Source: Flavihumibacter petaseus NBRC 106054 (GTDB lineage Bacteria > Bacteroidota > Bacteroidia > Chitinophagales > Chitinophagaceae). From it: a DNA stretch of 64,000 nt. The stretch covers positions 2,170,001-2,234,000 of the forward strand of contig NZ_BBWV01000001.1 in assembly GCF_000974785.1 (NCBI RefSeq). Reading direction: 5' to 3'. The number at the start of each line of letters is the position of its first letter. Position 1 is the first letter of the stretch. Made by a program: the position numbers and the translations under genes. Shown here one piece after another: positions 1 to 64,000 of this stretch. The notes beneath the pieces were generated by a model. That model was not told where the DNA came from. It did no database searches and was given only the letters and a program-made list of their open reading frames with translations.

Positions 1-489
1 TTTTTCGTCCAATAGGTTTTCCAGTCCATCGTATAGTCCATTAAGTTGAACGTCATGTTCAGCAAGCCTCTCCTTAATCTGCTTAAATTGCTCAGTTACA
101 TCATTTTCTCTTATGACAATCCGTTTTATTTCAACAAAAGCCCTCATGATGGCGATGTTCATAGCGATGGCATGATCGCTCTTGAGTACGCCACTTAACA
201 TAGCAATTCCCTGCTCTGTGAAGGCAAACGGGAGGTATTTAAGGTTGTACCCTCTTCCTGATTTCAAGGTCACAATTTGTGACCTTGAAGATTCTTTGAT
301 AAGGGATTCATATTCTTCCCATTTAATCTGAAACATGAAATCAGGCGGAAAGCGTTTGGCATTTCTTTTTACTGCCTGATTAAATACTTTTGTTTCCACT
401 CCATAAATAATGGCAATATCCCGGTCAAGCATTACACGCTCACCTCTTATTGTATAAATGTGGTTTTGGATATTTTGAATGACTTCCAT
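1..489 (-). CDS. ORF6N-domain DNA-binding protein, partial (C-terminus beyond window)
   Basis: An open frame of 163 codons starts at the ATG on the minus strand at 489 and runs off the left edge. The N-terminal half (start MEVIQNIQNHIYTIRGERVM) followed by LDRDIA, RFPPDFMF and LPFAFTEQGIAML has the pattern of the ORF6N/KilA-N family, a DNA-binding module common in phages and also found singly in Bacteroidota chromosomes. After about residue 130 the sequence becomes charged and heptad-like (QFKQIKERLAEHD), suggesting a coiled coil. The biological role of the chromosomal copies is unknown. No integrase, tRNA target or other phage gene is visible beside it. The start is chosen because it matches the usual beginning of the domain; the stop codon is not in the window. 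Confidence 0.85.
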   Translation of the reverse strand, partial: MEVIQNIQNHIYTIRGERVMLDRDIAIIYGVETKVFNQAVKRNAKRFPPDFMFQIKWEEYESLIKESSRSQIVTLKSGRGYNLKYLPFAFTEQGIAMLSGVLKSDHAIAMNIAIMRAFVEIKRIVIRENDVTEQFKQIKERLAEHDVQLNGLYDGLENLLDEK

Positions 490-573
490 GTAGTTACCAT
501 AATCGCTGAAAATTAGTGCGTTAACGTGATGGAAATTACTGTTTAAAAGAAACAGGGTGTAAAAACGGTGCGT

Positions 574-1563
574 TTACCCCAATAGTGCCATTACCCTTTC
601 CACAAACCAATACATCGCAAGGGTGCCGATAAAGTAGCCGGGAATTTCGTTTACCCAGGCTGGTAAGGACAGCTGTAACCGTCTGACACCAGCGAGAATC
701 AGGAGCATGACTGCCACAAAGGCCAGTTGCCCGATCTCTACGCCAACGTTGAACAGCAATAGTGCCAGGGGAATATTGTTTTCGGGCAGCCCTACCTCAC
801 TGAGTGCGCCGGCAAAACCCAACCCGTGCAACAAGCCAAAGAGGAAAGAAACCAGCCAAGGATAACGATAGGTAAGGCCATCATTGCCATTGTAATGGTT
901 CACCAGTTCCACCGCTAAAAAGGCAATGCTCAGGGCAATGGCGGCTTCTGTAAAGGATGGCGATATGGTGATGATATGCAGTGTGGCCAGGGCCAGTGTG
1001 ATACTGTGCGCGATGGTAAAGGCTGTGATGGTCCACACCAGCCGGGAAGTTTTTTTCACCAGCAACAACAGGCCAAATACAAAGAGCAGGTGATCAAAGC
1101 CGCTCCATATATGGTAAATGCCCAACTGGATGTATTGCCAGACCGGTGGTGCCTGTGGCCGCGACAGGTTCAGGGTTACATAGGGTTGCACCGGTTTGAG
1201 CAGAAAAGTGAAGGAGCCGTTAGTGGCCGTTGTTACCTGCACCAGGGCATCCGTAATCGTTCTTTCCAGCCCCCTGATACGGACGGACTGCTGATCCAGG
1301 CTGGCGTGGTCCGGAGGGATCTGCCAGCGTTTGATCAGGTAGGCTTCCGTATAGGAGTTTTCAGCCAGTGAATCATTCAGCCACCCGGCACTGATTTCGG
1401 GAAATAAGGGGACGCCAACTTCTCCCATTATGGGCTGCTTCCAGGTGATTTGCAGGGAGTGGTCTGCATTTTCCCTGATTTCGAGATAGGCCGGTCTTAT
1501 CTCGTGTGCAGATGCAGCACCCGCTACCGTTAAAAGTGCTATGATTAAGATAAGGCGGTTCAT
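574..1563 (-). CDS. HupE/UreJ-family membrane protein
   Basis: 329 aa. A cleavable signal peptide (about residues 1-19, ending AASA before HEIRP) is followed by a soluble beta-rich domain to about residue 140 and then by six or so membrane segments. The membrane half has the conserved motifs of the HupE/UreJ_2 family: HIWSGFDHLLFV, FTIAHSITLALA, AVELVNHYNG, FGLLHGLGFAGAL and FNVGVEIGQLA. Family members include nickel/cobalt permeases, but this secreted-domain version is of unproven substrate; the conserved His residues in the membrane segments are compatible with metal transport. Its start codon overlaps the stop of the upstream PPIase gene by 4 bases, so the two are translationally coupled. 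Confidence 0.85.
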   Translation of the reverse strand: MNRLILIIALLTVAGAASAHEIRPAYLEIRENADHSLQITWKQPIMGEVGVPLFPEISAGWLNDSLAENSYTEAYLIKRWQIPPDHASLDQQSVRIRGLERTITDALVQVTTATNGSFTFLLKPVQPYVTLNLSRPQAPPVWQYIQLGIYHIWSGFDHLLFVFGLLLLVKKTSRLVWTITAFTIAHSITLALATLHIITISPSFTEAAIALSIAFLAVELVNHYNGNDGLTYRYPWLVSFLFGLLHGLGFAGALSEVGLPENNIPLALLLFNVGVEIGQLAFVAVMLLILAGVRRLQLSLPAWVNEIPGYFIGTLAMYWFVERVMALLG

Positions 1564-2405
1564 TTCTCCTCCAGGTAGTTTCTTCTGATGATATATTTTT
1601 TGCTCAGTTGCTCGAAAGCCTGCCTGTTTTGCTTTTCTTTTTCTGCTTCCAGGTATTTTGTTTTCACCGCTTCTTTTACCGCCTCATAGGGCAGCAGGGT
1701 ATGCTCATTACGATTTGAAATATACACCAGGTGCCATCCGTAGCCGGATTGAACGGGCCCCAGCCATGTGCCTGTTTTCCCTTTGAACAGGGAGTCAGCG
1801 ATCGGCTTGTCGCCGAAATTGGATTTGATGTCAACCAGCGACTGATCCGTATAATCATATTGAAGCGGAAAGCGATCTCCCTTCTCCGGCGCGCGTTGTT
1901 TTCCGCTGGTGGTCAACTCCTGCAAAACAGTCAATGCCTGGCGCCTGACGATCGTGTCGGGCCGGTTATCCGAATTGAAGTAAATATGGGAAAAGGTGAC
2001 CGTCGTTTCAGCACTGAACAGTTCGGGGTTGTTCTTGTAGAATGCCTGTAGCTGTTCCTCCGTCGGTGACGGTATTTCTTCCAGGTCCGATTGCAAAAAT
2101 TCAAATTTCTGTGACAGCCTTCGCCTCACGATTTCATCATCTTTATCCAGTCCGAGTTTTTTGGCTTCGCGGTAAGTGATCTCTTCCCTGATATAGGCAT
2201 TGATCAGGTCCTCCAGTTGTTGGTTGGTGGGAAGAACACCCAACTGGGTTTGGTATCCCGTTATCAGCGAGGCAACGCGTTCCCTGCTGATATCGATCTC
2301 GCGCGACGCGCTTTCCGTACGCGAACGGATGAAGGTTACGGATACATAGAGGATTACACCCAGTATAAAGAACTGGAACAGGGGTTCGGACAGTATTTTC
2401 TTCAT
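1560..2405 (-). CDS. Membrane-anchored parvulin-type peptidyl-prolyl isomerase
   Basis: 281 aa. One hydrophobic segment near the N-terminus (about residues 8-25, FQFFILGVILYVSVTFI) anchors a periplasmic protein. Residues 45-115 form a SurA/PpiD-like helical chaperone region (QLEDLINAYIREEITYREAK), and residues 125-245 resemble a divergent rotamase (parvulin) domain with FSHIYF near its start and GPVQSGYGWHLVYI near its end, a typical parvulin signature. It probably assists folding of envelope proteins; the tight linkage to the HupE-like gene (ATGA overlap) and to the DUF3604 gene 18 bases upstream suggests a dedicated client within this cluster, which is inference. Confidence 0.85.
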   Translation of the reverse strand: MKKILSEPLFQFFILGVILYVSVTFIRSRTESASREIDISRERVASLITGYQTQLGVLPTNQQLEDLINAYIREEITYREAKKLGLDKDDEIVRRRLSQKFEFLQSDLEEIPSPTEEQLQAFYKNNPELFSAETTVTFSHIYFNSDNRPDTIVRRQALTVLQELTTSGKQRAPEKGDRFPLQYDYTDQSLVDIKSNFGDKPIADSLFKGKTGTWLGPVQSGYGWHLVYISNRNEHTLLPYEAVKEAVKTKYLEAEKEKQNRQAFEQLSKKYIIRRNYLEEK

Positions 2406-2423
2406 GATGCTTTTCCGCGTAGT

Positions 2424-4301
2424 TTATTTGGAAGGCGTGTACCACACGGGACTAGTCCACGCTCTTTCCTGGATCGTGGTGGGAACCAGTTTGCTTACCG
2501 GCAACCCATGTTTTGCGGCCAGGTAGGTGCTCCACCGGGGTGTCGGGATTTCCAATACACGGGCATAGTAGGTGCTATAGGCCTGCGGATCAAAGTCAGT
2601 GTCTTCCCAGTAACCGATCAATTCGGCTGACCCGATATTTTCGGTATAGGTAGCTTTCGCCACATCCACGGTATTGCCGATGGCTGGCAGTTTGCCTTTT
2701 GCATCCACTTTCCGGTCACCACTCCAGACAACATTGTAGATCTTCTCCGTTGACTTGCCATTTTTGGTCGACACCTTGATGATCTGGATCCTGTCAAGAT
2801 TCCCTGAATTGGGGTCCTTGAGCGCCTGTACCAGGAATTTCGGTTTGCCGGTACCGGCAGGAAGGTCAGCACCCATGGGCACACCACCGGCATAAGCCTG
2901 TTTCACCCAGTCACCCTGTTTCGTCATCTCCCCGTTATAATTCCAGCCGGCAAAAAGCCTCACTTTGATCCGGCCTCCGGAAGTCGCAAAACATTCCTTT
3001 CTTTTCAAAGCATCAAAGATGGCTTCCCGGGTATTGCTTTCTGCCCATACACCGGTGATGGAAGATGCTGACAGTTTAATAGGCGCTTCCCCGCCAATAG
3101 ATGTTTTCTGGACAAGCAGTTCTTTGAAATTTTTGGCGAGATCATCCTGGGTGGCATGTGAACCGGGATAATTATTTTCTTCCGAAGTGGTAATGCCGGA
3201 ATGATAATCTGTACCTCCTTCCACACCCATTTTGAACGGATTGGCGCCGAGTTTTTCCTGGAGTTCCTGACCTGTACCCCAGGCCTGCCGCACATAGCTG
3301 CCGGAACTGGTTTTTCCCCTGATGGTACTATTCAGCAGCGTTTCCATCACTTCATAGTTGGCGAATTCGTCGTTGGGACTTAAAGTGGGACTGGTTTCAC
3401 TTTCGCCTTTACCCTGTGCCATTTCAGTAAGTGGTTCATTAGCCATTCTCCGAACGGCGTATTCTTTGGTGAGCGGTTTGCCGGAGAGGGTTTTCGTATC
3501 AAACATCAAACCGTTGCTCAGGTTGCTGTTGTGCGGAACAGCCAGCACATCGCTGCCGGCAGTACGGGCATTTTCCAGGTAGGTCCAGAGATTTTCGGGG
3601 TCGTTCGAATCAAAGGAAGAGAAAGGAAGTTCAGGTACCTTGTCTCCCTTAAAGATGACGCAACGGTGCAGGTTTTGAGAACCACCATTGGCAGCTGACG
3701 GCATGGAGGTCCATTCGTATCCGACAAACGTGGTGAACTTACCGGGCCGGTAATATTTAGCAGCCGCCAGCTGTAAAATATCCCACCCTTTGATGATCGC
3801 TTCTTTTTTATTTAAGGCCGTATCCGGGGTATTGGTTTTAACTCCGTGGATAAACTGGCCGAAGGTTTTTGCAATTGTATCCTGGTTGGTACTCGACCAT
3901 TGCCGTTGCATGGCCGTTCCTGCCCAGAGCCCGTTGGGGTCTTTTACCTGGTCTACAACGCCGAGGTATTCCGAGTGGTCGGTCACTGCGAGGAAATCAA
4001 GTGGTGCGATACGTTTGACAGGGTTTCCGAGATAAGTTACCGTTTCCCCCAGGGCATATTTATAGGAATCTTCCGGCATCAGTGTTGACCCCATGATATT
4101 GGCGTCAGGGGATAACGCAGTGTGCAGGTGCAGGTCTCCGAAATAGCAGTTCTTTAACGGGTTGGTTTCAATCGCTGCCACTGCCGTATCTGCAGTTTTT
4201 GCGGCGGTTGAATCAGTGGCTGCAGTATTGTTACTGTTGTTTCCGCAGGCGGCTATGGCAAGGGTGCCGAGAATAATAAATCCGGACAGAAGAAGTCTCA
4301 T
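2424..4301 (-). CDS. DUF3604 lipoprotein
   Basis: 625 aa with a lipoprotein signal peptide (lipobox IAAC at residues 16-19) and a low-complexity Asn/Thr/Ala linker. The mature part begins with CYFGDLHLHTALSPDA, a His-rich motif like the first metal site of PHP-type phosphoesterases, then FLAVTDHSEYLG, VPHNSN and GGTDYHSG, all typical of the DUF3604 family. The His/Asp spacing suggests a metallohydrolase, but no activity is established that I can name. It sits directly upstream of the PPIase and HupE-like genes and 55 bases downstream of the permease gene on the same strand, so all four may be co-transcribed. Confidence 0.85.
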   Translation of the reverse strand: MRLLLSGFIILGTLAIAACGNNSNNTAATDSTAAKTADTAVAAIETNPLKNCYFGDLHLHTALSPDANIMGSTLMPEDSYKYALGETVTYLGNPVKRIAPLDFLAVTDHSEYLGVVDQVKDPNGLWAGTAMQRQWSSTNQDTIAKTFGQFIHGVKTNTPDTALNKKEAIIKGWDILQLAAAKYYRPGKFTTFVGYEWTSMPSAANGGSQNLHRCVIFKGDKVPELPFSSFDSNDPENLWTYLENARTAGSDVLAVPHNSNLSNGLMFDTKTLSGKPLTKEYAVRRMANEPLTEMAQGKGESETSPTLSPNDEFANYEVMETLLNSTIRGKTSSGSYVRQAWGTGQELQEKLGANPFKMGVEGGTDYHSGITTSEENNYPGSHATQDDLAKNFKELLVQKTSIGGEAPIKLSASSITGVWAESNTREAIFDALKRKECFATSGGRIKVRLFAGWNYNGEMTKQGDWVKQAYAGGVPMGADLPAGTGKPKFLVQALKDPNSGNLDRIQIIKVSTKNGKSTEKIYNVVWSGDRKVDAKGKLPAIGNTVDVAKATYTENIGSAELIGYWEDTDFDPQAYSTYYARVLEIPTPRWSTYLAAKHGLPVSKLVPTTIQERAWTSPVWYTPSK

Positions 4302-4356
4302 AATATGGCGATTAATGTTGACGGGCCGGACTTAATGAATTTAAATAAAAAATCCC

Positions 4357-6774
4357 TTACTCCGTCTTCAGGCTTTTCACAGGATTGGAAATTGCCGCTT
4401 TGACAGCCTGCGAACCAATGGTAAACAGTGATATCGTCAGTGCGATGGCGGTGGCTGCAAGGAACACCCACCAGTCGATGGAGATCCGGTAGGTAAAGTC
4501 GTTCAGCCAGCGATGCATTGCCCACCAGCCAACCGGAAAGGCAAGGACGGAAGCAACGGCAACCAATACCAGAAATCGTTTTGAAATCATCACGGCGATC
4601 CTGAGGGGATTTGCCCCCAGCACTTTCCTGATCCCGATCTCTTTTTTTCTTTGTTCAACACTGAAGGCTGCGAGTCCAAACAGTCCCATACAGCCAACAA
4701 AAATGGCCATTGCTGCGAAGATCCAGAGCAGCTTACTTAGTTTTTCTTCATGCTGATACATTTTTCCATAACTGTCATCCATAAACTTATACTCCAGGGG
4801 ATAACCCGGTGAAAATTCATTCCACAGGTTGCTGATAGAACCGATTGTAGTGCTGATATCTGCAGTTTTGAGTTTGGCTGCAACGGTATAGGTTTCCTGC
4901 GGATAGAGCTGAATGGCACAGGCAGTAATTTTTTCATGCAGGCTCTTGTAGTGGAAGTCCTGTACAACGCCGATCACCTTGCCTTTTTTGACAGGCTGCA
5001 ATGTATCCGCGGGTGCCCATTCCTCCCAGCTAATCTGCCGGCCTAAAGCTTTTTCAGGCGTGCCGAATCCGAATTCCCTTACCGCCGTTTCATTAATCAG
5101 GAAAGCTTCTTTTACATCTGTCTGCATCTGCCTGGAAAAGTCTCTTCCCGCCACGATACGCAGCCCCAGGGTCTTAACATAGTGTTCATCCCCGATAAAC
5201 ACGTTCGACGCATATTCTTTGCCGTCAATTTTTACACCATCACCGGCAAACTGGTCACCCGGCAGGCCATAGCCTGAAGTAACCGAAACAATCCCGGCGG
5301 ACTGTCTCAGTTTGGTTTTAAAGGTTTCCAGCAACCCGGCATTGCTTACCAGGCTATCCCGCACTTCAAAATAAAGTACCTGTTCCTTGTTAAAGCCGAG
5401 ATCTTTATTGTTCAGGTACCTGGTCTGCCGGTATACGATAAGTGTTGAAACGATCAGCAAAACGGAAAGTGCAAACTGAACGACTACCAGGGTTTGCCGC
5501 AACCATACACCACCCGAACCGTTGCCCCCGCTCAAATTCTTGAAAGCCCGAATGGGCTGAAATCCGGAAAGCACCAACGCAGGATAGATGCCAGCAAGCA
5601 GGCCGGTAATTATTCCGGCCAGCAGGATAATCAGCGCAAGTACCGGATTATGGATGAGGTTAAAAGAAATTGCTTTTCCGGTGAACTGGTTGAGCAGGGG
5701 TATAATCACTGCTGTGGCAATAGCGGCGATGATCATAGACAGCAGGGAAAGCAGCATCGTTTCGCCGAGGAACTGAAAGATCAGCTGCCGGCGCCCTGCC
5801 CCGATAACTTTTCTTACACCGATCTCTTTTGCTCTCCTGATGGATCTTGCCGTTGCGAGATTGATAAAATTGAAACAGGCGATGACGAGTACAAAGATGG
5901 CGATGATGGTGAGGGCGTTGACATAGGTCTCGTTGCCACGGATGGCATTGTCATAAACAAAATCAGCAGACTGCAGGTGCACAGCTGCCAGCGGCTGAAA
6001 AAAAGGCAGGAAAGTGTTGCCCTGGCGGAGGGTCGGATAGATTTCCTTTTTGATATGCGCCTGGAAATGATGCTGCAGCTGATCAACGTTTGCTGCAGGG
6101 CTTAGTTTCACATAGGTGTAAAACTGTGTCCAGGTCCATGCCGCCATACGTTCTTTGGGGATGCCTGCTGCAGGGAGCGCCATGAGGTAGTGAAAGTCGA
6201 GATGGAAATGTTGAGGCAATTCAGCCAGAACGCCGGTTACCTGGAAATTGCTTTTGTCGATCAGTATCGTTTTGCCAACCGGGTTATCCCCGCCAAAATA
6301 TTTCCGGGCAAGTGTAGTGGAAATAACCACCGCAGTGGGGGAGTTGAGTGCTGTAGCGGGGGCGCCGGCTGCAAAACTCAGCCGGAACACTTTAAAGAAG
6401 GAAGAGTCGGCAAAGCAGCCTTTCTCCTCATAATTCTTTTTATTGTCCACTTCCATAAGGAATTTGTCCTTGCTCATCAGGATCCTGGTGGCAGCTTCCA
6501 CCTGCGGGTATTCTTGTTTCAGGAAAGTGGCGTAGGCGGGCGCTACCGGTGCCATATGGCTGGTGTTGCCATTTTGATTTTGCCAGTGGTTATAGATGCG
6601 GTAGACATTCGCATGATCGGGAATGTTCTTGTCAAATTGCCATTCATCCCATACAAACAGGCCGATAACAAAACAGCCCACCATGCCGATGGTCAGGCTG
6701 ATCACATTAATGGCCGAAAAGCTCTTGTAGTTCAACAGCATTCTGAGTGCTGTTTTTATATAGCTCCTGATCAT
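4357..6774 (-). CDS. MacB/FtsX-type ABC transporter permease
   Basis: 805 aa, the usual length of the large duplicated Bacteroidota permeases. Each half has one N-terminal membrane helix, a periplasmic MacB_PCD-like domain, then three membrane helices of an FtsX domain. The first half starts MIRSYIKTALRMLLNYKSFS and continues with the typical INVISLTIGM; the FtsX motif RAKEIGVRKVIGAGRRQLI ends the first module and RKKEIGIRKVLGANPLRI marks the second. No ATPase gene is adjacent. Such permeases usually work with a separately encoded MacB-like ATPase in lipoprotein or peptide export, or in envelope stress. Substrate unknown. Confidence 0.9.
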   Translation of the reverse strand: MIRSYIKTALRMLLNYKSFSAINVISLTIGMVGCFVIGLFVWDEWQFDKNIPDHANVYRIYNHWQNQNGNTSHMAPVAPAYATFLKQEYPQVEAATRILMSKDKFLMEVDNKKNYEEKGCFADSSFFKVFRLSFAAGAPATALNSPTAVVISTTLARKYFGGDNPVGKTILIDKSNFQVTGVLAELPQHFHLDFHYLMALPAAGIPKERMAAWTWTQFYTYVKLSPAANVDQLQHHFQAHIKKEIYPTLRQGNTFLPFFQPLAAVHLQSADFVYDNAIRGNETYVNALTIIAIFVLVIACFNFINLATARSIRRAKEIGVRKVIGAGRRQLIFQFLGETMLLSLLSMIIAAIATAVIIPLLNQFTGKAISFNLIHNPVLALIILLAGIITGLLAGIYPALVLSGFQPIRAFKNLSGGNGSGGVWLRQTLVVVQFALSVLLIVSTLIVYRQTRYLNNKDLGFNKEQVLYFEVRDSLVSNAGLLETFKTKLRQSAGIVSVTSGYGLPGDQFAGDGVKIDGKEYASNVFIGDEHYVKTLGLRIVAGRDFSRQMQTDVKEAFLINETAVREFGFGTPEKALGRQISWEEWAPADTLQPVKKGKVIGVVQDFHYKSLHEKITACAIQLYPQETYTVAAKLKTADISTTIGSISNLWNEFSPGYPLEYKFMDDSYGKMYQHEEKLSKLLWIFAAMAIFVGCMGLFGLAAFSVEQRKKEIGIRKVLGANPLRIAVMISKRFLVLVAVASVLAFPVGWWAMHRWLNDFTYRISIDWWVFLAATAIALTISLFTIGSQAVKAAISNPVKSLKTE

Positions 6775-6926
6775 AGGTTGCTAACCTGGATTTTCGGGCA
6801 GGCTGATCAATTTTACAGTAAGAAATATGCCAGTAAATAAAGGTGTGATAGTCAATGTAAAAGAGGCGGTTGTGTGTACGAAAGTGTTCGGAAGTGATAC
6901 AGCAGGTGTTCTTTTTTGGATTTTCC

Positions 6927-6953
6927 TGTCACGTTTTGATTTCCTGCCTTGTT
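6927..6953 (+). promoter_or_regulatory. Possible ECF41-type promoter
   Basis: TGTCACG at 6927-6933 matches six of seven bases of the TGTCACA -35 motif known for ECF41 sigma factor target promoters. A TGTT lies 16 bases further on, where ECF41 promoters have CGTC. It is 72-78 bases upstream of the gene that precedes the ECF41-like sigma gene, so autoregulation is the natural reading. The -10 match is poor, hence low confidence. Confidence 0.35.
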
Positions 6954-7004
6954 ATTCTATTACCAAACATTAAAAGCAGGTAAATCAACTAAAAAAATAA
7001 CACA

Positions 7005-7325
7005 ATGATCACCGTAAAAGTAAGTTACACCGTCGACCAGGCATTCGTTGAAGAGAACCAACATAACATCAGTGTTTTTATGGAGGACTTCAGGAAGGTT
7101 AGCAGCGCTGAATTTCGATATGACGTTTATTTATTGGAGGACGGGGTGACTTTTCTTCACCTGTCTCATTACCTGAATGAAAGTGTGCAAAAGCAGGTAC
7201 TGGCTATTCCATCTTTTAAGGTTTTCCAGGAAAAGCGGGACGCAAGTGGCATTGGCAATTCCCATAAACTGGAGGTGATGAAGTTCGTGGGCACTACCGA
7301 TGACTTATTTTTTTCTCAGCGTTAG
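7005..7325 (+). CDS. Small ABM-like dimeric alpha/beta-barrel protein
   Basis: 106 aa, no signal peptide. The pattern ITVKVSYTVDQAFVEENQHN, a helix, then FRYDVYLLEDGVTFLHLSHY and a second helix ending VFQEKRD resembles the ferredoxin-like fold of antibiotic-biosynthesis-monooxygenase-type (ABM) proteins, which dimerise and sometimes act as cofactor-free oxygenases. Catalytic residues cannot be assigned by eye. It lies 39 bases upstream of the ECF41-like sigma gene on the same strand and is the only partner gene there. ECF41 factors are normally linked to carboxymuconolactone decarboxylase, oxidoreductase or epimerase genes, so this protein may fill the equivalent place. Start ATG follows an A-rich leader. 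Confidence 0.65.
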   Translation: MITVKVSYTVDQAFVEENQHNISVFMEDFRKVSSAEFRYDVYLLEDGVTFLHLSHYLNESVQKQVLAIPSFKVFQEKRDASGIGNSHKLEVMKFVGTTDDLFFSQR

Positions 7326-7364
7326 GAGCTGCAAATTTGTCGTCCTTATTAATCTGAGGGATAG

Positions 7365-8225
7365 ATGGAGATATTGAACAACTACCAGGGAAGACTTTTC
7401 CCTTATGCCTACAATATTTTGGGGTCTGCTGCTGATGCGATGGATGCTGTGCAGGATGTCATGATGAAGTATGTTGCTGTGCCCCGGTCTGAAATGGAAA
7501 ATGAAACAGGATACCTGGTTAAAGGGGTCATCAACCAGTCGATCAATATCAGGAAAAGGAACAGGAGATCGGTGGGAGATGCAGTCTGGCTTCCGGAACC
7601 CATCGCTACGGAAAACGCGGACCAGGCAATCAACAGGAATGAAATAATATCGTATTCCATGATGGTTCTGCTGGAATATCTCGATCCCAAAGAACGGGCG
7701 GTGTTTATCTTAAAGGAGGCGTTTGATTATTCGCATGAGGAAATAGCAGCTATACTTTCTCTTTCAGTGGAGAACTCAAGGAAGGTCCTGAGCAGGGCGA
7801 AGCGTACACTGAAAGGCAGACGTGAAAATTTCAAACCGGCAGCGGGAAGTACAGAAGTGTTACAGCGTTATATTGAAACAATCCGGAATGGTGATACAGA
7901 AGCTTTGGAGAAAATTCTGGCTAAGGATATTGCGGTAAAAACGGATGGCGGTGCTATTAAGATTGTGGCTCCTGTTGTGACAGGGCAGCAAGCGGTGATT
8001 GATCTTTTAAGCTATGTGTATAAAACCTACCACCATTCGCTTTCTGTTAAAGTCCGGTTGGTAAATCACCAGCCAGCGTTGTTGTTTTTCAAAGAAGATC
8101 TTCTGGTCAATTGCCAGGTTTTTGATATTGAAGATGATTCAGTTAAGGGTATATATTCTATTGTTGACCCCGAAAAACTGAAAGACCGGTGGCATTTGTA
8201 TTGCATGAGTCTTTTGGGACCTTAA
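7365..8225 (+). CDS. ECF41-like sigma factor with fused SnoaL-like C-terminal domain
   Basis: 286 aa. Residues 1-75 are sigma region 2 (YAYNILGSAADAMDAVQDVM), residues 100-155 are region 4 (LDPKERAVFILKEAFDYSHE, then an HTH ending SRAKRTLKG), and residues 165-280 form a SnoaL-like/NTF2-like domain. The linker motif WLPEP, the TDGGAIKI segment and the C-terminal VDPEKL match the WLPEP, DGGGK and NPDKL signatures known for ECF41 factors, in which the fused domain controls activity instead of a separate anti-sigma factor. No anti-sigma gene is present. A strong terminator follows at 8277-8305. Confidence 0.85.
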   Translation: MEILNNYQGRLFPYAYNILGSAADAMDAVQDVMMKYVAVPRSEMENETGYLVKGVINQSINIRKRNRRSVGDAVWLPEPIATENADQAINRNEIISYSMMVLLEYLDPKERAVFILKEAFDYSHEEIAAILSLSVENSRKVLSRAKRTLKGRRENFKPAAGSTEVLQRYIETIRNGDTEALEKILAKDIAVKTDGGAIKIVAPVVTGQQAVIDLLSYVYKTYHHSLSVKVRLVNHQPALLFFKEDLLVNCQVFDIEDDSVKGIYSIVDPEKLKDRWHLYCMSLLGP

Positions 8226-8276
8226 GCATGCTGGAACAGGGACTATCAATTTCCTATCCAAATCGCATCAATATCC

Positions 8277-8305
8277 AGCCCCGGTATGGCACCGGGGCTT
8301 TTTTT
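8277..8305 (+). terminator. Rho-independent terminator after the ECF41-like gene
   Basis: Perfect 9-bp stem AGCCCCGGT / ACCGGGGCT with a 5-base loop and a run of seven T. Confidence 0.9.
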
Positions 8306-8347
8306 ATCATATTCCAACATCCCCTGGTAAACCAGGCTCGAAACATA

Positions 8348-8377
8348 AAAAAAGCGCTGAATCTTCAGCGCTTTTTT
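8348..8377 (-). terminator. Terminator of tRNA-Asn
   Basis: 13-bp stem including AAAAAAGCGCTGA and its complement around an ATCT loop. The A and T tracts make it work in both directions. It begins directly after the 3' end of the minus-strand tRNA. Confidence 0.85.
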
Positions 8378-8378
8378 G

Positions 8379-8452
8379 CTCCCCCTGCTGGACTTGAACC
8401 AGCGACCCTCTGATTAACAGTCAGATGCTCTAACCAACTGAGCTAAGGAGGA
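8379..8452 (-). tRNA. tRNA-Asn (GUU)
   Basis: 74 nt. Acceptor arm TCCTCCT pairs with AGGGGGA, discriminator G, no encoded CCA. D arm AGCTCAGTTGGTTAGAGC, anticodon stem TCTGA/TCAGA with loop CTGTTAA giving anticodon GTT, and T arm GCTGGTTCAAGTCCAGC all fold normally. Confidence 0.95.
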
Positions 8453-8501
8453 ATATGGTTTCCCTACCGGCGAAAAGCAAGCTGTCCGCGTTTGGGGAGT
8501 G

Positions 8502-8532
8502 CAAAAATAGGGATTTTCAGATTCCACCCAAG
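8502..8532 (-). promoter_or_regulatory. Promoter of tRNA-Asn
   Basis: On the minus strand TATTTTTG (8509-8502) is an exact TAnnTTTG -7 element, with CTTG 19 bases upstream (8532-8529) as the -33 element of Bacteroidota primary-sigma promoters. It is about 50 bases before the tRNA. Confidence 0.7.
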
Positions 8533-8697
8533 TCAATTTCCTGATTTTTTTGAAGTTGCTGCCAACGGATTCAAACGTTTTGTCATTTGTATTGATAAGC
8601 TTAGGAGGGTTTCACCTTCCTCCCGCGCGCAACCGTTTGTTTGTTAGCCGAATGCCCCGATTGCCTACATTTATCCACAACATCGATAATCGTTACC

Positions 8698-10194
8698 ATG
8701 AGGAAGGCGCTGTATTTTTTGACACTATTCACCGGAGCCCAGTTGTGTGCTGCCATAGCGATGGCACAACAAAAGCCGAATATCATCTACATCTATGCCG
8801 ACGATCTCGGTATCGGGGAGATCGGCCCATATGGTCAGAAAAAGATCAAAACGCCCAACCTCGACCGGTTGGCGAAAGAAGGTATGCGTTTTACACAGCA
8901 CTACTCCGGTGCACCGGTCTGCGCGCCTTCCCGCTGCATGCTGATGACCGGTAAACACGGCGGACATTCCTACGTGCGCGGCAATTATGAAATGGGCGGC
9001 TTCCGCGATGAAACAGAAGGCGGACAAATGCCGCTGCCCTATGGGACCTTCACCATCGCCAAACTAATGAAACAGGCTGGCTATACCACCGGTGCTTCCG
9101 GCAAATGGGGCCTTGGTATTACTGGTTCTGCAGGCGCTCCCAACAAGCAGGGCTTCGACTATTTCTATGGTCTGCTCGACCAGAAGCAGGCGCACAATTT
9201 CTACCCCACCCACCTTTGGGAGAACGACCATAAAGACAGTCTCCGCAATCCTTTTATTGATGTTCACCGCAAAGTCGATTCAACCCATTTCACGCAGGCG
9301 GATTTCGATTATTATAAAGGGAAAGACTATGCGATCGATAAGATGACCGAACATGCCCTGGCCTTCCTCGATAAGAATAAATCCCGCCGCTTCTTCCTGT
9401 ACGTACCGTTCACCCTGCCGCATTTGTCGCTCCAGGTGCCGGACGCATGGGTAGAAAAATACAAGGGCCAGTTCCCCGAAAGCCCTTACTATTCTACCGA
9501 AGGTTATGCAGCAGTGCAGTATCCGAAGTCCACCTACGCCGCCATGATCAGTTATCTTGATCAACAGGTGGGCATCCTGATGGAAAAGATCAAAGCAATG
9601 GGGCTGGACAACAATACCATTATCATGTTCTCGAGCGACAATGGTGCTACCTTCCTGAAACATCCGGGAACCGAATACTTCGACAGCCATATGGGGCTGC
9701 GTGGTTACAAGATGGACCTCTATGAAGGAGGCATCCGCGCACCATTCATCGTCCGCTGGCCAGGGAAAGTGAAAGCGGGAAGCGAATCCGCGCTGATCTC
9801 CGCGCAGTTCGATATGATGGCAACGCTCGCAGAACTTACCGGACAATCCCTTGCAACCGGCACTACAGACGGCATCTCCTTTCTTCCCGAATTACTGGGG
9901 CAACCAGGACGGCAGCAAAAACATGAGTACCTCTATTTTGAATATCCCGAAAATGGCGGACAGGTGGCCATTCGTTACGGCAACTGGAAAGGCGTGCGTA
10001 CGGGACTGCTGAAAGATCCCAAAGCGCCCTGGCAGCTATTCGACCTGGGTACTGATCCCGCGGAGACCAGCAATGTGGCCGCGGCGCATCCTGACATCAT
10101 TGCCCGTTTTGACCAGTGGCAGCGGGCTTCCCATGAACATCCCCAGATCCGCGAGTGGGAAATCATCGATCCCAAATTTGAACGGGGGAAATAA
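8698..10194 (+). CDS. Secreted sulfatase (S1 family)
   Basis: 498 aa from ATG 8698, chosen because it opens a normal signal peptide (MRKALYFLTLFTGAQLCAA, cleavage near AMA-QQ); in-frame TTG codons upstream would only add residues with no signal character. The catalytic motif CAPSR has its Cys at residue 75, the residue converted to formylglycine, preceded by YADDLGIGEIGPYG metal ligands; further family motifs are GKWGLGITG, VPFTLPHLSLQVPD and SSDNGAT. S1 sulfatases remove sulfate from glycans or phenols in the periplasm. The neighbours do not reveal the substrate. TACATTTA at 8666 may be the -7 element. Its 3' end overlaps the antisense tail of the convergent GT39 gene. Confidence 0.92.
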   Translation: MRKALYFLTLFTGAQLCAAIAMAQQKPNIIYIYADDLGIGEIGPYGQKKIKTPNLDRLAKEGMRFTQHYSGAPVCAPSRCMLMTGKHGGHSYVRGNYEMGGFRDETEGGQMPLPYGTFTIAKLMKQAGYTTGASGKWGLGITGSAGAPNKQGFDYFYGLLDQKQAHNFYPTHLWENDHKDSLRNPFIDVHRKVDSTHFTQADFDYYKGKDYAIDKMTEHALAFLDKNKSRRFFLYVPFTLPHLSLQVPDAWVEKYKGQFPESPYYSTEGYAAVQYPKSTYAAMISYLDQQVGILMEKIKAMGLDNNTIIMFSSDNGATFLKHPGTEYFDSHMGLRGYKMDLYEGGIRAPFIVRWPGKVKAGSESALISAQFDMMATLAELTGQSLATGTTDGISFLPELLGQPGRQQKHEYLYFEYPENGGQVAIRYGNWKGVRTGLLKDPKAPWQLFDLGTDPAETSNVAAAHPDIIARFDQWQRASHEHPQIREWEIIDPKFERGK

Positions 10195-12003
10195 TGGATA
10201 ACCTGCCGGGCTGCAGGGGCTTCCTGCAACCGGTCCCTGCAACAGGCTCGGAGCCGTTACCCAGGCTACCATTCGTTCCTGCAGATATTTCGGCCTTTTG
10301 GATGGCAACAGGAAACCGATCTGCAGCCTCGATACGTGGAAATGGGCAAATCGCTGTACCACCTGAACCCGGCAGCGGCGATCCTGGAGGCTGTCGAAGG
10401 TCTCCGGCGAGCTGTACACCAGCATCGGGTTCAGGCGGGCCTTGACGATGAGCGAATCAAAATCATCGTACTCTACCGGGGCCTTGTGGTAAAAGTCAAG
10501 CGAATAAGATACCGGATCCAGGATGTGGATGGTTTCATCCGGCAGGTTCTGGTTCAGCCAGGCCGCTGCCTGTGTGCCGCTCTGGTAGCGGAGGAGCACC
10601 GGGTAGAAATACATGTTGAGGAAGCCATAGAGCGTGATGGCGGCCATATATGTGCCAAGTACCAGGCGGCCCAGGTTCCGGGGAAGGGCCAGGTCCGTCA
10701 GGCTGTTGTCGAGGTAACCGTAAAAACAAAGCCATACCAGCCAGGCACCCAGCAGGATCCAGCCGATCACCCACCAGTTTCCGTCTGCATGCATCAGGGA
10801 CCATAATACCGCTGCCGCGAGCAGCATCACCACAATCACCACAACCTGTAAGCGGCGCAGGATGGCCCAGAGCCTGTTGCTGCCCCAATTACCTATAGAA
10901 CCTGCCGCCCCGGGCTGCATCGCTTCCGCCAGCCATTGCGCCACCAGCAGGGCAAAAAACGGGAAAACGATATTCATATAATGGGGCAGCTGGAATTTCG
11001 ACGCTGAAAACAGTACAAAACCTGCCAGTCCGACGCCCATGCAAAGTGTGTCAAGCCGGCGGCGGCGGCCAAACCACTGGCCGATGGCCACATACAGCCA
11101 GATTGACCAGGGGAGGAAAGCCCATAATAAAGTATGCGCGAAAAAGAACGGGTCGCCCTTGCCCTTGATGGGACCGTTATTCATGAAACGCCCGAACTGG
11201 CTGTCCCAGAAAAAGAAGCGAATACCGCTGACATCGGAACGGCCGAAGATGATCTTTTCCGGATGGGCATCAAACTGTTTCCAGAGACACCAGATTTCCG
11301 GGAAGATAAAAATGGCGGTCAGCACAGGAACTGCCCACCACCTCCGGCGCCGGATCTGCTGGATGATGCCCCACCATCCCCTGCCTGCGGCTGCGCCCCG
11401 AAGCCGGGAGGCATTTGGCTGGTCACTGCCCATGAACCAAAACACAAAAAAGCCCAGTCCGGCCAGCACAGCAATAAAAATGCCTTTGGTCATGATGGCC
11501 AGCGCCAGCCAGAAAGCACCCACCACCACCTGCCACCAGGCGTCTTTCATGGCCCGCCGGAAATGGTAAACGCACCCGATCAGCATACCGGTGAGGTAGG
11601 GCTCAGCCCTCACATCGTTGTTGGAGATCAGGAGATGCAGGGCGCTGAGGTAAATCAGCAGGGCAAGTTTGGCGATGGTACTGTTGTGAAATCGGTTACC
11701 ATACCGCCAAACGTACCAGCCACCGATTGCCCAGAAGATCAGGGCGGGCAGCTTGTAAGCAAAACTGTTGATGCCGAAAACTGTAAAAGATGCTGCGGCA
11801 GCCCAGAACGGGAAATGTGGTTTGTCGAGCCAGTCGGCTCCCTCAGCATAGAGGTTAACCCAGTCGTTGCGCAGTACCATGGTTTTGGCGATGCTGGCAT
11901 ACAGGGCTCCATCCGGCTCCATGATCGTACTGCCGATCGCACATACGTTGACCAGCACCCCGAGGAAGAGGCAGAAGCGAAATATGGTAAAAGGTCGATC
12001 CAT
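10036..12003 (-). CDS. GT39/ArnT-like membrane glycosyltransferase, extended C-terminus
   Basis: 655 aa starting at MDRPFTIFRF (ATG 12003), which overlaps the stop of the PAP2 gene by one base (TGATG). Roughly a dozen hydrophobic segments, with the first periplasmic loop carrying the acidic motif MEPDGALYASIAK and WLDKPHFPFW, typical of the PMT/ArnT family that transfers sugars from polyprenyl-phosphate donors. The family-like region ends near VAWVTAP (about 10249); about 70 further residues are encoded antisense to the sulfatase 3' end, are low in family character, and suggest loss of the normal stop or a small frame error. Coupling with a PAP2 phosphatase suggests lipid-carrier or lipid A sugar modification. 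Confidence 0.85.
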   Translation of the reverse strand: MDRPFTIFRFCLFLGVLVNVCAIGSTIMEPDGALYASIAKTMVLRNDWVNLYAEGADWLDKPHFPFWAAAASFTVFGINSFAYKLPALIFWAIGGWYVWRYGNRFHNSTIAKLALLIYLSALHLLISNNDVRAEPYLTGMLIGCVYHFRRAMKDAWWQVVVGAFWLALAIMTKGIFIAVLAGLGFFVFWFMGSDQPNASRLRGAAAGRGWWGIIQQIRRRRWWAVPVLTAIFIFPEIWCLWKQFDAHPEKIIFGRSDVSGIRFFFWDSQFGRFMNNGPIKGKGDPFFFAHTLLWAFLPWSIWLYVAIGQWFGRRRRLDTLCMGVGLAGFVLFSASKFQLPHYMNIVFPFFALLVAQWLAEAMQPGAAGSIGNWGSNRLWAILRRLQVVVIVVMLLAAAVLWSLMHADGNWWVIGWILLGAWLVWLCFYGYLDNSLTDLALPRNLGRLVLGTYMAAITLYGFLNMYFYPVLLRYQSGTQAAAWLNQNLPDETIHILDPVSYSLDFYHKAPVEYDDFDSLIVKARLNPMLVYSSPETFDSLQDRRCRVQVVQRFAHFHVSRLQIGFLLPSKRPKYLQERMVAWVTAPSLLQGPVAGSPCSPAGYPLFPPFKFGIDDFPLADLGMFMGSPLPLVKTGNDVRMRRGHIAGLRGISTQVE

Positions 12004-12620
12004 CAAAGGGGCGGGAGAGAAGTCTTGCCCGTAACGGGCTGCCGCCGGAGCTGTCTGTAATGCCACCATTCGAACAATTTGGCCATCCAGGTGCCGATCA
12101 TCAGTCCCAGGAAGCCGCCTGCCAGTACATCCAGCGGGTAATGTTTGCCTACGTACACCTGGGCATAACTGATCCCGAAAGCCCAGGCGAACAGCCACCA
12201 CCACTTCTGTCCCTTAATAATAAAGATCGACCAATACCAGAAACATGCCAAGGCGAAGTGATTGGCCGCATGGGAGCTCGGAAATCCATATTGACCACCA
12301 CAGCCGACCAGGCTCCGGGCCAGTTCGGCGAGGTCATCGGCATAACAGGGCCGGGGTCTCTCAATGAGTGGTTTAAAGATCGAAGCACTGCTGTAATCAG
12401 CCAGTCCGAACGCCATTACCGTGCACACGATGAACATGGCTGCCGTTTTCCAGTGGGCGTTCCTGGCAACCCAGATCAACATAAAAGCATACAGGGGGAT
12501 CCAGACGGCGGGGGTGCGCAGCGCCATCATCAAATGATCCATGATGCCGGTAGCACCGGTCTCCTGTATGAAAAGGAAGATTTCGCGGTCGGCTTCGAGC
12601 AGCCATTTCAGTATATCCAT
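12003..12620 (-). CDS. PAP2-family phosphatase
   Basis: 205 aa with about five membrane helices. The three phosphatase motifs are present: KPLIERPRP (residues 83-91), FPSSHAAN (113-120) and SYAQVYVGKHYPLD (151-164), the last with Ser in place of the usual second-position Arg context but retaining catalytic His160 and Asp164. The family dephosphorylates lipid phosphates or undecaprenyl pyrophosphate at the membrane. Stop and the next gene's start share one base (TGATG), so it is coupled to the GT39 gene; together they may recycle or use a lipid carrier in envelope glycan modification. Confidence 0.9.
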   Translation of the reverse strand: MDILKWLLEADREIFLFIQETGATGIMDHLMMALRTPAVWIPLYAFMLIWVARNAHWKTAAMFIVCTVMAFGLADYSSASIFKPLIERPRPCYADDLAELARSLVGCGGQYGFPSSHAANHFALACFWYWSIFIIKGQKWWWLFAWAFGISYAQVYVGKHYPLDVLAGGFLGLMIGTWMAKLFEWWHYRQLRRQPVTGKTSLPPL

Positions 12621-12819
12621 AATCGGTATCCGTAATCGGTTGGCTGCGTAAAGTTTGCCCGGCAGGGTTAAGTCAATATTAAAGGGGAATTATACTTGTG
12701 TGTCTTTTTGCGCAGAAAATGTTGCGGGTGAACATTTGTACACCTAATTATGATGATTTCCGCCACCCCATCCCTTTTATACCTTCCTAGTTTTGGGGTT
12801 CAACTTTAATGAGATTTTC

Positions 12820-15690
12820 ATGATTGCTTCCCTCAAAAAATGTGTTGCTCCCATCCTTACCGTGTTGCTGGCCTGTACCTTGTTCTTTTCCGTTGCTGCC
12901 CAGGATTCCGGCCCCGGATACCGCGTTACAGCTAAAGGTGTTACCGTTATACCGGCGCGCCAGCAGGGAGGCGTCAGTGAAGTGCAACTGGAAGTGATTA
13001 CAGAAAAGATCATCCGGGTGGTGGCGAAACCGAGGCAGCAGCTCCCGGAACGGCCCACTCTGTCGGTGCTGGAGAATCTGCCTGCAACCCCGGCTTTTCA
13101 GACGGAAAACTCCGATGCTGTCGTGAAGCTCAAAACGGCATCCCTGATTGCGGCTGTTGACAAGAACAGCGGACAGGTCTCCTTTACGGATCTGAACGGA
13201 AAAACCATACTGGCCGAGGACCCTGCCGGTCGGCAAATTCAGCCGGCTGTTTTTGAGGGGCAGCCCCTGTATAGCGTAACGCAAACCTTTCTCAGCCAAC
13301 CTGCCGAAGGGTATTATGGCCTCGGTCAGCACCAGGACGACCTGTTCGACTACCGCAATCAACAGGTGAAACTTTGGCAGAACAATACGGAAGTAGCAGT
13401 TCCCTTCCTGGTCAGCAGCAACCGCTATGGCATTCTGTGGGATAATTATTCCCTGACGACAGCCGGGAATCTACGGGCCTATCAGCCGCTGTCTGCCCTG
13501 CAACTGACTGCTAAAACGGGGGAGAAAGGCTGGCTGACGGCTTCTTATGCCAATAACCGGAACCATCCGGATCAGGTTGCTTTGACAAGGGCCGAATCCG
13601 TGATTGATATTCCCTACCTGAACGATTCCAAACGGATTCTTCCGGCGGATTTCAAAGTGGCCGAAGGCCAGGTGGCCTGGGAAGGGAAGATCAGCACTGC
13701 AATGGAAGGAATGCAGCAGCTCCGGTTCACCTATGCCGGGTATATCAAATGTTATATTGACGGACAGCTGATGCTGGACCGCTGGCGCCAGGCGTGGAAT
13801 CCGGGCAGCGGTGTGGTGGATCTCGACTGGAAAAAAGACAGTCAGCACGACATCCGGATCGAATGGATTCCCGATGGCGGCGAATCTTACCTGACCTGCC
13901 GCTGGCTGCCACCCACCACGGCGCAAGCACCCAGCACATTCGGGTTCAGCTCCGAAGCCGGCCGCCAGCTCGACTACTATTTCGTGTATGGCAGCTCAAT
14001 CGACGAAGTGATCGGTGGCTACCGACTGCTGACCGGCAAGGCACCCATCGTACCCCGCTGGGCACTGGGTTTCTGGCAAAGCCGCGAGCGTTACAAGACC
14101 CAGGACGAAATTCTTAGTACTGTAAAGACTTTCCGGGAGAAGAAAATCCCGCTTGATAATATAGTGTTGGACTGGAGTTACTGGAAACAGGCCGATTGGG
14201 GCAGCCAGGAATTTGATGCGAGCCGTTTCCCGAATCCGGATTCGATGATCAAAGTATTGCACCAGCAGTACAAGACCCGGTTCATGATCTCTGTGTGGCC
14301 CAAGTTTTACGAAGGGATCAAAGCCTACGAGGATTTCCGGGCGAAGGGATGGCTGTATCCCCGGAACATTGCCGACCGTCAGCGGGACTGGATCGCGCAG
14401 GGCTATATCTCCACCTTTTATGATGCTTTTAATCCGGCCGCCCGCCAGGGTTTCTGGAACCTCATCCACGATAAACTGTACACGAAAGGAGTAGACGCCT
14501 GGTGGATGGATGCCAGTGAACCCGATATCCTTTCCAATGTTGACCCTGGCCGCCGGAAAGACCAGATGGTCGGCGTGCACCTGGGCACCGCTGCTGAGTT
14601 CCTCAACGCGTACCCGCTGCAGAATGCGAAAGGTATTTATGAAGGGCAGCGGGGAGTCGATCCCGACAAGCGCGTATTCCTGCTGACCCGTTCGGGTTTC
14701 CTCGGATCACAGCGGTATGGTGCCACCATCTGGAGCGGTGATATTGCCAGCCGGTGGACAGACATGAAGGCGCAGATTAGCGCCGGACTGAATTTCTCGC
14801 TCAGCGGATTGCCCTACTGGACGATGGATATTGGCGGTTTCAGCGTGGAGAAACGTTTTGAGCAACCCAATGCGACCGATAAAAAGGAGTGGCAGGAACT
14901 GATGACCCGTTGGTTCCAGTTCGGTGCCTTCGCGCCCCTGTTCCGCTCACACGGACAATTTCCCTATCGCGAGATTTATAACACCGCCAATGAGGGAGAG
15001 CCTGCCTACAACAGCATGCTGTATTACAATAAGCTGCGCTATCGCCTGCTGCCCTATATCTATAGCCTCGCGGGCGAGGCCTGGCTGCATGACAAAACAC
15101 TGATGCGGGCTCTCGTCATGGACTTCCCCGATGATGAAACGGCGCGTCAGGTTGGTGACCAGTTCCTGTTGGGACCGAGCCTGCTCGTGAATCCGGTGTA
15201 TACCTATGGTGCCACAGAACGGAATGTGTACCTGCCTTCCGGAGGTTGGTTTGAACTGGAAACCGGTAAATTTCTTACCGGCGGACAAACAATTAAAGCG
15301 GCTGCACCTTATGAGCGGTTACCCCTCTATGTGAGGGCGGGCAGCATTCTGCCTACCGGCCCTGCGCTGTTGTACAGCGATGAGAAAAAAGCAGATCCGG
15401 TTACCCTGAATATCTATGCCGGGGCAGATGCCGATTTCACGCTTTATGAAGATGATGGATTGCACTATCAGTATGAGAAAGGCGCTTATACGACGATCAG
15501 CTTTCATTATGACGAGGCTTCGCGAACACTGACCATCGGTGACCGTAATGGGAGCTTCCCGGAAATGCTGAAGAACCGCATTTTCAGGATCCGTGTAACC
15601 CGGCCCGATCAGCCGAAACCACTGGTTTTTGATGACGCATCCGACCGGTCAGTGCGTTATTCCGGCAAGCAGCAAACCATAAAACTGTAG
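12820..15690 (+). CDS. GH31 alpha-xylosidase/alpha-glucosidase with PA14 insert
   Basis: 956 aa from ATG 12820, the start that gives a signal peptide (MIASLKKCVAPILTVLLA, cleavage near VAA-QD). N-terminal galactose-mutarotase-like domain to about residue 270, a PA14 domain at about 273-367 (YIKCYIDGQLMLDRWRQAW), then the GH31 barrel with VLDWSYW, the nucleophile Asp564 in WWMDASEPD and the proposed acid Asp641 in WSGDIASRW, followed by a DUF5110-type C-terminal beta domain. A PA14 insert in this place is known from xyloglucan alpha-xylosidases of GH31 (for example the Bacteroides ovatus enzyme), so alpha-xylosidase is the best guess; alpha-glucosidase is not excluded. It stands alone, with no SusC/SusD nearby. 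Confidence 0.9.
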   Translation: MIASLKKCVAPILTVLLACTLFFSVAAQDSGPGYRVTAKGVTVIPARQQGGVSEVQLEVITEKIIRVVAKPRQQLPERPTLSVLENLPATPAFQTENSDAVVKLKTASLIAAVDKNSGQVSFTDLNGKTILAEDPAGRQIQPAVFEGQPLYSVTQTFLSQPAEGYYGLGQHQDDLFDYRNQQVKLWQNNTEVAVPFLVSSNRYGILWDNYSLTTAGNLRAYQPLSALQLTAKTGEKGWLTASYANNRNHPDQVALTRAESVIDIPYLNDSKRILPADFKVAEGQVAWEGKISTAMEGMQQLRFTYAGYIKCYIDGQLMLDRWRQAWNPGSGVVDLDWKKDSQHDIRIEWIPDGGESYLTCRWLPPTTAQAPSTFGFSSEAGRQLDYYFVYGSSIDEVIGGYRLLTGKAPIVPRWALGFWQSRERYKTQDEILSTVKTFREKKIPLDNIVLDWSYWKQADWGSQEFDASRFPNPDSMIKVLHQQYKTRFMISVWPKFYEGIKAYEDFRAKGWLYPRNIADRQRDWIAQGYISTFYDAFNPAARQGFWNLIHDKLYTKGVDAWWMDASEPDILSNVDPGRRKDQMVGVHLGTAAEFLNAYPLQNAKGIYEGQRGVDPDKRVFLLTRSGFLGSQRYGATIWSGDIASRWTDMKAQISAGLNFSLSGLPYWTMDIGGFSVEKRFEQPNATDKKEWQELMTRWFQFGAFAPLFRSHGQFPYREIYNTANEGEPAYNSMLYYNKLRYRLLPYIYSLAGEAWLHDKTLMRALVMDFPDDETARQVGDQFLLGPSLLVNPVYTYGATERNVYLPSGGWFELETGKFLTGGQTIKAAAPYERLPLYVRAGSILPTGPALLYSDEKKADPVTLNIYAGADADFTLYEDDGLHYQYEKGAYTTISFHYDEASRTLTIGDRNGSFPEMLKNRIFRIRVTRPDQPKPLVFDDASDRSVRYSGKQQTIKL

Positions 15691-16048
15691 CATGAATTTT
15701 CTCTGAATCATTGTTGTATGGCCGTTCACTGGGCCGGAAATCAATAGCTACCGGTAAGGAGTTCACGCAGTTTTTTTGCTTGTCTGGATGAGTCGCTGGC
15801 GCTCCTTCCCGCAATGGTTTATTTTTTTCTCGCCAAGACGCGAAGGTGCAAAGGCGCATTGAATTTATAGTTTTGGAAAAAATATGCTGCTGCCAGGTGG
15901 CAATTTCGACTTTCACAGATTTGATATTTAAAAATGCGAGGTTGCCGCAAAATTAAACTTCATATCAGCTCTGCGCCTTTGCACCTTTGCGTCTTGGCGT
16001 GAAATAAAACAGCGCGCAGCGCTGACACATTTGCGTGAAACAGACTGC
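15691..16048. other. Intergenic region with inverted repeat
   Basis: No gene is seen. The region holds a 28-base inverted repeat (15831-15858 and 15972-15999) described separately; otherwise no clear promoter or terminator. Confidence 0.6.
15831..15999. repeat. 28-bp near-perfect inverted repeat (REP-like)
   Basis: Arm 1 at 15831-15858 starts CGCCAAGACGCGAAGGTGCA; arm 2 at 15972-15999 is its reverse complement with a single mismatch. The arms are separated by 113 bases. Short GC-rich elements of this wording (gcgcctttgcacctttgcg type) occur dispersed in intergenic DNA of environmental Bacteroidota, from memory; only this pair is present in the window. Confidence 0.75.
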
Positions 16049-16363
16049 TCAGAGTTGCACAAACACTCCCTCTTCGCTTACCCGCAACGGCCAGCGCTTC
16101 AGGAAATACCCTTCGCCGCTTACATTCCGGCCATTGGCCATACAGAACTTATACCGGTGCACCGGGCAAACGACGTTGCCGAGCGCATCTACATACCCTT
16201 CTGCGAGAAATCCGCCGGCATGCGGGCATTTATGTGCGAATGCAAAGGCTTCATCACGGAAGATGCCAATGCAGATGGCTTTGCCATTAGCATCAGCTGC
16301 AGCAACTCCATTCCGGAAATCAAGCTCGGCGAGGCTTTCGGCCACTTTGATCCATCCCTCCAT
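16049..16363 (-). CDS. Rieske [2Fe-2S] ferredoxin-like protein
   Basis: 104 aa, cytoplasmic, no signal peptide. The cluster-binding motifs are CPH (Cys46, His48) and CPVH (Cys66, His69) in HKCPHAGGFLAEG and NVVCPVHRYKF, with the spacing of stand-alone Rieske ferredoxins. These proteins carry electrons to oxygenases or act as NirD-like subunits, but no oxygenase is adjacent. It lies 12 bases downstream of hflX on the same strand and is probably in one transcript with it. Confidence 0.93.
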   Translation of the reverse strand: MEGWIKVAESLAELDFRNGVAAADANGKAICIGIFRDEAFAFAHKCPHAGGFLAEGYVDALGNVVCPVHRYKFCMANGRNVSGEGYFLKRWPLRVSEEGVFVQL

Positions 16364-16375
16364 TAACCGGAGAAT

Positions 16376-17599
16376 TTAAATGAATTCAGCAGCATCTTCG
16401 TCGTCCAGTGAGATTCCGAAAAATTCTGTCTTGTAGGGATAACGTTCCCGGTAGAGGCGGCGGACCCGGTTGAGGATCGTGGCGCGCAGTCCTTCCAGGT
16501 TTCTTTTCTCCAGCGCTGATATGAACACACAGTTGCCCAGCGTGTCATTCTCCCAGCGTTCGCGGAGTTCTTCCAGGATCTGGGTTTTTACTTCTTCGTT
16601 CAGCCACTCATCAAAAGTATTCTTCTCGTACTGGTCCAGTTTGTTGAAGATGGTGATCACCGGCTTTTCCGTCACCTTGAGTTCCTGTAGTGTTTTGTTG
16701 ACCACATTGAACTGGTCTTCATAGGCGGGGTGCGAAAGGTCCACCACATGCAGCAGGATGTCTGCTTCGCGTACTTCATCGAGGGTGCTCTTGAAGCTTT
16801 CCACCAGGTGGTGGGGCAGTTTGCGGATAAAACCTACCGTATCGGACAACAGGAAAGGGGTCGCATCAAAGACCACTTTGCGGGTGGTTGTGTCCAGTGT
16901 CGCAAAGAGTTTGTTTTCAGCAAATACCTCGCTTTTGGCCAGGATATTCATGATGGTGCTCTTGCCTACATTTGTGTAACCAACCAGGGCAACACGGATG
17001 AATTCTCCCCGGTCTTTCCGTTGCGTATAGGCCTGTTTGTCGATCTCGGCGAGACGGCGGCGTAACAGGGCGATCTTTTCCTTGACGATACGACGGTCCG
17101 TTTCGATTTCGGTTTCCCCCGGTCCGCGGGTACCGATACCACCACCCTGTCTTTCCAGGTGTTTCCACATGCCCTTGAGGCGGGGAAGCAGGTACTGGTA
17201 TTGAGCCAGCTCCACTTGTGTTTTGGCCTGCGCCGTCTTTGCGCGGCGGGCGAAAATATCGAGAATGAGGTCGCTTCGGTCGATAGTCTTGACCCCGAGT
17301 GCCTTTTCAATATTGATGATCTGGGAGCCGGTCAGTTCATCGTCAAAGATGACGAGGTTGATATCACGGCCGGTAAGATAATCCCTGATCTCTTCCAGTT
17401 TACCTTTACCGACAAAGGTCTTGCTGTCGGGGTGAGCGAGTTTCTGCGTGAACTTCCTGGCTGTGATGGCGCCGGCAGTTTCGGCCAGGAATGCCAGTTC
17501 ATCAAGGTATTCCTTTACCTGCAGTTCGGTCTGGTCCTTCTGAACGACACCTACCAACACACATTTCTCAGCCTCCAGTATTTGTTTCTTTTCGATCAA
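16376..17599 (-). CDS. hflX: Ribosome-associated GTPase HflX
   Basis: 407 aa when started at TTG 17599 (reads IEKKQILEAEKCVLVGVVQ after the initiator). This start is chosen since homologues begin at this point; no in-frame ATG exists nearby and a further TTG at 17632 adds 11 residues. The N-terminal HflX domain has SKTFVGKGKLEEI and the glycine-rich GGGIGTRGPGETEIETDRR linker; the G domain has VGYTNVGKST (G1), DTVGFIRKLPH (G3) and FNKLDQ (G4). HflX splits stalled or hibernating ribosomes. A long-stem hairpin at 17640-17688 separates it from the gene upstream. Confidence 0.95.
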   Translation of the reverse strand: MIEKKQILEAEKCVLVGVVQKDQTELQVKEYLDELAFLAETAGAITARKFTQKLAHPDSKTFVGKGKLEEIRDYLTGRDINLVIFDDELTGSQIINIEKALGVKTIDRSDLILDIFARRAKTAQAKTQVELAQYQYLLPRLKGMWKHLERQGGGIGTRGPGETEIETDRRIVKEKIALLRRRLAEIDKQAYTQRKDRGEFIRVALVGYTNVGKSTIMNILAKSEVFAENKLFATLDTTTRKVVFDATPFLLSDTVGFIRKLPHHLVESFKSTLDEVREADILLHVVDLSHPAYEDQFNVVNKTLQELKVTEKPVITIFNKLDQYEKNTFDEWLNEEVKTQILEELRERWENDTLGNCVFISALEKRNLEGLRATILNRVRRLYRERYPYKTEFFGISLDDEDAAEFI

Positions 17600-17639
17600 T
17601 CCGCTTCTGATTAAGGCAGCAAAAATAAGCAAGAACTCA

Positions 17640-17688
17640 AAGGGAGCAGCGCGAATCCCGAATTACCGTGATTTCGCCCTGCTCCCTT
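17640..17688 (-). terminator. Hairpin between the beta-barrel gene and hflX
   Basis: A 10-bp stem (AAGGGAGCAG / CTGCTCCCTT) with a 29-base loop. On the minus strand it follows the stop of the outer-membrane protein gene and precedes hflX. The T tract is short (TTTGAGTT), so it may be a weak terminator or a leader structure. Confidence 0.45.
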
Positions 17689-17741
17689 AAATATTCTACT
17701 TTAAACTTTTGTATTTCAGCGGATATGATATCCTGACCCCC

Positions 17742-18521
17742 CTACAGGCCGCTGATCTGGAGCCCAATCGACCACGGATGCACCTGCGGGCCAACGTTTT
17801 CCTTGATCAGGCTGTTGATCTGATACGCACCATAGAGGGAGAATGGACCGTACCCTACCCGGCCGGTAGCAGCAAACCGAAGGTTATTGAAGTAACGCTT
17901 GCTGTTTTCCTTCATGATATAGTTGTTGATCGTATTCCCCGCGCTGTTCTGCAGGTTCTTGCCCTTCGTGTGGGCATTGATCATGGTGCCGATCTTCATC
18001 CCGATAGCCGCTTTGAAGCTTTTGTTCGGATGAACCGGGTCGGCCACATACCGGAATTCGATAGGTGCTTCCACCCAGGAGTTGCTGAGTTTGTATTTTT
18101 TGAAGTGGGTGGTGTCTTTTACGTCTTTGAATTCCAGCTGGGTAGTGGTGCCGGCGATCTGGGGCTCCATCTTGTCGAAATAGATATTACTGGAACCGAT
18201 ACCTGCACCCAGGCCTACGCTGAAGCGGGGATCACTCTTGAAAGGGAAATCGAGCATGAGGTACATGTTCAGGAAACGGCTGAATCCTTTGGTGCGGATA
18301 TCATCCGGTTTGCCACCCCAGCCATCGTAGCCCATCTGGATCATGAAATGGTCGTTGGCGCGGCCTGCGATGCTCACTTTGCTCCAGTCTTTTTTCTTTG
18401 ATTTCTTAGGGGAGGAAGTGGAGGGGCCGATCAATCCGGGTACAGTGGAGGTCGTATCTGTTTGCGCCTGAACCGCCATTGCCAGCAGGATTCCGGTCAT
18501 GGCCACTAAAAATTTTCTCAT
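17742..18521 (-). CDS. Outer-membrane beta-barrel protein (PorT-like)
   Basis: 259 aa. A signal peptide (MRKFLVAMTGILLAMAVQAQ) is followed by a basic linker KKSKKKDW and then alternating beta strands ending in a terminal strand PWSIGLQISGL with C-terminal Leu, in the manner of small Bacteroidota OMP_b-brl_2 barrels. It contains repeated aromatic/glycine strand patterns such as RFSVGLGAGIGSSNIYF and FAATGRVGYGPFSLYGAYQI. Function unknown; PorT, a gliding/T9SS component, has this architecture but the similarity seen here is only general. A good promoter lies 17 bases upstream. Confidence 0.75.
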   Translation of the reverse strand: MRKFLVAMTGILLAMAVQAQTDTTSTVPGLIGPSTSSPKKSKKKDWSKVSIAGRANDHFMIQMGYDGWGGKPDDIRTKGFSRFLNMYLMLDFPFKSDPRFSVGLGAGIGSSNIYFDKMEPQIAGTTTQLEFKDVKDTTHFKKYKLSNSWVEAPIEFRYVADPVHPNKSFKAAIGMKIGTMINAHTKGKNLQNSAGNTINNYIMKENSKRYFNNLRFAATGRVGYGPFSLYGAYQINSLIKENVGPQVHPWSIGLQISGL

Positions 18522-18537
18522 AATAATCTGTAAAGGA

Positions 18538-18567
18538 CAAATCTATCGGTCCGCCCTTTAGGGGCAA
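18538..18567 (-). promoter_or_regulatory. Promoter of the beta-barrel gene
   Basis: On the minus strand TAGATTTG (18545-18538) is an exact TAnnTTTG element, with TTG (18567-18565) 19 bases upstream. The predicted 5' leader is only about 10 bases. Confidence 0.7.
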
Positions 18568-18614
18568 TTGAGGGACCTGTTAATGTTAATCAAAATCGTC
18601 GGCAAAGCTAATGC

Positions 18615-18641
18615 AAAAAAGGCTGCATGGCAGCCTTTTTT
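18615..18641. terminator. Bidirectional terminator
   Basis: AAAAAAGGCTGC, ATG loop region, GCAGCCTTTTTT: symmetric stem with A and T tracts. The only gene that could end here is the minus-strand two-component operon, whose last stop is about 295 bases away; the 18642-18934 stretch between them shows no gene. Confidence 0.8.
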
Positions 18642-18920
18642 AAGCAATCTGAGCTCAACCGGTCATTCGTTGACAGGTAGTTTTGGGTACGAAGCGACTG
18701 TCAGCAGCAAACCTCAGCCTGGTTTATAGGGATCAGGGGAGACGGCAGGGTATAGGGGCCCTTTCAGCGCCTTGGTTTTCCAATAGGGATAAATATCTTC
18801 AACGGCTTAGGATCTGGGGGAGTCGGATATTGGAGCACTGGATATTGGCACATTCGTTAAAGGACAACACAAATGTAGACCGGTTATCATGCGTCGCAAA
18901 TAGTACCAACGTGGATTAAA

Positions 18921-18940
18921 ATGTAGTATTTACACTACAT
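18921..18940. repeat. Palindrome over the stop codon of the single-domain response regulator
   Basis: ATGTAGT-ATTTAC-ACTACAT: 7-bp arms. The TAG stop (minus strand 18937-18935) lies within it. A sister palindrome covers the TAG stop of the neighbouring regulator gene. Confidence 0.6.
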
Positions 18941-19306
18941 GGGGTCGTGCAGGATCTGTCTGATCAGTACGGCCAGCCTGGTGCTTACCAGGTCTTTGGA
19001 CAGGAAGAAGTCGGCACCGCTTTTCAGGGTCCAGTCTTCGTACGCTTCATTTGAATGGGTGCTGATGACAACGATCGGAAGGTCCGGTTTCTCGTGTTTG
19101 ATCTGCTTGATGGCAGGTATGGCGCCGCCCCCCGGCATGACCAGGTCGGTCACGATCAGGTTCCAGTTTTCCTGAAGGGATATATTGATCAGGGCAGTGG
19201 TGTCAGCGGCTTCGCCGATTTCGGCGTCAGGATAGTATTCCCGAATCAGCTGCAACAGGCCCTGGCGCACGGCAAAATGGTCGTCCGCCACCAGAATTCG
19301 GAACAT
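18935..19306 (-). CDS. Single-domain response regulator
   Basis: 123 aa from MFRILVADDH (an ATG two codons upstream is possible). It is a receiver domain only: acidic pair at Asp8-Asp9, phosphoacceptor Asp54 in IVTDLVMPGG, Ser in VVISTHS and Lys in FLSKD. No output domain follows, so it would act through protein contacts, like CheY or Spo0F. It is 69 bases downstream of a NarL-type regulator and the sensor kinase, on the same strand, and is probably a second target or phosphate sink of that kinase. Its receiver resembles the neighbour's, suggesting duplication with loss of the DNA-binding part. Confidence 0.88.
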   Translation of the reverse strand: MFRILVADDHFAVRQGLLQLIREYYPDAEIGEAADTTALINISLQENWNLIVTDLVMPGGGAIPAIKQIKHEKPDLPIVVISTHSNEAYEDWTLKSGADFFLSKDLVSTRLAVLIRQILHDPM

Positions 19307-19362
19307 GCACACAAACTACTATACGCAAATTGCTGGAATTGTAGGCGTTCCCACTTAAATCC

Positions 19363-19380
19363 TGTAGTAAGTTTACTACA
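19363..19380. repeat. Palindrome over the stop codon of the NarL-type regulator
   Basis: TGTAGTAA-GT-TTACTACA: 8-bp perfect arms with a 2-base centre. It contains the TAG stop of the regulator gene (19378-19376) and shares the TGTAGT/ACTACA core with 18921-18940. Confidence 0.6.
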
Positions 19381-20014
19381 ACTGATCGAACAGCCGGTGT
19401 TCGAGAGCATATTTAATGAGGGCAGCATTATTGGTTAGCTGCAGTTTTTGCAGGATCCTGCTCCGGTAGGTACTCACGGTAGTAACGCCGAGGCTCAGCT
19501 GATCAGCAATTTCACTTACACTTTTACCTGCAGCCAATCCTTTGAACACGTCAAATTCACGGTCAGACAGGGATTCGTGTGGAGCATCCTGTTGGGACTT
19601 TCCCTGAACGGCATCTGCAAGTTTTTCAGCCGCTTCAGCCGAGATATACTTTTTTCCTTTGAGCACCTGGCGGAGCGCAGCCGGTAGTTCCTCATGAAGG
19701 GAGTCCTTGCCCAGGTAGCCGGAGGCGCCGGCCTTGATCACCCTTACTGCATACTGCTCCTGCGGATAAACGCTCATGATCAGCACGGGGAGTTGCGGTG
19801 CGATCTGCCGGATCTGGCTGAGCGCATCCAGTCCGCTGCGGCCAGGCATGTTCATATCGCAGATCACCAGCTGCCAGTCTTTTGTTACCACTTCCGACAA
19901 CAGTGCTTCCGTATTCGCTACCTCTTCCACCTGGGCATGCGGATAGGACTCGAGGATCAGGAGTTTTAACCCCTTCCTGACAACGGCATGATCATCTGCA
20001 ATCAGGATCTTCAT
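19376..20014 (-). CDS. NarL/LuxR-family response regulator
   Basis: 212 aa. Receiver domain at 1-120 (acidic residues Asp7-Asp8, phosphoacceptor Asp53 in VICDMNMPG, Ser/Lys in IMSVYPQ and YLGKDS). A LuxR-type helix-turn-helix occupies about 145-205 (LSDREFDVFKGLAAGKSVSE, then TVSTYRSRILQKL). Its ATG overlaps the stop of the sensor kinase by 4 bases, so the two form a classic kinase-regulator pair. Confidence 0.95.
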   Translation of the reverse strand: MKILIADDHAVVRKGLKLLILESYPHAQVEEVANTEALLSEVVTKDWQLVICDMNMPGRSGLDALSQIRQIAPQLPVLIMSVYPQEQYAVRVIKAGASGYLGKDSLHEELPAALRQVLKGKKYISAEAAEKLADAVQGKSQQDAPHESLSDREFDVFKGLAAGKSVSEIADQLSLGVTTVSTYRSRILQKLQLTNNAALIKYALEHRLFDQL

Positions 20015-22902
20015 ATTAAGTAGCTTACTTCAACCCGGGTTCCCTTCCCTGGTTTGCTGTGAATGTCAAATTCCGCACCGATCATATTTGCACGTTCCTT
20101 CATACCCAACACACCAAGCGTCTTGTTGCTCCTGTCTTCGGGATCAAATCCCCTACCATTGTCAGCAATGCTCAGTACCACACGGTTATCGCTATACGAA
20201 AAATTCACTTCGACCGCGGTGGCTCCTGAATGGCGGGCAACATTGGTCAATGCTTCCTGCAATATCCTGAAAAGGTTTGTTTTTACAGCATCTGAAAAAG
20301 GCGCGTCTTCATCAGGGAAATCACCTGTTGCTGCGATACCGGTGCGTTTGCTGAATTCCGAGAGATGCCATTCCATCGCTGCCACCAGCCCGATATCATC
20401 CAGCAGGCTTGGTCGCAGCTCTGAAGCAATCTTGCGGATGGTTGTTACAGCCATATCGATCATTCCTGAGAATTCAGTCAGTTTCGCATTGTTCTCTTCA
20501 ACGGTGATCTTTCCCAGCTGCTTTTTTAACCAGGCAAGATCCATTTTCAATACAGTCATCTGCTGTCCGAGTTCGTCATGAATCTCCCGGGCGATATGTA
20601 CCCGCTCAGCTTCCCGCACTTCCTGCAGGTGGTTGCCCAGCCGCCGCAATTCTTCATTCAGTCGCAACAATTCCTGTTCCGATTTTTTCCGCTCGCTGAT
20701 ATTTCGCATAAAAGCGAGGTAGGTACCATCAGAAAGTTTGATGGCCGAAGTCTCCACTTCAACAAGTGTACCGTCCTTTTTAACCATTGTCCTTTCCGCA
20801 ATCAGTGGCTTGCCGGATTCCAGGAGTGGCAGCAGGCTTTCTGTATCCCTGGGCAGCAACTGCTGCGGTTTTACGTTCAGCAGTTCGTTCAGGTCGTACC
20901 CGAGCATTTCAGCGGCTTTCCGGTTGGCGTCGGTGTAGCGGCCAGCTTTCGGGGAGTATACCATGATGGCGTCCACGGCTTCTTCCACAAAGGTTTTGTA
21001 CCGTTCAATACTTTGTTTGAGGGCATGTTCCACCTTTCTTTTTCCTGTAATATCCCGTACAAATATGGTCAGGCCATCAGGAGAAGGGTAAATATGCGAT
21101 TCATGATAAAGCTCAAGGGGAGCGAAATAATCAATCACCGTGGTGAACAACTGGTTATCGCGGGCAGCAACCATTGCTTTATAAACTTCTGTAGTTTCCA
21201 GTCCATCGAACACCTCCGTTACCTTTCTGCCCAACAATAATTCCGCGGGCTGCCGGGTCAGCTGGGTTGCCCTTTTATTCAGGTAAACAAAACGCAGGTC
21301 ATTATCCAGGCCGATAAAACCATCGGTGAGGCGTTCCAGCACATCCTGGAGTTCCCGGGTCTTATTGATCACCTGCTGGCTAAGCGCTTCATTAAAGGCG
21401 CGCAGGGTGGCTTCGTATTCCTTTCTTTCTGTGATATCCAGCACCACGGCTGAATACAAGGTGCCGTCTTCGGAATGAAAGGGAGAAAAGCGGATCTCGG
21501 CGCTGAACAGCGAGCCATCTTTTTTCCGAAGCTGGTTCTCCACTATTTTTTCCTCAACAGCCCGGATTGCGTCAAAATCAATGCCCAGCAGCAGGTCGGC
21601 TTGTTGTTCTTCCAGTTCGATCGCACTGAAACCAAGCAGGTTGACCATGGCTGCATTGCTGTACTGGATTATGCCGTCACCATTGGTGATGATGGTGGCG
21701 TAGGGCGCGGATTCGAACAAACCGGTAAACTTCTGTTCCGCCACTTTTTTCTTTCGCTCTTCTGCTTTCTGTGCGGTAATATCCCGGATGAATCCTACAA
21801 AATAGGTTTCTTCAAAAAGGCGGTACGGTGCGATTCGGATGGAGATCTCCGTTAGCCCGTGATCTTTCCGCCAGGCCTGGATCTCTATTGTCTTGCCGAT
21901 GATCCTGCTCTCGCCGGTCTGCAGGTATCGTTCCATGCCGCGGGTATGCGCATCACGCCATTGCGGCGGAATAATGGTTTCTCCCAGCGGGTGTCCCCTG
22001 ATCTCTGCAGCAGTCCAGCCAAAAAGTTGTTCCGCTGCGTGATTCCATCGTACAATAAGGCCTTTTGAATCGATCACCACTACAGCATCGGGTGCGTTGT
22101 TGAAGATGGCCTCGAGTTCCTGCTCACGGGCTTCCAGCGATTCGGATACCTGTTTCCGTTGTAATTCGCGGCGGTTGATCAGTAAGGCGGTATACCAGAT
22201 GGCAGCCATCGTGAGCAGCATTACGCACAGCACAAATATGGATGTTGCCAGGCGGCTGTTCAGGATGCCGGCCTGGGTAAGCCAGATCCTGCCCAAACCA
22301 AGCAATACCGGAGTAAGAAAGGCAGCAGGCATCAGGGCCCGCAATACCTGACCGCCGGTAAACGGGCTAAGGATCGTGCCGATATATCCCTGCCAGGGTT
22401 CCTCCAGCTGGATGAGCACACTGATTGAGAGCAATGCAATTGAAGTGGCAGGTGCCATATAGGTATAGGCGATCTTTCCTTCTTCAGGATTTACATTGAA
22501 GAGGTATCCCAGAATGCTGAACGTACAGGCTGTGCCGACAACAAATGCCACCATCTGTGAGGCCGCGCCCGCCCATTTCTCGCGAAGCAGCAGTATGGCT
22601 GTCGCGACGCCAAGGGTCATGAAATACCAGCCGGTATGGTGGTCTCTTTTGATAAAATCACTGTCAAGCCGTTCGCGGAAGATCAATGGTACAAGCAGCA
22701 GGATTACGCTGATCGTTATGCGCCGGGCGGTCTTTAGTTTTTGCGGAAAGAAGAGCAACAACAGATTGAGCAACACGAGCCACCCGTTGATGAAAGGGTT
22801 TTTGTCAAAAAAGTTGGTGGATGGAAAGAAAAAAGATGACAGTGTCAACAATAAGGTGACAATATTTAAGGCGATTGCAAAAGGTCTTGGTCTGAGGAGC
22901 AT
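20011..22902 (-). CDS. Multi-PAS hybrid-free sensor histidine kinase (HisKA_3 type)
   Basis: 963 aa. About seven or eight membrane segments occupy residues 1-245, then four PAS domains at about 265-375, 390-500, 515-625 and 640-745 (for example NAPDAVVVIDSKGLIVRWNH and TDGFIGLDNDLRFVYLNK). The kinase core is of the NarX/NreB class: His775 in HIAREIHDELG, and an HATPase domain with EALTNVARHSGA (N box), DNGRGFD (G1) and GVLGMKERA (G2). It presumably senses a membrane or redox-type signal and phosphorylates the overlapping NarL-type regulator and the single-domain regulator. The signal cannot be told from the sequence. Confidence 0.93.
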   Translation of the reverse strand: MLLRPRPFAIALNIVTLLLTLSSFFFPSTNFFDKNPFINGWLVLLNLLLLFFPQKLKTARRITISVILLLVPLIFRERLDSDFIKRDHHTGWYFMTLGVATAILLLREKWAGAASQMVAFVVGTACTFSILGYLFNVNPEEGKIAYTYMAPATSIALLSISVLIQLEEPWQGYIGTILSPFTGGQVLRALMPAAFLTPVLLGLGRIWLTQAGILNSRLATSIFVLCVMLLTMAAIWYTALLINRRELQRKQVSESLEAREQELEAIFNNAPDAVVVIDSKGLIVRWNHAAEQLFGWTAAEIRGHPLGETIIPPQWRDAHTRGMERYLQTGESRIIGKTIEIQAWRKDHGLTEISIRIAPYRLFEETYFVGFIRDITAQKAEERKKKVAEQKFTGLFESAPYATIITNGDGIIQYSNAAMVNLLGFSAIELEEQQADLLLGIDFDAIRAVEEKIVENQLRKKDGSLFSAEIRFSPFHSEDGTLYSAVVLDITERKEYEATLRAFNEALSQQVINKTRELQDVLERLTDGFIGLDNDLRFVYLNKRATQLTRQPAELLLGRKVTEVFDGLETTEVYKAMVAARDNQLFTTVIDYFAPLELYHESHIYPSPDGLTIFVRDITGKRKVEHALKQSIERYKTFVEEAVDAIMVYSPKAGRYTDANRKAAEMLGYDLNELLNVKPQQLLPRDTESLLPLLESGKPLIAERTMVKKDGTLVEVETSAIKLSDGTYLAFMRNISERKKSEQELLRLNEELRRLGNHLQEVREAERVHIAREIHDELGQQMTVLKMDLAWLKKQLGKITVEENNAKLTEFSGMIDMAVTTIRKIASELRPSLLDDIGLVAAMEWHLSEFSKRTGIAATGDFPDEDAPFSDAVKTNLFRILQEALTNVARHSGATAVEVNFSYSDNRVVLSIADNGRGFDPEDRSNKTLGVLGMKERANMIGAEFDIHSKPGKGTRVEVSYLI

Positions 22903-23109
22903 TAGTTACTTTATAACGAACCGGTAAGTGGTGTCGTATTAAAAGGACCGCCAGCTAAACGGATTGTAACCGGAAATTTCCGGAATAAACTTAAATATGC
23001 GGTTACTTCTTTTGTTTTTACCATTACCGGGAATTAAAATTTACAATCGCCGATCTACGGTGGGTAATTGAGGCAACGATCGTCAGTTCAGGCCGGTCAC
23101 ATTTTCCGC

Positions 23110-24696
23110 ATGCGCATTTTGCTGACTTTCCTCCTGACAGTGCTAACGGTGATCCCTACGCTTTCTGTACTTGCCCAGCAGGTGGATCCTGCTGGCTTGC
23201 AGCTTCATCTTGAATTCAATGGTAATGCCAGCGATCGCAGTGGAAATGGTTACCATGGTACCACGCGCAACATTACCTATGTACCGGGAACGGATGGCAC
23301 ACCGGCATCGGCGGCATTATTTAACGGCACCGACAGCAAAGTGGAAGTGCCCGGCATGACCAGTGTTTCCGGGAAAAAAAGTCAGTTCACGATCCTTAGC
23401 CGCATCTGGGTGGATGATGTCAGCTACCGGCCGGATGTCGCCCAACCCTATATTGCTTTATACGGCCTGTTCTGGTGGCATGGCGTGATGCAGGATAGTA
23501 TGATGTCTTATATACGGTCACGGGTACGCGGTGTTTTTTCGTCCGACGACCAGGGAAATGGTGGAACGACTGCATTCTACAGCTACAATATGGATTGGTG
23601 CACGGCAGGTATTGGTAGTGCGAGTGCAGCGCAAACCTCCATTCAGGAAATGACGGGCCGGTGGATCACCTTCTCGATGATTTATGATAAAGGAAGTGTT
23701 TCCATCTATGTGGACTGTGACCGGATCTACCAGATGATAAATGTGCTGCCGGTTTTCAGCGATCATTGTTATGGCAGTCCGGATGCACTGACTATGGGGC
23801 TTGTGCCCGAATCAGTTTATTTTATGGGTTTCCGGTATTTCAAAGGGAAAGTGGATGACTTCAGGATTTATGACCGGGCGTTGACGGAAGAAGAAGTGTT
23901 GACCTACGCCAATCCTACCTGTATAGTACCAAAACTCTCACTGGAAGTGATTGTACCAGACCCATGCTTTCCCGAAAAAATTGTTCTGCGGGATAACACC
24001 GTTGCTACTGCCCCTTTTGTTGATCGTACCTGGCTGGTGGACGGTGTTCCTGCGGGACAATTACAGGAGCAGGAGATCATCCTGTTGCGGCCGGGGAGTC
24101 AGGCCGTTACCCTGCAATACCGTAATACGCTGGGCGAATGGACAAAAGATGCTGTTTATTATTTCGCCGGACCTGGTCCGGTGCGTTTTCTGAGCAGTCC
24201 CCGGCAGCAATTCAGGCTATGTGAGGGGCAGGGGGTCACTTTGCAGGGCAATGGAGCAGCACGGTATGCGTGGTCACCCTGTCCGGCAGGTGCTGTATGC
24301 ACAACCGCTGTTGTCAGCCAGCACCCAGCGACCACCGGGACTTATCGACTGTACGGCTGGGATGCGGCAGGCTGCGCGGATTCCCTTGATTTCCAGGTAG
24401 AAGTATTGGTGGATACTATAAAAGTGTGGGTGCCGACAGCTTTCACACCCAACCACGATGGTCGAAATGACCAGTTTACCTGGATTTCCCGGACGCCGCT
24501 GGCCGGGACGGAGCTGCGGGTCTATAATCGTTGGGGACAGGAAGTTTTCCATTCGTCATCACAGACGGCGGGCTGGGATGGTCGGTTCGGAGGAAAGGAT
24601 CAGGAGCAGGGAACTTATATTTGGAGGTTGAAGTACAGTAGTGGGGAGGGGTGCCCCATTAAGCAGGCACGGGGAGTTGTTGAATTAGTCAGGTGA
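23110..24696 (+). CDS. Secreted LamG-domain protein with T9SS type B sorting domain
   Basis: 528 aa from ATG 23110, which opens a signal peptide (MRILLTFLLTVLTVIPTLSV, cleavage near LAQ-QV). Residues 25-280 form a LamG/concanavalin A-like lectin fold (LQLHLEFNGNASDRSGNGYH ... GKVDDFRIYDRALTEEEV), followed by an Ig-like/PKD-like region with paired Cys, and a C-terminal gliding-motility-type domain (VPTAFTPNHDGRNDQF, LRVYNRWGQEVF, GTYIWRL) that directs export by the type IX secretion system. It is probably a cell-surface or released adhesin or glycan-binding protein. It appears monocistronic. Confidence 0.9.
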   Translation: MRILLTFLLTVLTVIPTLSVLAQQVDPAGLQLHLEFNGNASDRSGNGYHGTTRNITYVPGTDGTPASAALFNGTDSKVEVPGMTSVSGKKSQFTILSRIWVDDVSYRPDVAQPYIALYGLFWWHGVMQDSMMSYIRSRVRGVFSSDDQGNGGTTAFYSYNMDWCTAGIGSASAAQTSIQEMTGRWITFSMIYDKGSVSIYVDCDRIYQMINVLPVFSDHCYGSPDALTMGLVPESVYFMGFRYFKGKVDDFRIYDRALTEEEVLTYANPTCIVPKLSLEVIVPDPCFPEKIVLRDNTVATAPFVDRTWLVDGVPAGQLQEQEIILLRPGSQAVTLQYRNTLGEWTKDAVYYFAGPGPVRFLSSPRQQFRLCEGQGVTLQGNGAARYAWSPCPAGAVCTTAVVSQHPATTGTYRLYGWDAAGCADSLDFQVEVLVDTIKVWVPTAFTPNHDGRNDQFTWISRTPLAGTELRVYNRWGQEVFHSSSQTAGWDGRFGGKDQEQGTYIWRLKYSSGEGCPIKQARGVVELVR

Positions 24697-25093
24697 CGAA
24701 CCAGGCGCAGACAGGCCTGATACCTGTTTTCTACTATTTCATGGGCTGATTTTTCAGCTTCCGACTGACAATAACGCCGGGAAAAATGGTAGTGGGAGCA
24801 TACTAAAAACAAGAAAAGTTGTTAATCGCTGGTAAAACCCGACGAAAATCGGGTTAGTTTCAGATTTTCCTATTATTTTGTGGCTTTCATAGGATAAGGT
24901 TTAATGGCCCGGCAGTTCTCTGCAGGGCTCTTTTTTTTGCATGAAAGCCATTTGATATGGTGGGTGGGGAGAATTCAACTCGCTGTAAATCAGCCTAAAA
25001 GAAGTCTAAAGGTTGCTTCATCCTTACTTAAACCTTGCTTCGGCAGTATGGTTCTCAGTTTAAAACAACTCACGCTACAGCGTAATACAGGAT
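24697..25093. other. Intergenic region with a possible small RNA
   Basis: No protein gene is seen. It holds a 7-bp hairpin (24836-24855, AACCCGA/TCGGGTT) and a terminator-like hairpin (24907-24938). The remainder up to the tRNA terminator shows nothing recognisable. Confidence 0.5.
24907..24938 (+). terminator. Terminator-like hairpin with T8
   Basis: GCCC-G-GCAG, TTCT loop, CTGC-A-GGGC with one G/A mismatch, followed by TC and eight T. It is 210 bases beyond the LamG gene, too far for a simple gene end, so it may close a short RNA starting near 24880. Confidence 0.6.
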
Positions 25094-25126
25094 TAAAAAA
25101 TAATAAAGCCACCTGATGGTGGCTTT
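25094..25126 (-). terminator. Terminator of the CAU tRNA
   Basis: AAAGCCACC / GGTGGCTTT stem with TGAT loop, followed on the minus strand by a T-rich tract (TTATTATTTTTT). It starts five bases after the tRNA. Confidence 0.85.
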
Positions 25127-25131
25127 GTCTG

Positions 25132-25205
25132 TGGGCCCTGCCGGGATCGAACCAGCGACCCGCTGATTATGAGTCAGCTGCTCTAACCGACTGAGCTAAG
25201 GGCCC
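25132..25205 (-). tRNA. tRNA with CAU anticodon (elongator Met or Ile2)
   Basis: 74 nt. Acceptor GGGCCCT/AGGGCCC, discriminator A, D arm AGCTCAGTCGGTTAGAGC, anticodon loop CTCATAA (anticodon CAT), T arm GCTGGTTCGATCCCGGC. The body resembles bacterial tRNA-Ile2 (acceptor with C4-G69, C5-G68, C6-G67 and the GGTCGCTGG variable/T region), in which C34 is changed to lysidine by TilS; elongator tRNA-Met is the alternative. It is not an initiator: position 1-72 is a G-C pair. Confidence 0.93.
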
Positions 25206-25224
25206 GTGCCGAAGCACAAGGGCG

Positions 25225-25256
25225 CAAAAATAAGTATTACGCTGCACCAACCCAAA
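25225..25256 (-). promoter_or_regulatory. Promoter of the CAU tRNA
   Basis: Minus strand TTTG (25256-25253), 20-base spacer, TATTTTTG (25232-25225): an exact Bacteroidota -33/-7 promoter, 20 bases before the tRNA. Confidence 0.8.
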
Positions 25257-25326
25257 TGAAGGTTTCGCAATCCTAAGCAGCCAATTTCCGAAGTGATCTG
25301 TCTTTTTCGTGGTAGTTTGTTTGTTC

Positions 25327-25356
25327 TTGGTACTTATTGTCCAATTCGTACATTTA
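25327..25356 (+). promoter_or_regulatory. Possible promoter of the ECF sigma gene
   Basis: TTG (25327-25329), 19-base spacer, TACATTTA (25349-25356), one base off TAnnTTTG; 43 bases before the start codon. Confidence 0.45.
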
Positions 25357-25398
25357 CTAACGATTGCTCCATTGATTGCTGCTGCTAAAGGATGAACC

Positions 25399-25983
25399 AT
25401 GATTGCTGACGCCAGAATTCAGTTCCTCAATGAACGTATTGCCCGTTTCAATGACCAGACGGCTTACAATGAACTATTTACGGCGTTCTATCCCAACCTG
25501 CTGACCTTTGCCATGGGATTCATCAAGTCAAGGCAACCTGCTGAAGAGATCGTTTCCGATGTGTTTATCAATATCTGGCAGAAAAGGTCCCGGCTGGAAC
25601 ATGTCAGCAACCTTAAACTTTACCTCTACACCGCAACCAGGAATACAGCCTTAAATTATTTGTCCCGTCACAACCGGGTAATGATCACCGAACTGAGTGA
25701 GATTCCCGTTGAATTAAGTACCCTTCCCCTGAATCCGGAAAGGATGATGATCACGGCAGAAATGAAAAAAATGATCCAGGAAGCGGTAGACCGCTTGCCG
25801 GCGCGTTGCCGCCTGGTGTTTAAGCTGGTCAGGGAAGATGAGCTCAAATACAGAGAAGTGGCGGAATTGCTGAAAATATCCCAGAAAACCGTGGAAGCCC
25901 AGATGACGATCGCTTTAAAAAGGATCGGGGAAGTCGTGAAATTCGATATCCACAAAACCCAGATCGCCAGCCCGAAAAAATAA
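25399..25983 (+). CDS. ECF sigma factor (PUL-type, FecI-like)
   Basis: 194 aa. Region 2 at about 20-85 (AYNELFTAFYPNLLTFAMGF ... AEEIVSDVFINIWQK) and region 4 at about 125-180 (LPARCRLVFKLVREDELKYR then an HTH in EVAELLKISQKTVEAQM). It matches the sigma-70 family factors that stand in front of FecR anti-sigma genes in Bacteroidota. With the downstream FecR and the STN domain of SusC it forms a trans-envelope relay: glycan binding at SusC releases the sigma factor for transcription of this PUL. Confidence 0.95.
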   Translation: MIADARIQFLNERIARFNDQTAYNELFTAFYPNLLTFAMGFIKSRQPAEEIVSDVFINIWQKRSRLEHVSNLKLYLYTATRNTALNYLSRHNRVMITELSEIPVELSTLPLNPERMMITAEMKKMIQEAVDRLPARCRLVFKLVREDELKYREVAELLKISQKTVEAQMTIALKRIGEVVKFDIHKTQIASPKK

Positions 25984-26054
25984 TTGATTTTTTTTCGGGA
26001 CGCTTTAGGGGTAAGCATTCATTTTTAATGTCTTAGGCTGTACAACCAGCACTA

Positions 26055-27224
26055 ATGACGCAAGACAGGCTTTGGGAATTACTGGCCAAGAAATTATCAG
26101 GCGAAGCCACGCTCCCCGAGCTGGAAGAATTACAGCAGTTGTTGCGCAAGTCTCCGGACATGCACTATCCGCTGCAGACCATTTCTGATCTCTGGTTCCT
26201 TACACCCAACCAACCTGAAGATACACAAGCCGCTTACGAGCGCCATTTGAATCGCCTTAAAACCCAACTGGGGGAAGACTGGTCCGGAACAGGCAGCGAA
26301 CCTGACAGGGAAGCTGACAGTATACCGGAAATCAGTAAAGCAACCGAAGACGACACCGAGAATTTCCGGCAGATCCAGCGCCGTCGCAAACGCCGGCTGG
26401 GCTGGGCTGGTTTAGGCATTGCTGCAATTATCGGCAGCGCGATTTATTTTGCCAGCCCGCTGCAAACGCCGCAAGGCGTTCCGGCCAGCGACAGCCGCTT
26501 TATCGCCGAGGTTTCTACCCGCAACGGCTCCAAATCGAAGATCCAGTTGCCGGACGGTACCCAGGTGTGGCTCAACAGTGGCAGCAAACTGACATACGGT
26601 AAAGAATTCAACGGCACACAGAGAGAAGTGAATCTGACCGGTGAAGCTTTTTTTGATGTTGTGAAGGATTCGCTTAAACCCTTTATCATACATGCGCGTA
26701 ATGTAAATATCAGGGTGGTCGGAACAGCATTCAACGTGAAATCCTATCCGGGTGACAAGACAACGGAGACCAGCCTGATCAGGGGTATCATCGAAGTAAA
26801 TATCAATAACCGGCCCGCAGAGAAAATCATTCTGAAACCCAATGAAAAGCTGGTAGTGGCTTCAGATGACAGCCTTGTAGCTGCTCAGCCAACGAGCAAT
26901 GGTAAAGTGAAGGAGAAGAAAATGAGTCCGCAGGTGGTGATCGACAATATCAGTTACCTGCCGTCCGACAGCACGGTGATAGAAACTTCCTGGATGGAGA
27001 ACAAGCTCATTTTTACCGATGAGAGTTTCCGGGAGTTGGCCAACAGGATGGAGAGATGGTTCGGTGTAGTGATCAGGTTTGAAAAACCGGAGCTGGAACA
27101 GATCAGGCTGACCGGAACTTTCCAGGGGGAAACCTTGCAACAGGCCCTCCGCGCGTTGACGATCACGGCACCCTTCAGCTATTCCATCAATAAGGATAAA
27201 GTGACTATATCAACAAAACCCTGA
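26055..27224 (+). CDS. FecR-family anti-sigma factor
   Basis: 389 aa. Cytoplasmic N-terminal sigma-binding region (residues 1-110), one membrane helix at about 115-135 (WAGLGIAAIIGSAIYFAS), a periplasmic FecR domain (ISTRNGSKSKI-like start, LPDGTQVWLNSGSKLTYGK, GEAFFDVVKD) and a C-terminal DUF4974 secretin-like domain (LEQIRLTGTFQGETLQQALR). It holds the ECF sigma factor until contacted by the STN domain of the SusC protein encoded next. 71 bases after the sigma gene, same strand. Confidence 0.95.
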   Translation: MTQDRLWELLAKKLSGEATLPELEELQQLLRKSPDMHYPLQTISDLWFLTPNQPEDTQAAYERHLNRLKTQLGEDWSGTGSEPDREADSIPEISKATEDDTENFRQIQRRRKRRLGWAGLGIAAIIGSAIYFASPLQTPQGVPASDSRFIAEVSTRNGSKSKIQLPDGTQVWLNSGSKLTYGKEFNGTQREVNLTGEAFFDVVKDSLKPFIIHARNVNIRVVGTAFNVKSYPGDKTTETSLIRGIIEVNINNRPAEKIILKPNEKLVVASDDSLVAAQPTSNGKVKEKKMSPQVVIDNISYLPSDSTVIETSWMENKLIFTDESFRELANRMERWFGVVIRFEKPELEQIRLTGTFQGETLQQALRALTITAPFSYSINKDKVTISTKP

Positions 27225-27338
27225 TAAAATATGACCTATTCGAACCCTGACAGCAGTTGATAAAAAAAACGGGAAATGCGCCAACATTTCCCGACAAAAA
27301 CAGACATACCGTTTTCTGTAACGCTAATTGCTCAAAAT

Positions 27339-30300
27339 ATGAAAAAAACTTCACTTGGTGGGGCTTCCCGGCCGCACCCTGGATTGTTAAAGTTTGCCAG
27401 AATCATGAAATTGACCGCTCTGTGTTTACTTGTCGCCTGTATGCAAGTTTCAGCCGGAGTTTATTCCCAGACCAGGATCAGTCTGAAGTTGGAGGGGGTA
27501 AATATCAAAAAAGCGCTCTCCAGCATTGAAAAAAAGTCCAGCTACCGTTTTTTGTATAACCAGGCACTGCTGAGTGACAACGCTAAAGTTGAAGTAAATG
27601 CTGTGGATGAGGAGGTTGTGAACATTCTCGACCACATTTTACACAATACTACGCTGAGTTACGAAGTGCTGGACAATTACCTGGTGGTGATTAAGCTCAG
27701 GGGGGCTGTAGTTGACCAGACCAGGGTAACTGGTAAGGTTACGGGGCCTAATGGTGAGCCGCTTCCCGGTGCTTCCGTGAAGATCAAGGGCAGTACCGTG
27801 GGTACTTCCGCTGATGCCAGCGGCAGTTTCGCCCTGACCGTTCCGGATAATGCCGTCCTGGTGATTTCCAGTGTTGGCTATGATGAAGTGGAAGTGGCAG
27901 TGAATGGCCGCACGTCGATTGATGTGCAGTTGAAACCTTCTACCAAGGTGCAGGACGAAGTGGTGGTAATCGGATATGGTACTGCCAGCAAGCGGGACCT
28001 GACAGGTTCTATTGCCAAAGTAAAAGGTGAAACGATTGCCTCTCTCCCCAATACCAACCCGGTGGCATCCCTTCAGGGTCGTGTAGCTGGTCTGAATATC
28101 GTGAACAGCGCCATTCCGGGTGCTACACCCGACGTAAGGATCAGGGGTACAATCTCTATCGGTTCTGTGAATCCGGTTTACATTATCGATGGAATTTTTG
28201 CGGATAACATGGACTTTGTTAACCCGAATGAGATCGAAAGCATTGAAGTGTTGAAAGATCCTTCCTCACTCGCTGTGTTTGGGGTGAAAGGTGCGGCAGG
28301 TGCCATCGTGGTGACTACTAAAAAAGCGAAGGCAGGTCAACTCAATATCAATTTCAATGCTTCTTATGGCCTGAAGAACCTGGTTGATAAGATCAAATTG
28401 GCGAATGGTAATGAATTTCGCAGTCTCCTGACTTCTGAGGCCAACAATCAGATTGCAGACGATCCTTCTGCTGTATCACTCTTCAATTTTGTGAATGACG
28501 TGGGTACACCGGGTATGTCTGCCTATACAGGCAACACTGACTGGATTGATGCGGTAACGCAAACTGCCAATTTCGCCAGCACCAGCCTGGGTATAGATGG
28601 CAGTACTGACAAGAACAGGTTCCATATGGGCATCGGGTATATGTATGATGAGGGACTGGTAAAACACGTGCGTTATGACCGGATAAACGTGAACATCAAT
28701 GACGAATACCGGATTAACAAGTCCTGGAAAGTGGGATTCAATATTATCGGGTCGAAGGAAAGGCTGCCGTACGGCAGTGACGCCCTGGAGAATGCCCGGC
28801 GGGCATTGCCGATCATTCCAGGCAATACAAAGCCATTCTATACCAAGAATCCTTATGGTGTGGATTCCGGCACTTATAATCTGTACGCAACGCCGCCCGT
28901 GATCCAGAATTCTGAGACCAATCCTATGGCGACGCTGGAGTATAATTATAACAAGAAAATAGATGACAAATACCGGATTGTCGGTAATGTATTTGTGGAT
29001 GTGAATGTGTTTAAGGACTTGAATCTGCGGGCCACCTGGTATGCTGACCTGAGCTGGCGTGACAACAGGGAATATACTCCTCTGTATGATCTGTATAATC
29101 CGGCACAGCCTGAAGAAAGCCAGCCCTTTGGAAAAAATATCCTGACTGCAGTAAAACAGGAACAAACCAATATCAGGACGTTCCAGCAGGACTATATCGC
29201 AACGTATAAAAAGAAGTTTGGCGATCATAGCCTGACAGCAACTGCAGGTTTCACCACTTATTATTATTACTATGAGCCTACTGCTGCGACTGTCAGCCAG
29301 TCTAATGTGGGGGTTAATATTATTCCGAACGACGAGCGTTTCTGGTACATTAATACCGGTTTCGGGGACACGAAAAGTGTTATCAATCCAAACCCCTTAC
29401 AGTATGAATATGCCACAGTTTCTTACCTGGCGCGTGCGTTATATAATTACAAGGGCAAATATTATCTGAACGGAAGTTTTCGTCGCGATGGTGCCAGCCA
29501 GATCAATAAAGTATACAGTAACAAGTGGCAGGATTTCTGGGCCGTTGGTGCTGCGTGGGAAATCACACGTGAAGACTTCATGGAAAACCAGAATATCTTC
29601 CAGTTCCTGAAACTGAAAGGATCGCATGGAGTTTTGGGTAACTTTAACCCGCTGGGGGAACAGTATCCGGCCTATCCTAACGTATCGACAACAACTTCCG
29701 CGGTTTTTGGTACTAACCTGGTGCCTGTTTATACGCCTGATTACCTGGCTGATCCAAACCTGCACTGGGAAACCGTGCATTCTTCCGAAATCGGGATTGA
29801 GGGCACTTCTCTTGGCAACCGACTCCACTATGAAGTGAACTATTACTACAAGAAGACGAAGGATCTCCTGGTGATGTTGCGTCCATCAGGTATTCTGCCC
29901 CGCCTTACAAATGCAGGGTCGATTGAAAACAAAGGCTTTGAATTTTCGGCTGACTGGAACCAACGGATCAATGATGATCTTGCCATCGTAATCGGTGGTA
30001 ACCTGACGACGTACAAGAATAAGGTGTTGTCGATGGAATATCCTTTCAACACAACCATTTCATCCAGTGAGCAGACAGCCAGCCAGTCTGAAGCCGGTTA
30101 TCCCATTGGCTATTTCTACGGCCTGGTGGTAGAAGGGATTTATCAGTCTTATGCCGACATCCTGGCGTCTCCGGCCAGTACCATTAATGGCGGTAATGCG
30201 AAGCCGGGTGATCTGAAATACCGGGACCTGGATGGTAACGGTGTGGTAAACCAGGATGACCGCACCCAGATCGGCAACCCAACCCCCGATTTCACCTATG

Positions 30301-30779
30301 GTTTCAATCTGGGTGCTAGTTACCGTAACTGGTCTTTGGCGGCAGATTTTGCTGGTACTTATGGCAATGAAATCTACCGGGTTTGGGGTACATCAGAGCA
30401 GAAAAACTCCGTGTACAACTATCCCCAATATTACACAGAAGGTTGGACAGCAAAAGGCACGAGCAACTGGGTTCCGATTGTGAACCAGGCTCACCTCATC
30501 AACCGTGCTCCTTCTACCTACGGTATCGAAGACGGTAGTTATTTCCGGATCAGGAATATCAACCTGGCCTACAATTTTGGCAAATTGGGAAGAGCGGTTA
30601 AAGGGCTGAAGCTTTATGCTAACGTCCAGAACCTGAAGACCTGGAAAAACAATTTAGGGTACAGTCCTGAATTTGCTGGCGCAACTAATGCTCAGGCTAC
30701 TTCGTTTGGAAATGATTATGGAAGTGCTGGTAGTGCGCTTCCCAGAGTCATCACATTTGGTGTTAATGCCAATTTCTAA
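27339..30779 (+). CDS. SusC/RagA TonB-dependent receptor with STN domain
   Basis: 1146 aa from ATG 27339; homologues start at the MKKTSLGG position and the extra upstream residues look untranslated. The hydrophobic signal lies unusually far in (MKLTALCLLVACMQVSA, about residues 25-41), as is common for this class. Then an STN signalling domain (about 50-110), a carboxypeptidase-D-like Ig domain (VTGKVTGPNGEPLPGASVKI), the TonB plug (DEVVVIGYGTASKRDLTGSI, SLQGRVAGLNI, IESIEVLKDPSSLAVFG) and the barrel ending in TFGVNANF. It imports oligosaccharides with SusD and signals to FecR through the STN domain. Confidence 0.97.
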   Translation: MKKTSLGGASRPHPGLLKFARIMKLTALCLLVACMQVSAGVYSQTRISLKLEGVNIKKALSSIEKKSSYRFLYNQALLSDNAKVEVNAVDEEVVNILDHILHNTTLSYEVLDNYLVVIKLRGAVVDQTRVTGKVTGPNGEPLPGASVKIKGSTVGTSADASGSFALTVPDNAVLVISSVGYDEVEVAVNGRTSIDVQLKPSTKVQDEVVVIGYGTASKRDLTGSIAKVKGETIASLPNTNPVASLQGRVAGLNIVNSAIPGATPDVRIRGTISIGSVNPVYIIDGIFADNMDFVNPNEIESIEVLKDPSSLAVFGVKGAAGAIVVTTKKAKAGQLNINFNASYGLKNLVDKIKLANGNEFRSLLTSEANNQIADDPSAVSLFNFVNDVGTPGMSAYTGNTDWIDAVTQTANFASTSLGIDGSTDKNRFHMGIGYMYDEGLVKHVRYDRINVNINDEYRINKSWKVGFNIIGSKERLPYGSDALENARRALPIIPGNTKPFYTKNPYGVDSGTYNLYATPPVIQNSETNPMATLEYNYNKKIDDKYRIVGNVFVDVNVFKDLNLRATWYADLSWRDNREYTPLYDLYNPAQPEESQPFGKNILTAVKQEQTNIRTFQQDYIATYKKKFGDHSLTATAGFTTYYYYYEPTAATVSQSNVGVNIIPNDERFWYINTGFGDTKSVINPNPLQYEYATVSYLARALYNYKGKYYLNGSFRRDGASQINKVYSNKWQDFWAVGAAWEITREDFMENQNIFQFLKLKGSHGVLGNFNPLGEQYPAYPNVSTTTSAVFGTNLVPVYTPDYLADPNLHWETVHSSEIGIEGTSLGNRLHYEVNYYYKKTKDLLVMLRPSGILPRLTNAGSIENKGFEFSADWNQRINDDLAIVIGGNLTTYKNKVLSMEYPFNTTISSSEQTASQSEAGYPIGYFYGLVVEGIYQSYADILASPASTINGGNAKPGDLKYRDLDGNGVVNQDDRTQIGNPTPDFTYGFNLGASYRNWSLAADFAGTYGNEIYRVWGTSEQKNSVYNYPQYYTEGWTAKGTSNWVPIVNQAHLINRAPSTYGIEDGSYFRIRNINLAYNFGKLGRAVKGLKLYANVQNLKTWKNNLGYSPEFAGATNAQATSFGNDYGSAGSALPRVITFGVNANF

Positions 30780-30805
30780 TTGTTGAACGTTTAAAAACTT
30801 ACATT

Positions 30806-32332
30806 ATGGTAAGGACTAAAAATATTCTCAGAACGGCCGTTATTGTGTTGGGATTTTCTGCCACACTTGCTGGTTGTAAAAAGTTTCTCGACCGGGCACC
30901 TTTATCCGTTACGGTGGATGATATTAAAGTCGGCGCCCTGGAAGGCAAAGTGTTGGGGTTATATGGAGCTGTGCGCAATTCCAAAAGCGATCCGTATTGC
31001 GGTGATGGCTTTGAAGGGATCGCATGGATCGGTATGAATGGATTCCGCTCAGACGACGCAGAAATAGTGGCCGACCCGGGTGCAACCGCCTGGCACCAGA
31101 CTTATGACAACTTCCAATACACCAAGGATGATTGGGGTGCTGGATTGTATTGGGATAAGCACTTTGTTTTCGTTGGCTTGTGCAATGATGCATTGGACGA
31201 AGCGGAGAAGGGAGGATACAGTGACCCAGCTTCCCTGATCAACATCGCAGAAGCGAAATTTTTCCGGGCATATGCCTATTTTGACCTGGTCAGGACTTAT
31301 GGAGCTGTGCCGTTGATCGACTTTAAGATCAATGACCCCAAGGATGGACAAGTTGAAAAAAGTGATACAGCAGCCGTTTATGACCTCATACGTGCTGATT
31401 TGACCGAAGCGGCAGCCGTGCTTCCCCTTGTTTGGGAAGCGAAATACATTGGAAGACTGACCTCCGGCGCAGCTAAAACTTTCCTTGCCAAAGTGGATCT
31501 TTATCAGAAGCAATATGATATGGCATTATCACTTTGTCGGGAGGTGATTAATTCCGGCCAATACAGGCTGCATAAACCCTATTATGAGATTTTCAGAACG
31601 CAGGGTGAATTGAACGATGAATCCATTTTCGAAATCCAGGCTTATAAAGTGGCTGGTGATGGTGATACTTATTGGAGCCGGTTGGGCCAGGCACAAGGCA
31701 TTCGCGGCGCATCAGGCGGTCCATGGGACCTCGGCTGGGGATGGAATACACCCACAGAAGCATTGGTAGCCAGCTATGAGAAAGACGATGCAAGAAAGGC
31801 TGCTACCATTCTTGAGTCTGGTAAATCTGATGGTGGTCCTTCAACAGGTGGTTATGGACAGACATTGCCTGTGATGAGTAACGCGAAATATTGGAACAAG
31901 AAGGTTTATAACCAATACAGCGATTATCTGGCAGCTGGTCTGGGTACTCCCAACAATGAAGCGCAAAATACATGGGTGAACCACCGGGTATTCCGTTATG
32001 CAGATGTGTTGCTGATGGCAGCGGAAGCGGCTACCATTATTGGCGGAGATGCGAATTTAGCTGAAGCACTCGGGTATGTCAATCAGGTGCGTGATCGCGC
32101 TGACCTTCCTGAACTTGGACCACTTACGCAGTCAGACCTGCTAAAGGCGGTCAAACAGGAACGCCGTGTGGAATTCGCGATGGAATTTGAAAGATTCTTT
32201 GACCTCGTCCGTTGGGGCGATGCACAAACAGTATTGGGAAATAATGGGTATACAAACAAGCATCGCTACTACCCGATTCCCGTTTCGGCAATGAATGCCA
32301 ATCCTAACCTGACCCAGAATCCTGAATGGTAA
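30806..32332 (+). CDS. SusD/RagB-family glycan-binding lipoprotein
   Basis: 508 aa. Lipoprotein signal with Cys at residue 24 (FSATLAGC). The tetratricopeptide-like SusD fold shows FFRAYAYFDLVRTYGAVPLI, the RVEFAMEFERFFDLVRWGDA motif and the end PIPVSAMNANPNLTQNPEW typical of the family. It forms the lid of the SusC porter and captures glycan at the cell surface. 26 bases after susC. Confidence 0.96.
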   Translation: MVRTKNILRTAVIVLGFSATLAGCKKFLDRAPLSVTVDDIKVGALEGKVLGLYGAVRNSKSDPYCGDGFEGIAWIGMNGFRSDDAEIVADPGATAWHQTYDNFQYTKDDWGAGLYWDKHFVFVGLCNDALDEAEKGGYSDPASLINIAEAKFFRAYAYFDLVRTYGAVPLIDFKINDPKDGQVEKSDTAAVYDLIRADLTEAAAVLPLVWEAKYIGRLTSGAAKTFLAKVDLYQKQYDMALSLCREVINSGQYRLHKPYYEIFRTQGELNDESIFEIQAYKVAGDGDTYWSRLGQAQGIRGASGGPWDLGWGWNTPTEALVASYEKDDARKAATILESGKSDGGPSTGGYGQTLPVMSNAKYWNKKVYNQYSDYLAAGLGTPNNEAQNTWVNHRVFRYADVLLMAAEAATIIGGDANLAEALGYVNQVRDRADLPELGPLTQSDLLKAVKQERRVEFAMEFERFFDLVRWGDAQTVLGNNGYTNKHRYYPIPVSAMNANPNLTQNPEW

Positions 32333-32352
32333 CAACAAAAAACTGCACAACT

Positions 32353-33195
32353 ATGATGCAAGCTTTTAAAACATATGGTTCTTTGGTGGCGCTGCTTATA
32401 GCTATCGGCGCCTGCCAGAAAATGGATGAGCCCGCACTCGGCTCTTACCCCGAAGATGCTGTTTCTCCCGGTGGTACCCTTTCTTTTTATGCTGCCATGG
32501 ATGGTACAGGATCCGACGCGCTTCGGAATGCTGTCGATTCCATGCGGGCAATGTTTCCCGCCAGCAACTCGCTGACGTCAGTTGAAGGAGTCAGTGGCAA
32601 AGCCATGCAGGGTGGCACCGGAACAGCAATTGTATATCCTTCTACCAATGATTTTGTAAAGGCCACGAGCATTACGGTTTCGCTATGGTTAAAACATACA
32701 GAATCCGGTAAAACAGAATTTTTATACGGGCTAGTGGACGACACCTATAGCGGCTGGAGCCACAGCGGCCTTTTCCTAATGATGGAACATGGATCTCCCA
32801 CTGAAGCTGTGGTTAAAATGGGTATTATGGATCAATGGATGGAATGGCCTGATTCACACAAGTTCCCGTACCCCATTATGGACGGCAACTGGCATCACCT
32901 GGCGGCGGCCTATGATGAAACTACCAGTAAGCTTTCCTGGTATTTCGATGGTGAATTTGTTCCTGATGCGCCTGCTTCAGCCACAGATGTGAAAAAAGAT
33001 GGCGCGGCGCGTGGTCCGCTCAACTTTACCGCGGCTAAAAAATTCATCGTCGGCGGCTGGAACAAACAGGGCGGTGCCGATGGTCCCAAAGATGACTGGA
33101 TAAATTCTTTCAGTGGATCAATCGACCAGTTCAGGTTATACAATGCAGCATTGACAGCTGATGAAATTCATGACCTGTTTGTAAACAAACAATAA
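32353..33195 (+). CDS. LamG-domain lipoprotein (probable surface glycan-binding protein)
   Basis: 280 aa from ATG 32353 (a Met two codons upstream region and in-frame GTG exist, but they lie in the SusD end). Lipoprotein signal MMQAFKTYGSLVALLIAIGA before Cys21. A single LamG/jellyroll domain covers about 45-275 (ISVSLWLKHTESGKTEF-like strands, DGNWHHLAAAYDE, GSIDQFRLYNAALTADEIHD). In PULs the third gene after SusC/SusD usually encodes a surface glycan-binding protein, which fits. A terminator follows immediately. Confidence 0.85.
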   Translation: MMQAFKTYGSLVALLIAIGACQKMDEPALGSYPEDAVSPGGTLSFYAAMDGTGSDALRNAVDSMRAMFPASNSLTSVEGVSGKAMQGGTGTAIVYPSTNDFVKATSITVSLWLKHTESGKTEFLYGLVDDTYSGWSHSGLFLMMEHGSPTEAVVKMGIMDQWMEWPDSHKFPYPIMDGNWHHLAAAYDETTSKLSWYFDGEFVPDAPASATDVKKDGAARGPLNFTAAKKFIVGGWNKQGGADGPKDDWINSFSGSIDQFRLYNAALTADEIHDLFVNKQ

Positions 33196-33219
33196 AAGGA
33201 ACGCTACCAATAGCTGTAA

Positions 33220-33248
33220 AAAAGGGCTGAACTTGTTTCAGCCCTTTT
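33220..33248 (+). terminator. Terminator within PUL 1
   Basis: AAAAGGGCTGAA / TTTCAGCCCTTTT stem with a short loop and T tract. It separates the SusC-SusD-LamG uptake module from the enzyme genes and probably lowers expression of the latter. Confidence 0.85.
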
Positions 33249-33268
33249 CTTCAAAAGCCATCGCGAAC

Positions 33269-36200
33269 ATGCGCCATATCCAGATTTGCCTTATTATTAT
33301 AGGGGTCACCGCACTGGTCTCCTGTTCCGGAGGCCGTTCCGGTAATCTCTTCGAAAAAGTTGATGCATCGGTCACGGGGATAAGTTTTCAGAACAATACC
33401 CCGGAGCAAGACGGGCTCAACATTCTTTATTATCTCTATTTCTACAATGGCGGTGGTGTTGCCACCGGCGACATCAACAATGACGGCCTGCCGGATATTT
33501 ATTTTACTGCCAACCAGCCCGGCAGCAACAAGCTGTACCTGAATAAAGGTGACTTCAAATTTGAAGATATCACTGAAAAGGCCGGTGTTGCAGGAACAGC
33601 AGACTGGTCCAGCGGGGTTACGATGGCCGATGTAAATGGTGACGGGAAGCTGGATATCTATGTTTGCGCCAGTGCCAATCACCACGGACTGAAAGGCCAT
33701 AATGAACTTTTTCTCAACAACGGGAACAATACTTTCAGTCCTGTTGCCGCTGCATACGGGCTGGACTTCAGCGGATTCGGCACACAGGCAGCCTTCTTTG
33801 ATTTTGATCACGATGGTGATCTTGATTGTTACCTGCTGAATCATTCCCAGAAGCCACATGCCAATATTGCTGACACCAGCTATCGTCATCGGTTCAGTGC
33901 AGAATCCGGCGACAGGCTGATGCGAAATGACCTGGACGCTACCGGAAAATTCACGGATGTTTCTGCTGCTGCAGGCATTTACCAGAGCGCGCTCGGCTAT
34001 GGCCTCGGCATTGCAATAGCCGATTTCAACCACGACGGCTGGGAAGATATTTATGTGGGCAACGATTTTCATGAGAACGATTACTATTACCTCAACCAGG
34101 GCAACGGCACCTTTAAAGAATCAGGTGCTCAGCACTTTGGCCACTACAGCCGCTTCAGTATGGGCAACGATGTCGGTGACATCAACCATGACGGACAACC
34201 GGATATCGTTACCGTTGACATGCTTCCGCCCGATGAAAAGGTGTTGAAGACTTATGGCAGTGATGAGAATCCCGATACCTACCAGGTAAAACTGACCCGT
34301 AACGGTTACCAGGATCAGTATTCCAGGAACTGCCTGCAGGTGAATAACGGCAAAGGTTCCAGCTATTCAGAAACAGGCCTGATCAGTGGAATTTCCGCGA
34401 CCGACTGGAGCTGGTCTCCCTTGTTTGCGGATTTTAACAATGATGGAAACCAGGACCTGTTTATTTCCAGCGGAATTGTGAAACGCCCGGTTGACCTGGA
34501 CTATATCCGCTTTGTTTCTGACCTCGTGCTGAAAATGGATCAGAGCAAAGACATGAAAGAATATGATGCGGAGGCTATCAAACACATGCCGGACGGTGCG
34601 TCTCATGCTTATTTTTTCTCGGGTACCGGAACCCTGAAATTTGAAGACAGTACCGATACCTGGGGTATCCCGGAAAAGAAGGGTTATTTCAACGGTGCAT
34701 CGTATGCAGATCTTGATGGCGATGGCGATCTCGACATGGTGGTGAATTGCCTCCAGTCACCTGCCGTGCTGCTCCGCAACAATGCTTCCGACCGGCCAGG
34801 TACCAACGCAATACGCATTGCCTTTAAAGGCGAAGGGAAAAATCCCGCCGGCATTGGCACGAAAGTCTGGATGTTCTCCGGCGGCAAAATGATGTACAAT
34901 CAACTCAGTACAAGTCGCGGGTTCCAGTCGGGTACCGAACCTGTTCTTCATTTTGGAATCGGCTCTGCGGTTACAGCAGATAGCCTGCTGGTCGTTTGGC
35001 CGGATCTGCGTTTCCAGGTCTTCCGGAATGTACCAGCTACCGGTGGCAAACCAATGCTGCTGAAACAGGTTGAAGCGGCCAACGGATTCGAATACGACAA
35101 ATATTTCCCCGAAGAATTACCGTTGTTGCAGGACGCAACGGCTGAGGTTAATAATAGCTGGAAACATAAGGAGAATCTATTTTATGATCAGAACAGGCAA
35201 TACCTGATTCCCCATAGCCTTTCTGCCCTGGGTCCGCATATGGCAGTTGCCGATGCCAATGGCGATGGTCTTGAGGACATATATATATGCGGCGCCAGCG
35301 GCCAGCCTGGCCAGTTGCTTTTTCAGGATAAATCCGGATTCGGACGGTCCGATTCTTCGGATTTTGCCGGCGCCAGGGAAAGTGAAGAAAATGATGCAGT
35401 GTTTTTTGATGCCGATGGTGACGGGTTCAGGGATCTTTTGGTGGTTAGCGGCGGAAACGAATTTTTTAATGGTGACCCCAAGCTGTCCGATCACCTGTAT
35501 TTGAATGACGGTAAAGGCAGATTCGCACTGACACAAGGTATGATGCCCGCCCTGCTCACCAATAAGAGCTGCGTGAAAACAGCAGATGTGGATAAGGATG
35601 GCGACGAGGATGTTTTTATCGGCGGCCTGGCCGACGCTAAGACTTACGGCATCCCGCAATCGTCTTTTCTGCTGATCAATGACGGGAAGGCCAATTTTTC
35701 ACCGGCTCCGCAGGCTATGATTCAGCTGGATTCCATCGGAATGGTCAGAGCGGCAGCTTTTGCCGACCTGGATAAGGACGGCTGGCCTGACCTTGTCGTT
35801 ACGGGAGAATGGATGCCCATCCGGATCTGGATGAACCGTAAGGGGAAATTTGAGCCGCTAACCCTGCCTGCTTCAACGGGACTCTGGCAATCGATCCTGG
35901 TGACCGATGTCAACAAAGACGGTTATCCGGATATTGTTGGTGGCAACTGGGGCGAAAACTGCAAGCTGGTTGCAGGGAAAGAGCGCCCGGTTAAACTGTT
36001 CATCAAGGACTTTGACAGAAATGGCTCAATTGAGCAGATTCTGACCTATCGTGAGAAGGGGGAAGACTATACCTTTCTTGCCAAAGATGAACTCGAGCGG
36101 GCCTTGCCGGTGCTGAAGAAGGCATACCTGCAGTACAACGAGGTGGCCGGTAAAACGGTACAGTATATGTTCTATGACCTGTTCACGGGTTACCGGGAGC

Positions 36201-36553
36201 TCCAGGCTGAAACGCTGGCCTCTGCTATGTTTATAAATGACGGCAAAGGTGGTTTTTCGCGCCGGGAATTACCCGCAGGAGTACAGCTGGCCCCAGTGTT
36301 CAGCCTTGCTGAAATTCCTGGTGGAATGCTGGCTTCCGGCAATTTTTCGGGAACCATTCCCTATGAAGGAAAATATGATGCCCTGCTGCCTACGGGTATC
36401 GGCTTCGGAAACGATCAATATCCTGTGACCGGGCATTTACCACTTCCCTTCCGTGAAGTGCGTGATGCGCAATGGGTTAAGGGACAGGGCCGCAGATGGC
36501 TTGTTCTGGCGACGAATAACGGAAAGCTTTCTTTTTATACGGACAAACAATGA
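33269..36553 (+). CDS. VCBS/FG-GAP repeat lipoprotein with ASPIC/UnbV domain
   Basis: 1094 aa from MRHIQICLII (ATG 33269), with a lipobox ending VSC. About twelve calcium-binding-type repeats of the form DxNxDGxxD are visible (GDINNDGLPDIY, ADVNGDGKLDIY, FDFDHDGDLDCY, ADFNHDGWEDIY, GDINHDGQPDIV, ADLDGDGDLDMV, ADANGDGLEDIY, ADVDKDGDEDVF, ADLDKDGWPDLV, TDVNKDGYPDIV), predicting beta-propeller blades. Between the two propeller halves, about residues 510-590, is an ASPIC/UnbV domain (NPAGIGTKVWMFSGG, STSRGFQSGTEPVLHFG). Such proteins are frequent in Bacteroidota PULs and are probably surface binding or scaffold proteins; no enzymatic role is proven. Confidence 0.88.
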   Translation: MRHIQICLIIIGVTALVSCSGGRSGNLFEKVDASVTGISFQNNTPEQDGLNILYYLYFYNGGGVATGDINNDGLPDIYFTANQPGSNKLYLNKGDFKFEDITEKAGVAGTADWSSGVTMADVNGDGKLDIYVCASANHHGLKGHNELFLNNGNNTFSPVAAAYGLDFSGFGTQAAFFDFDHDGDLDCYLLNHSQKPHANIADTSYRHRFSAESGDRLMRNDLDATGKFTDVSAAAGIYQSALGYGLGIAIADFNHDGWEDIYVGNDFHENDYYYLNQGNGTFKESGAQHFGHYSRFSMGNDVGDINHDGQPDIVTVDMLPPDEKVLKTYGSDENPDTYQVKLTRNGYQDQYSRNCLQVNNGKGSSYSETGLISGISATDWSWSPLFADFNNDGNQDLFISSGIVKRPVDLDYIRFVSDLVLKMDQSKDMKEYDAEAIKHMPDGASHAYFFSGTGTLKFEDSTDTWGIPEKKGYFNGASYADLDGDGDLDMVVNCLQSPAVLLRNNASDRPGTNAIRIAFKGEGKNPAGIGTKVWMFSGGKMMYNQLSTSRGFQSGTEPVLHFGIGSAVTADSLLVVWPDLRFQVFRNVPATGGKPMLLKQVEAANGFEYDKYFPEELPLLQDATAEVNNSWKHKENLFYDQNRQYLIPHSLSALGPHMAVADANGDGLEDIYICGASGQPGQLLFQDKSGFGRSDSSDFAGARESEENDAVFFDADGDGFRDLLVVSGGNEFFNGDPKLSDHLYLNDGKGRFALTQGMMPALLTNKSCVKTADVDKDGDEDVFIGGLADAKTYGIPQSSFLLINDGKANFSPAPQAMIQLDSIGMVRAAAFADLDKDGWPDLVVTGEWMPIRIWMNRKGKFEPLTLPASTGLWQSILVTDVNKDGYPDIVGGNWGENCKLVAGKERPVKLFIKDFDRNGSIEQILTYREKGEDYTFLAKDELERALPVLKKAYLQYNEVAGKTVQYMFYDLFTGYRELQAETLASAMFINDGKGGFSRRELPAGVQLAPVFSLAEIPGGMLASGNFSGTIPYEGKYDALLPTGIGFGNDQYPVTGHLPLPFREVRDAQWVKGQGRRWLVLATNNGKLSFYTDKQ

Positions 36554-38007
36554 TGATGAATATGCGAAAGATTAATGCCCGGCTGCTGGCCATCGGAATG
36601 GTGCTGGCCGCCGTACAGTGTTCCAAGAAATCCAGTGGCGGAGATGGCGGAACACCTGAACCCCCTCCTGTTACGCCACCCGGTGTGGTGGAAGTGTGGT
36701 TGACCAAAGGCGATCAGTCAGTATTGCTGCAAAAGCAATCCAAGCTGCTGGCCTTTGATAACGGTGTGGCCAATGCAGCCAATATTGAAGTGGACAGTAC
36801 CTCAAAATTTCAGTCGGTTGACGGATTTGGTTATACCCTCACCGGCGGCAGTGCTCAGCTGATCAACCAGTTGCCGGTAGATAAAAAAAATAACCTGCTC
36901 CAGGAGTTGTTTGCCCGGGGAGATAATTCCATCGGTATAAGCTATCTCCGCATCAGCATCGGGGCCAGCGACCTGGATGATGCCGTGTTCAGTTACAATG
37001 ATCTTCCTGCGGGGCAAACCGATCCTTCCCAATCAAAATTCGACCTGGGCAGGGATAAGACCAACCTGATCCCGCTGTTAAAACAGATCCTGGCCATTAA
37101 TCCGAATATTAAAATCCTGGGGTCACCGTGGAGTCCGCCTGTCTGGATGAAGGATAATGGAAATTCTGTCGGTGGCAGCCTGATCCCGGCAATGTACAGT
37201 TCCTACGCCACCTATTTTGTAAAATATATTCAGGCCATGAAAGCTGAAGGTGTGCCGGTCGATGCGATCACCATTCAGAATGAACCACAGCACGGTGGTA
37301 ACAATCCCAGTATGGTCATGAGCGCAGTGCAACAGGCCGACTTCATCAAAAATCATCTCGGACCTGCCTTCGCAGCGGCAGCCCTTTCAACCAAGATCAT
37401 TATCTGGGACCACAATTGCAACAATCCTGATTATCCCAAGACCATACTTGCCGATCCCGATGCTGCAAAATATGTGAACGGTTCTGCGTTCCATCTTTAT
37501 GAAGGTGACATCAGCGCACTCAGCAATGTACACGACGCCTACCCCGACAAAGCTTTGTATTTTACCGAGCAATGGACGTCATCCGAAGGACAGTTTTCCG
37601 GCGACCTGGTATGGCATGTTAAAAATGTGATCATCGGATCTATGCGCAACTGGAGCCGCGTTGCCCTGGAATGGAATCTCGCCAATGATCCTTCCTTCGG
37701 TCCGCATACACCGGGAGGCTGCACGCAATGTAAAGGCGCTTTGACAATCTCCGGTGCCAACTTTACCAGGAATGTGAGTTATTATATCATTGCACATGCT
37801 GCCAAATTCATTCCTCCCGGCGCTGTCAGGATCAGTAGTACCACCACGGGAAACCTGCCTTCGGCCGCATTCTTACTGCCTGACGGCCGGAAAGTGCTGA
37901 TCGTTGCCAATGCCGGGAATGATGCTGTCGGTTTCAATATCAAATTCAAGGGGAAATCAGCATTCACGTCACTGGCCGTTGGATCAGTGGCAACATATAC
38001 CTGGTAA
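36550..38007 (+). CDS. GH30 family glucosidase (beta-1,6-glucanase/glucosylceramidase type)
   Basis: 485 aa lipoprotein (Cys at VQCSKKSSGG) with a Pro-rich linker. The GH30 barrel has ILGSPWSPPVWMKDN, acid/base Glu245 in TIQNEPQHGG and nucleophile Glu340 in YFTEQWTSSEGQF, and the GH30_3-like segment ALEWNLANDP ... GGCTQCKGALTI. Subfamily 3 enzymes characterised in Bacteroides act on beta-1,6-glucan. It overlaps the previous gene by 4 bases and the next by 1 base (TAATG), so it is part of a tightly coupled operon. Confidence 0.92.
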   Translation: MMMNMRKINARLLAIGMVLAAVQCSKKSSGGDGGTPEPPPVTPPGVVEVWLTKGDQSVLLQKQSKLLAFDNGVANAANIEVDSTSKFQSVDGFGYTLTGGSAQLINQLPVDKKNNLLQELFARGDNSIGISYLRISIGASDLDDAVFSYNDLPAGQTDPSQSKFDLGRDKTNLIPLLKQILAINPNIKILGSPWSPPVWMKDNGNSVGGSLIPAMYSSYATYFVKYIQAMKAEGVPVDAITIQNEPQHGGNNPSMVMSAVQQADFIKNHLGPAFAAAALSTKIIIWDHNCNNPDYPKTILADPDAAKYVNGSAFHLYEGDISALSNVHDAYPDKALYFTEQWTSSEGQFSGDLVWHVKNVIIGSMRNWSRVALEWNLANDPSFGPHTPGGCTQCKGALTISGANFTRNVSYYIIAHAAKFIPPGAVRISSTTTGNLPSAAFLLPDGRKVLIVANAGNDAVGFNIKFKGKSAFTSLAVGSVATYTW

Positions 38008-39674
38008 TGAAAAACCTGCTTGCGATAATTGGCATATGCTGTGCTGCAGCCTGCAGCAAGTCGGACAGTAATGAGCCTGATCCGCCGTTGCCACCTGCGT
38101 CCTTCAGCATGACTTCAATCACCATCGACAATACAGCCATGCGTGACAGCAGCTTTGGCGTAAAGCCGCTGCCGCAGATCGCTGCAGTGTTCAGTACTTC
38201 GGTGGATGAGGCAACTGTCGGAAAGGCGGTAAAATTGACCAATACAGCCAACCAGGAGCAGGCAGTGACCCTCGATCTTTCACCAGACGGAAAGACACTC
38301 ACCATACAACCCGCGGCATCGCTTACAGCGCTGTCGAAATACAAGTTGGGTATCAGCAACCAGCTTAAATCTGCTGCGGGTGGCAATTTCAGCAGTATCG
38401 TCAGCAAGATGTTGTTCACGGCAGTTGACCCCACACCCAAAATGCCGGCTATCAGCGATCAGGCATTACTGGATCGGTTGCAGCAGCAGACCTTCCGGTA
38501 TTTCTGGGAAGGTGCCCATCCGGTAAGTGGTCTTGCCCGTGAAAGAAGCAATTCGGGAGATGTGGTGACATCGGGCGGTTCGGGGTTTGGCATCATGGCT
38601 ATCCTGGCTGCCATCGACCGGGGTTTCATTACCCGGGCAGAGGGGTTGCAAAGACTCCAAACCATTACCGGGTTCCTGGCGGAAAAGGCTGTCCGTTATC
38701 ACGGTGCTTTTCCGCATTGGCTGAATGGTGCTACCGGTGCGACTGTTCCCTTCAGCGCGAAAGACAATGGTGCAGACCTGGTGGAGACCTCTTACCTGGT
38801 AATGGGCCTGTTGAGTGCCCGGCAGTATTTCGACCAGGCAGCTGCAGCAGAGGCTGACCTGCGCACGACCATCAATGCTTTATGCGACGCTGTGGACTGG
38901 AACTTTTTCAGGAAAGACAATGGTAATGTGCTGTACTGGCACTGGAGCCCCGATTATGCGTGGGAGATGAATATGCCAATAAGGGGCTGGAATGAATGCC
39001 TGATTACCTATGTGCTGGCAGCGGCTTCCCGTACGCATGCTATCCCGGCATCCGCTTATACTGAAGGATGGGCCCAGAATGGCAGCAACGGATTCGTCAA
39101 TGGCAAAAGTTTTTACGGTATTACCTTACCGCTTGGTCCGGATTATGGCGGACCGCTGTTCTTTTCACAATATTCTTTTCTGGGACTCGATCCCAACGGA
39201 CTTTCTGATGCCTGGGCTGCTTACGATGTGCAGAATGAGGCACATTCGCAGATCAATCAGCTATATTGTGACAATAATCCCCGCGGATACTATGGTTACA
39301 GTGATTCTGTATGGGGACTTACGGCAAGTGATATTCCCGGCGGGTATACTGCATCATCGCCGACCAATGATGTCGGCGTGATTGCGCCTACAGCTGCATT
39401 GTCTGCATTCCCGTATACACCAACCGCTTCTATGAAAGCGCTGAAATATTTTTATTATACTTTGGGAGATAAGATCTGGAAAGACTATGGGTTCGTTGAT
39501 GCCTTCCGGCTGCATGATCCCTGGTTTGCTGATAGTTTCCTGGCCATTGACCAGGGACCAATTATCATTATGGTGGAAAATTATCGTTCCGGCTTGTTGT
39601 GGCGGATGTTTACCAGTGCGCCTGAAGTGAAGGCCGGCCTGAAGAAACTGGGTTTCAACGCACCATATCTTTAA
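38007..39674 (+). CDS. PF10091 glucoamylase-family (GH144-like) lipoprotein with N-terminal Ig-like domain
   Basis: 555 aa. Lipobox AAACSKSD; residues 30-130 look like a Big_5 Ig-like domain (VFSTSVDEATVGKAVKLTNT); residues 145-550 form the alpha/alpha-barrel catalytic region (QQQTFRYFWEGAHPVSGLAR, VTSGGSGFGIMAI, YHGAFPHWLNGATG, VLYWHWSPDYAWEMNMPIRG, ECLITYVLAA, GPIIIMVENYRSGLLWRMF). This Pfam family includes GH144 endo-beta-1,2-glucanases such as the one from Chitinophaga pinensis. Its start shares one base with the stop of the GH30 gene. A beta-1,2-glucanase is the best guess, but beta-1,6-glucan systems also carry such genes. Confidence 0.88.
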   Translation: MKNLLAIIGICCAAACSKSDSNEPDPPLPPASFSMTSITIDNTAMRDSSFGVKPLPQIAAVFSTSVDEATVGKAVKLTNTANQEQAVTLDLSPDGKTLTIQPAASLTALSKYKLGISNQLKSAAGGNFSSIVSKMLFTAVDPTPKMPAISDQALLDRLQQQTFRYFWEGAHPVSGLARERSNSGDVVTSGGSGFGIMAILAAIDRGFITRAEGLQRLQTITGFLAEKAVRYHGAFPHWLNGATGATVPFSAKDNGADLVETSYLVMGLLSARQYFDQAAAAEADLRTTINALCDAVDWNFFRKDNGNVLYWHWSPDYAWEMNMPIRGWNECLITYVLAAASRTHAIPASAYTEGWAQNGSNGFVNGKSFYGITLPLGPDYGGPLFFSQYSFLGLDPNGLSDAWAAYDVQNEAHSQINQLYCDNNPRGYYGYSDSVWGLTASDIPGGYTASSPTNDVGVIAPTAALSAFPYTPTASMKALKYFYYTLGDKIWKDYGFVDAFRLHDPWFADSFLAIDQGPIIIMVENYRSGLLWRMFTSAPEVKAGLKKLGFNAPYL

Positions 39675-39699
39675 TAGCAGGTTACTGACAAGCTTGACC

Positions 39700-41121
39700 A
39701 TGAAAAAACGCCATCAATATTATGCGCTGCAGCTCGCAGGAGTTACCCTGATTTGCTGCCTGCTGGCTTACACACCTGTAAACGCCCAGGGTAAAAAGAA
39801 GCCGGTTGCTGCCACCACAGCCAAAGGTGCTTCACCTGCTTCGATACCTGTTGAACCTGCAGGAAAAGATCTCAATGATTCAGCATTACTGGACCTTGTG
39901 CAAAGGCAGACATTGCGCTATTTCTGGGATTTTGCCCACCCGGTATCGGGTATGGCACGCGAACGCAGTAACGTCGCCTTTAACTACGGCAGTGAGGTGG
40001 TTACTACGGGAGGAACAGGTTTTGGTGTGATGGCAATCATTGCCGGGGTAGATCGTAAATGGATCGCCCGTGATACGGCTGCGAAGATGCTGCTGAAGAT
40101 GGTCAACTTCCTGTTGAAGGCAGATGCCTATCACGGTGTATTTCCACACTGGCTCAATGGCGCCACCGGGAAAACCATTCCATTCAGCCGGAAAGATGAC
40201 GGTGCAGATCTCGTCGAATCATCTTTTTTGTTCCAGGGACTGCTTTGTGTAAGGCAGTATTTCGATGGCGATGATCCTGTTGAAAGGGAATTGCGCAACC
40301 GCATCAACTGGATGTGGAATGATATTGAATGGAACTGGTTCACCCGCGAAGGGCGCGATGTGCTCTACTGGCACTGGAGCCCCAATAATGGCTGGGCCAT
40401 GGATTTTGCCGTGCACGGTTTCAACGAATGCCTGATCATGTATGTACTGGCAGCGAGTGCAGGTGACCGTTATGGGGTTAGTCCCGCAGTATATCACCGG
40501 GGCTGGGCGGAAAGTAATTTTTTCAAAAACGGAAAGTCTTTCTATGATATCACCCTGCCGCTTGGCTTTGACTATGGTGGACCGTTGTTTTTTTCCCACT
40601 ATTCTTTCCTGGGATTAAATCCCCGTGGACTAAAAGACCGTTATGCTGATTATTGGGAACAGAACCGTAACCATACATTGATCAACAGGGAGCATTGTGT
40701 ACGCAATCCGAATAAATTCAAGGGATATGGAGCGGATTGCTGGGGACTGACAGCCAGTGATACCTACAATGGCTATGATGCGCATTCTCCCACCAATGAT
40801 AATGGTACGATTACCCCTACTGCAGCTTTATCGGCCTTTCCTTACACTCCCGAATACAGTATGCAGGCCTTGCGGCATTTTTACAAAGACCTGGGTACAC
40901 AGATCTGGAGCCCCTATGGTTTTGTGGATGCGTTCAATCAAAGCCAGCACTGGGTGGCACAAAGCCACCTGGCAATAGACCAGGGACCGATTGTGGTGAT
41001 GATCGAAAACTACCGCAGCGGACTGCTGTGGCGGCTCTTTATGAGTTGTCCGGAAGTGCAGCGGGGGCTGATGCGGCTCGACTTTGATTTCCCCGGACGG
41101 CCTGCAGCTCCGGGACGATAA
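39700..41121 (+). CDS. Second PF10091 glucoamylase-family (GH144-like) enzyme
   Basis: 473 aa from ATG 39700, with a signal peptide (LAGVTLICCLLAYTPVNAQ) of the type I kind rather than a lipobox, so it is probably periplasmic. The catalytic region repeats all motifs of the preceding protein (QRQTLRYFWDFAHPVSGMAR, VTTGGTGFGVMAI, YHGVFPHWLNGATG, VLYWHWSPNNGWAMDFAVHG, GPIVVMIENYRSGLLWRLF), clearly a paralogue, but without the Ig-like domain. A surface enzyme followed by a periplasmic one is the usual division of work in a PUL. 25 bases after the first paralogue. Confidence 0.88.
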   Translation: MKKRHQYYALQLAGVTLICCLLAYTPVNAQGKKKPVAATTAKGASPASIPVEPAGKDLNDSALLDLVQRQTLRYFWDFAHPVSGMARERSNVAFNYGSEVVTTGGTGFGVMAIIAGVDRKWIARDTAAKMLLKMVNFLLKADAYHGVFPHWLNGATGKTIPFSRKDDGADLVESSFLFQGLLCVRQYFDGDDPVERELRNRINWMWNDIEWNWFTREGRDVLYWHWSPNNGWAMDFAVHGFNECLIMYVLAASAGDRYGVSPAVYHRGWAESNFFKNGKSFYDITLPLGFDYGGPLFFSHYSFLGLNPRGLKDRYADYWEQNRNHTLINREHCVRNPNKFKGYGADCWGLTASDTYNGYDAHSPTNDNGTITPTAALSAFPYTPEYSMQALRHFYKDLGTQIWSPYGFVDAFNQSQHWVAQSHLAIDQGPIVVMIENYRSGLLWRLFMSCPEVQRGLMRLDFDFPGRPAAPGR

Positions 41122-41132
41122 AAACTACTACC

Positions 41133-42827
41133 ATGCGTTACGATGCGATTGTTATTGGAAGCGGAATAAGTGGCGGCTGGGCAGCAAAGGAACTTTGTGA
41201 AAAGGGACTGAAGACACTGGTGTTGGAAAGAGGCCGCAACATTGAGCACATCAAGGATTACCCGGGATATGCCAATGATCCCTGGGACTATACGCATCGC
41301 GGACAGCTATCCCGGGCTCAGCTGAAGGAAAATCCATTGATCAGTAAGGCAGCAGGATATGCAGAAGACACCGCGCATTTTTTCGTGAAGGATGCAGATC
41401 ATCCCTATGTGCAGGAAAAGCCTTTTGACTGGATCAGGGGATACCAGGTGGGCGGTAAATCGCTGACCTGGGGCCGGAGTTGCCAGCGATGGAGCGATTT
41501 CGAATTCAACGGCCCGAAAGAAAATGGTTATGCGGTTGACTGGCCCATACGTTACAAGGATATCGCACCCTGGTACAGCCATGTGGAGAAATTCAGTGGT
41601 ATCTGTGGCACGGCCGAAAATATACCTTCCATGCCCGACGGAGAGTTTCTTCCGGGTTATGAGTTCAATTGCGTGGAGCAACATCTCCGGGATTCCATTA
41701 AGAAGAATTTTAACCGGCATTATATCACCGGCCGTTGGGCGCATTTAAGTGAGCCAGCGCCCATTCACCGGGAACAGGGAAGGGGCCAATGCCAGAACCG
41801 GAATCTTTGTATGCGGGGCTGCCCTTTTGGTGGCTATTTCAGTTCCGTAACGGCAACGCTGCCCTGGGCAATAAAGACGGGCAACCTGACCATCAGGCCG
41901 TATTCAGTGGTACATTCTGTTTTGTATGACGAGAAAACAGGAAAAGCATCAGGAGTTCGGGTGATCGATGCTGTTAGCAAGGAAACGATCGATTTTGAAG
42001 CGCGGATCATTTTTGTGAATGCATCTGCGCTGAATACCAACCTGATCCTGCTGAATTCAACATCATCACGTTTTCCCAATGGCCTGGGCAATGATAGCGG
42101 CGTTTTGGGCAAGTACATCTGCTTTCACAATTACCGGGGAAGTATGGGTGGGATAATGCCTGGTTTTGAAGACAAGTACTACGAAGTGCGTAAGCCGGTG
42201 GAGTCTGTTATTCCTAATTTCAGGAACCTCGGAAAACAGGATACTGATTTTCTTGGTGGTTATGTCATTTTCAGTGGGGCAGGCCGAGGACGAGGCAGCG
42301 CTGCCATCCCGGGTCAGACGGAAGGGGATGAAGGAATAGGAGCGTCCCTGAAAAAATCGCTTTCAGAACCAGGCCCCTGGTGGGTGTATATGTATATGCA
42401 GGGGGAGACAATTCCGAAGGAGACCAATCATGTGCGCCTGCACGAGGAAAAGAAAGACCAGTGGGGAATCCCGCTGCTGGTAACTTCTGTGGGTTACGAT
42501 GATAATGACGACCGTATGGTCAAAGACTTTCTCGAGCAGGGAGAAGCGATGCTGAAAGCTGCCGGGGTAATCAATATCCGGACGCTCGATACGCATCAGC
42601 CGCCAGGCCTGGATATTCATGAAATGGGCGGTGTGCGGATGGGCCTTGATCCCAAAACTTCGATGCTGAATGCCTTCAACCAGGTGCATGGTTGTCCGAA
42701 TGTGTTTGTGACCGATGGCGCCTGCATGACAAGCACTGGTAACCAGAGCCCGTCAATACTGTATATGGCATTTACGGCGAGAGCAGTGGATCATGCCGTT
42801 AACGAAATGAAAAAGGGAGATTTATGA
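41133..42827 (+). CDS. GMC-family FAD oxidoreductase (glucoside dehydrogenase type)
   Basis: 564 aa, no signal peptide. Rossmann FAD motif at the very start (AIVIGSGISGGWAAKEL), VLERGRNIEHIKD, GGKSLTWGRSCQRWSD, a Cys-rich stretch (GRGQCQNRNLCMRGCPFGGY) as in gluconate/glucoside dehydrogenase large subunits, and the C-terminal catalytic region with HEMGGVRMG and NVFVTDGACMTSTGNQSPSI. Relatives oxidise sugars or glycosides at C3 and normally need a small subunit (gluconate 2-dehydrogenase subunit 3) that carries the Tat signal and passes electrons on. No such gene is adjacent; instead the stop overlaps by 4 bases with a DoxX-fusion gene. The physiological electron acceptor is therefore unclear. 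Confidence 0.88.
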   Translation: MRYDAIVIGSGISGGWAAKELCEKGLKTLVLERGRNIEHIKDYPGYANDPWDYTHRGQLSRAQLKENPLISKAAGYAEDTAHFFVKDADHPYVQEKPFDWIRGYQVGGKSLTWGRSCQRWSDFEFNGPKENGYAVDWPIRYKDIAPWYSHVEKFSGICGTAENIPSMPDGEFLPGYEFNCVEQHLRDSIKKNFNRHYITGRWAHLSEPAPIHREQGRGQCQNRNLCMRGCPFGGYFSSVTATLPWAIKTGNLTIRPYSVVHSVLYDEKTGKASGVRVIDAVSKETIDFEARIIFVNASALNTNLILLNSTSSRFPNGLGNDSGVLGKYICFHNYRGSMGGIMPGFEDKYYEVRKPVESVIPNFRNLGKQDTDFLGGYVIFSGAGRGRGSAAIPGQTEGDEGIGASLKKSLSEPGPWWVYMYMQGETIPKETNHVRLHEEKKDQWGIPLLVTSVGYDDNDDRMVKDFLEQGEAMLKAAGVINIRTLDTHQPPGLDIHEMGGVRMGLDPKTSMLNAFNQVHGCPNVFVTDGACMTSTGNQSPSILYMAFTARAVDHAVNEMKKGDL

Positions 42828-45031
42828 AACAGTTCCTTTCCCCTTCCTATAAGATCTGGTTTGAGCCGGGAATGGCGCTGATCAGGATCGTGACCGGGCT
42901 TTTCATGGTGTATCATGGCTGGGAGATCTTTGATCCGCAGAAGATCCAGGACTATACCAAATGGCTGACAGAATTAAAATTTCCGGCACCGGCAACGCTG
43001 GCATATCTCGGCAAGTTTGCAGAGTTGCTGGCAGGCATTTGTATCACATTGGGATTGTTTACCAGGATCATGGTATGGCCATTGATCATCACGATGCTGG
43101 TGATCGTTTTCGGCATGGGAAAGGGAAATGTTTTTTATGACGATCAGCATCCGTTCATGTTTGTATTGCTTGGCCTGGTACTTTTCTTCAATGGTTCCGG
43201 AAAATACAGTCTCGATCAGAAACTCTTCGGTAAGCCATTCGCTACCACGATCCTCTTTCTTCTGTTCACAACCTTGCAAACTAACGGGCAAACCCCAAAC
43301 CCAACCTCAAACTCCCTGCCTACGCTGAAGCTTCGGCAGGCAAAGCAAACTTCAACCTTAACCTACTGCAATCCCCTGAACCTCGACTACGGTTACTGCC
43401 CGATCCCCAATTTCACCACCTGGGGAAAGCATCGTGCAACAGCCGATCCGGTAATTGTTCGCTATAAAGACGAATACTATCTTTTCAGCACCAACCAGTG
43501 GGGGTACTGGTGGAGCGCAGATCTGTCAGACTGGCATTTCGTACCGCGGAAATTTCTCAAATCCTACCACCATGTATACGACGAGCTTTGCGCGCCGGCA
43601 GTATGGGTGATGGGTGATACGCTGCTTGTTTTCGGTTCTACCTATACAAAAGATTTTCCCATCTGGATGAGCACCAACCCTAAAGGCAATGAATGGAAGG
43701 AAGCGATAGATTCCCTCGGGATCGGCGGATGGGATCCTGCATTTTTCCTGGATGATGACGGCCGGCTGTACATGTACAACGGGAGTTCCAACCGCTACCC
43801 TTTGTATGGTGTGGAGATGAACAGGAAAACCTTCCAGCCGATCGGTACCCGGAAGGAAATGTACCTGCTGGAGGACTGGCGGTATGGCTGGCAGCGCTTC
43901 GGGGAGAATATGGACAATACATTCCTGGATCCTTTTATCGAAGGCGCCTGGATGACCAAACACGGCGGTAAGTATTACCTGCAGTACGGCGCACCGGGAA
44001 CTGAAATGAGCGGTTATGCTGACGGGGTGGTGGTGGGTAATTCGCCGCTGGGACCTTTTACAGCGCAATCAGATCCCCTGAGCTTCAAGCCGGGTGGCTT
44101 TATCAGGGGTGCCGGGCATGGTGCCACCTTCCAGGACAAGTGGAACAATTACTGGCATGTATCTACCATGAACATCACGGTGAAAAATACTTTTGAAAGG
44201 AGGAACGGCATGTGGCCGGCGGGATTTGATGCTGATGGTGTGATGTATTGCAATACCGCCTTCGGAGATTATCCGCAATATCTGCCTGATGGTGCCGCCG
44301 ATCACCTGAAATCAAGGTTCACCGGTTGGATGCTGCTGAACTATAAAAAACCAGTTACCGTATCTTCCACGCTGGGTGCATATCATGCCAACAATGCCGT
44401 TGATGAATCGGTAAAAACGTACTGGAGCGCCGCCACGGGGAATAAGGGAGAATGGATCCAGAGCGACCTTGGTGAGCTGAGCACCATCAATGCCATTCAG
44501 ATCAACTATGCTGATCAGGATGCAGCATTCCTCGGTAAACAGGAAAGGATATTCCATCAATATATCCTCTCTGTATCAGATGACGGGAAGAAGTGGCGTG
44601 TGGTAATGGATAAAAGCAAAAATGACCGGGATGTTCCACATGATTATGTGACTTTTGCCACACCGGTCAGGGCGCGGTTCGTGAGGCTGGAAAACATCAA
44701 AGTGCCGACCGGTAAGTTTGCGATCAGCGGTTTACGGATATTCGGAAAGGGCAACGGGCAGCCGCCCGGAGGTGTACAGGAATTTATCGTGTTGCGCACT
44801 GAAAAGGATAAGCGCAGTGCACTGATCAAATGGCAGCCTGACGACAACGCCTATGCGTACAATATTTACTACGGCACTTCTCCGGATAAACTGTATTCCT
44901 GCATTATGGTACATGATGCCAATGAGTACTATTTCAAGGGAATGGACAGTCAGAGAAAATACTATTTCACCATAGAAGCCATCAATGAAAATGGCATTTC
45001 CCCGCGGTATAAAACTATTACTGCAGAATGA
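42824..45031 (+). CDS. DoxX - GH43-like glycosidase - discoidin - FN3 fusion
   Basis: 735 aa. Residues 1-130 are a DoxX-family membrane domain with four helices (about 17-35, 55-78, 82-99, 109-126; LIRIVTGLFMVYHGWEIFD, FAELLAGICITLGLFTR). A fifth hydrophobic helix (137-155, FATTILFLLFTTLQTNGQ) then leads to a GH43-like five-bladed propeller at about 175-500 with the triad Asp208 (ATADPVIV), Asp304 (GGWDPAFF) and Glu373 (FIEGAWMTKHGG), an F5/8-type C (discoidin) domain at about 505-640 and an FN3 domain at 650-735. There is no in-frame start between the parts. The topology would put the glycosidase in the periplasm, tied to the inner membrane. It overlaps the GMC gene by 4 bases. DoxX relatives take part in quinone-linked oxidations. 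Confidence 0.85.
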   Translation: MKQFLSPSYKIWFEPGMALIRIVTGLFMVYHGWEIFDPQKIQDYTKWLTELKFPAPATLAYLGKFAELLAGICITLGLFTRIMVWPLIITMLVIVFGMGKGNVFYDDQHPFMFVLLGLVLFFNGSGKYSLDQKLFGKPFATTILFLLFTTLQTNGQTPNPTSNSLPTLKLRQAKQTSTLTYCNPLNLDYGYCPIPNFTTWGKHRATADPVIVRYKDEYYLFSTNQWGYWWSADLSDWHFVPRKFLKSYHHVYDELCAPAVWVMGDTLLVFGSTYTKDFPIWMSTNPKGNEWKEAIDSLGIGGWDPAFFLDDDGRLYMYNGSSNRYPLYGVEMNRKTFQPIGTRKEMYLLEDWRYGWQRFGENMDNTFLDPFIEGAWMTKHGGKYYLQYGAPGTEMSGYADGVVVGNSPLGPFTAQSDPLSFKPGGFIRGAGHGATFQDKWNNYWHVSTMNITVKNTFERRNGMWPAGFDADGVMYCNTAFGDYPQYLPDGAADHLKSRFTGWMLLNYKKPVTVSSTLGAYHANNAVDESVKTYWSAATGNKGEWIQSDLGELSTINAIQINYADQDAAFLGKQERIFHQYILSVSDDGKKWRVVMDKSKNDRDVPHDYVTFATPVRARFVRLENIKVPTGKFAISGLRIFGKGNGQPPGGVQEFIVLRTEKDKRSALIKWQPDDNAYAYNIYYGTSPDKLYSCIMVHDANEYYFKGMDSQRKYYFTIEAINENGISPRYKTITAE
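43315..43340. repeat. Hairpin repeat at the DoxX/GH43 junction
   Basis: CCTGCC-TACGCT-GAAGCTTC-GGCAGG: outer arms CCTGCC/GGCAGG around a central GAAGCTTC palindrome. It lies in coding sequence of the linker between the membrane domain and the glycosidase. Elements of this wording are common as dispersed repeats in Bacteroidota genomes, from memory. Confidence 0.6.
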
Positions 45032-45059
45032 CCACGGCGTCGATAAAACCGGAACAAAC

Positions 45060-47927
45060 ATGAAAATACGCGCACTGTTTCTCCTTGGCCTGCTCGCCTT
45101 TGCGATAGCAGGTTTTGCACAGCAACCCCCTTTCTATGCGGATATCCAGGCATTCAAGCAGCTGGACCGGGAAAGAAAACCGGAAAAGAACGGCATCCTG
45201 TTGATCGGCAGTTCCTCTTTCACTTACTGGAAAGACGTGAACAGTTATTTTCCGGGCTATCCGATCACGAACCGTGGTTTCGGCGGCTCCTCCCTTCCTG
45301 ATCTGATCCGCTACGCAGATGATATCGTTGACCCTTATGCGCCGGAGCAGATCCTGATCTATTGCGGGGAGAATGACTTTGCAGGAGCAACAGATACACT
45401 GAAGGCAGCAACGGTGGTCAACCGGTTTAAAACCTTATATGGGATACTGCGTGCCAAAGCTCCCCAGGCCTCCATCGTCTATGTGTCGATGAAGGCGAGT
45501 CCGAGCCGGCGGAAATATTTCCCAAAGATCAAAGCCGCAAATAAGGCTATTGCAGATTTTCTGAAAACAGAAAAGAATACCGGCTTCATTGATGTTTTTC
45601 CCATCATGCTGAACGCGAACGGACAACCGAAACCGGAGATCTTCCGTGCCGACAGCCTGCATATGAATGAGAAGGGATACGCCATCTGGCAGAAAGTTTT
45701 CCAGCCGGTGCTGCTGCAAACGCCGCAGGTGAAATTCATCAATGACCTGCTGGGAAAGATGACAATTGAAGAAAAGATCGGGCAGCTGAACCTGGTCGTG
45801 GGTGGCGAAGCAACTACAGGCTCCGTGGTAAGCACCGGTGTGGAAGAAAAAATCAAAAAGGGGGCCGTAGGAGGGATCTTCAGTGTTACCAGTCCCGATC
45901 GCGTACGGAAGATCCAGGAAATCGCCATGAACAATACACGCCTGAAAATTCCCATCATTTTCGGCCTGGATGTAATCCATGGGTACAAGACCATTTTCCC
46001 GATTCCGCTGGGTCTTTCCTGCAGCTGGGATATGGCGTTGATTGAATCAACCGCTCGCACGGCAGCGCAGGAAGCCAGTGCTGATGGATTGAACTGGACA
46101 TTTTCTCCGATGGTGGATATCGCCCGCGATCCCCGCTGGGGCCGTATTGCAGAGGGTTCCGGCGAAGATCCGTTCCTGGGATCTGCCATTGCCCGTGCGA
46201 TGGTGAAAGGTTACCAGGGGGATGATCTGCAAGCCAATAATACCCTGATGGCTTGTGTGAAACACTATGCCCTTTATGGTGCAGCAGAAGGCGGCCGTGA
46301 TTACAATACGGTAGACATGAGTCATGCGCGGATGTTCAATGATTACTTCCCGCCGTATAAAGCTGCTGTTGATGCCGGCGTGGGTACCGTGATGGCATCC
46401 TTCAATGATATTGATGGTATTCCCGCTACAGCCAACAAATGGCTGCTGACTGATGTGTTGCGGAATCAGTGGGGCTTTAATGGCCTGGTAGTTTCCGACT
46501 ATACCGGTGTCAGTGAAATGATCGCCCACGGAATAGGTGATCTGCAGCATGTTTCTGCGCAGGCGCTGAAAGCCGGACTGGATATGGATATGGTCAGTGA
46601 AGGATTCCTGACTACGCTGGGTGTTTCCCTTAAGTCCGGAAAGGTGACTGAGGCGGAGATTACTGAAGCCTGCAGAAGGGTACTGGAGATGAAGTATCGC
46701 CTGGGCTTGTTCCAGGATCCTTATAAATACTGTGATCCGAACAGGGCGAAGACGGAGATTTTCACGCATACGAACCGGGCGCTTGCCCGTGCAGCGGCAG
46801 CCCGGTCATCTGTTCTGCTGAAGAACAACAGGAGCGTGTTGCCACTGGCGAAAAAGGGACGGATCGCCCTGGTGGGCCCACTGGCCAACAGCCGTGAGAA
46901 CCTGGTTGGTACCTGGGCAGTGAGCGCCGATTATGCGCACCCTCCTGTATCGCTGTATACCGCTTTGCAAAGTGCGGCTGGCAGTGCAGGCTTGCTATAT
47001 GCAAAGGGGGCGAATATTTCTGAAGATTCTGCTTATGAAGCAAGGGTCAGCATTTTCGGAAAGAAGATGGAAAGAGATACCCGTTCCGCTGCCGTGATGA
47101 TCGACGAAGCTGTGAAAGCTGCGGCACAGGCGGATGTGGTGATTGCTGCCCTGGGAGAGACTGCGGAAATGACCGGCGAGTCTTCCAGTCGTTCGCTGAT
47201 CGGCATTCCTGAAAGCCAGCTGGCCTTGTTGCGTGCCCTGAAAAAAACAGGCAAGCCTGTGGTAGTGGTATTGTTTACCGGCCGCCCGCTCGTGCTTACC
47301 GAACTGGAGCCCAACGCAGATGCTATTCTCAATGTATGGTTCGGTGGTTCGGAAGCGGCTCCGGCAATTGCTGACCTGCTTTTCGGTGATGCCAATCCAT
47401 CCGGTAAGCTCACTACTTCGTTTCCGCGCAATGAGGGTCAGATACCCATTTACTATGCCCACAGGAATACCGGCCGGCCGCTGGAAGGCGAAGGGTTTCA
47501 GAAATTCAGGTCCAATTACCTGGATGTTTCCAATGAACCCCTGTATCCCTTTGGTTATGGCCTGAGCTATAGCAATTTTACCTATGGCGAGGTTGAACTG
47601 AGCAGTAAGTCACTTCGCGGTGATCAGACACTGACGGCAACAGTAACGGTGACCAATACCGGTAAAGTGGTGGGAGAAGAAGTGGTTCAGCTTTACCTGC
47701 GGGATGTGGTGGCCAGCAATACCAGGCCGTTGAAAGAGCTGAAAGGATTTAAAAAGATCAGTTTGGCTCCGGGGGCCTCTCAAAAGGTGAGTTTTACCCT
47801 GACCACACAAGACCTGAAGTTCTACAACAACGAATTGAAATATGACTGGGAAGCGGGAGCGTTTGTCATTTTTATTGGCGGTGATTCGAAATCGGCAAAA
47901 GGGGTTTCAGTACAGTGGGAAAAATAG
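45060..47927 (+). CDS. SGNH hydrolase - GH3 beta-glucosidase fusion
   Basis: 955 aa from ATG 45060, chosen for its signal peptide (MKIRALFLLGLLAFAIAGFA). Residues 25-225 are an SGNH/GDSL domain (ILLIGSSSFTYW block I, NRGFGGSS block II, CGENDF block III, DSLHMNEKG block V). Residues 230-955 are a full GH3 enzyme: FGLDVIHGYKTIFPIPLG, KHYALYGAAEGGRDYN, nucleophile Asp480 in VVSDYTGVSEM, acid/base region AEMTGESSSRS, and a C-terminal FnIII-like domain ending VSVQWEK. The esterase part may remove acyl groups, the GH3 part glucose from oligosaccharide ends. It starts 28 bases after the DoxX fusion and is the last gene of PUL 1. Confidence 0.9.
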   Translation: MKIRALFLLGLLAFAIAGFAQQPPFYADIQAFKQLDRERKPEKNGILLIGSSSFTYWKDVNSYFPGYPITNRGFGGSSLPDLIRYADDIVDPYAPEQILIYCGENDFAGATDTLKAATVVNRFKTLYGILRAKAPQASIVYVSMKASPSRRKYFPKIKAANKAIADFLKTEKNTGFIDVFPIMLNANGQPKPEIFRADSLHMNEKGYAIWQKVFQPVLLQTPQVKFINDLLGKMTIEEKIGQLNLVVGGEATTGSVVSTGVEEKIKKGAVGGIFSVTSPDRVRKIQEIAMNNTRLKIPIIFGLDVIHGYKTIFPIPLGLSCSWDMALIESTARTAAQEASADGLNWTFSPMVDIARDPRWGRIAEGSGEDPFLGSAIARAMVKGYQGDDLQANNTLMACVKHYALYGAAEGGRDYNTVDMSHARMFNDYFPPYKAAVDAGVGTVMASFNDIDGIPATANKWLLTDVLRNQWGFNGLVVSDYTGVSEMIAHGIGDLQHVSAQALKAGLDMDMVSEGFLTTLGVSLKSGKVTEAEITEACRRVLEMKYRLGLFQDPYKYCDPNRAKTEIFTHTNRALARAAAARSSVLLKNNRSVLPLAKKGRIALVGPLANSRENLVGTWAVSADYAHPPVSLYTALQSAAGSAGLLYAKGANISEDSAYEARVSIFGKKMERDTRSAAVMIDEAVKAAAQADVVIAALGETAEMTGESSSRSLIGIPESQLALLRALKKTGKPVVVVLFTGRPLVLTELEPNADAILNVWFGGSEAAPAIADLLFGDANPSGKLTTSFPRNEGQIPIYYAHRNTGRPLEGEGFQKFRSNYLDVSNEPLYPFGYGLSYSNFTYGEVELSSKSLRGDQTLTATVTVTNTGKVVGEEVVQLYLRDVVASNTRPLKELKGFKKISLAPGASQKVSFTLTTQDLKFYNNELKYDWEAGAFVIFIGGDSKSAKGVSVQWEK

Positions 47928-47958
47928 ACTGTCGAAAAAATAGATTTGAGCTGTTCAT

Positions 47959-47989
47959 AGCCCCGGTGTTTGCGCACCGGGGCTTTTTT
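47959..47989. terminator. Terminator closing PUL 1
   Basis: AGCCCCGGTG, TTTG loop, CGCACCGGGGCT and six T. It lies between convergent genes (GH3 fusion and the AraC regulator). Confidence 0.9.
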
Positions 47990-47992
47990 GTT

Positions 47993-48865
47993 TTAGGCAG
48001 ACAGTGATTTTTTGTATTCTCTTGGCGTAACGCCTCGTGATTCCCTGAAGATCCTGTTGAAGTTTGAAAGGCTGTTAAAGCCGCAGTCGTAAGCGAGGCT
48101 GGCAATGGGCTGTTCGCCTTCCGATAACAGTTTGCATGCCTGGCTGATCCTTACTTCATTGACGAAATGCACGAATGTTTTTTGGGTGCGGCTTTTGAAG
48201 TAACGGCAGAAGGCTTGTTTGTTCATGTTTACCAGGGAGCATACTTCATCGAGTGCAATTTCACGGCTGAAATTATCGAATACATATTTGAATACTTTGT
48301 GGATGCGGTCATTGTCGGTGGACTGATAGGTGTTGATATAGCCTTCACTTGCCAGCAGCTCATAATCAGGCGTATGGCTGATGGTGTGCAGGATAGCGAT
48401 CAGGCAGCTCAGGCGTTCCAGCTCTTTTAATGCTGCCATATTGAACAGGAGATCGCGTAATCTCTCTTTTGCGGTGCCTTTGAATTTCATGCCGCGGCGA
48501 GCTTGTTGCAGCGTTAATTCGAGGTGTTTCAGCGGTGTCAGCGGGGCGAGCGCGCCGAGCAGCTTTTCCGGATCAAAAAACAAGGCGATTGATCGTGCAT
48601 GTTTTTCCAGTCCACCGGTTTCAAAATACTGTTTGTCATTGTGCCAGACGTGTGGAATATCCGGCCCCAGCAGGATCAGTTCATCACTGTAAAAGCTCTC
48701 CACACTATCGCCTATGATCCGTCGGCCGTCACTTTCCACTACATATACCAGCTGGCATTCCTTGTGGAAATGGAATTCCGTTGAAAAGTATGGCAGGTCT
48801 ATCTCGCGAAGTGCAAATGCTTCGCGGCTTAGGTCCTCCGGTATCCTGGCAAATACTGGCTTCAT
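47993..48865 (-). CDS. AraC-family transcriptional regulator
   Basis: 290 aa. N-terminal cupin sensor domain at about 20-150 (IDLPYFSTEFHFHKECQLVY, LGPDIPHVWHND) and C-terminal double helix-turn-helix (EIALDEVCSLVNMNKQAFCR, SQACKLLSEGEQPIASLAYD, GFNSLSNFNRIFRESRGVTP). The cupin suggests a small sugar ligand. It is transcribed away from the SusC gene of PUL 2, 216 bases apart, and is the likely regulator of fucose use. Start ATG at 48865. Confidence 0.93.
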   Translation of the reverse strand: MKPVFARIPEDLSREAFALREIDLPYFSTEFHFHKECQLVYVVESDGRRIIGDSVESFYSDELILLGPDIPHVWHNDKQYFETGGLEKHARSIALFFDPEKLLGALAPLTPLKHLELTLQQARRGMKFKGTAKERLRDLLFNMAALKELERLSCLIAILHTISHTPDYELLASEGYINTYQSTDNDRIHKVFKYVFDNFSREIALDEVCSLVNMNKQAFCRYFKSRTQKTFVHFVNEVRISQACKLLSEGEQPIASLAYDCGFNSLSNFNRIFRESRGVTPREYKKSLSA

Positions 48866-49081
48866 ATTAGCTGATTCGGGCTTATCATCTGAATGGCCAA
48901 ATTATGGATAAAAGTGCTGTAAATGCTTTGTTGTTATATGTTTCAAATACATAAGTACTGTTACACAATCGTTTGCGTTAAATATCCGAATGCTAATATA
49001 TCGTCAGTAGTGGTCAAACCACCGTTAGTCCCCCCATAGCCTTAACAATAGCTTTACCATGAATTCTAATCAAAAAATATT

Positions 49082-52000
49082 ATGAGAAAACTTGGTTTAG
49101 CGCTCTTTGTAATACTCTCCTGTTTGCAACTGCTGGCTCAGGAAGTAAAGACAAGGACAGCCCGAAGTGGGCATGTAGCGACTGCTAATGGCGAGCCATT
49201 GCCGGCAACCATCAAAAACCGTAGCACTAAAGTTTCGGTTTCTGCCGATATCAAAGGCGATTTTAGTATTGCAGCATCTGATGGCGATGTTTTGGAGATC
49301 TCTTCGGTTGGTTATGTTACGCAACAGGTTTCAGTATCCGGCACAACACACATTTCAATTGTATTGAAAGCCGGAGATGGCAAGATGGACGAGGTGGTCG
49401 TGGTGGGTTACGGATCACAGAAAAAAGTAAATCTTTCCGGTGCAGTGAATACAGTAAAGGTGAGTAACCTCACCAACCGGCCCATTAACTCGCTAACCAA
49501 ATCTCTCCAGGGCCAGGTGCCAGGCGTTACCGTAATTGCCCGTCCCGGTGACGTGGGTAATGATATGGGCAGCATCAATATCCGTGGTCGGGGTAATCTG
49601 GGTACATCCGAACCTTTTTATGTTATTGATGGTGTTCCGGTTTCTTCCGGTGATTTCGCACGCATTAATCCTGCGGATATTGAGTCTATGTCCATTCTCA
49701 AAGATGCTGCCGCATCTGCGATCTATGGTTCACGGGCAGCATTTGGCGTTGTACTTGTTACTACCAAGAAAGGTAAGGAGGGTAAGATGCAGGTGGATCT
49801 GAATGCATATTATGGTTCGCAGAAAGCTGTGGTGCTTCCGGATGTACTTGGTTCACCAGACTATGCCACCCTCATGAATGAAGCCTATACCAATGCGGGC
49901 AGATCGCCAGTGTATACAGATGAACAGATTCAAAAATTCCGTGACGGATCTGATCCTGATCTTTATCCGAATACAGACTGGTATGCGGCAACCCTGAAGA
50001 AATCAGCACCTATATGGCAGACCGACCTTAGTGTAATGGGTGGCGGGAAAACCCGCTATTATATGGGCGCCAGTGTGATGAAGCAAGGCTCGCTGATTCC
50101 GGGTAAGGATCTGACAAGGTACTCCCTGCGTGCTAATACAGAATCCCAGATCAGTGAAATATTCAAAATAGGAACTAACCTCTCTTATATCCGTGACGGA
50201 TTTAACAACGAAGGAGGAAGTTTTAGTCTTACCTCGCTGGCCAGGATGGTTCCTGCTACTGTCAACAAACAAAGCGATGGAAGTTGGGGTACCATGACTG
50301 GTGGTACCGTAAATGCCGGTAATGGCGGAAATAACCCGTTGCGTTCTATTGCAGAGGGCGGCAGGCAGTCCTATGAAACGGATCGCTTTATCGGTTCACT
50401 CAATGCCAACCTGCGACCAGTTAAAGGGCTCAGCCTTGACGGTATGTTTTCCTATAATGCCTATGGTTCAAGAACGAGTACATTCGTTAGTGAAATGCAG
50501 CCTTTGATAAACTGGCTGACCAAAGAACCTATTGAATCAACCAGGCGATTTCCAAATCGGTTGGACGAAGCCTGGGTAAAGCAGTCCACCCTACTGGCGC
50601 AATTTTTTGCGACCTATGATTACCAGCTGAAAGATCATGGTTTCAGGCTCATGGGGGGTGCGTCCTATGAAAACTATAATTATCGCACACTTGGTGCTTT
50701 CCGCCGTGATTTCATCAATAACGAGCTCAATGCCATTAATGCCGGTTCTCCTGGTATCGCAGCATCTGACCTCGGCAACAATGGCGATATTCAGCAGAAT
50801 GCTTTCCAAAGCTATTTTGGCCGCTTCAACTACAATTTCGCAGAGAAATATTTTCTGGAGGCGAATATCCGGTTTGACGCCTCTTCCAAGTTTGCGCCAG
50901 GGCACCGTTGGGGGAATTTTCCTTCCCTATCTGCAGCCTGGCGGATTTCCAAAGAGGATTTCTTCAATGTAAGCTGGGTGGACGAGCTGAAGCTCCGTGG
51001 CTCCTGGGGTAAACTCGGTAACGTGAACAACGTAGGTAACTACGATTTCTATGATGGTATGTCAACCGGAACGGTGGGGATTCTTGACAATGCATTCCTG
51101 ACAGGTATTTACCAGACCAGGCTTGCCAACCCAAACCTGACCTGGGAGAAAGTAGATATGACCAACCTTGGACTGGATGCGAATCTGTTCCATAACAAAC
51201 TAACAGTTCAGGTAGACGCATTCAAGAAAACTACCAACGACATCCTGCTTCAAATGCCTATTCCTTTTGAATGGGGGGTGCCTGGTAACACCCAACCAAA
51301 CAATGCCGGCATTGTGGAAAATAAAGGGATTGAATTGTCGTTGGGTCACAACAACCATATTGGAGACTTCACTTACAGCATCAGCGGTAACCTGTCGAAG
51401 ATCTGGAACAGTATCACTTACCTGGCCGGGCAAGACAACCAGGTTACCGGTGACTACTACGTCTATCGGCAGGGACAAGCTATCGGCTCATTCTATATGT
51501 ACCAGGCGGATGGTTTGTTTGTGAGTGATGAAGAAGTCGCGAATCATGCTTCACAAAGCTCTTCGACCAAGGCCGGTGATATCAAATTTGTTGATCAGAA
51601 TAAGGACAACATCATCAATGGCGATGACCGCGTAATTGTGGGAAATGATGTTCCGTATTTCAACTATGGAATCAATTTATCTGCTGGCTATAAAGGATTT
51701 GACCTGAATATCATGGGGCAAGGCGTTAGCGGCGTTTCCCTATACCTGCCGCTTGAAGCTTCCTGGGCTTTCTTTAACGGAGCCGGTGTACGGGAATATA
51801 ACCTGCATCGCTGGACCAAAGAAAATCCCGATCCCAATGCGGCCTATCCGCGTCTGCTGATGTCTGCTGACAATACTCAGAATCAAGTGAACAACAGTTT
51901 TTGGTTGTACGACGGGGATTATTTCCGCATTAAAGTGTTATCACTTGGCTATAGCCTTCCTTCAAGCGTGATAAAAAAGCTGAAGATGCAAAGGATCCGG

Positions 52001-52138
52001 TTCTACCTGTCTTCCAATAACCTCTTTACGATCCGTGCAGAAAAACGCATGAAGGATTTCGATCCCGAGATGGCATCACAGCGGGCAACCTATCCGCAGC
52101 TAAAGACTTTCTCTGCCGGATTGAATGTTACTTTTTAA
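49082..52138 (+). CDS. SusC/RagA TonB-dependent receptor (PUL 2)
   Basis: 1018 aa. Signal peptide MRKLGLALFVILSCLQLLA, a carboxypeptidase-D-like domain (about 28-100), the TonB plug (DEVVVVGYGSQKKVNLSGAV, SLQGQVPGVTVIARPGD, IESMSILKDAAASAIYGSRA) and the beta-barrel ending TFSAGLNVTF. Unlike the PUL 1 receptor it has no STN domain, which agrees with control by the AraC protein instead of an ECF/FecR relay. It is expected to import fucosylated oligosaccharides. Confidence 0.97.
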   Translation: MRKLGLALFVILSCLQLLAQEVKTRTARSGHVATANGEPLPATIKNRSTKVSVSADIKGDFSIAASDGDVLEISSVGYVTQQVSVSGTTHISIVLKAGDGKMDEVVVVGYGSQKKVNLSGAVNTVKVSNLTNRPINSLTKSLQGQVPGVTVIARPGDVGNDMGSINIRGRGNLGTSEPFYVIDGVPVSSGDFARINPADIESMSILKDAAASAIYGSRAAFGVVLVTTKKGKEGKMQVDLNAYYGSQKAVVLPDVLGSPDYATLMNEAYTNAGRSPVYTDEQIQKFRDGSDPDLYPNTDWYAATLKKSAPIWQTDLSVMGGGKTRYYMGASVMKQGSLIPGKDLTRYSLRANTESQISEIFKIGTNLSYIRDGFNNEGGSFSLTSLARMVPATVNKQSDGSWGTMTGGTVNAGNGGNNPLRSIAEGGRQSYETDRFIGSLNANLRPVKGLSLDGMFSYNAYGSRTSTFVSEMQPLINWLTKEPIESTRRFPNRLDEAWVKQSTLLAQFFATYDYQLKDHGFRLMGGASYENYNYRTLGAFRRDFINNELNAINAGSPGIAASDLGNNGDIQQNAFQSYFGRFNYNFAEKYFLEANIRFDASSKFAPGHRWGNFPSLSAAWRISKEDFFNVSWVDELKLRGSWGKLGNVNNVGNYDFYDGMSTGTVGILDNAFLTGIYQTRLANPNLTWEKVDMTNLGLDANLFHNKLTVQVDAFKKTTNDILLQMPIPFEWGVPGNTQPNNAGIVENKGIELSLGHNNHIGDFTYSISGNLSKIWNSITYLAGQDNQVTGDYYVYRQGQAIGSFYMYQADGLFVSDEEVANHASQSSSTKAGDIKFVDQNKDNIINGDDRVIVGNDVPYFNYGINLSAGYKGFDLNIMGQGVSGVSLYLPLEASWAFFNGAGVREYNLHRWTKENPDPNAAYPRLLMSADNTQNQVNNSFWLYDGDYFRIKVLSLGYSLPSSVIKKLKMQRIRFYLSSNNLFTIRAEKRMKDFDPEMASQRATYPQLKTFSAGLNVTF

Positions 52139-52157
52139 GCAATTAAACGATAAAAAA

Positions 52158-53816
52158 ATGAAACACTTAAAACATATAGCTGGAGCTGGCCTGATTGCAC
52201 TCCTGGTGGCTGGTTGTTCGAAAGACAAGCTGGATAAATTGCCCCAGGGAGAAGTGTCACAGGAAACTTTCTGGACCACCGAAAAGGAAGCCCGTCTCGC
52301 GCTGAATGCCTGTTATAATTTTGTGGATGGCACTTCATATAATGCATGGTACAATGATGGTTTTGCAGACAATGCCTATTGCCAATATCCCTGGGAGAGC
52401 AATGCGACAGCGGTGTCAGCAGGAAATATTAATGCAGCAACGATTGATATGGGTTACGATTTTACCGTTATCACCCGTTGTAATAACTTTCTGACCAATA
52501 TCGGTAAAGTGTCGATGGATGAGGATCTGAAAAAGCGTTACATAGCAGAGGCGCGTGCGTTGAGGGCATACCGTTATTTTCTCATGTCACAATATTTCGG
52601 AGCCATGCCGCTGGTTACCGAAACAGCACCCGATCCGTCGACACTGGATATTTCTCCAAAATCTCAGGAAGAGCTCTTCAGCTTTATTACTACTGAGCTG
52701 GGTGAATCAAGTACCGATCTGCCCGAATCGTATCCCGGTGGGGCTGGTACCGAAGTAGGCCGGGTAACCAGGTGGGCAGCGCTGGCATTGAAAGCTCGTG
52801 CACATTTGTACCACGGCGACTGGTCGGACGCAGCTGCTACAGCAAAGCTGATCATGGAGAGTAATCAATTCAAATTGTTCCGGATTGATGCCCTTACCGC
52901 CGAGGATATGAATGACGACTATTCCGGATTCGTAAATTTTGCTGACGACGCGGCGAAAACCAGATTCTACAAAGGTCTCCGCAGTTATGAAAAACAATTC
53001 TGGGCAGCAAACGAGAATAATCCTGAAGTAATCCTTGATGCCGGGTATATCCTCAACGACGAATATTATTATTCCAACGGCCTTCAGTTGTTGAATCCAC
53101 CTGCCTACCTGGGCGGCTGGAGTTCAATTGAACCCACGCAAGACCTGGTAGACGCTTATTGGGAAGTTGACGGAACGCCCTTTACACCGCCATCTGCAGA
53201 TACCCGTGCTGCCAATTTCAACAGCGGAGATCCAAACCCGGCTTATTACAACGAATTCAAAAACCGTGATACCCGCCTCTATGCTTCCATATTGTTTCCC
53301 GGTAACCCATGGAATTATGGAAAAATAAGTACTGTGGGATATTGGGACCAGGATGTTACCAAAACCGGCTACAATTTCCGTAAACTGGTGGATCCGAATT
53401 ATGTAGTGGCCTGGACTTCTCCCCAGAACTTTCAGCTGATCCGTTATGCTGAAGTGTTGCTCACATTTGCCGAGGCCCAGAATGAAGCAGTGGGCCCGGA
53501 CAGCGATGTTTTTGCCGCGCTGAATGATATTCGTGACCGTGTGGGTATGCCCGCTGTAGATGCCAGCCTGGGAAAGGATGCCCTTCGTGAAGTAATTCGT
53601 AACGAACGTCGTATTGAACTGGCAGAAGAAGGATTCAGGTATGATGATATGCGCCGCTGGAACCTGCTCAACAATATGCATGACCTGCACAATATCAATA
53701 ACCAGCTTGTACAGGAAAGAAAATGGGTAGAGAAATATAAACTATTGCCTTATCCCCAGGCAGCGGTTGACCGCAACCCGCTGCTGAAGGATGCCCAGGC
53801 TGCCAAGGGGTACTAG
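52158..53816 (+). CDS. SusD/RagB-family lipoprotein (PUL 2)
   Basis: 552 aa from MKHLKHIAGAG (ATG 52158; the frame is open upstream inside susC but adds no signal). Lipobox LLVAGC. SusD-type features: YIAEARALRAYRYFLMSQYF, RDRVGMPAVDASLGKDALRE, NERRIELAEEGFRYDDMRRW, and the end LLPYPQAAVDRNPLL. Glycan-binding lid of the preceding SusC. It starts 19 bases after susC. Confidence 0.96.
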   Translation: MKHLKHIAGAGLIALLVAGCSKDKLDKLPQGEVSQETFWTTEKEARLALNACYNFVDGTSYNAWYNDGFADNAYCQYPWESNATAVSAGNINAATIDMGYDFTVITRCNNFLTNIGKVSMDEDLKKRYIAEARALRAYRYFLMSQYFGAMPLVTETAPDPSTLDISPKSQEELFSFITTELGESSTDLPESYPGGAGTEVGRVTRWAALALKARAHLYHGDWSDAAATAKLIMESNQFKLFRIDALTAEDMNDDYSGFVNFADDAAKTRFYKGLRSYEKQFWAANENNPEVILDAGYILNDEYYYSNGLQLLNPPAYLGGWSSIEPTQDLVDAYWEVDGTPFTPPSADTRAANFNSGDPNPAYYNEFKNRDTRLYASILFPGNPWNYGKISTVGYWDQDVTKTGYNFRKLVDPNYVVAWTSPQNFQLIRYAEVLLTFAEAQNEAVGPDSDVFAALNDIRDRVGMPAVDASLGKDALREVIRNERRIELAEEGFRYDDMRRWNLLNNMHDLHNINNQLVQERKWVEKYKLLPYPQAAVDRNPLLKDAQAAKGY

Positions 53817-53858
53817 TAGTCAATTCGCAAACAACCCTTGTTAGTTTGGTTAAGATGG

Positions 53859-53896
53859 ATGGGAGGCCATCCTTGTCTAAGAATGGCCTCCTCCCA
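53859..53896 (+). terminator. Imperfect hairpin between susD and the fucose catabolic genes
   Basis: GGGAGGCCAT pairs with ATGGCCTCCTCCC with a small bulge; only a weak T tract follows. It may reduce transcription into the enzyme genes, like the terminator inside PUL 1. Confidence 0.5.
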
Positions 53897-53917
53897 TTAT
53901 TTGCCGATTTTTGTAAT

Positions 53918-54706
53918 ATGACCAATATGCCCCCTTCAACCATTCTCTCACAAAAAGTTATCCTGCTCACGGGCGGGGCTGATGGCATCGGTTGGGAATG
54001 CGCCAAAGCCTATGCCCGGGCCGGCGCCCATGTAATCATTGCCGATATCAGTGCCGGCGGACAGGAAAAGCTGGCGGAGCTTGAAGGCGATTACCACAGT
54101 TACTTTGTAACAGACCTGACCAGTGAGCAATCTGTGAAGGAGCTGTTTTCGGCTATTGAAAAACGGTATGAAAGGCTGGATGCAATACATAATAATGCCG
54201 GTCTTGCTCATCCATCCCTGGCACTTCATGAAACGACTGAAACCGAATGGGATAAGTTAATGTCCGTCAACCTGAAGGCAATTTTCTGGACAACGAAATA
54301 TGGTATAAACCTGCTGAAAGTTTCAAGGGGTTGTATACTACATACCAGCTCGCTGGTAGGGGAGATCGGGCAGCATAACCATGCTGCTTATGTAGCCACC
54401 AAAGGAGCCGTCAATGCGCTGACCAAAGCCATGGCCCTGGATTACGCAGCATTTGGCATCCGCGTAAATGCCATCGCACCTGCTGCAGTAAATACCCCGA
54501 TGCTGCGTGCCTGGAGCCTGGAACAGGAAAATTCGCCTGCTATCCGGGAATACCTCGACAAACTTCACCCGCTCGGAAAAATGCCAGATGGAGATGTGAT
54601 CGCTGATGCGGCTACTTTCCTCCTGAGTGATGCTGCCCGGTTCATCACCGGCTGTATCCTCCCCGTAAGCGGAGGCGCAGAGCTGGGTTATCGTTTTACC
54701 AACTAA
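53918..54706 (+). CDS. SDR dehydrogenase, probably L-fucose dehydrogenase
   Basis: 262 aa from ATG 53918. Classical short-chain dehydrogenase: nucleotide motif LLTGGADGIG, HNNAG, Ser in HTSSLVGE, Tyr158 and Lys162 in YVATK. The ending ITGCILPVSGGAELGY is close to that of the human L-fucose dehydrogenase HSD17B14 as I remember it (TGIELLVTGGAELGYG), and the next gene encodes L-fuconate dehydratase. It would oxidise L-fucose to L-fuconolactone with NAD(P)+. The alternative is 2-keto-3-deoxy-L-fuconate dehydrogenase, also an SDR of the same pathway. Confidence 0.8.
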   Translation: MTNMPPSTILSQKVILLTGGADGIGWECAKAYARAGAHVIIADISAGGQEKLAELEGDYHSYFVTDLTSEQSVKELFSAIEKRYERLDAIHNNAGLAHPSLALHETTETEWDKLMSVNLKAIFWTTKYGINLLKVSRGCILHTSSLVGEIGQHNHAAYVATKGAVNALTKAMALDYAAFGIRVNAIAPAAVNTPMLRAWSLEQENSPAIREYLDKLHPLGKMPDGDVIADAATFLLSDAARFITGCILPVSGGAELGYRFTN

Positions 54707-54726
54707 AAGCAACTATCAAACCTGAA

Positions 54727-55953
54727 ATGATTCTTAGAACAGCAACTGAAGACAGAAGATTTCCCTTACTGAATGGTGCAGGCAGTGATGCTGTACATAA
54801 GAACCCGCAATATGCTTATGCCGTCACCAGGCTTATGGATGATAGCGGCATCAGCGGAACAGGCCTCGCATTCACCCTGGGAGAAGGCAATGAGCTGGTC
54901 TGCAAAGCCATTCAGTTCTACGCCGAACAACTGGTGGGGAAAGACATTGAAGAGATCATGGCGGATTTCGGAACAACGTTCAGGTGTTTCGCCAATGCAC
55001 AGCAATTCCGCTGGCTGGGCCCGCACAAAGGTGTGGTACACCTCGCACTCGCTTCAGTAACCAATGCCTGTTTTGATCTCTGGGCAAAGAAACGCGGCGT
55101 TCCCCTGTGGAAGCTGCTGGTTGACCTTTCACCCGAAGCTATTATCAACCTGTTGGATTTTTCGTATCTCGATGAGGTTCTTACTCCTTCCGATGCACTG
55201 GCAATGTTGCAGCGGGAACAGGCACAACGCGAAAACCGGCAAGCCATTCTCCGTGAAGGGTACACTGCCTATGATACTTCAGTAGGCTGGTTCAACTATT
55301 CAGATGAGGAAGTGGTGCGGAACTGCCGCATTGCAGTAGACAAGGGCTTTCGTGCCTTGAAGCTTAAGGTGGGCTCTCCTGATGAAGACCGTGACGTTCG
55401 CCGCGCCATGCTCGTGCGGGAAGCTGCCGGCAATACCATAAAAGTGATGCTGGACGCTAATCAGCAATGGAGCCTTCCGCAGGCGATCAGGATGTGTAAT
55501 CGCCTTCGCGACATGAATCCCTATTGGATCGAAGAGCCTACTCACCCTGACGATATTCTTGCGCACGAGGTGCTGGCTGACTCCATCAAACCCTTTAAGC
55601 TGGCGCTGGGGGAGCATGTGCCCAATAGCATAATATTCAAGAACTACCTCCAGACCGGTTGTGCAGGATTTATCCAGGTCGACGCCGTGCGCGTGGGGGG
55701 TGTAAGCGAATTCCTGCTGGTCAGTTTGCTTTGCCGGAAATTTGGTGTTCCTGTTGTACCCCATGTTGGCGATATGGGCCAGTTGCACCAACACCTTGTA
55801 TTGGCGAATCATATCGTGATGGGGCATGAAGCACTGTTCCTTGAACATATTCCCCATCTCAAACAATATTTTGTGCATCCCGTTAACATTGAGCATGGTG
55901 TTTATCGCACCCCTCAGGAAGCGGGCAGCAGTTGTGATCTGTTACCCTTATGA
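54727..55953 (+). CDS. L-fuconate dehydratase (enolase superfamily)
   Basis: 408 aa. The N-terminal domain begins TEDRRFPLLNGAGSDAVHKN, as in fuconate dehydratases, with GTGLAFTLGEGNE. The mandelate-racemase-type barrel shows the KxK pair Lys212 and Lys214 (ALKLKVG), metal ligands Asp243 (MLDANQ), Glu269 (IEEPTHPDD) and the Glu of LGEH, and His346 in VPHVGD. It converts L-fuconate to 2-keto-3-deoxy-L-fuconate. Overlaps the symporter gene by 4 bases. Confidence 0.92.
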   Translation: MILRTATEDRRFPLLNGAGSDAVHKNPQYAYAVTRLMDDSGISGTGLAFTLGEGNELVCKAIQFYAEQLVGKDIEEIMADFGTTFRCFANAQQFRWLGPHKGVVHLALASVTNACFDLWAKKRGVPLWKLLVDLSPEAIINLLDFSYLDEVLTPSDALAMLQREQAQRENRQAILREGYTAYDTSVGWFNYSDEEVVRNCRIAVDKGFRALKLKVGSPDEDRDVRRAMLVREAAGNTIKVMLDANQQWSLPQAIRMCNRLRDMNPYWIEEPTHPDDILAHEVLADSIKPFKLALGEHVPNSIIFKNYLQTGCAGFIQVDAVRVGGVSEFLLVSLLCRKFGVPVVPHVGDMGQLHQHLVLANHIVMGHEALFLEHIPHLKQYFVHPVNIEHGVYRTPQEAGSSCDLLPL

Positions 55954-57602
55954 TCGGACGTCTTGATACCTGGATCGCCGTTGGCTATATTGTCGCCATC
56001 GTAGCCGTCGGCCTCTTTGCCGGACTGAACAAAAAAGCCGCCGGCAGTCAGGGTGAGCCAGGAGGCTACTTCCTTGCCGGCAGGAGCCTGCGCTGGCCTA
56101 TGATCGGCCTGGCTTTATTCGCCACCAATATTTCCTGCCTTCACCTTGTCAGCCTTGCCCAGAGTGGTTTCGATACCGGATTGCTGAACGGCAATTTTGA
56201 ATGGATGGCAGCTTTTACACTCATCCTGCTCGCACTTTTCTTTGTTCCCTTCTATATCCGTTCCGGCATTTCCACTTTGCCGGACTTCCTGGAAAAACGA
56301 TACAACCGTGCCTGCCGCGACTGGCTGGCTTTCATTTCGATCATATCCGCCATCATCATCCATATTGCTTTTTCCTTTGTGGCCGGCGGTATTGTGCTCG
56401 AAACGTTATTTGGCATCAATATGTATACGGCGATCATTGTGATTGCCCTGCTGACCGGTGCGTATACCATCATTGGCGGGTTGAAGGCAGTGGTGGTCAC
56501 CGAATCGATCCAAAGCATTGTATTGATCGGCGGGGCGATCATTATCACCTGTTTCTGCTGGAACAAGGTGGGCGGTTGGGAGCAAATGAAATCTACTCTT
56601 GCCGCCCACCAGGCGCTGGACAAGATCGATATGCTGCGGCCTGCGGGTGATCCCGGTGGGATGTCATGGGTGGCAGTTTTTCTCGGGTACCCGGTGCTGG
56701 GCATCTGGTATTGGTGTGCCGATCAGACGATCGTTCAGCGGACACTCGGGGCGAAGGATGAAAATCATGCACGGGTAGGCGCACTGTTCTGCGGGTTTAT
56801 TAAAATATTACCGGTTTTCATTTTTGTTCTTCCGGGACTTTGTGCCTTTGCGTTGTATAAGACGCATGCGCTCGACCTGAGCAGTTTGCAACAGTTGGCA
56901 CCAGATGGAACAACACAGCTGAATTCCAAAGGCATCTATACGTTGATGATCACGCAGCTGTTGCCACCCGGACTGGTAGGGATCCTGGTGGCCGCATTGC
57001 TGTCCGGGCTCATGAGCCAGATCGCCGGAGCATTGAATTCAATTGCAACGCTCGGCAGCTATGATCTATATAAAAGGTTTCGGCCCGATACACCTGAAAA
57101 GCAATTGGTGAAAGTCGGCCGCTGGACAGCCGGAATTGCATTGCTGCTGTCAATCGCATTGCTTCCTTTGCTCAACCGGTATGAAAGCTTGTTTGCAGGA
57201 ATCAATGATGTTATCGCCCATATCGCACCGCCCATCACCTGTGTGTTCCTGTTAGGTATATTCTGGAAGAAAGCTTCCGGGAAAGCCGCTGCCTGTACCT
57301 TGTGGATTGGTTCTGCACTGGGTGCACTGGTCTTTGCTATCGGTAAACTGGCGCCTGAAACGGCATTGGCTAAAATCTCCTTTATGATCATGGCTTTTTA
57401 CCTTTTCATCACCTGTGTACTGATCCAGGTAGTGTTATCATTTGTTTTTCCTGTTCAGCATACTGCAGACAGCGAAACCTTATACTGGAAATCATTTCGC
57501 GAACCGCTTTCAGCAAAGGGATGGCCCGGGCCGGGTAACTATAAATTCCTGTCGTTTTTACTGCTCGCAATCATGGCAGTATTGTACTGGATATTTCAAT
57601 AA
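55950..57602 (+). CDS. Sodium:solute symporter (SSS family), probable fucose transporter
   Basis: 550 aa with about 14 membrane helices. SSS features include the opening VGYIVAIVAVGLFAG, YFLAGRSLRWPMIGLALFAT, the GAYTIIGGLKAVVVTESIQ segment typical of SGLT-like carriers, and ADQTIVQRTLGAK. It starts inside the stop of the fuconate dehydratase gene (ATGA). Given its position it probably brings released L-fucose from periplasm to cytoplasm with sodium; substrate is inferred from context. Confidence 0.92.
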   Translation: MIGRLDTWIAVGYIVAIVAVGLFAGLNKKAAGSQGEPGGYFLAGRSLRWPMIGLALFATNISCLHLVSLAQSGFDTGLLNGNFEWMAAFTLILLALFFVPFYIRSGISTLPDFLEKRYNRACRDWLAFISIISAIIIHIAFSFVAGGIVLETLFGINMYTAIIVIALLTGAYTIIGGLKAVVVTESIQSIVLIGGAIIITCFCWNKVGGWEQMKSTLAAHQALDKIDMLRPAGDPGGMSWVAVFLGYPVLGIWYWCADQTIVQRTLGAKDENHARVGALFCGFIKILPVFIFVLPGLCAFALYKTHALDLSSLQQLAPDGTTQLNSKGIYTLMITQLLPPGLVGILVAALLSGLMSQIAGALNSIATLGSYDLYKRFRPDTPEKQLVKVGRWTAGIALLLSIALLPLLNRYESLFAGINDVIAHIAPPITCVFLLGIFWKKASGKAAACTLWIGSALGALVFAIGKLAPETALAKISFMIMAFYLFITCVLIQVVLSFVFPVQHTADSETLYWKSFREPLSAKGWPGPGNYKFLSFLLLAIMAVLYWIFQ

Positions 57603-57615
57603 TTCATTTTTGTAT

Positions 57616-58926
57616 ATGATCAACAGAATTAAGCAGCATTTAGTGGTGGGTGTCCTTGCCCTGCTGGCTCTTTCCGCCGCAGCACAGGAAAAAACGCCTG
57701 CTGCTGTTATCAGGGACTTTCAGAACAGGAAGTTCGGTATGTTCATTCACTGGGGGCCGGTAAGCCTGCGCGGTACTGAAATTGGATGGTCCCGCGGGGA
57801 CCAGGTTCCGGCTGCTGAATATGATTCACTCTATAAAGAGTTCGATCCGGTTCTTTTTGATGCTGATGCCATAGCCGCACTCGCTGCATCTGCTGGAATG
57901 AAATACCTTACCATAACAGCAAGGCACCATGATGGTTTCTGCCTCTGGCCAACGGCATTCACTTCCTACAATATCAAGAATACTCCTTACAAAAAGGATA
58001 TTGTCGGTGCACTGGCGAAAGCCTGCCGGAAAAGGGGACTCAAATTCTGTATTTATTATTCCGTGCTCGATTGGTATCATCCCGATTACCCGATGCACAG
58101 CCCTTCCCAGAAAGCACCGGATACCAACTCGGATATGAGCCGGTATGTGCTGTTCATGAAAAATCAGTTGAAAGAACTGATCACGCAATACGATCCCTAC
58201 ATGTTGTGGTTTGATGGCGCGTGGGAGTCACCCTGGACGGAAGCGATGGGGCGCGACATGTATGCCTATCTTAAAAAACTCAAGCCGGATGTGATCACCA
58301 ACAACAGGCTGGGTAAGGTAATGGCAGGAATGTCAAATGAAAAGATTGACCTGTCTAGAATGGTGGGCGATTACGACACGCCGGAACAAATAGTGGGGAA
58401 GCTTAATATGGAAACACCCTGGGAAAGCAGTTTTACCATCTGCAAACAATGGGCCTGGAAACCAAACGATCCAATGAAATCACTGAACCAATGCCTGTCC
58501 ATCATTGCGCAAACGGTAGGCGGCAACGGCAACCTGTTGCTGAATATCGGTCCCATGCCAGACGGCCGGGTGGAGGCAAGGCAGGCGACAAGACTTCGCG
58601 AGATCGGAGCCTGGCTGAAACAAAACGGGGAAGCGGTATACAATACCCTCGGCGGTCCTTATGAACCCAATGAGGTGTATGCAACAACAAGAAAAGGCAA
58701 TACCATATTTCTTTTTGTTTTGAAAACCGATACGGCTTCATTGGTCCTGAAGCCAATTCCTGGCCGGGCGGTAAAAAATGCTTCCATTATTGGTGGTGGT
58801 TCGTTGACTATCGGAGTAAATGGTGCCGGAATAGCTGTGCCACTTCCTGACCGGACGGACCGGTTACCCTATGTGATCCGGCTCGAGCTGGATGGCTCTG
58901 CTGAAAATCTTCCGTTAATACCTTAA
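57616..58926 (+). CDS. GH29 alpha-L-fucosidase (first)
   Basis: 436 aa from ATG 57616, which opens the signal peptide (IKQHLVVGVLALLALSAAAQ); the longer open frame upstream lies inside the symporter gene. GH29 motifs: FGMFIHWGPVSLRGTEI, LTITARHHDGFCLW and nucleophile Asp200 in MLWFDGAWE. The catalytic domain covers about 25-340, followed by a small C-terminal beta domain. It releases L-fucose from glycan ends in the periplasm or at the surface. Confidence 0.93.
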   Translation: MINRIKQHLVVGVLALLALSAAAQEKTPAAVIRDFQNRKFGMFIHWGPVSLRGTEIGWSRGDQVPAAEYDSLYKEFDPVLFDADAIAALAASAGMKYLTITARHHDGFCLWPTAFTSYNIKNTPYKKDIVGALAKACRKRGLKFCIYYSVLDWYHPDYPMHSPSQKAPDTNSDMSRYVLFMKNQLKELITQYDPYMLWFDGAWESPWTEAMGRDMYAYLKKLKPDVITNNRLGKVMAGMSNEKIDLSRMVGDYDTPEQIVGKLNMETPWESSFTICKQWAWKPNDPMKSLNQCLSIIAQTVGGNGNLLLNIGPMPDGRVEARQATRLREIGAWLKQNGEAVYNTLGGPYEPNEVYATTRKGNTIFLFVLKTDTASLVLKPIPGRAVKNASIIGGGSLTIGVNGAGIAVPLPDRTDRLPYVIRLELDGSAENLPLIP

Positions 58927-58935
58927 TTCCAGTAC

Positions 58936-59364
58936 ATGCGATTTGCTTCATTGTCTGAAAAAATATTATTGCTGGTGTGCTGTCTGTCCATCTTGTCGTC
59001 TTCCTGCAGGAATGCAGAAGTGACGGCAGTCCGGTATGGAATGGTCACGGGTATAAAGGCTGATAAGATCGGTAAGTATAAAGTGCTGCACGATAGTATC
59101 TGGCCTGGAGTGGTCAGCAAAATTCAAGATTGTAATATCCGCAATTATTCGATTTACCAGAAGGAGATTGGTGGGCAGTATTATCTCTTCAGTTATTTTG
59201 AATATACCGGTAAAGATTTTAAAGCCGATATGATGAAAATGGCGGCAGACAGCACCACCCAATTATGGTGGAAAGAAACTGCGCCCCTGCAGCAGCCGCT
59301 TCCCGAAGCCGCTTTGAAAAATGAAACATGGACAACCATGGAGGAAGTATTTTATCTGAAATAA
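58936..59364 (+). CDS. Secreted L-rhamnose/L-fucose mutarotase-like lipoprotein
   Basis: 142 aa. RhaM-family (PF05336) core: YGMVTGIKADKIGKYKVLHD with the His-Trp motif HDSIWPGV, YSIYQKEIGGQYYLFSYFEY, and LWWKETAPLQQPLP. Unusually it has an N-terminal lipoprotein signal (LLLVCCLSILSSS before Cys24), whereas characterised RhaM and FucU proteins are cytoplasmic and about 104 aa. Placed between two secreted fucosidases, it probably speeds anomer conversion of fucose outside the inner membrane so that the symporter receives the right form. Confidence 0.85.
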   Translation: MRFASLSEKILLLVCCLSILSSSCRNAEVTAVRYGMVTGIKADKIGKYKVLHDSIWPGVVSKIQDCNIRNYSIYQKEIGGQYYLFSYFEYTGKDFKADMMKMAADSTTQLWWKETAPLQQPLPEAALKNETWTTMEEVFYLK

Positions 59365-59380
59365 AAATGAATTATCTGAT

Positions 59381-60883
59381 ATGAATAAACGACTATGGAT
59401 CATGGCGTTGTTTGCCCTGATCGCTACAAAAGGATTTACACAAATTCAGGAGCCCGGTACCAAACCCAATGCGGCACAGGCCGCAATGATCAAAAGAGGC
59501 TATGGCATGTTTATGCACTTTGGCCTCAATACGTTTACTGATGATGAATGGTCTGATGGCACCACTCCGGTTGAAAAGTACAATCCCACCCACCTTGATC
59601 CGGATCAGTGGGTACGCACAGCAAGGGACGCAGGTTTCCGGTATGTCTTACTGATCACCAAACACCATGATGGCTTCTGCCTCTGGGACAGTAAATACAC
59701 TACCTATGATGTGGGGTCGGCTCCCGTTAAGACAGATGTGGTGAAAGCGGTTTCCGAAGCCTGCAAAAAGTATGGTCTTCAGTTCGCCATTTATTATTCC
59801 CTGTGGGACCGGCATGAGCCTTCCTATAAGGAGAAGGACCCACAGCAGTATATCAATTATATGCTGAACCAGCTGACCGAGCTGTTCACCAACTATGGTA
59901 CCATTTGTGAGCTTTGGCTGGATGGCGGTTGGGACAGAAAGCCCGGCGACTGGGGCGTTGACCAGGTATACAAGCTCGTTAAAAAATACAATCCCGCCTG
60001 TGCGGTCAGTGTGAACCATACGATTGTTAATGAAGAGGGACAACGGCACTTTACCGTTCCCTCCAATATGACGGAAGACAATAAATATTTCTTCCAGTAT
60101 TTTCCCAGCGACTTCCGGCTTTGGGATCCCAAGCTCATTACAAAATTCGACAAGAAGCAATACCTGCACCAGGGCAAATCGTACTATATGCCATTTGAGC
60201 ACACGATCTGCCTCAGCAAGCGCTGGAACTGGTTTCAGAAATCCGTTCAGCAGCCCGTGCGCGACCAGGATGAGCTGGAAGAACTGTTTTACTGGTGTAC
60301 CGACAATGACAACAGTCTCGTGGTAAATGTGCCACCGGATGCTTCCGGCAGGATAAGGGAATATGAAGCCAACGCTGTCATTGAGCTTGGTAAGAGACTT
60401 GGTCTTGCGCTGAAAAAACCGCTTCCTAAAAACGGAAGATTTATTTCTTTCAACCAGCCGGTAACGGCCAGCAGTAGCGGAAAAGGAGAAAAACGCCCAT
60501 TTGAGGCGGGCGCCATCAATGACGGAAAACTTGACAGCCGCTGGGAAGCAGCAGCGACGGATAGTACTGCGTCGTTGGTGATGAACCTGGATCCTTCGGA
60601 GACCTTTAATAAGATCAGCATATTCGAATACCAGGATTTCAGAGATCTGCCCGATGGGTTTTCCAATATCCGCGTTCCGCGAATACAGGAATATGCAGTC
60701 GATATTGAAGTTAACGGCGGATGGGAAACAATCTTTCTCGGCGACCAGCCAATGGGTGACTGCAAGGTGATCCGCCTGCCGCGCAGCTACGCGACCGGAA
60801 AACTTCGCTTCAGGGTCATCAGAACTAATGGCACGCCCTCCATCAATGAGATCTGTGTAATTAACACCCTGAAGAAAAAATAG
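59381..60883 (+). CDS. GH29 alpha-L-fucosidase with C-terminal discoidin-like domain (second)
   Basis: 500 aa. Signal peptide MNKRLWIMALFALIATKGFT. GH29 core at 30-345 with GMFMHFGLNTFTDDEW, LLITKHHDGFCLWDSKY and nucleophile Asp181 in ELWLDGGW; the wording is of the GH29 subfamily B kind, which favours branched alpha-1,3/1,4-fucosyl links. Residues 360-500 form a carbohydrate-binding discoidin-like domain (INDGKLDSRWEAAATDSTAS). The differing core suggests a different linkage preference from the first fucosidase. A terminator follows at 60900. Confidence 0.93.
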   Translation: MNKRLWIMALFALIATKGFTQIQEPGTKPNAAQAAMIKRGYGMFMHFGLNTFTDDEWSDGTTPVEKYNPTHLDPDQWVRTARDAGFRYVLLITKHHDGFCLWDSKYTTYDVGSAPVKTDVVKAVSEACKKYGLQFAIYYSLWDRHEPSYKEKDPQQYINYMLNQLTELFTNYGTICELWLDGGWDRKPGDWGVDQVYKLVKKYNPACAVSVNHTIVNEEGQRHFTVPSNMTEDNKYFFQYFPSDFRLWDPKLITKFDKKQYLHQGKSYYMPFEHTICLSKRWNWFQKSVQQPVRDQDELEELFYWCTDNDNSLVVNVPPDASGRIREYEANAVIELGKRLGLALKKPLPKNGRFISFNQPVTASSSGKGEKRPFEAGAINDGKLDSRWEAAATDSTASLVMNLDPSETFNKISIFEYQDFRDLPDGFSNIRVPRIQEYAVDIEVNGGWETIFLGDQPMGDCKVIRLPRSYATGKLRFRVIRTNGTPSINEICVINTLKKK

Positions 60884-60899
60884 GTGTCGGATAAATGGG

Positions 60900-60938
60900 A
60901 ATGCCGTCAACAAAGCCTACTTTGTTGCGGCATTTTTT
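60900..60938 (+). terminator. Terminator after the second fucosidase
   Basis: AATGCCG-t-CAACAAAG, CCTA loop, CTTTGTTG-CGGCATT and six T: 15 paired bases with one bulge. It covers the first potential ATG codons of the DUF1080 gene. Confidence 0.88.
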
Positions 60939-60939
60939 A

Positions 60940-61764
60940 TTGACTAAACCGACGACTGTGGCTTTTAATCTGACGCCCCGCTGGGCACTGGTGCTGATCG
61001 TTTCAGCCTGCTCATTTGCCCCGCATCTGAAACCCGATGCCAATCCGTGGATTGAATTATTTAACGGTAAGGACATCAGGGACTGGATCGTCAAGATCAA
61101 TCATCATCCGGCCGGAGTTAATTTCGGGAACACCTTTCGTGTGGAAGACGGGATGATCAAAGTGCGTTATGACCAGTATGGGGACTTTAACGATCAGTTC
61201 GGGCACCTGTACTATAAAACACCCTATTCCTACTATCATCTTAAAGTGGATTACCGCATTACCGGTGAGTTTCTTAAATCCGCACCAGAATATGCTATCC
61301 GCAACAGTGGCGTGATGATGCATTCTCAGGATCCGCGGACCATGAAAGTTGACCAGGACTGGCCGATTTCCGTGGAATTACAGTTCCTTGCCGGGCTTGA
61401 CGACGGAGCGCCAAGGCCGACCGGGTGTATGTGTTCGCCGGGGACAGATGTAGTATACGAGGGAAAAATTGACCCCCGCCATTGTATCACGTCCTCCGCC
61501 AAAACTTACAAGTTAAATGAGTGGGTGCATGCCGAAGCCATTGTACTGGGCGATTCCATGATCACGCATATCATAAATGGGGATACTGTGTTGCGGTATT
61601 ATAAACCACAGATTGGTGGCGGGGTGGTGCATAATTACGATCCGGCAATCAAGAAGGACGGCCAGTTGTTACACAGCGGCTTCATTGCACTTCAGAGTGA
61701 AGGGCAGCCGGTGGATTTCAGAAGAGTGGCGATCCGCGAACTGCCTGTGCCGAAAGGTAAATGA
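60940..61764 (+). CDS. DUF1080 (3-keto-disaccharide hydrolase family) lipoprotein
   Basis: 274 aa from the proposed TTG 60940 (GTG 60958 also possible); ATG codons at 60895 and 60901 lie before or inside the terminator stem and are less likely. Lipobox IVSAC. The jelly-roll DUF1080 domain (PF06439) begins WIELFNGKDIRDWIVKI and includes FGHLYYKTPYSYYHLKVDYR, NSGVMMHSQDPRTM and GFIALQSEGQPVDFRRVAIR. Family members hydrolyse 3-keto-glycosides after an FAD dehydrogenase has oxidised the sugar; PUL 1 carries such a dehydrogenase about 18 kb away. Confidence 0.82.
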   Translation: MTKPTTVAFNLTPRWALVLIVSACSFAPHLKPDANPWIELFNGKDIRDWIVKINHHPAGVNFGNTFRVEDGMIKVRYDQYGDFNDQFGHLYYKTPYSYYHLKVDYRITGEFLKSAPEYAIRNSGVMMHSQDPRTMKVDQDWPISVELQFLAGLDDGAPRPTGCMCSPGTDVVYEGKIDPRHCITSSAKTYKLNEWVHAEAIVLGDSMITHIINGDTVLRYYKPQIGGGVVHNYDPAIKKDGQLLHSGFIALQSEGQPVDFRRVAIRELPVPKGK

Positions 61765-61821
61765 ACCCTTCGTCGGATAATGGTTGAAGCAGGGAAGGTG
61801 CAAGGTTGGTACTTCGAATAG

Positions 61822-61862
61822 CGGCAGACAAACGGCAGAAAAACGGCAGACAAACGGCAGAC
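61822..61862. repeat. 11-bp tandem repeat, 3.7 copies
   Basis: Units CGGCAGACAAA, CGGCAGAAAAA, CGGCAGACAAA and a partial CGGCAGAC, directly adjoining. Confidence 0.85.
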
Positions 61863-62080
61863 GGTGTTTTGAAAATGACCTCCAAATAATAGTTCCCCGC
61901 AATAGAAGCTTCGGTGACGAAGACACGGTCGAGACCAGGGAATGAGCGGTAACTCGCCCCGGATACTAATAATCCCTTTGTGGATAAGGGTTTCAGGCGA
62001 TTCTGAAAATTGCCTCCATTTTGGAAAAGAGCATTTCCGGTTGATCAGCAATACCGGGCACGGGCCGGGCCGGAAAAACC

Positions 62081-62165
62081 AATAGGCTCAAATTGCCCGA
62101 ATAATAGGCTCATTGGCCATAATAATGGGCTCATAAGGCAAAATAATGGGCTCACCTCCTGAAAT
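62081..62165. repeat. 21-22-bp tandem repeat, 4 copies
   Basis: Four units start at 62081, 62103, 62124 and 62145. Each opens with AATAGGCTCA or AATGGGCTCA, has a variable middle of about eight bases and closes with AAT. The first unit is 22 bases, the rest 21, about two helical turns apart. Confidence 0.8.
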
Positions 62166-62280
62166 AAAGAACAGCTGAAATTGCGTCCCACGACCGAAAT
62201 ACCGTCAGCGCAATGCTCTTCCTTAATTCCCGAAAGTGGGTGAAGGTAACCCTCCAATAGTACCCAAATCCGCGGTTGCT

Positions 62281-62288
62281 TATATTTG
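62281..62288 (+). promoter_or_regulatory. Possible -7 element of the HAD gene
   Basis: TATATTTG is an exact TAnnTTTG match 19 bases before the proposed TTG start; no clear -33 TTG is found at the usual distance. Confidence 0.35.
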
Positions 62289-62306
62289 AATGATAATCTT
62301 ACAGTT

Positions 62307-62912
62307 TTGATCAAGAATGTAATACTCGACCTCGGCGGCGTACTGCTGAACCTCAGCTTTCCCAGAACGGAAGCTGCTTTTACAGCGATCGGCCTGCCTG
62401 ACTTTAACAGCCATTTTTCCCAGTTTAAGGCATCACCGCTTTTCGAGGAGCTGGAAACCGGGAAACTGGACAAGGAAAGTTTTCTCAGGCATTTCCGGAA
62501 AGAAACCGGCCTGACCCGTTCAGATGCGGAAATCGTTGCGGCATGGAACGCCATGTTGCTGGATTTTCCTGCAGAAAGAGTCAGCTGGCTGGAGAAATTA
62601 TCGGATCGCTACCGCATATTCCTCTATAGTAATACCAATGCTTTCCACCACGATGCCTTCCAGGTGACATTCAATAATGAATTTCCGGGGCGTCCGTTCG
62701 ACAGTTACTTTGAAAAAGCCTATTATTCGCATGTATTCGGAAGGCGGAAGCCCTATCCGCAATCTTATACAGATCTCCTGGAAGATGCAGGTTTGCTGGC
62801 GGAAGAAACAGTATTTATTGATGATACGCTGCCGAATGTGGAAGGAGCAAGGGCTGCCGGCCTTCATGGTATACACCTGACCAGTGAAGTGACGGGGCTG
62901 AAAGGGTTTTAG
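62307..62912 (+). CDS. HAD-family phosphatase (subfamily IA)
   Basis: 201 aa when started at TTG 62307 (reads IKNVILDLGGVLLNL after the initiator, the usual beginning of the family); a TTG at 62286 would overlap the putative promoter element. Motif I is LDLGGV, with Gly in place of the second Asp as in YihX-type sugar phosphatases; motif II SNT, motif III Lys in GRRKPYPQ, motif IV FIDDTLPNV. Substrate unknown. Its last four bases overlap the convergent DUF4834 gene. Confidence 0.88.
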   Translation: MIKNVILDLGGVLLNLSFPRTEAAFTAIGLPDFNSHFSQFKASPLFEELETGKLDKESFLRHFRKETGLTRSDAEIVAAWNAMLLDFPAERVSWLEKLSDRYRIFLYSNTNAFHHDAFQVTFNNEFPGRPFDSYFEKAYYSHVFGRRKPYPQSYTDLLEDAGLLAEETVFIDDTLPNVEGARAAGLHGIHLTSEVTGLKGF

Positions 62913-63178
62913 TCCCTGATTTCTTCAAAATCGATATAGTCTTTTTTTATTTCCCTGGCGGAACCCTGCTGATTGGCGGAACCATTGGCGTTTACCTGGG
63001 TTTCCCCGGGTTGGTAACCCTGTTGCGCCCGCATTTGTTCCTCCATCTGTTCCTGGGCTGCTTTGAACTGGCGGCGAACATTCCGGGTGGCCTTCGTTAC
63101 GGGAACAACGAAACCAAAAATGAAGCGGTAGGCGATATAGGCCAGCAAAACAAGAAGAAAGGTTTTCAACATAGCCAT
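62909..63178 (-). CDS. Small DUF4834-like membrane protein
   Basis: 89 aa from MAMLKTFLLVLLAYIAY (ATG 63178; the ATG two codons on is possible). One membrane helix is followed by a basic/amphipathic region (VTKATRNVRRQFKAAQEQME) and a hydrophilic Gln/Gly/Asn tail ending DYIDFEEIRD. This matches the DUF4834 family, short Bacteroidota proteins of unknown function often found next to rimP-nusA. Confidence 0.75.
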   Translation of the reverse strand: MAMLKTFLLVLLAYIAYRFIFGFVVPVTKATRNVRRQFKAAQEQMEEQMRAQQGYQPGETQVNANGSANQQGSAREIKKDYIDFEEIRD

Positions 63179-63298
63179 GCAAAGATACGTTCGCGGTACC
63201 CGGTCTACCGAACTGTCGGCGACTTTTCGGTGAAAACCAGGCGATTTTAACAGCCTGTTTGCCTGATGGCACCAGGCATTCATACCGGGGGGAAAGAA

Positions 63299-63330
63299 TT
63301 TGGAAGCAATCTTTCTATACCGTACATTTG
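63299..63330 (+). promoter_or_regulatory. Promoter of the rimP-nusA operon
   Basis: TTTG (63299-63302), 20-base spacer, TACATTTG (63323-63330): exact Bacteroidota promoter, 54 bases before rimP. Confidence 0.8.
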
Positions 63331-63384
63331 CGTCGGTTAAAGAATCAACGGAAGGGAACGGAAGCGTTCCCTTCTTCTATTTCC

Positions 63385-63855
63385 ATGACAAACGAGACAC
63401 TGATTAAGGAAGTCAGCCAGTTCCTGGAGGAATTGCTGAAAGAGGAGCCGGAATATTTCCTGGTGGAACTCCGTGTGAAGCCAACCAACAACATCAAAGT
63501 GTTCCTGGACGCTGATAATGGGGTGAGCATCGCCCGGTGTGCCTACTATAACCGTGCCCTTTACAAAAAGATCGAAGAAGCCGGCTGGTTTCCGGAGGGG
63601 GATTTTTCTCTTGAAGTTTCCTCGCCGGGGCTGGATGAGCCATTGAAAATGTGGCGCCAGTACAAGAAAAACCAGGGCAGGATGGCCGAGGTGACCCTCC
63701 ATGACGGCGCGAAACTATCGGGCCTGCTCCAGGAAATCACGGAGGATGGTATCGTTCTGGAAGAAACCAGGGGCAAAAACAAAAAGAAGGAAGTGGTAAA
63801 TCACTCTTTATTATTTGATAATATCAAACAGACTAAAATTCAGGTAGTTTTCTAA
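63385..63855 (+). CDS. rimP: Ribosome maturation factor RimP
   Basis: 156 aa from ATG 63385; this start agrees with the promoter just upstream and with the family length, while the longer open frame begins before the promoter. The N-terminal domain has FLVELRVKPTNNIKVFLDAD and the conserved SLEVSSPGLDEPLK; the C-terminal SH3-like domain follows (VTLHDGAKLSGLL). RimP assists 30S subunit assembly. It is 11 bases upstream of nusA, the standard gene order rimP-nusA. Confidence 0.95.
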   Translation: MTNETLIKEVSQFLEELLKEEPEYFLVELRVKPTNNIKVFLDADNGVSIARCAYYNRALYKKIEEAGWFPEGDFSLEVSSPGLDEPLKMWRQYKKNQGRMAEVTLHDGAKLSGLLQEITEDGIVLEETRGKNKKKEVVNHSLLFDNIKQTKIQVVF

Positions 63856-63866
63856 ATAGTTCTACA

Positions 63867-64000
63867 ATGGCAAGTATCAATCTGATCGAAGCATTCCAGG
63901 ATTTCAAAGAGGCGGAGAACATTGACCGCCCCACGATGATGAAAGTGGTGGAGGATGTGTTCAAGACCCTGCTCCGGAAAAAATATGGCGCCGACGACAA
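63867..64000 (+). CDS. nusA: Transcription factor NusA, partial (N-terminus)
   Basis: The first 44 codons are in the window (start MASINLIEAFQDFKEAENID), continuing with MMKVVEDVFKTLLRKKYG, which matches the NusA N-terminal RNA-polymerase-binding domain of Bacteroidota. The gene runs off the right edge. Confidence 0.93.
   Translation, partial: MASINLIEAFQDFKEAENIDRPTMMKVVEDVFKTLLRKKYGADD

Follow-up and report, generated by a model that had tools for sequence, protein, structure and literature searches.

A DoxX–GH43 fusion protein with a candidate internalised signal peptide in a Flavihumibacter polysaccharide cluster

A 64,000-nucleotide stretch of the Flavihumibacter petaseus NBRC 106054 genome (hereafter the window) encodes a 735 amino acid protein in which a DoxX membrane part, an apparent internal signal peptide, a GH43 glycosidase, an F5/8 type C domain and an FN3-like domain share a single open reading frame (42824..45031, + strand). 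We propose that this protein represents a recurrent fusion of neighbouring operon genes whose precursor is probably cut by signal peptidase I into DoxX and free GH43.

The frame contains no internal stops, and DoxX, GH43 and F5/8C all exceed their Pfam cut-offs, in agreement with the initial annotation, which had described one uninterrupted frame. The DoxX membrane part (residues 1–136; 42824..43231, + strand) matches PF07681 at residues 17–96 with 59.1 bits against a gathering cut-off of 23.6 (E 7e-16), whilst GH43 homology runs from T180 on (43361..44239, + strand) and includes a match to PF04616 at residues 206–472 (74.1 bits against a cut-off of 32.2; E 1.6e-20). Residues D208, D304 and E373, presumably the Asp/Asp/Glu catalytic triad known from the GH43 family, are unchanged in all rows of a 32-row alignment, so the triad was rightly described as intact. 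Two binding domains had also been proposed. The F5/8 type C (discoidin) domain (residues 511–626; 44354..44701, + strand; E 1.4e-18) lies above its Pfam cut-off and stands, whereas the FN3-like domain (residues 660–733; 44801..45022, + strand) falls below it (fn3, 22.3 bits against 25; E 1.6e-4).

An AlphaFold2 model of the fusion has a mean pLDDT of 71.6, with values of 42–74 in blocks of ten for the DoxX part, which rests on five sequences, stand-alone DoxX rows having been left out of the 32-row alignment. Helices are modelled at residues 8–36, 38–50, 56–76, 81–98, 110–123, 132–135 and 138–150, followed by a low-confidence linker and then by all-beta domains. The best PDB matches found with Foldseek are GH43 enzymes but, since identity among the 50 matches listed is 11–23% and one of them is a GH32 enzyme, no GH43 subfamily, substrate or activity is assigned here, and any enzyme activity of the fusion remains presumptive.

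The segment initially annotated as a fifth helix appears instead to be the former signal peptide of GH43, which in the window has lost its start codon and kept a cleavage-type site. It spans residues 137–155 (43232..43288, + strand), beginning with K137, continuing through an h-region and ending at TNG|Q, with a predicted signal peptidase I-type site at G155|Q156 (43286..43291, + strand; score 8.3). Most of the relatives examined encode GH43 separately, behind a signal peptide of its own, and an [ASG]|Q site follows a hydrophobic core in 117 of 124 distinct N-termini of these separate genes. A home-made site matrix was trained on those 117 N-termini (5–95% score range 7.4–17.7) and takes most of its weight from the [ASG]|Q pair, the same criterion that picked its training set. 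Scored in this way, the window site is matched or exceeded by a fraction of 0.00023 of background 8-mers, and all nine fused junctions, each of which keeps an [A/G]|Q site, score 8.3–15.0, all exceeding 7.1, the 99.9th percentile of the background. By the same matrix, the fusion comprises a polytopic part followed by its partner's signal peptide with a cleavage-type site.

Across all frames, the 140 nt that precede the GH43 homology of the window offer a single possible start codon, a TTG late in the signal segment with no signal peptide downstream of it. Elsewhere an in-frame ATG remains (the fused genes of G066, G207 and G008) or a TTG or GTG lies inside the segment (several other fused genes), so separate initiation is possible in those genes. 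Both halves of the protein are under constraint: in five fused species dN/dS is 0.02–0.05 from the start of GH43 through to the end of the protein and at most 0.08 for DoxX. The signal region changes rapidly in the same five species, with A|Q nonetheless retained.

How might such a protein have arisen and how might it be processed? In outline, doxX would have followed a GMC dehydrogenase gene and had as its neighbour a secreted GH43–F5/8C–FN3 enzyme, both in what is probably a beta-glucan-type polysaccharide cluster. Loss of the doxX stop would have joined the frames, with the GH43 start codon lost as well in the window genome. Because the end of DoxX is expected on the cytoplasmic side of the membrane, the old signal peptide would now serve, from within the protein, to export the enzyme through the inner membrane. 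The short h-region and the retained [A/G]|Q site make it probable that signal peptidase I then cuts this segment, which would yield membrane-bound DoxX and free periplasmic GH43 in a fixed ratio from one precursor.

The segment might instead be a genuine fifth transmembrane helix that keeps GH43 permanently next to DoxX on the periplasmic face of the membrane, as first proposed. We regard this as possible but clearly less probable. An uninterrupted frame with no usable internal start in the window speaks for a tether, the low-confidence and probably flexible linker modelled after the helix would suit it, and the window's TNG|Q has the lowest score of the nine fused junctions on the home-made matrix. 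Against this, runs lacking D, E, K, R, N, Q and H are of signal peptide-like length, being 10–16 residues in eight of nine fused junctions tested and 12–18 residues in four separate GH43 proteins, and the [A/G]|Q pair has persisted in all nine, in one clade across large synonymous divergence. Helix length does not decide the matter, as the fourth DoxX helix (110–123) is likewise short in a low-confidence model, nor does retention of the segment in itself prove cleavage, since crossing the membrane needs a hydrophobic segment whether cut or uncut. Taken together, a signal peptidase-like site within an internalised signal peptide makes cleavage the better reading: the predicted topology would still place GH43 on the periplasmic side, as the initial annotation had it, but permanent attachment to the membrane is not favoured.

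The window genome groups with Flavihumibacter (Chitinophagaceae). The same domain order is present in eight further genomes, six of them also from Flavihumibacter and two from a different genus, and one of the eight matches the isolate F. fluminis RY-1. Among 15 Flavihumibacter genomes, seven are fused, six have adjoining but separate DoxX and GH43 genes and two lack DoxX at the locus; close relatives are therefore a mixture rather than uniformly possessing two separate genes. It is very improbable that the junction is an artefact of sequencing or assembly. Only a single assembly of the window genome was examined, and the sister genomes G108 and G252 lack the fusion, but a joint frame in eight other genomes argues against an error confined to one assembly, and the one candidate start codon in the 140 nt upstream of the window's GH43 homology is the late TTG, with no signal peptide after it. 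A search of the open-access literature found no report of a DoxX–glycoside hydrolase fusion or of DoxX in polysaccharide utilization.

Phylogenetic analysis suggests that DoxX and GH43 have merged more than once. The GH43 tree requires three changes of state, all forced by starred branches, and grouping of the fused Flavihumibacter into a single clade is rejected on it (p-AU 6e-59); the rpoB tree likewise gives three changes, two of them forced. Fewer fusions followed by some splits or losses within Flavihumibacter, a history compatible with cleavage and with tethering, is an unlikely alternative to three separate fusions. Parsimony alone does not distinguish gain from loss, and in G108 and G252 the GH43 frame opens at the ATGA that overlaps the GMC stop, the position at which DoxX starts in the window, a pattern consistent with a fused ancestor whose DoxX part was lost in that subclade. 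Each split, however, would call for restoration of a stop, start codon and signal peptide n-region, and outside the genus separate genes are the rule, with at least six fused in a scan of 394 family genomes.

The GMC dehydrogenase gene (41133..42827, + strand), whose stop overlaps the DoxX start (ATGA), lies directly upstream of the fusion in all nine fused loci, as had been noted for the window. Further upstream are two PF10091 proteins, at 38007..39674 (+ strand) and at 39694..41121 (+ strand), the latter having putative glucoamylases and an endo-beta-1,2-glucanase as its best PDB sequence matches, and a GH30 gene (36550..38007, + strand; above the Pfam cut-off) whose best NCBIfam match, a BT3312-type endo-1,6-beta-glucanase, is below its cut-off. 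Downstream is a GDSL esterase-like and GH3 (BglX-type) gene, itself fused in the window (44985..47927, + strand); an apparent frequency of this second fusion of 15 in 60 loci was discarded, as it counted continuous matches only and 14 of the 15 hold stops.

DoxX accompanies both GMC and GH43, being found near six of eight GMC genes beside this GH43 and near none of 21 elsewhere. As many relatives of the cluster have separate genes or no DoxX, this arrangement is independent of the fusion. A search of 88 genomes of the family yielded 29 additional GMC loci, of which five have DoxX only, five Gluconate_2-dh3 only, one both and 18 neither; some neighbours may be missed in these counts owing to the use of one small-subunit query and the short flanks of some loci. 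Two simpler rules were dropped. DoxX does not partner GMC wherever GMC is found, all six DoxX-bearing loci holding GH43 within 1.5 kb and the 21 loci without GH43 nearby lacking DoxX. Nor, on these counts, does it replace Gluconate_2-dh3 beside GMC; of the five other GMC copies in the window genome, three have Gluconate_2-dh3 and none has DoxX. A Gluconate_2-dh3 small-subunit gene was not found beside the cluster GMC, the three in the genome all lying outside the cluster. Assignment of DoxX as HvfX (NF050144) was also rejected (42.1 bits against a curated cut-off of 80).

Proteins of the DoxX family are linked to quinones, and GMC and DoxX could conceivably be the two components of a sugar dehydrogenase, with DoxX passing electrons to membrane quinones and the repeated fusion tying glycosidase production to the oxidase in a self-processing or a tethered oxidise-and-cleave form. 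We consider this doubtful. Inspected by eye, the GMC protein has its FAD motif at the very start and no visible signal peptide, leaving unproven the periplasmic oxidise-and-cleave unit with GH43 that had initially been envisaged.

The same gene pair exists in related species in separate, stop-lost and stop-plus-start-lost states, allowing tests of how a signal peptide functions in mid-protein and of whether attachment to a membrane protein alters the location of a secreted enzyme. The presence of DoxX in one cluster with GMC and GH43 also offers a lead on its poorly understood role in sugar metabolism.

Each component has recognisable relatives. The DoxX part resembles the DoxX family (PF07681) in being a small helical membrane domain and differs in its fusion to an exported glycosidase. 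Secreted Bacteroidota GH43 enzymes such as BT_3662 (5msx) share the fold and the Asp/Asp/Glu triad with the window GH43, but identity is low (19–20%) and the window protein has DoxX at its N-terminus. The upstream GMC protein finds its nearest solved relatives in the large subunits of fructose/glucose dehydrogenases (matching 8k6k across residues 3–562 of 564), yet its neighbour is DoxX rather than Gluconate_2-dh3. The arrangement as a whole recalls fbcH, the cytochrome b/c1 precursor of Bradyrhizobium japonicum reportedly described by Thony-Meyer in 1989, in which a polytopic protein and an exported partner are reported to be synthesised as a single polypeptide that carries the partner's signal peptide internally and is split by signal peptidase. 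The fbcH product serves a respiratory complex and its cleavage is reported to have been established experimentally, whereas the window fusion, similarly a membrane part joined to an exported partner through the partner's own signal peptide, belongs to a polysaccharide cluster and would be cleaved by analogy.

The frame at 42824-45031 on the forward strand is open throughout its 735 residues, and in the encoded protein the DoxX, GH43 and F5/8 type C domains all exceed their Pfam cut-offs, with the FN3-like C-terminal end falling slightly below. GH43 residues D208, D304 and E373 are invariant in a 32-row protein alignment (A4). An AlphaFold2 model (mean pLDDT 71.6 overall; 42-74 by blocks in the DoxX part) comprises the DoxX helices, two short helices (132-135 and 138-150), a linker modelled with low confidence and then all-beta domains, and its top Foldseek matches in the PDB are GH43 enzymes. 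The open frame, the Pfam domains and the invariant residues confirm the single DoxX-GH43 frame described in the initial annotation.

The genome of Flavihumibacter petaseus (G000; 5.69 Mb in 22 contigs) encodes the fusion within a cluster ordered GH30, two PF10091 proteins (one of which strongly matches endo-beta-1,2-glucanase chains), GMC dehydrogenase (41133-42827, forward strand), DoxX-GH43 and GDSL-GH3, an order largely repeated across 60 relatives' loci. In six loci of relatives (L038, L039, L049, L054, L083 and L088), GMC or DoxX is preceded by a gene resembling the Gfo/Idh/MocA oxidoreductase of L039, the one protein to which Pfam was applied for this assignment; in the window, the interval from the PF10091 gene to GMC contains no such gene. 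Every NCBIfam match of the L039 protein is below cut-off, among them that to the BT_2158-type glycoside 3-dehydrogenase. According to PMC11300592, BT2158 itself is a glycoside 3-dehydrogenase of the periplasm. Further along lie two alpha-L-fucosidase family genes (PF01120; 57442-58923 and 59381-60880, the latter ending in an F5/8C-like region that scores below its cut-off) and a 3-keto-disaccharide hydrolase family gene (60895-61761; PF06439, E 3e-34), a family that would fit sugar oxidation in the vicinity of the GMC gene.

At most of the loci inspected, GH43 is a stand-alone gene with its own signal peptide, and 117 of 124 distinct N-termini of separate GH43 proteins carry [ASG]|Q behind a hydrophobic core. 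Within the genus (G000 and 14 relatives), seven of 15 genomes are fused (G000, G008, G231, G244, G249, G250 and G251), four have an in-frame stop separating DoxX and GH43 (G179, G246, G248 and G253), two have DoxX out of frame with GH43 (G245 and G247) and two have no DoxX within 400 nt of GH43 (G108 and G252). In these last two (loci L041 and L230), the GH43 frame can start at an ATGA that overlaps the stop codon of GMC, which is where DoxX starts in the window; G108 GH43 has an additional later Met. The G249 frame (strain CACIAM 22H1; L225, L174) is fused with its C-terminal end partly out of frame, which could reflect either misassembly or a broken end. Of three genomes from a second genus, two (G066 and G207) carry the fusion and one (G146) lacks DoxX within 400 nt. 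In wider, overlapping samples, fusions were seen in at least six of 394 family genomes (at least 166 with a match of E 1e-220 or lower), four of 396 order genomes and two of 395 phylum genomes.

The GH43 tree (24 rows) requires three changes of state, each imposed by branches with good support, and a single clade of the seven fused Flavihumibacter is rejected (p-AU 6.09e-59). The rpoB tree (19 rows, excluding G249, G251 and G252, for which rpoB is partial) also requires three changes, two of them forced. In principle, some of these changes may be losses. The fusion is real in evolutionary terms and has probably recurred.

The GMC gene was said to stand directly before the fusion, and in all nine fused loci its end indeed overlaps the estimated DoxX start or falls within about 12 nt of it. 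Across the 55 of 60 loci having sufficient upstream sequence, DoxX and GMC occur together in ten (all within 200 nt of each other), GMC alone in three, DoxX alone in eight and neither in 34 (one-sided Fisher p 2.5e-4, ignoring kinship and including fused loci). Among 29 other GMC loci, DoxX is near six of the eight adjoining this GH43 and none of the 21 elsewhere; DoxX therefore belongs to this cluster, and the 0/21 count speaks against a general GMC-DoxX pair. Its partner may be GMC, GH43 or neither.

The fused junctions hold what looks, from sequence, like the signal peptide of the separate GH43. No ATG occurs in the 140 nt upstream of the GH43 homology in the window, where the sole TTG lies late in the signal; an ATG persists within the h-region in G008 and at the n-region in G066 and G207, and in-frame TTG or GTG codons lie within the segment in several other fused genes. 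With a positional scoring matrix derived from the 117 separate N-termini bearing [ASG]|Q, the nine fused junctions score 8.3 to 15.0 (training 5-95% range 7.4-17.7; 99.9th percentile of 75157 background 8-mers, 7.1). Stretches lacking D, E, K, R, N, Q and H span 10-16 residues in the eight fused junctions analysed, compared with 12-18 in four separate ones. Codons for the last Ala and first Gln of the site show synonymous changes and no replacement in the six other fused Flavihumibacter; in the window Gly precedes Gln. Among five fused species (G249 left out; several synonymous distances saturated), dN/dS is at most 0.08 in DoxX and 0.02-0.05 over everything from the beginning of GH43 onward; in the signal region it is 0.18-0.40 for the eight of ten pairs in which it was computable, with dN up to 0.65.

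The hydrophobicity and charge of DoxX suggest an N-in, C-in topology, in which case an additional segment would be needed to place GH43 in the periplasm, and the former GH43 signal peptide, now internal, would carry it there. Judged by its length and the conservation of its site, this segment would more likely be cut by signal peptidase I than kept as a permanent anchor; the modelled helix lengths do not discriminate between the two, since the fourth DoxX helix is short too. Of the membrane-tethered oxidise-and-cleave unit proposed at first, the fusion thus stands and the fixed tether is the less likely of the two readings; nor is export of GMC evident, as its frame starts with the FAD motif (by eye).

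The cluster holds a second fusion (44985-47927), with GDSL esterase-like and GH3 parts in one frame. Only L041 (G108) of the 60 relatives' loci has both parts in one stop-free frame; 14 have one continuous match holding one to three stops, between or within parts, 24 have two matches, 14 GH3 only and seven neither. The GH3 start is signal-peptide-like in most of 14 listed split or GH3-only loci. A second membrane crossing is not required for two exported domains such as GDSL and GH3, whereas it is for DoxX with GH43; by eye, the GDSL-GH3 junction in the window has no remaining hydrophobic segment, in contrast to the DoxX-GH43 junction, which retains its signal-peptide-like segment.
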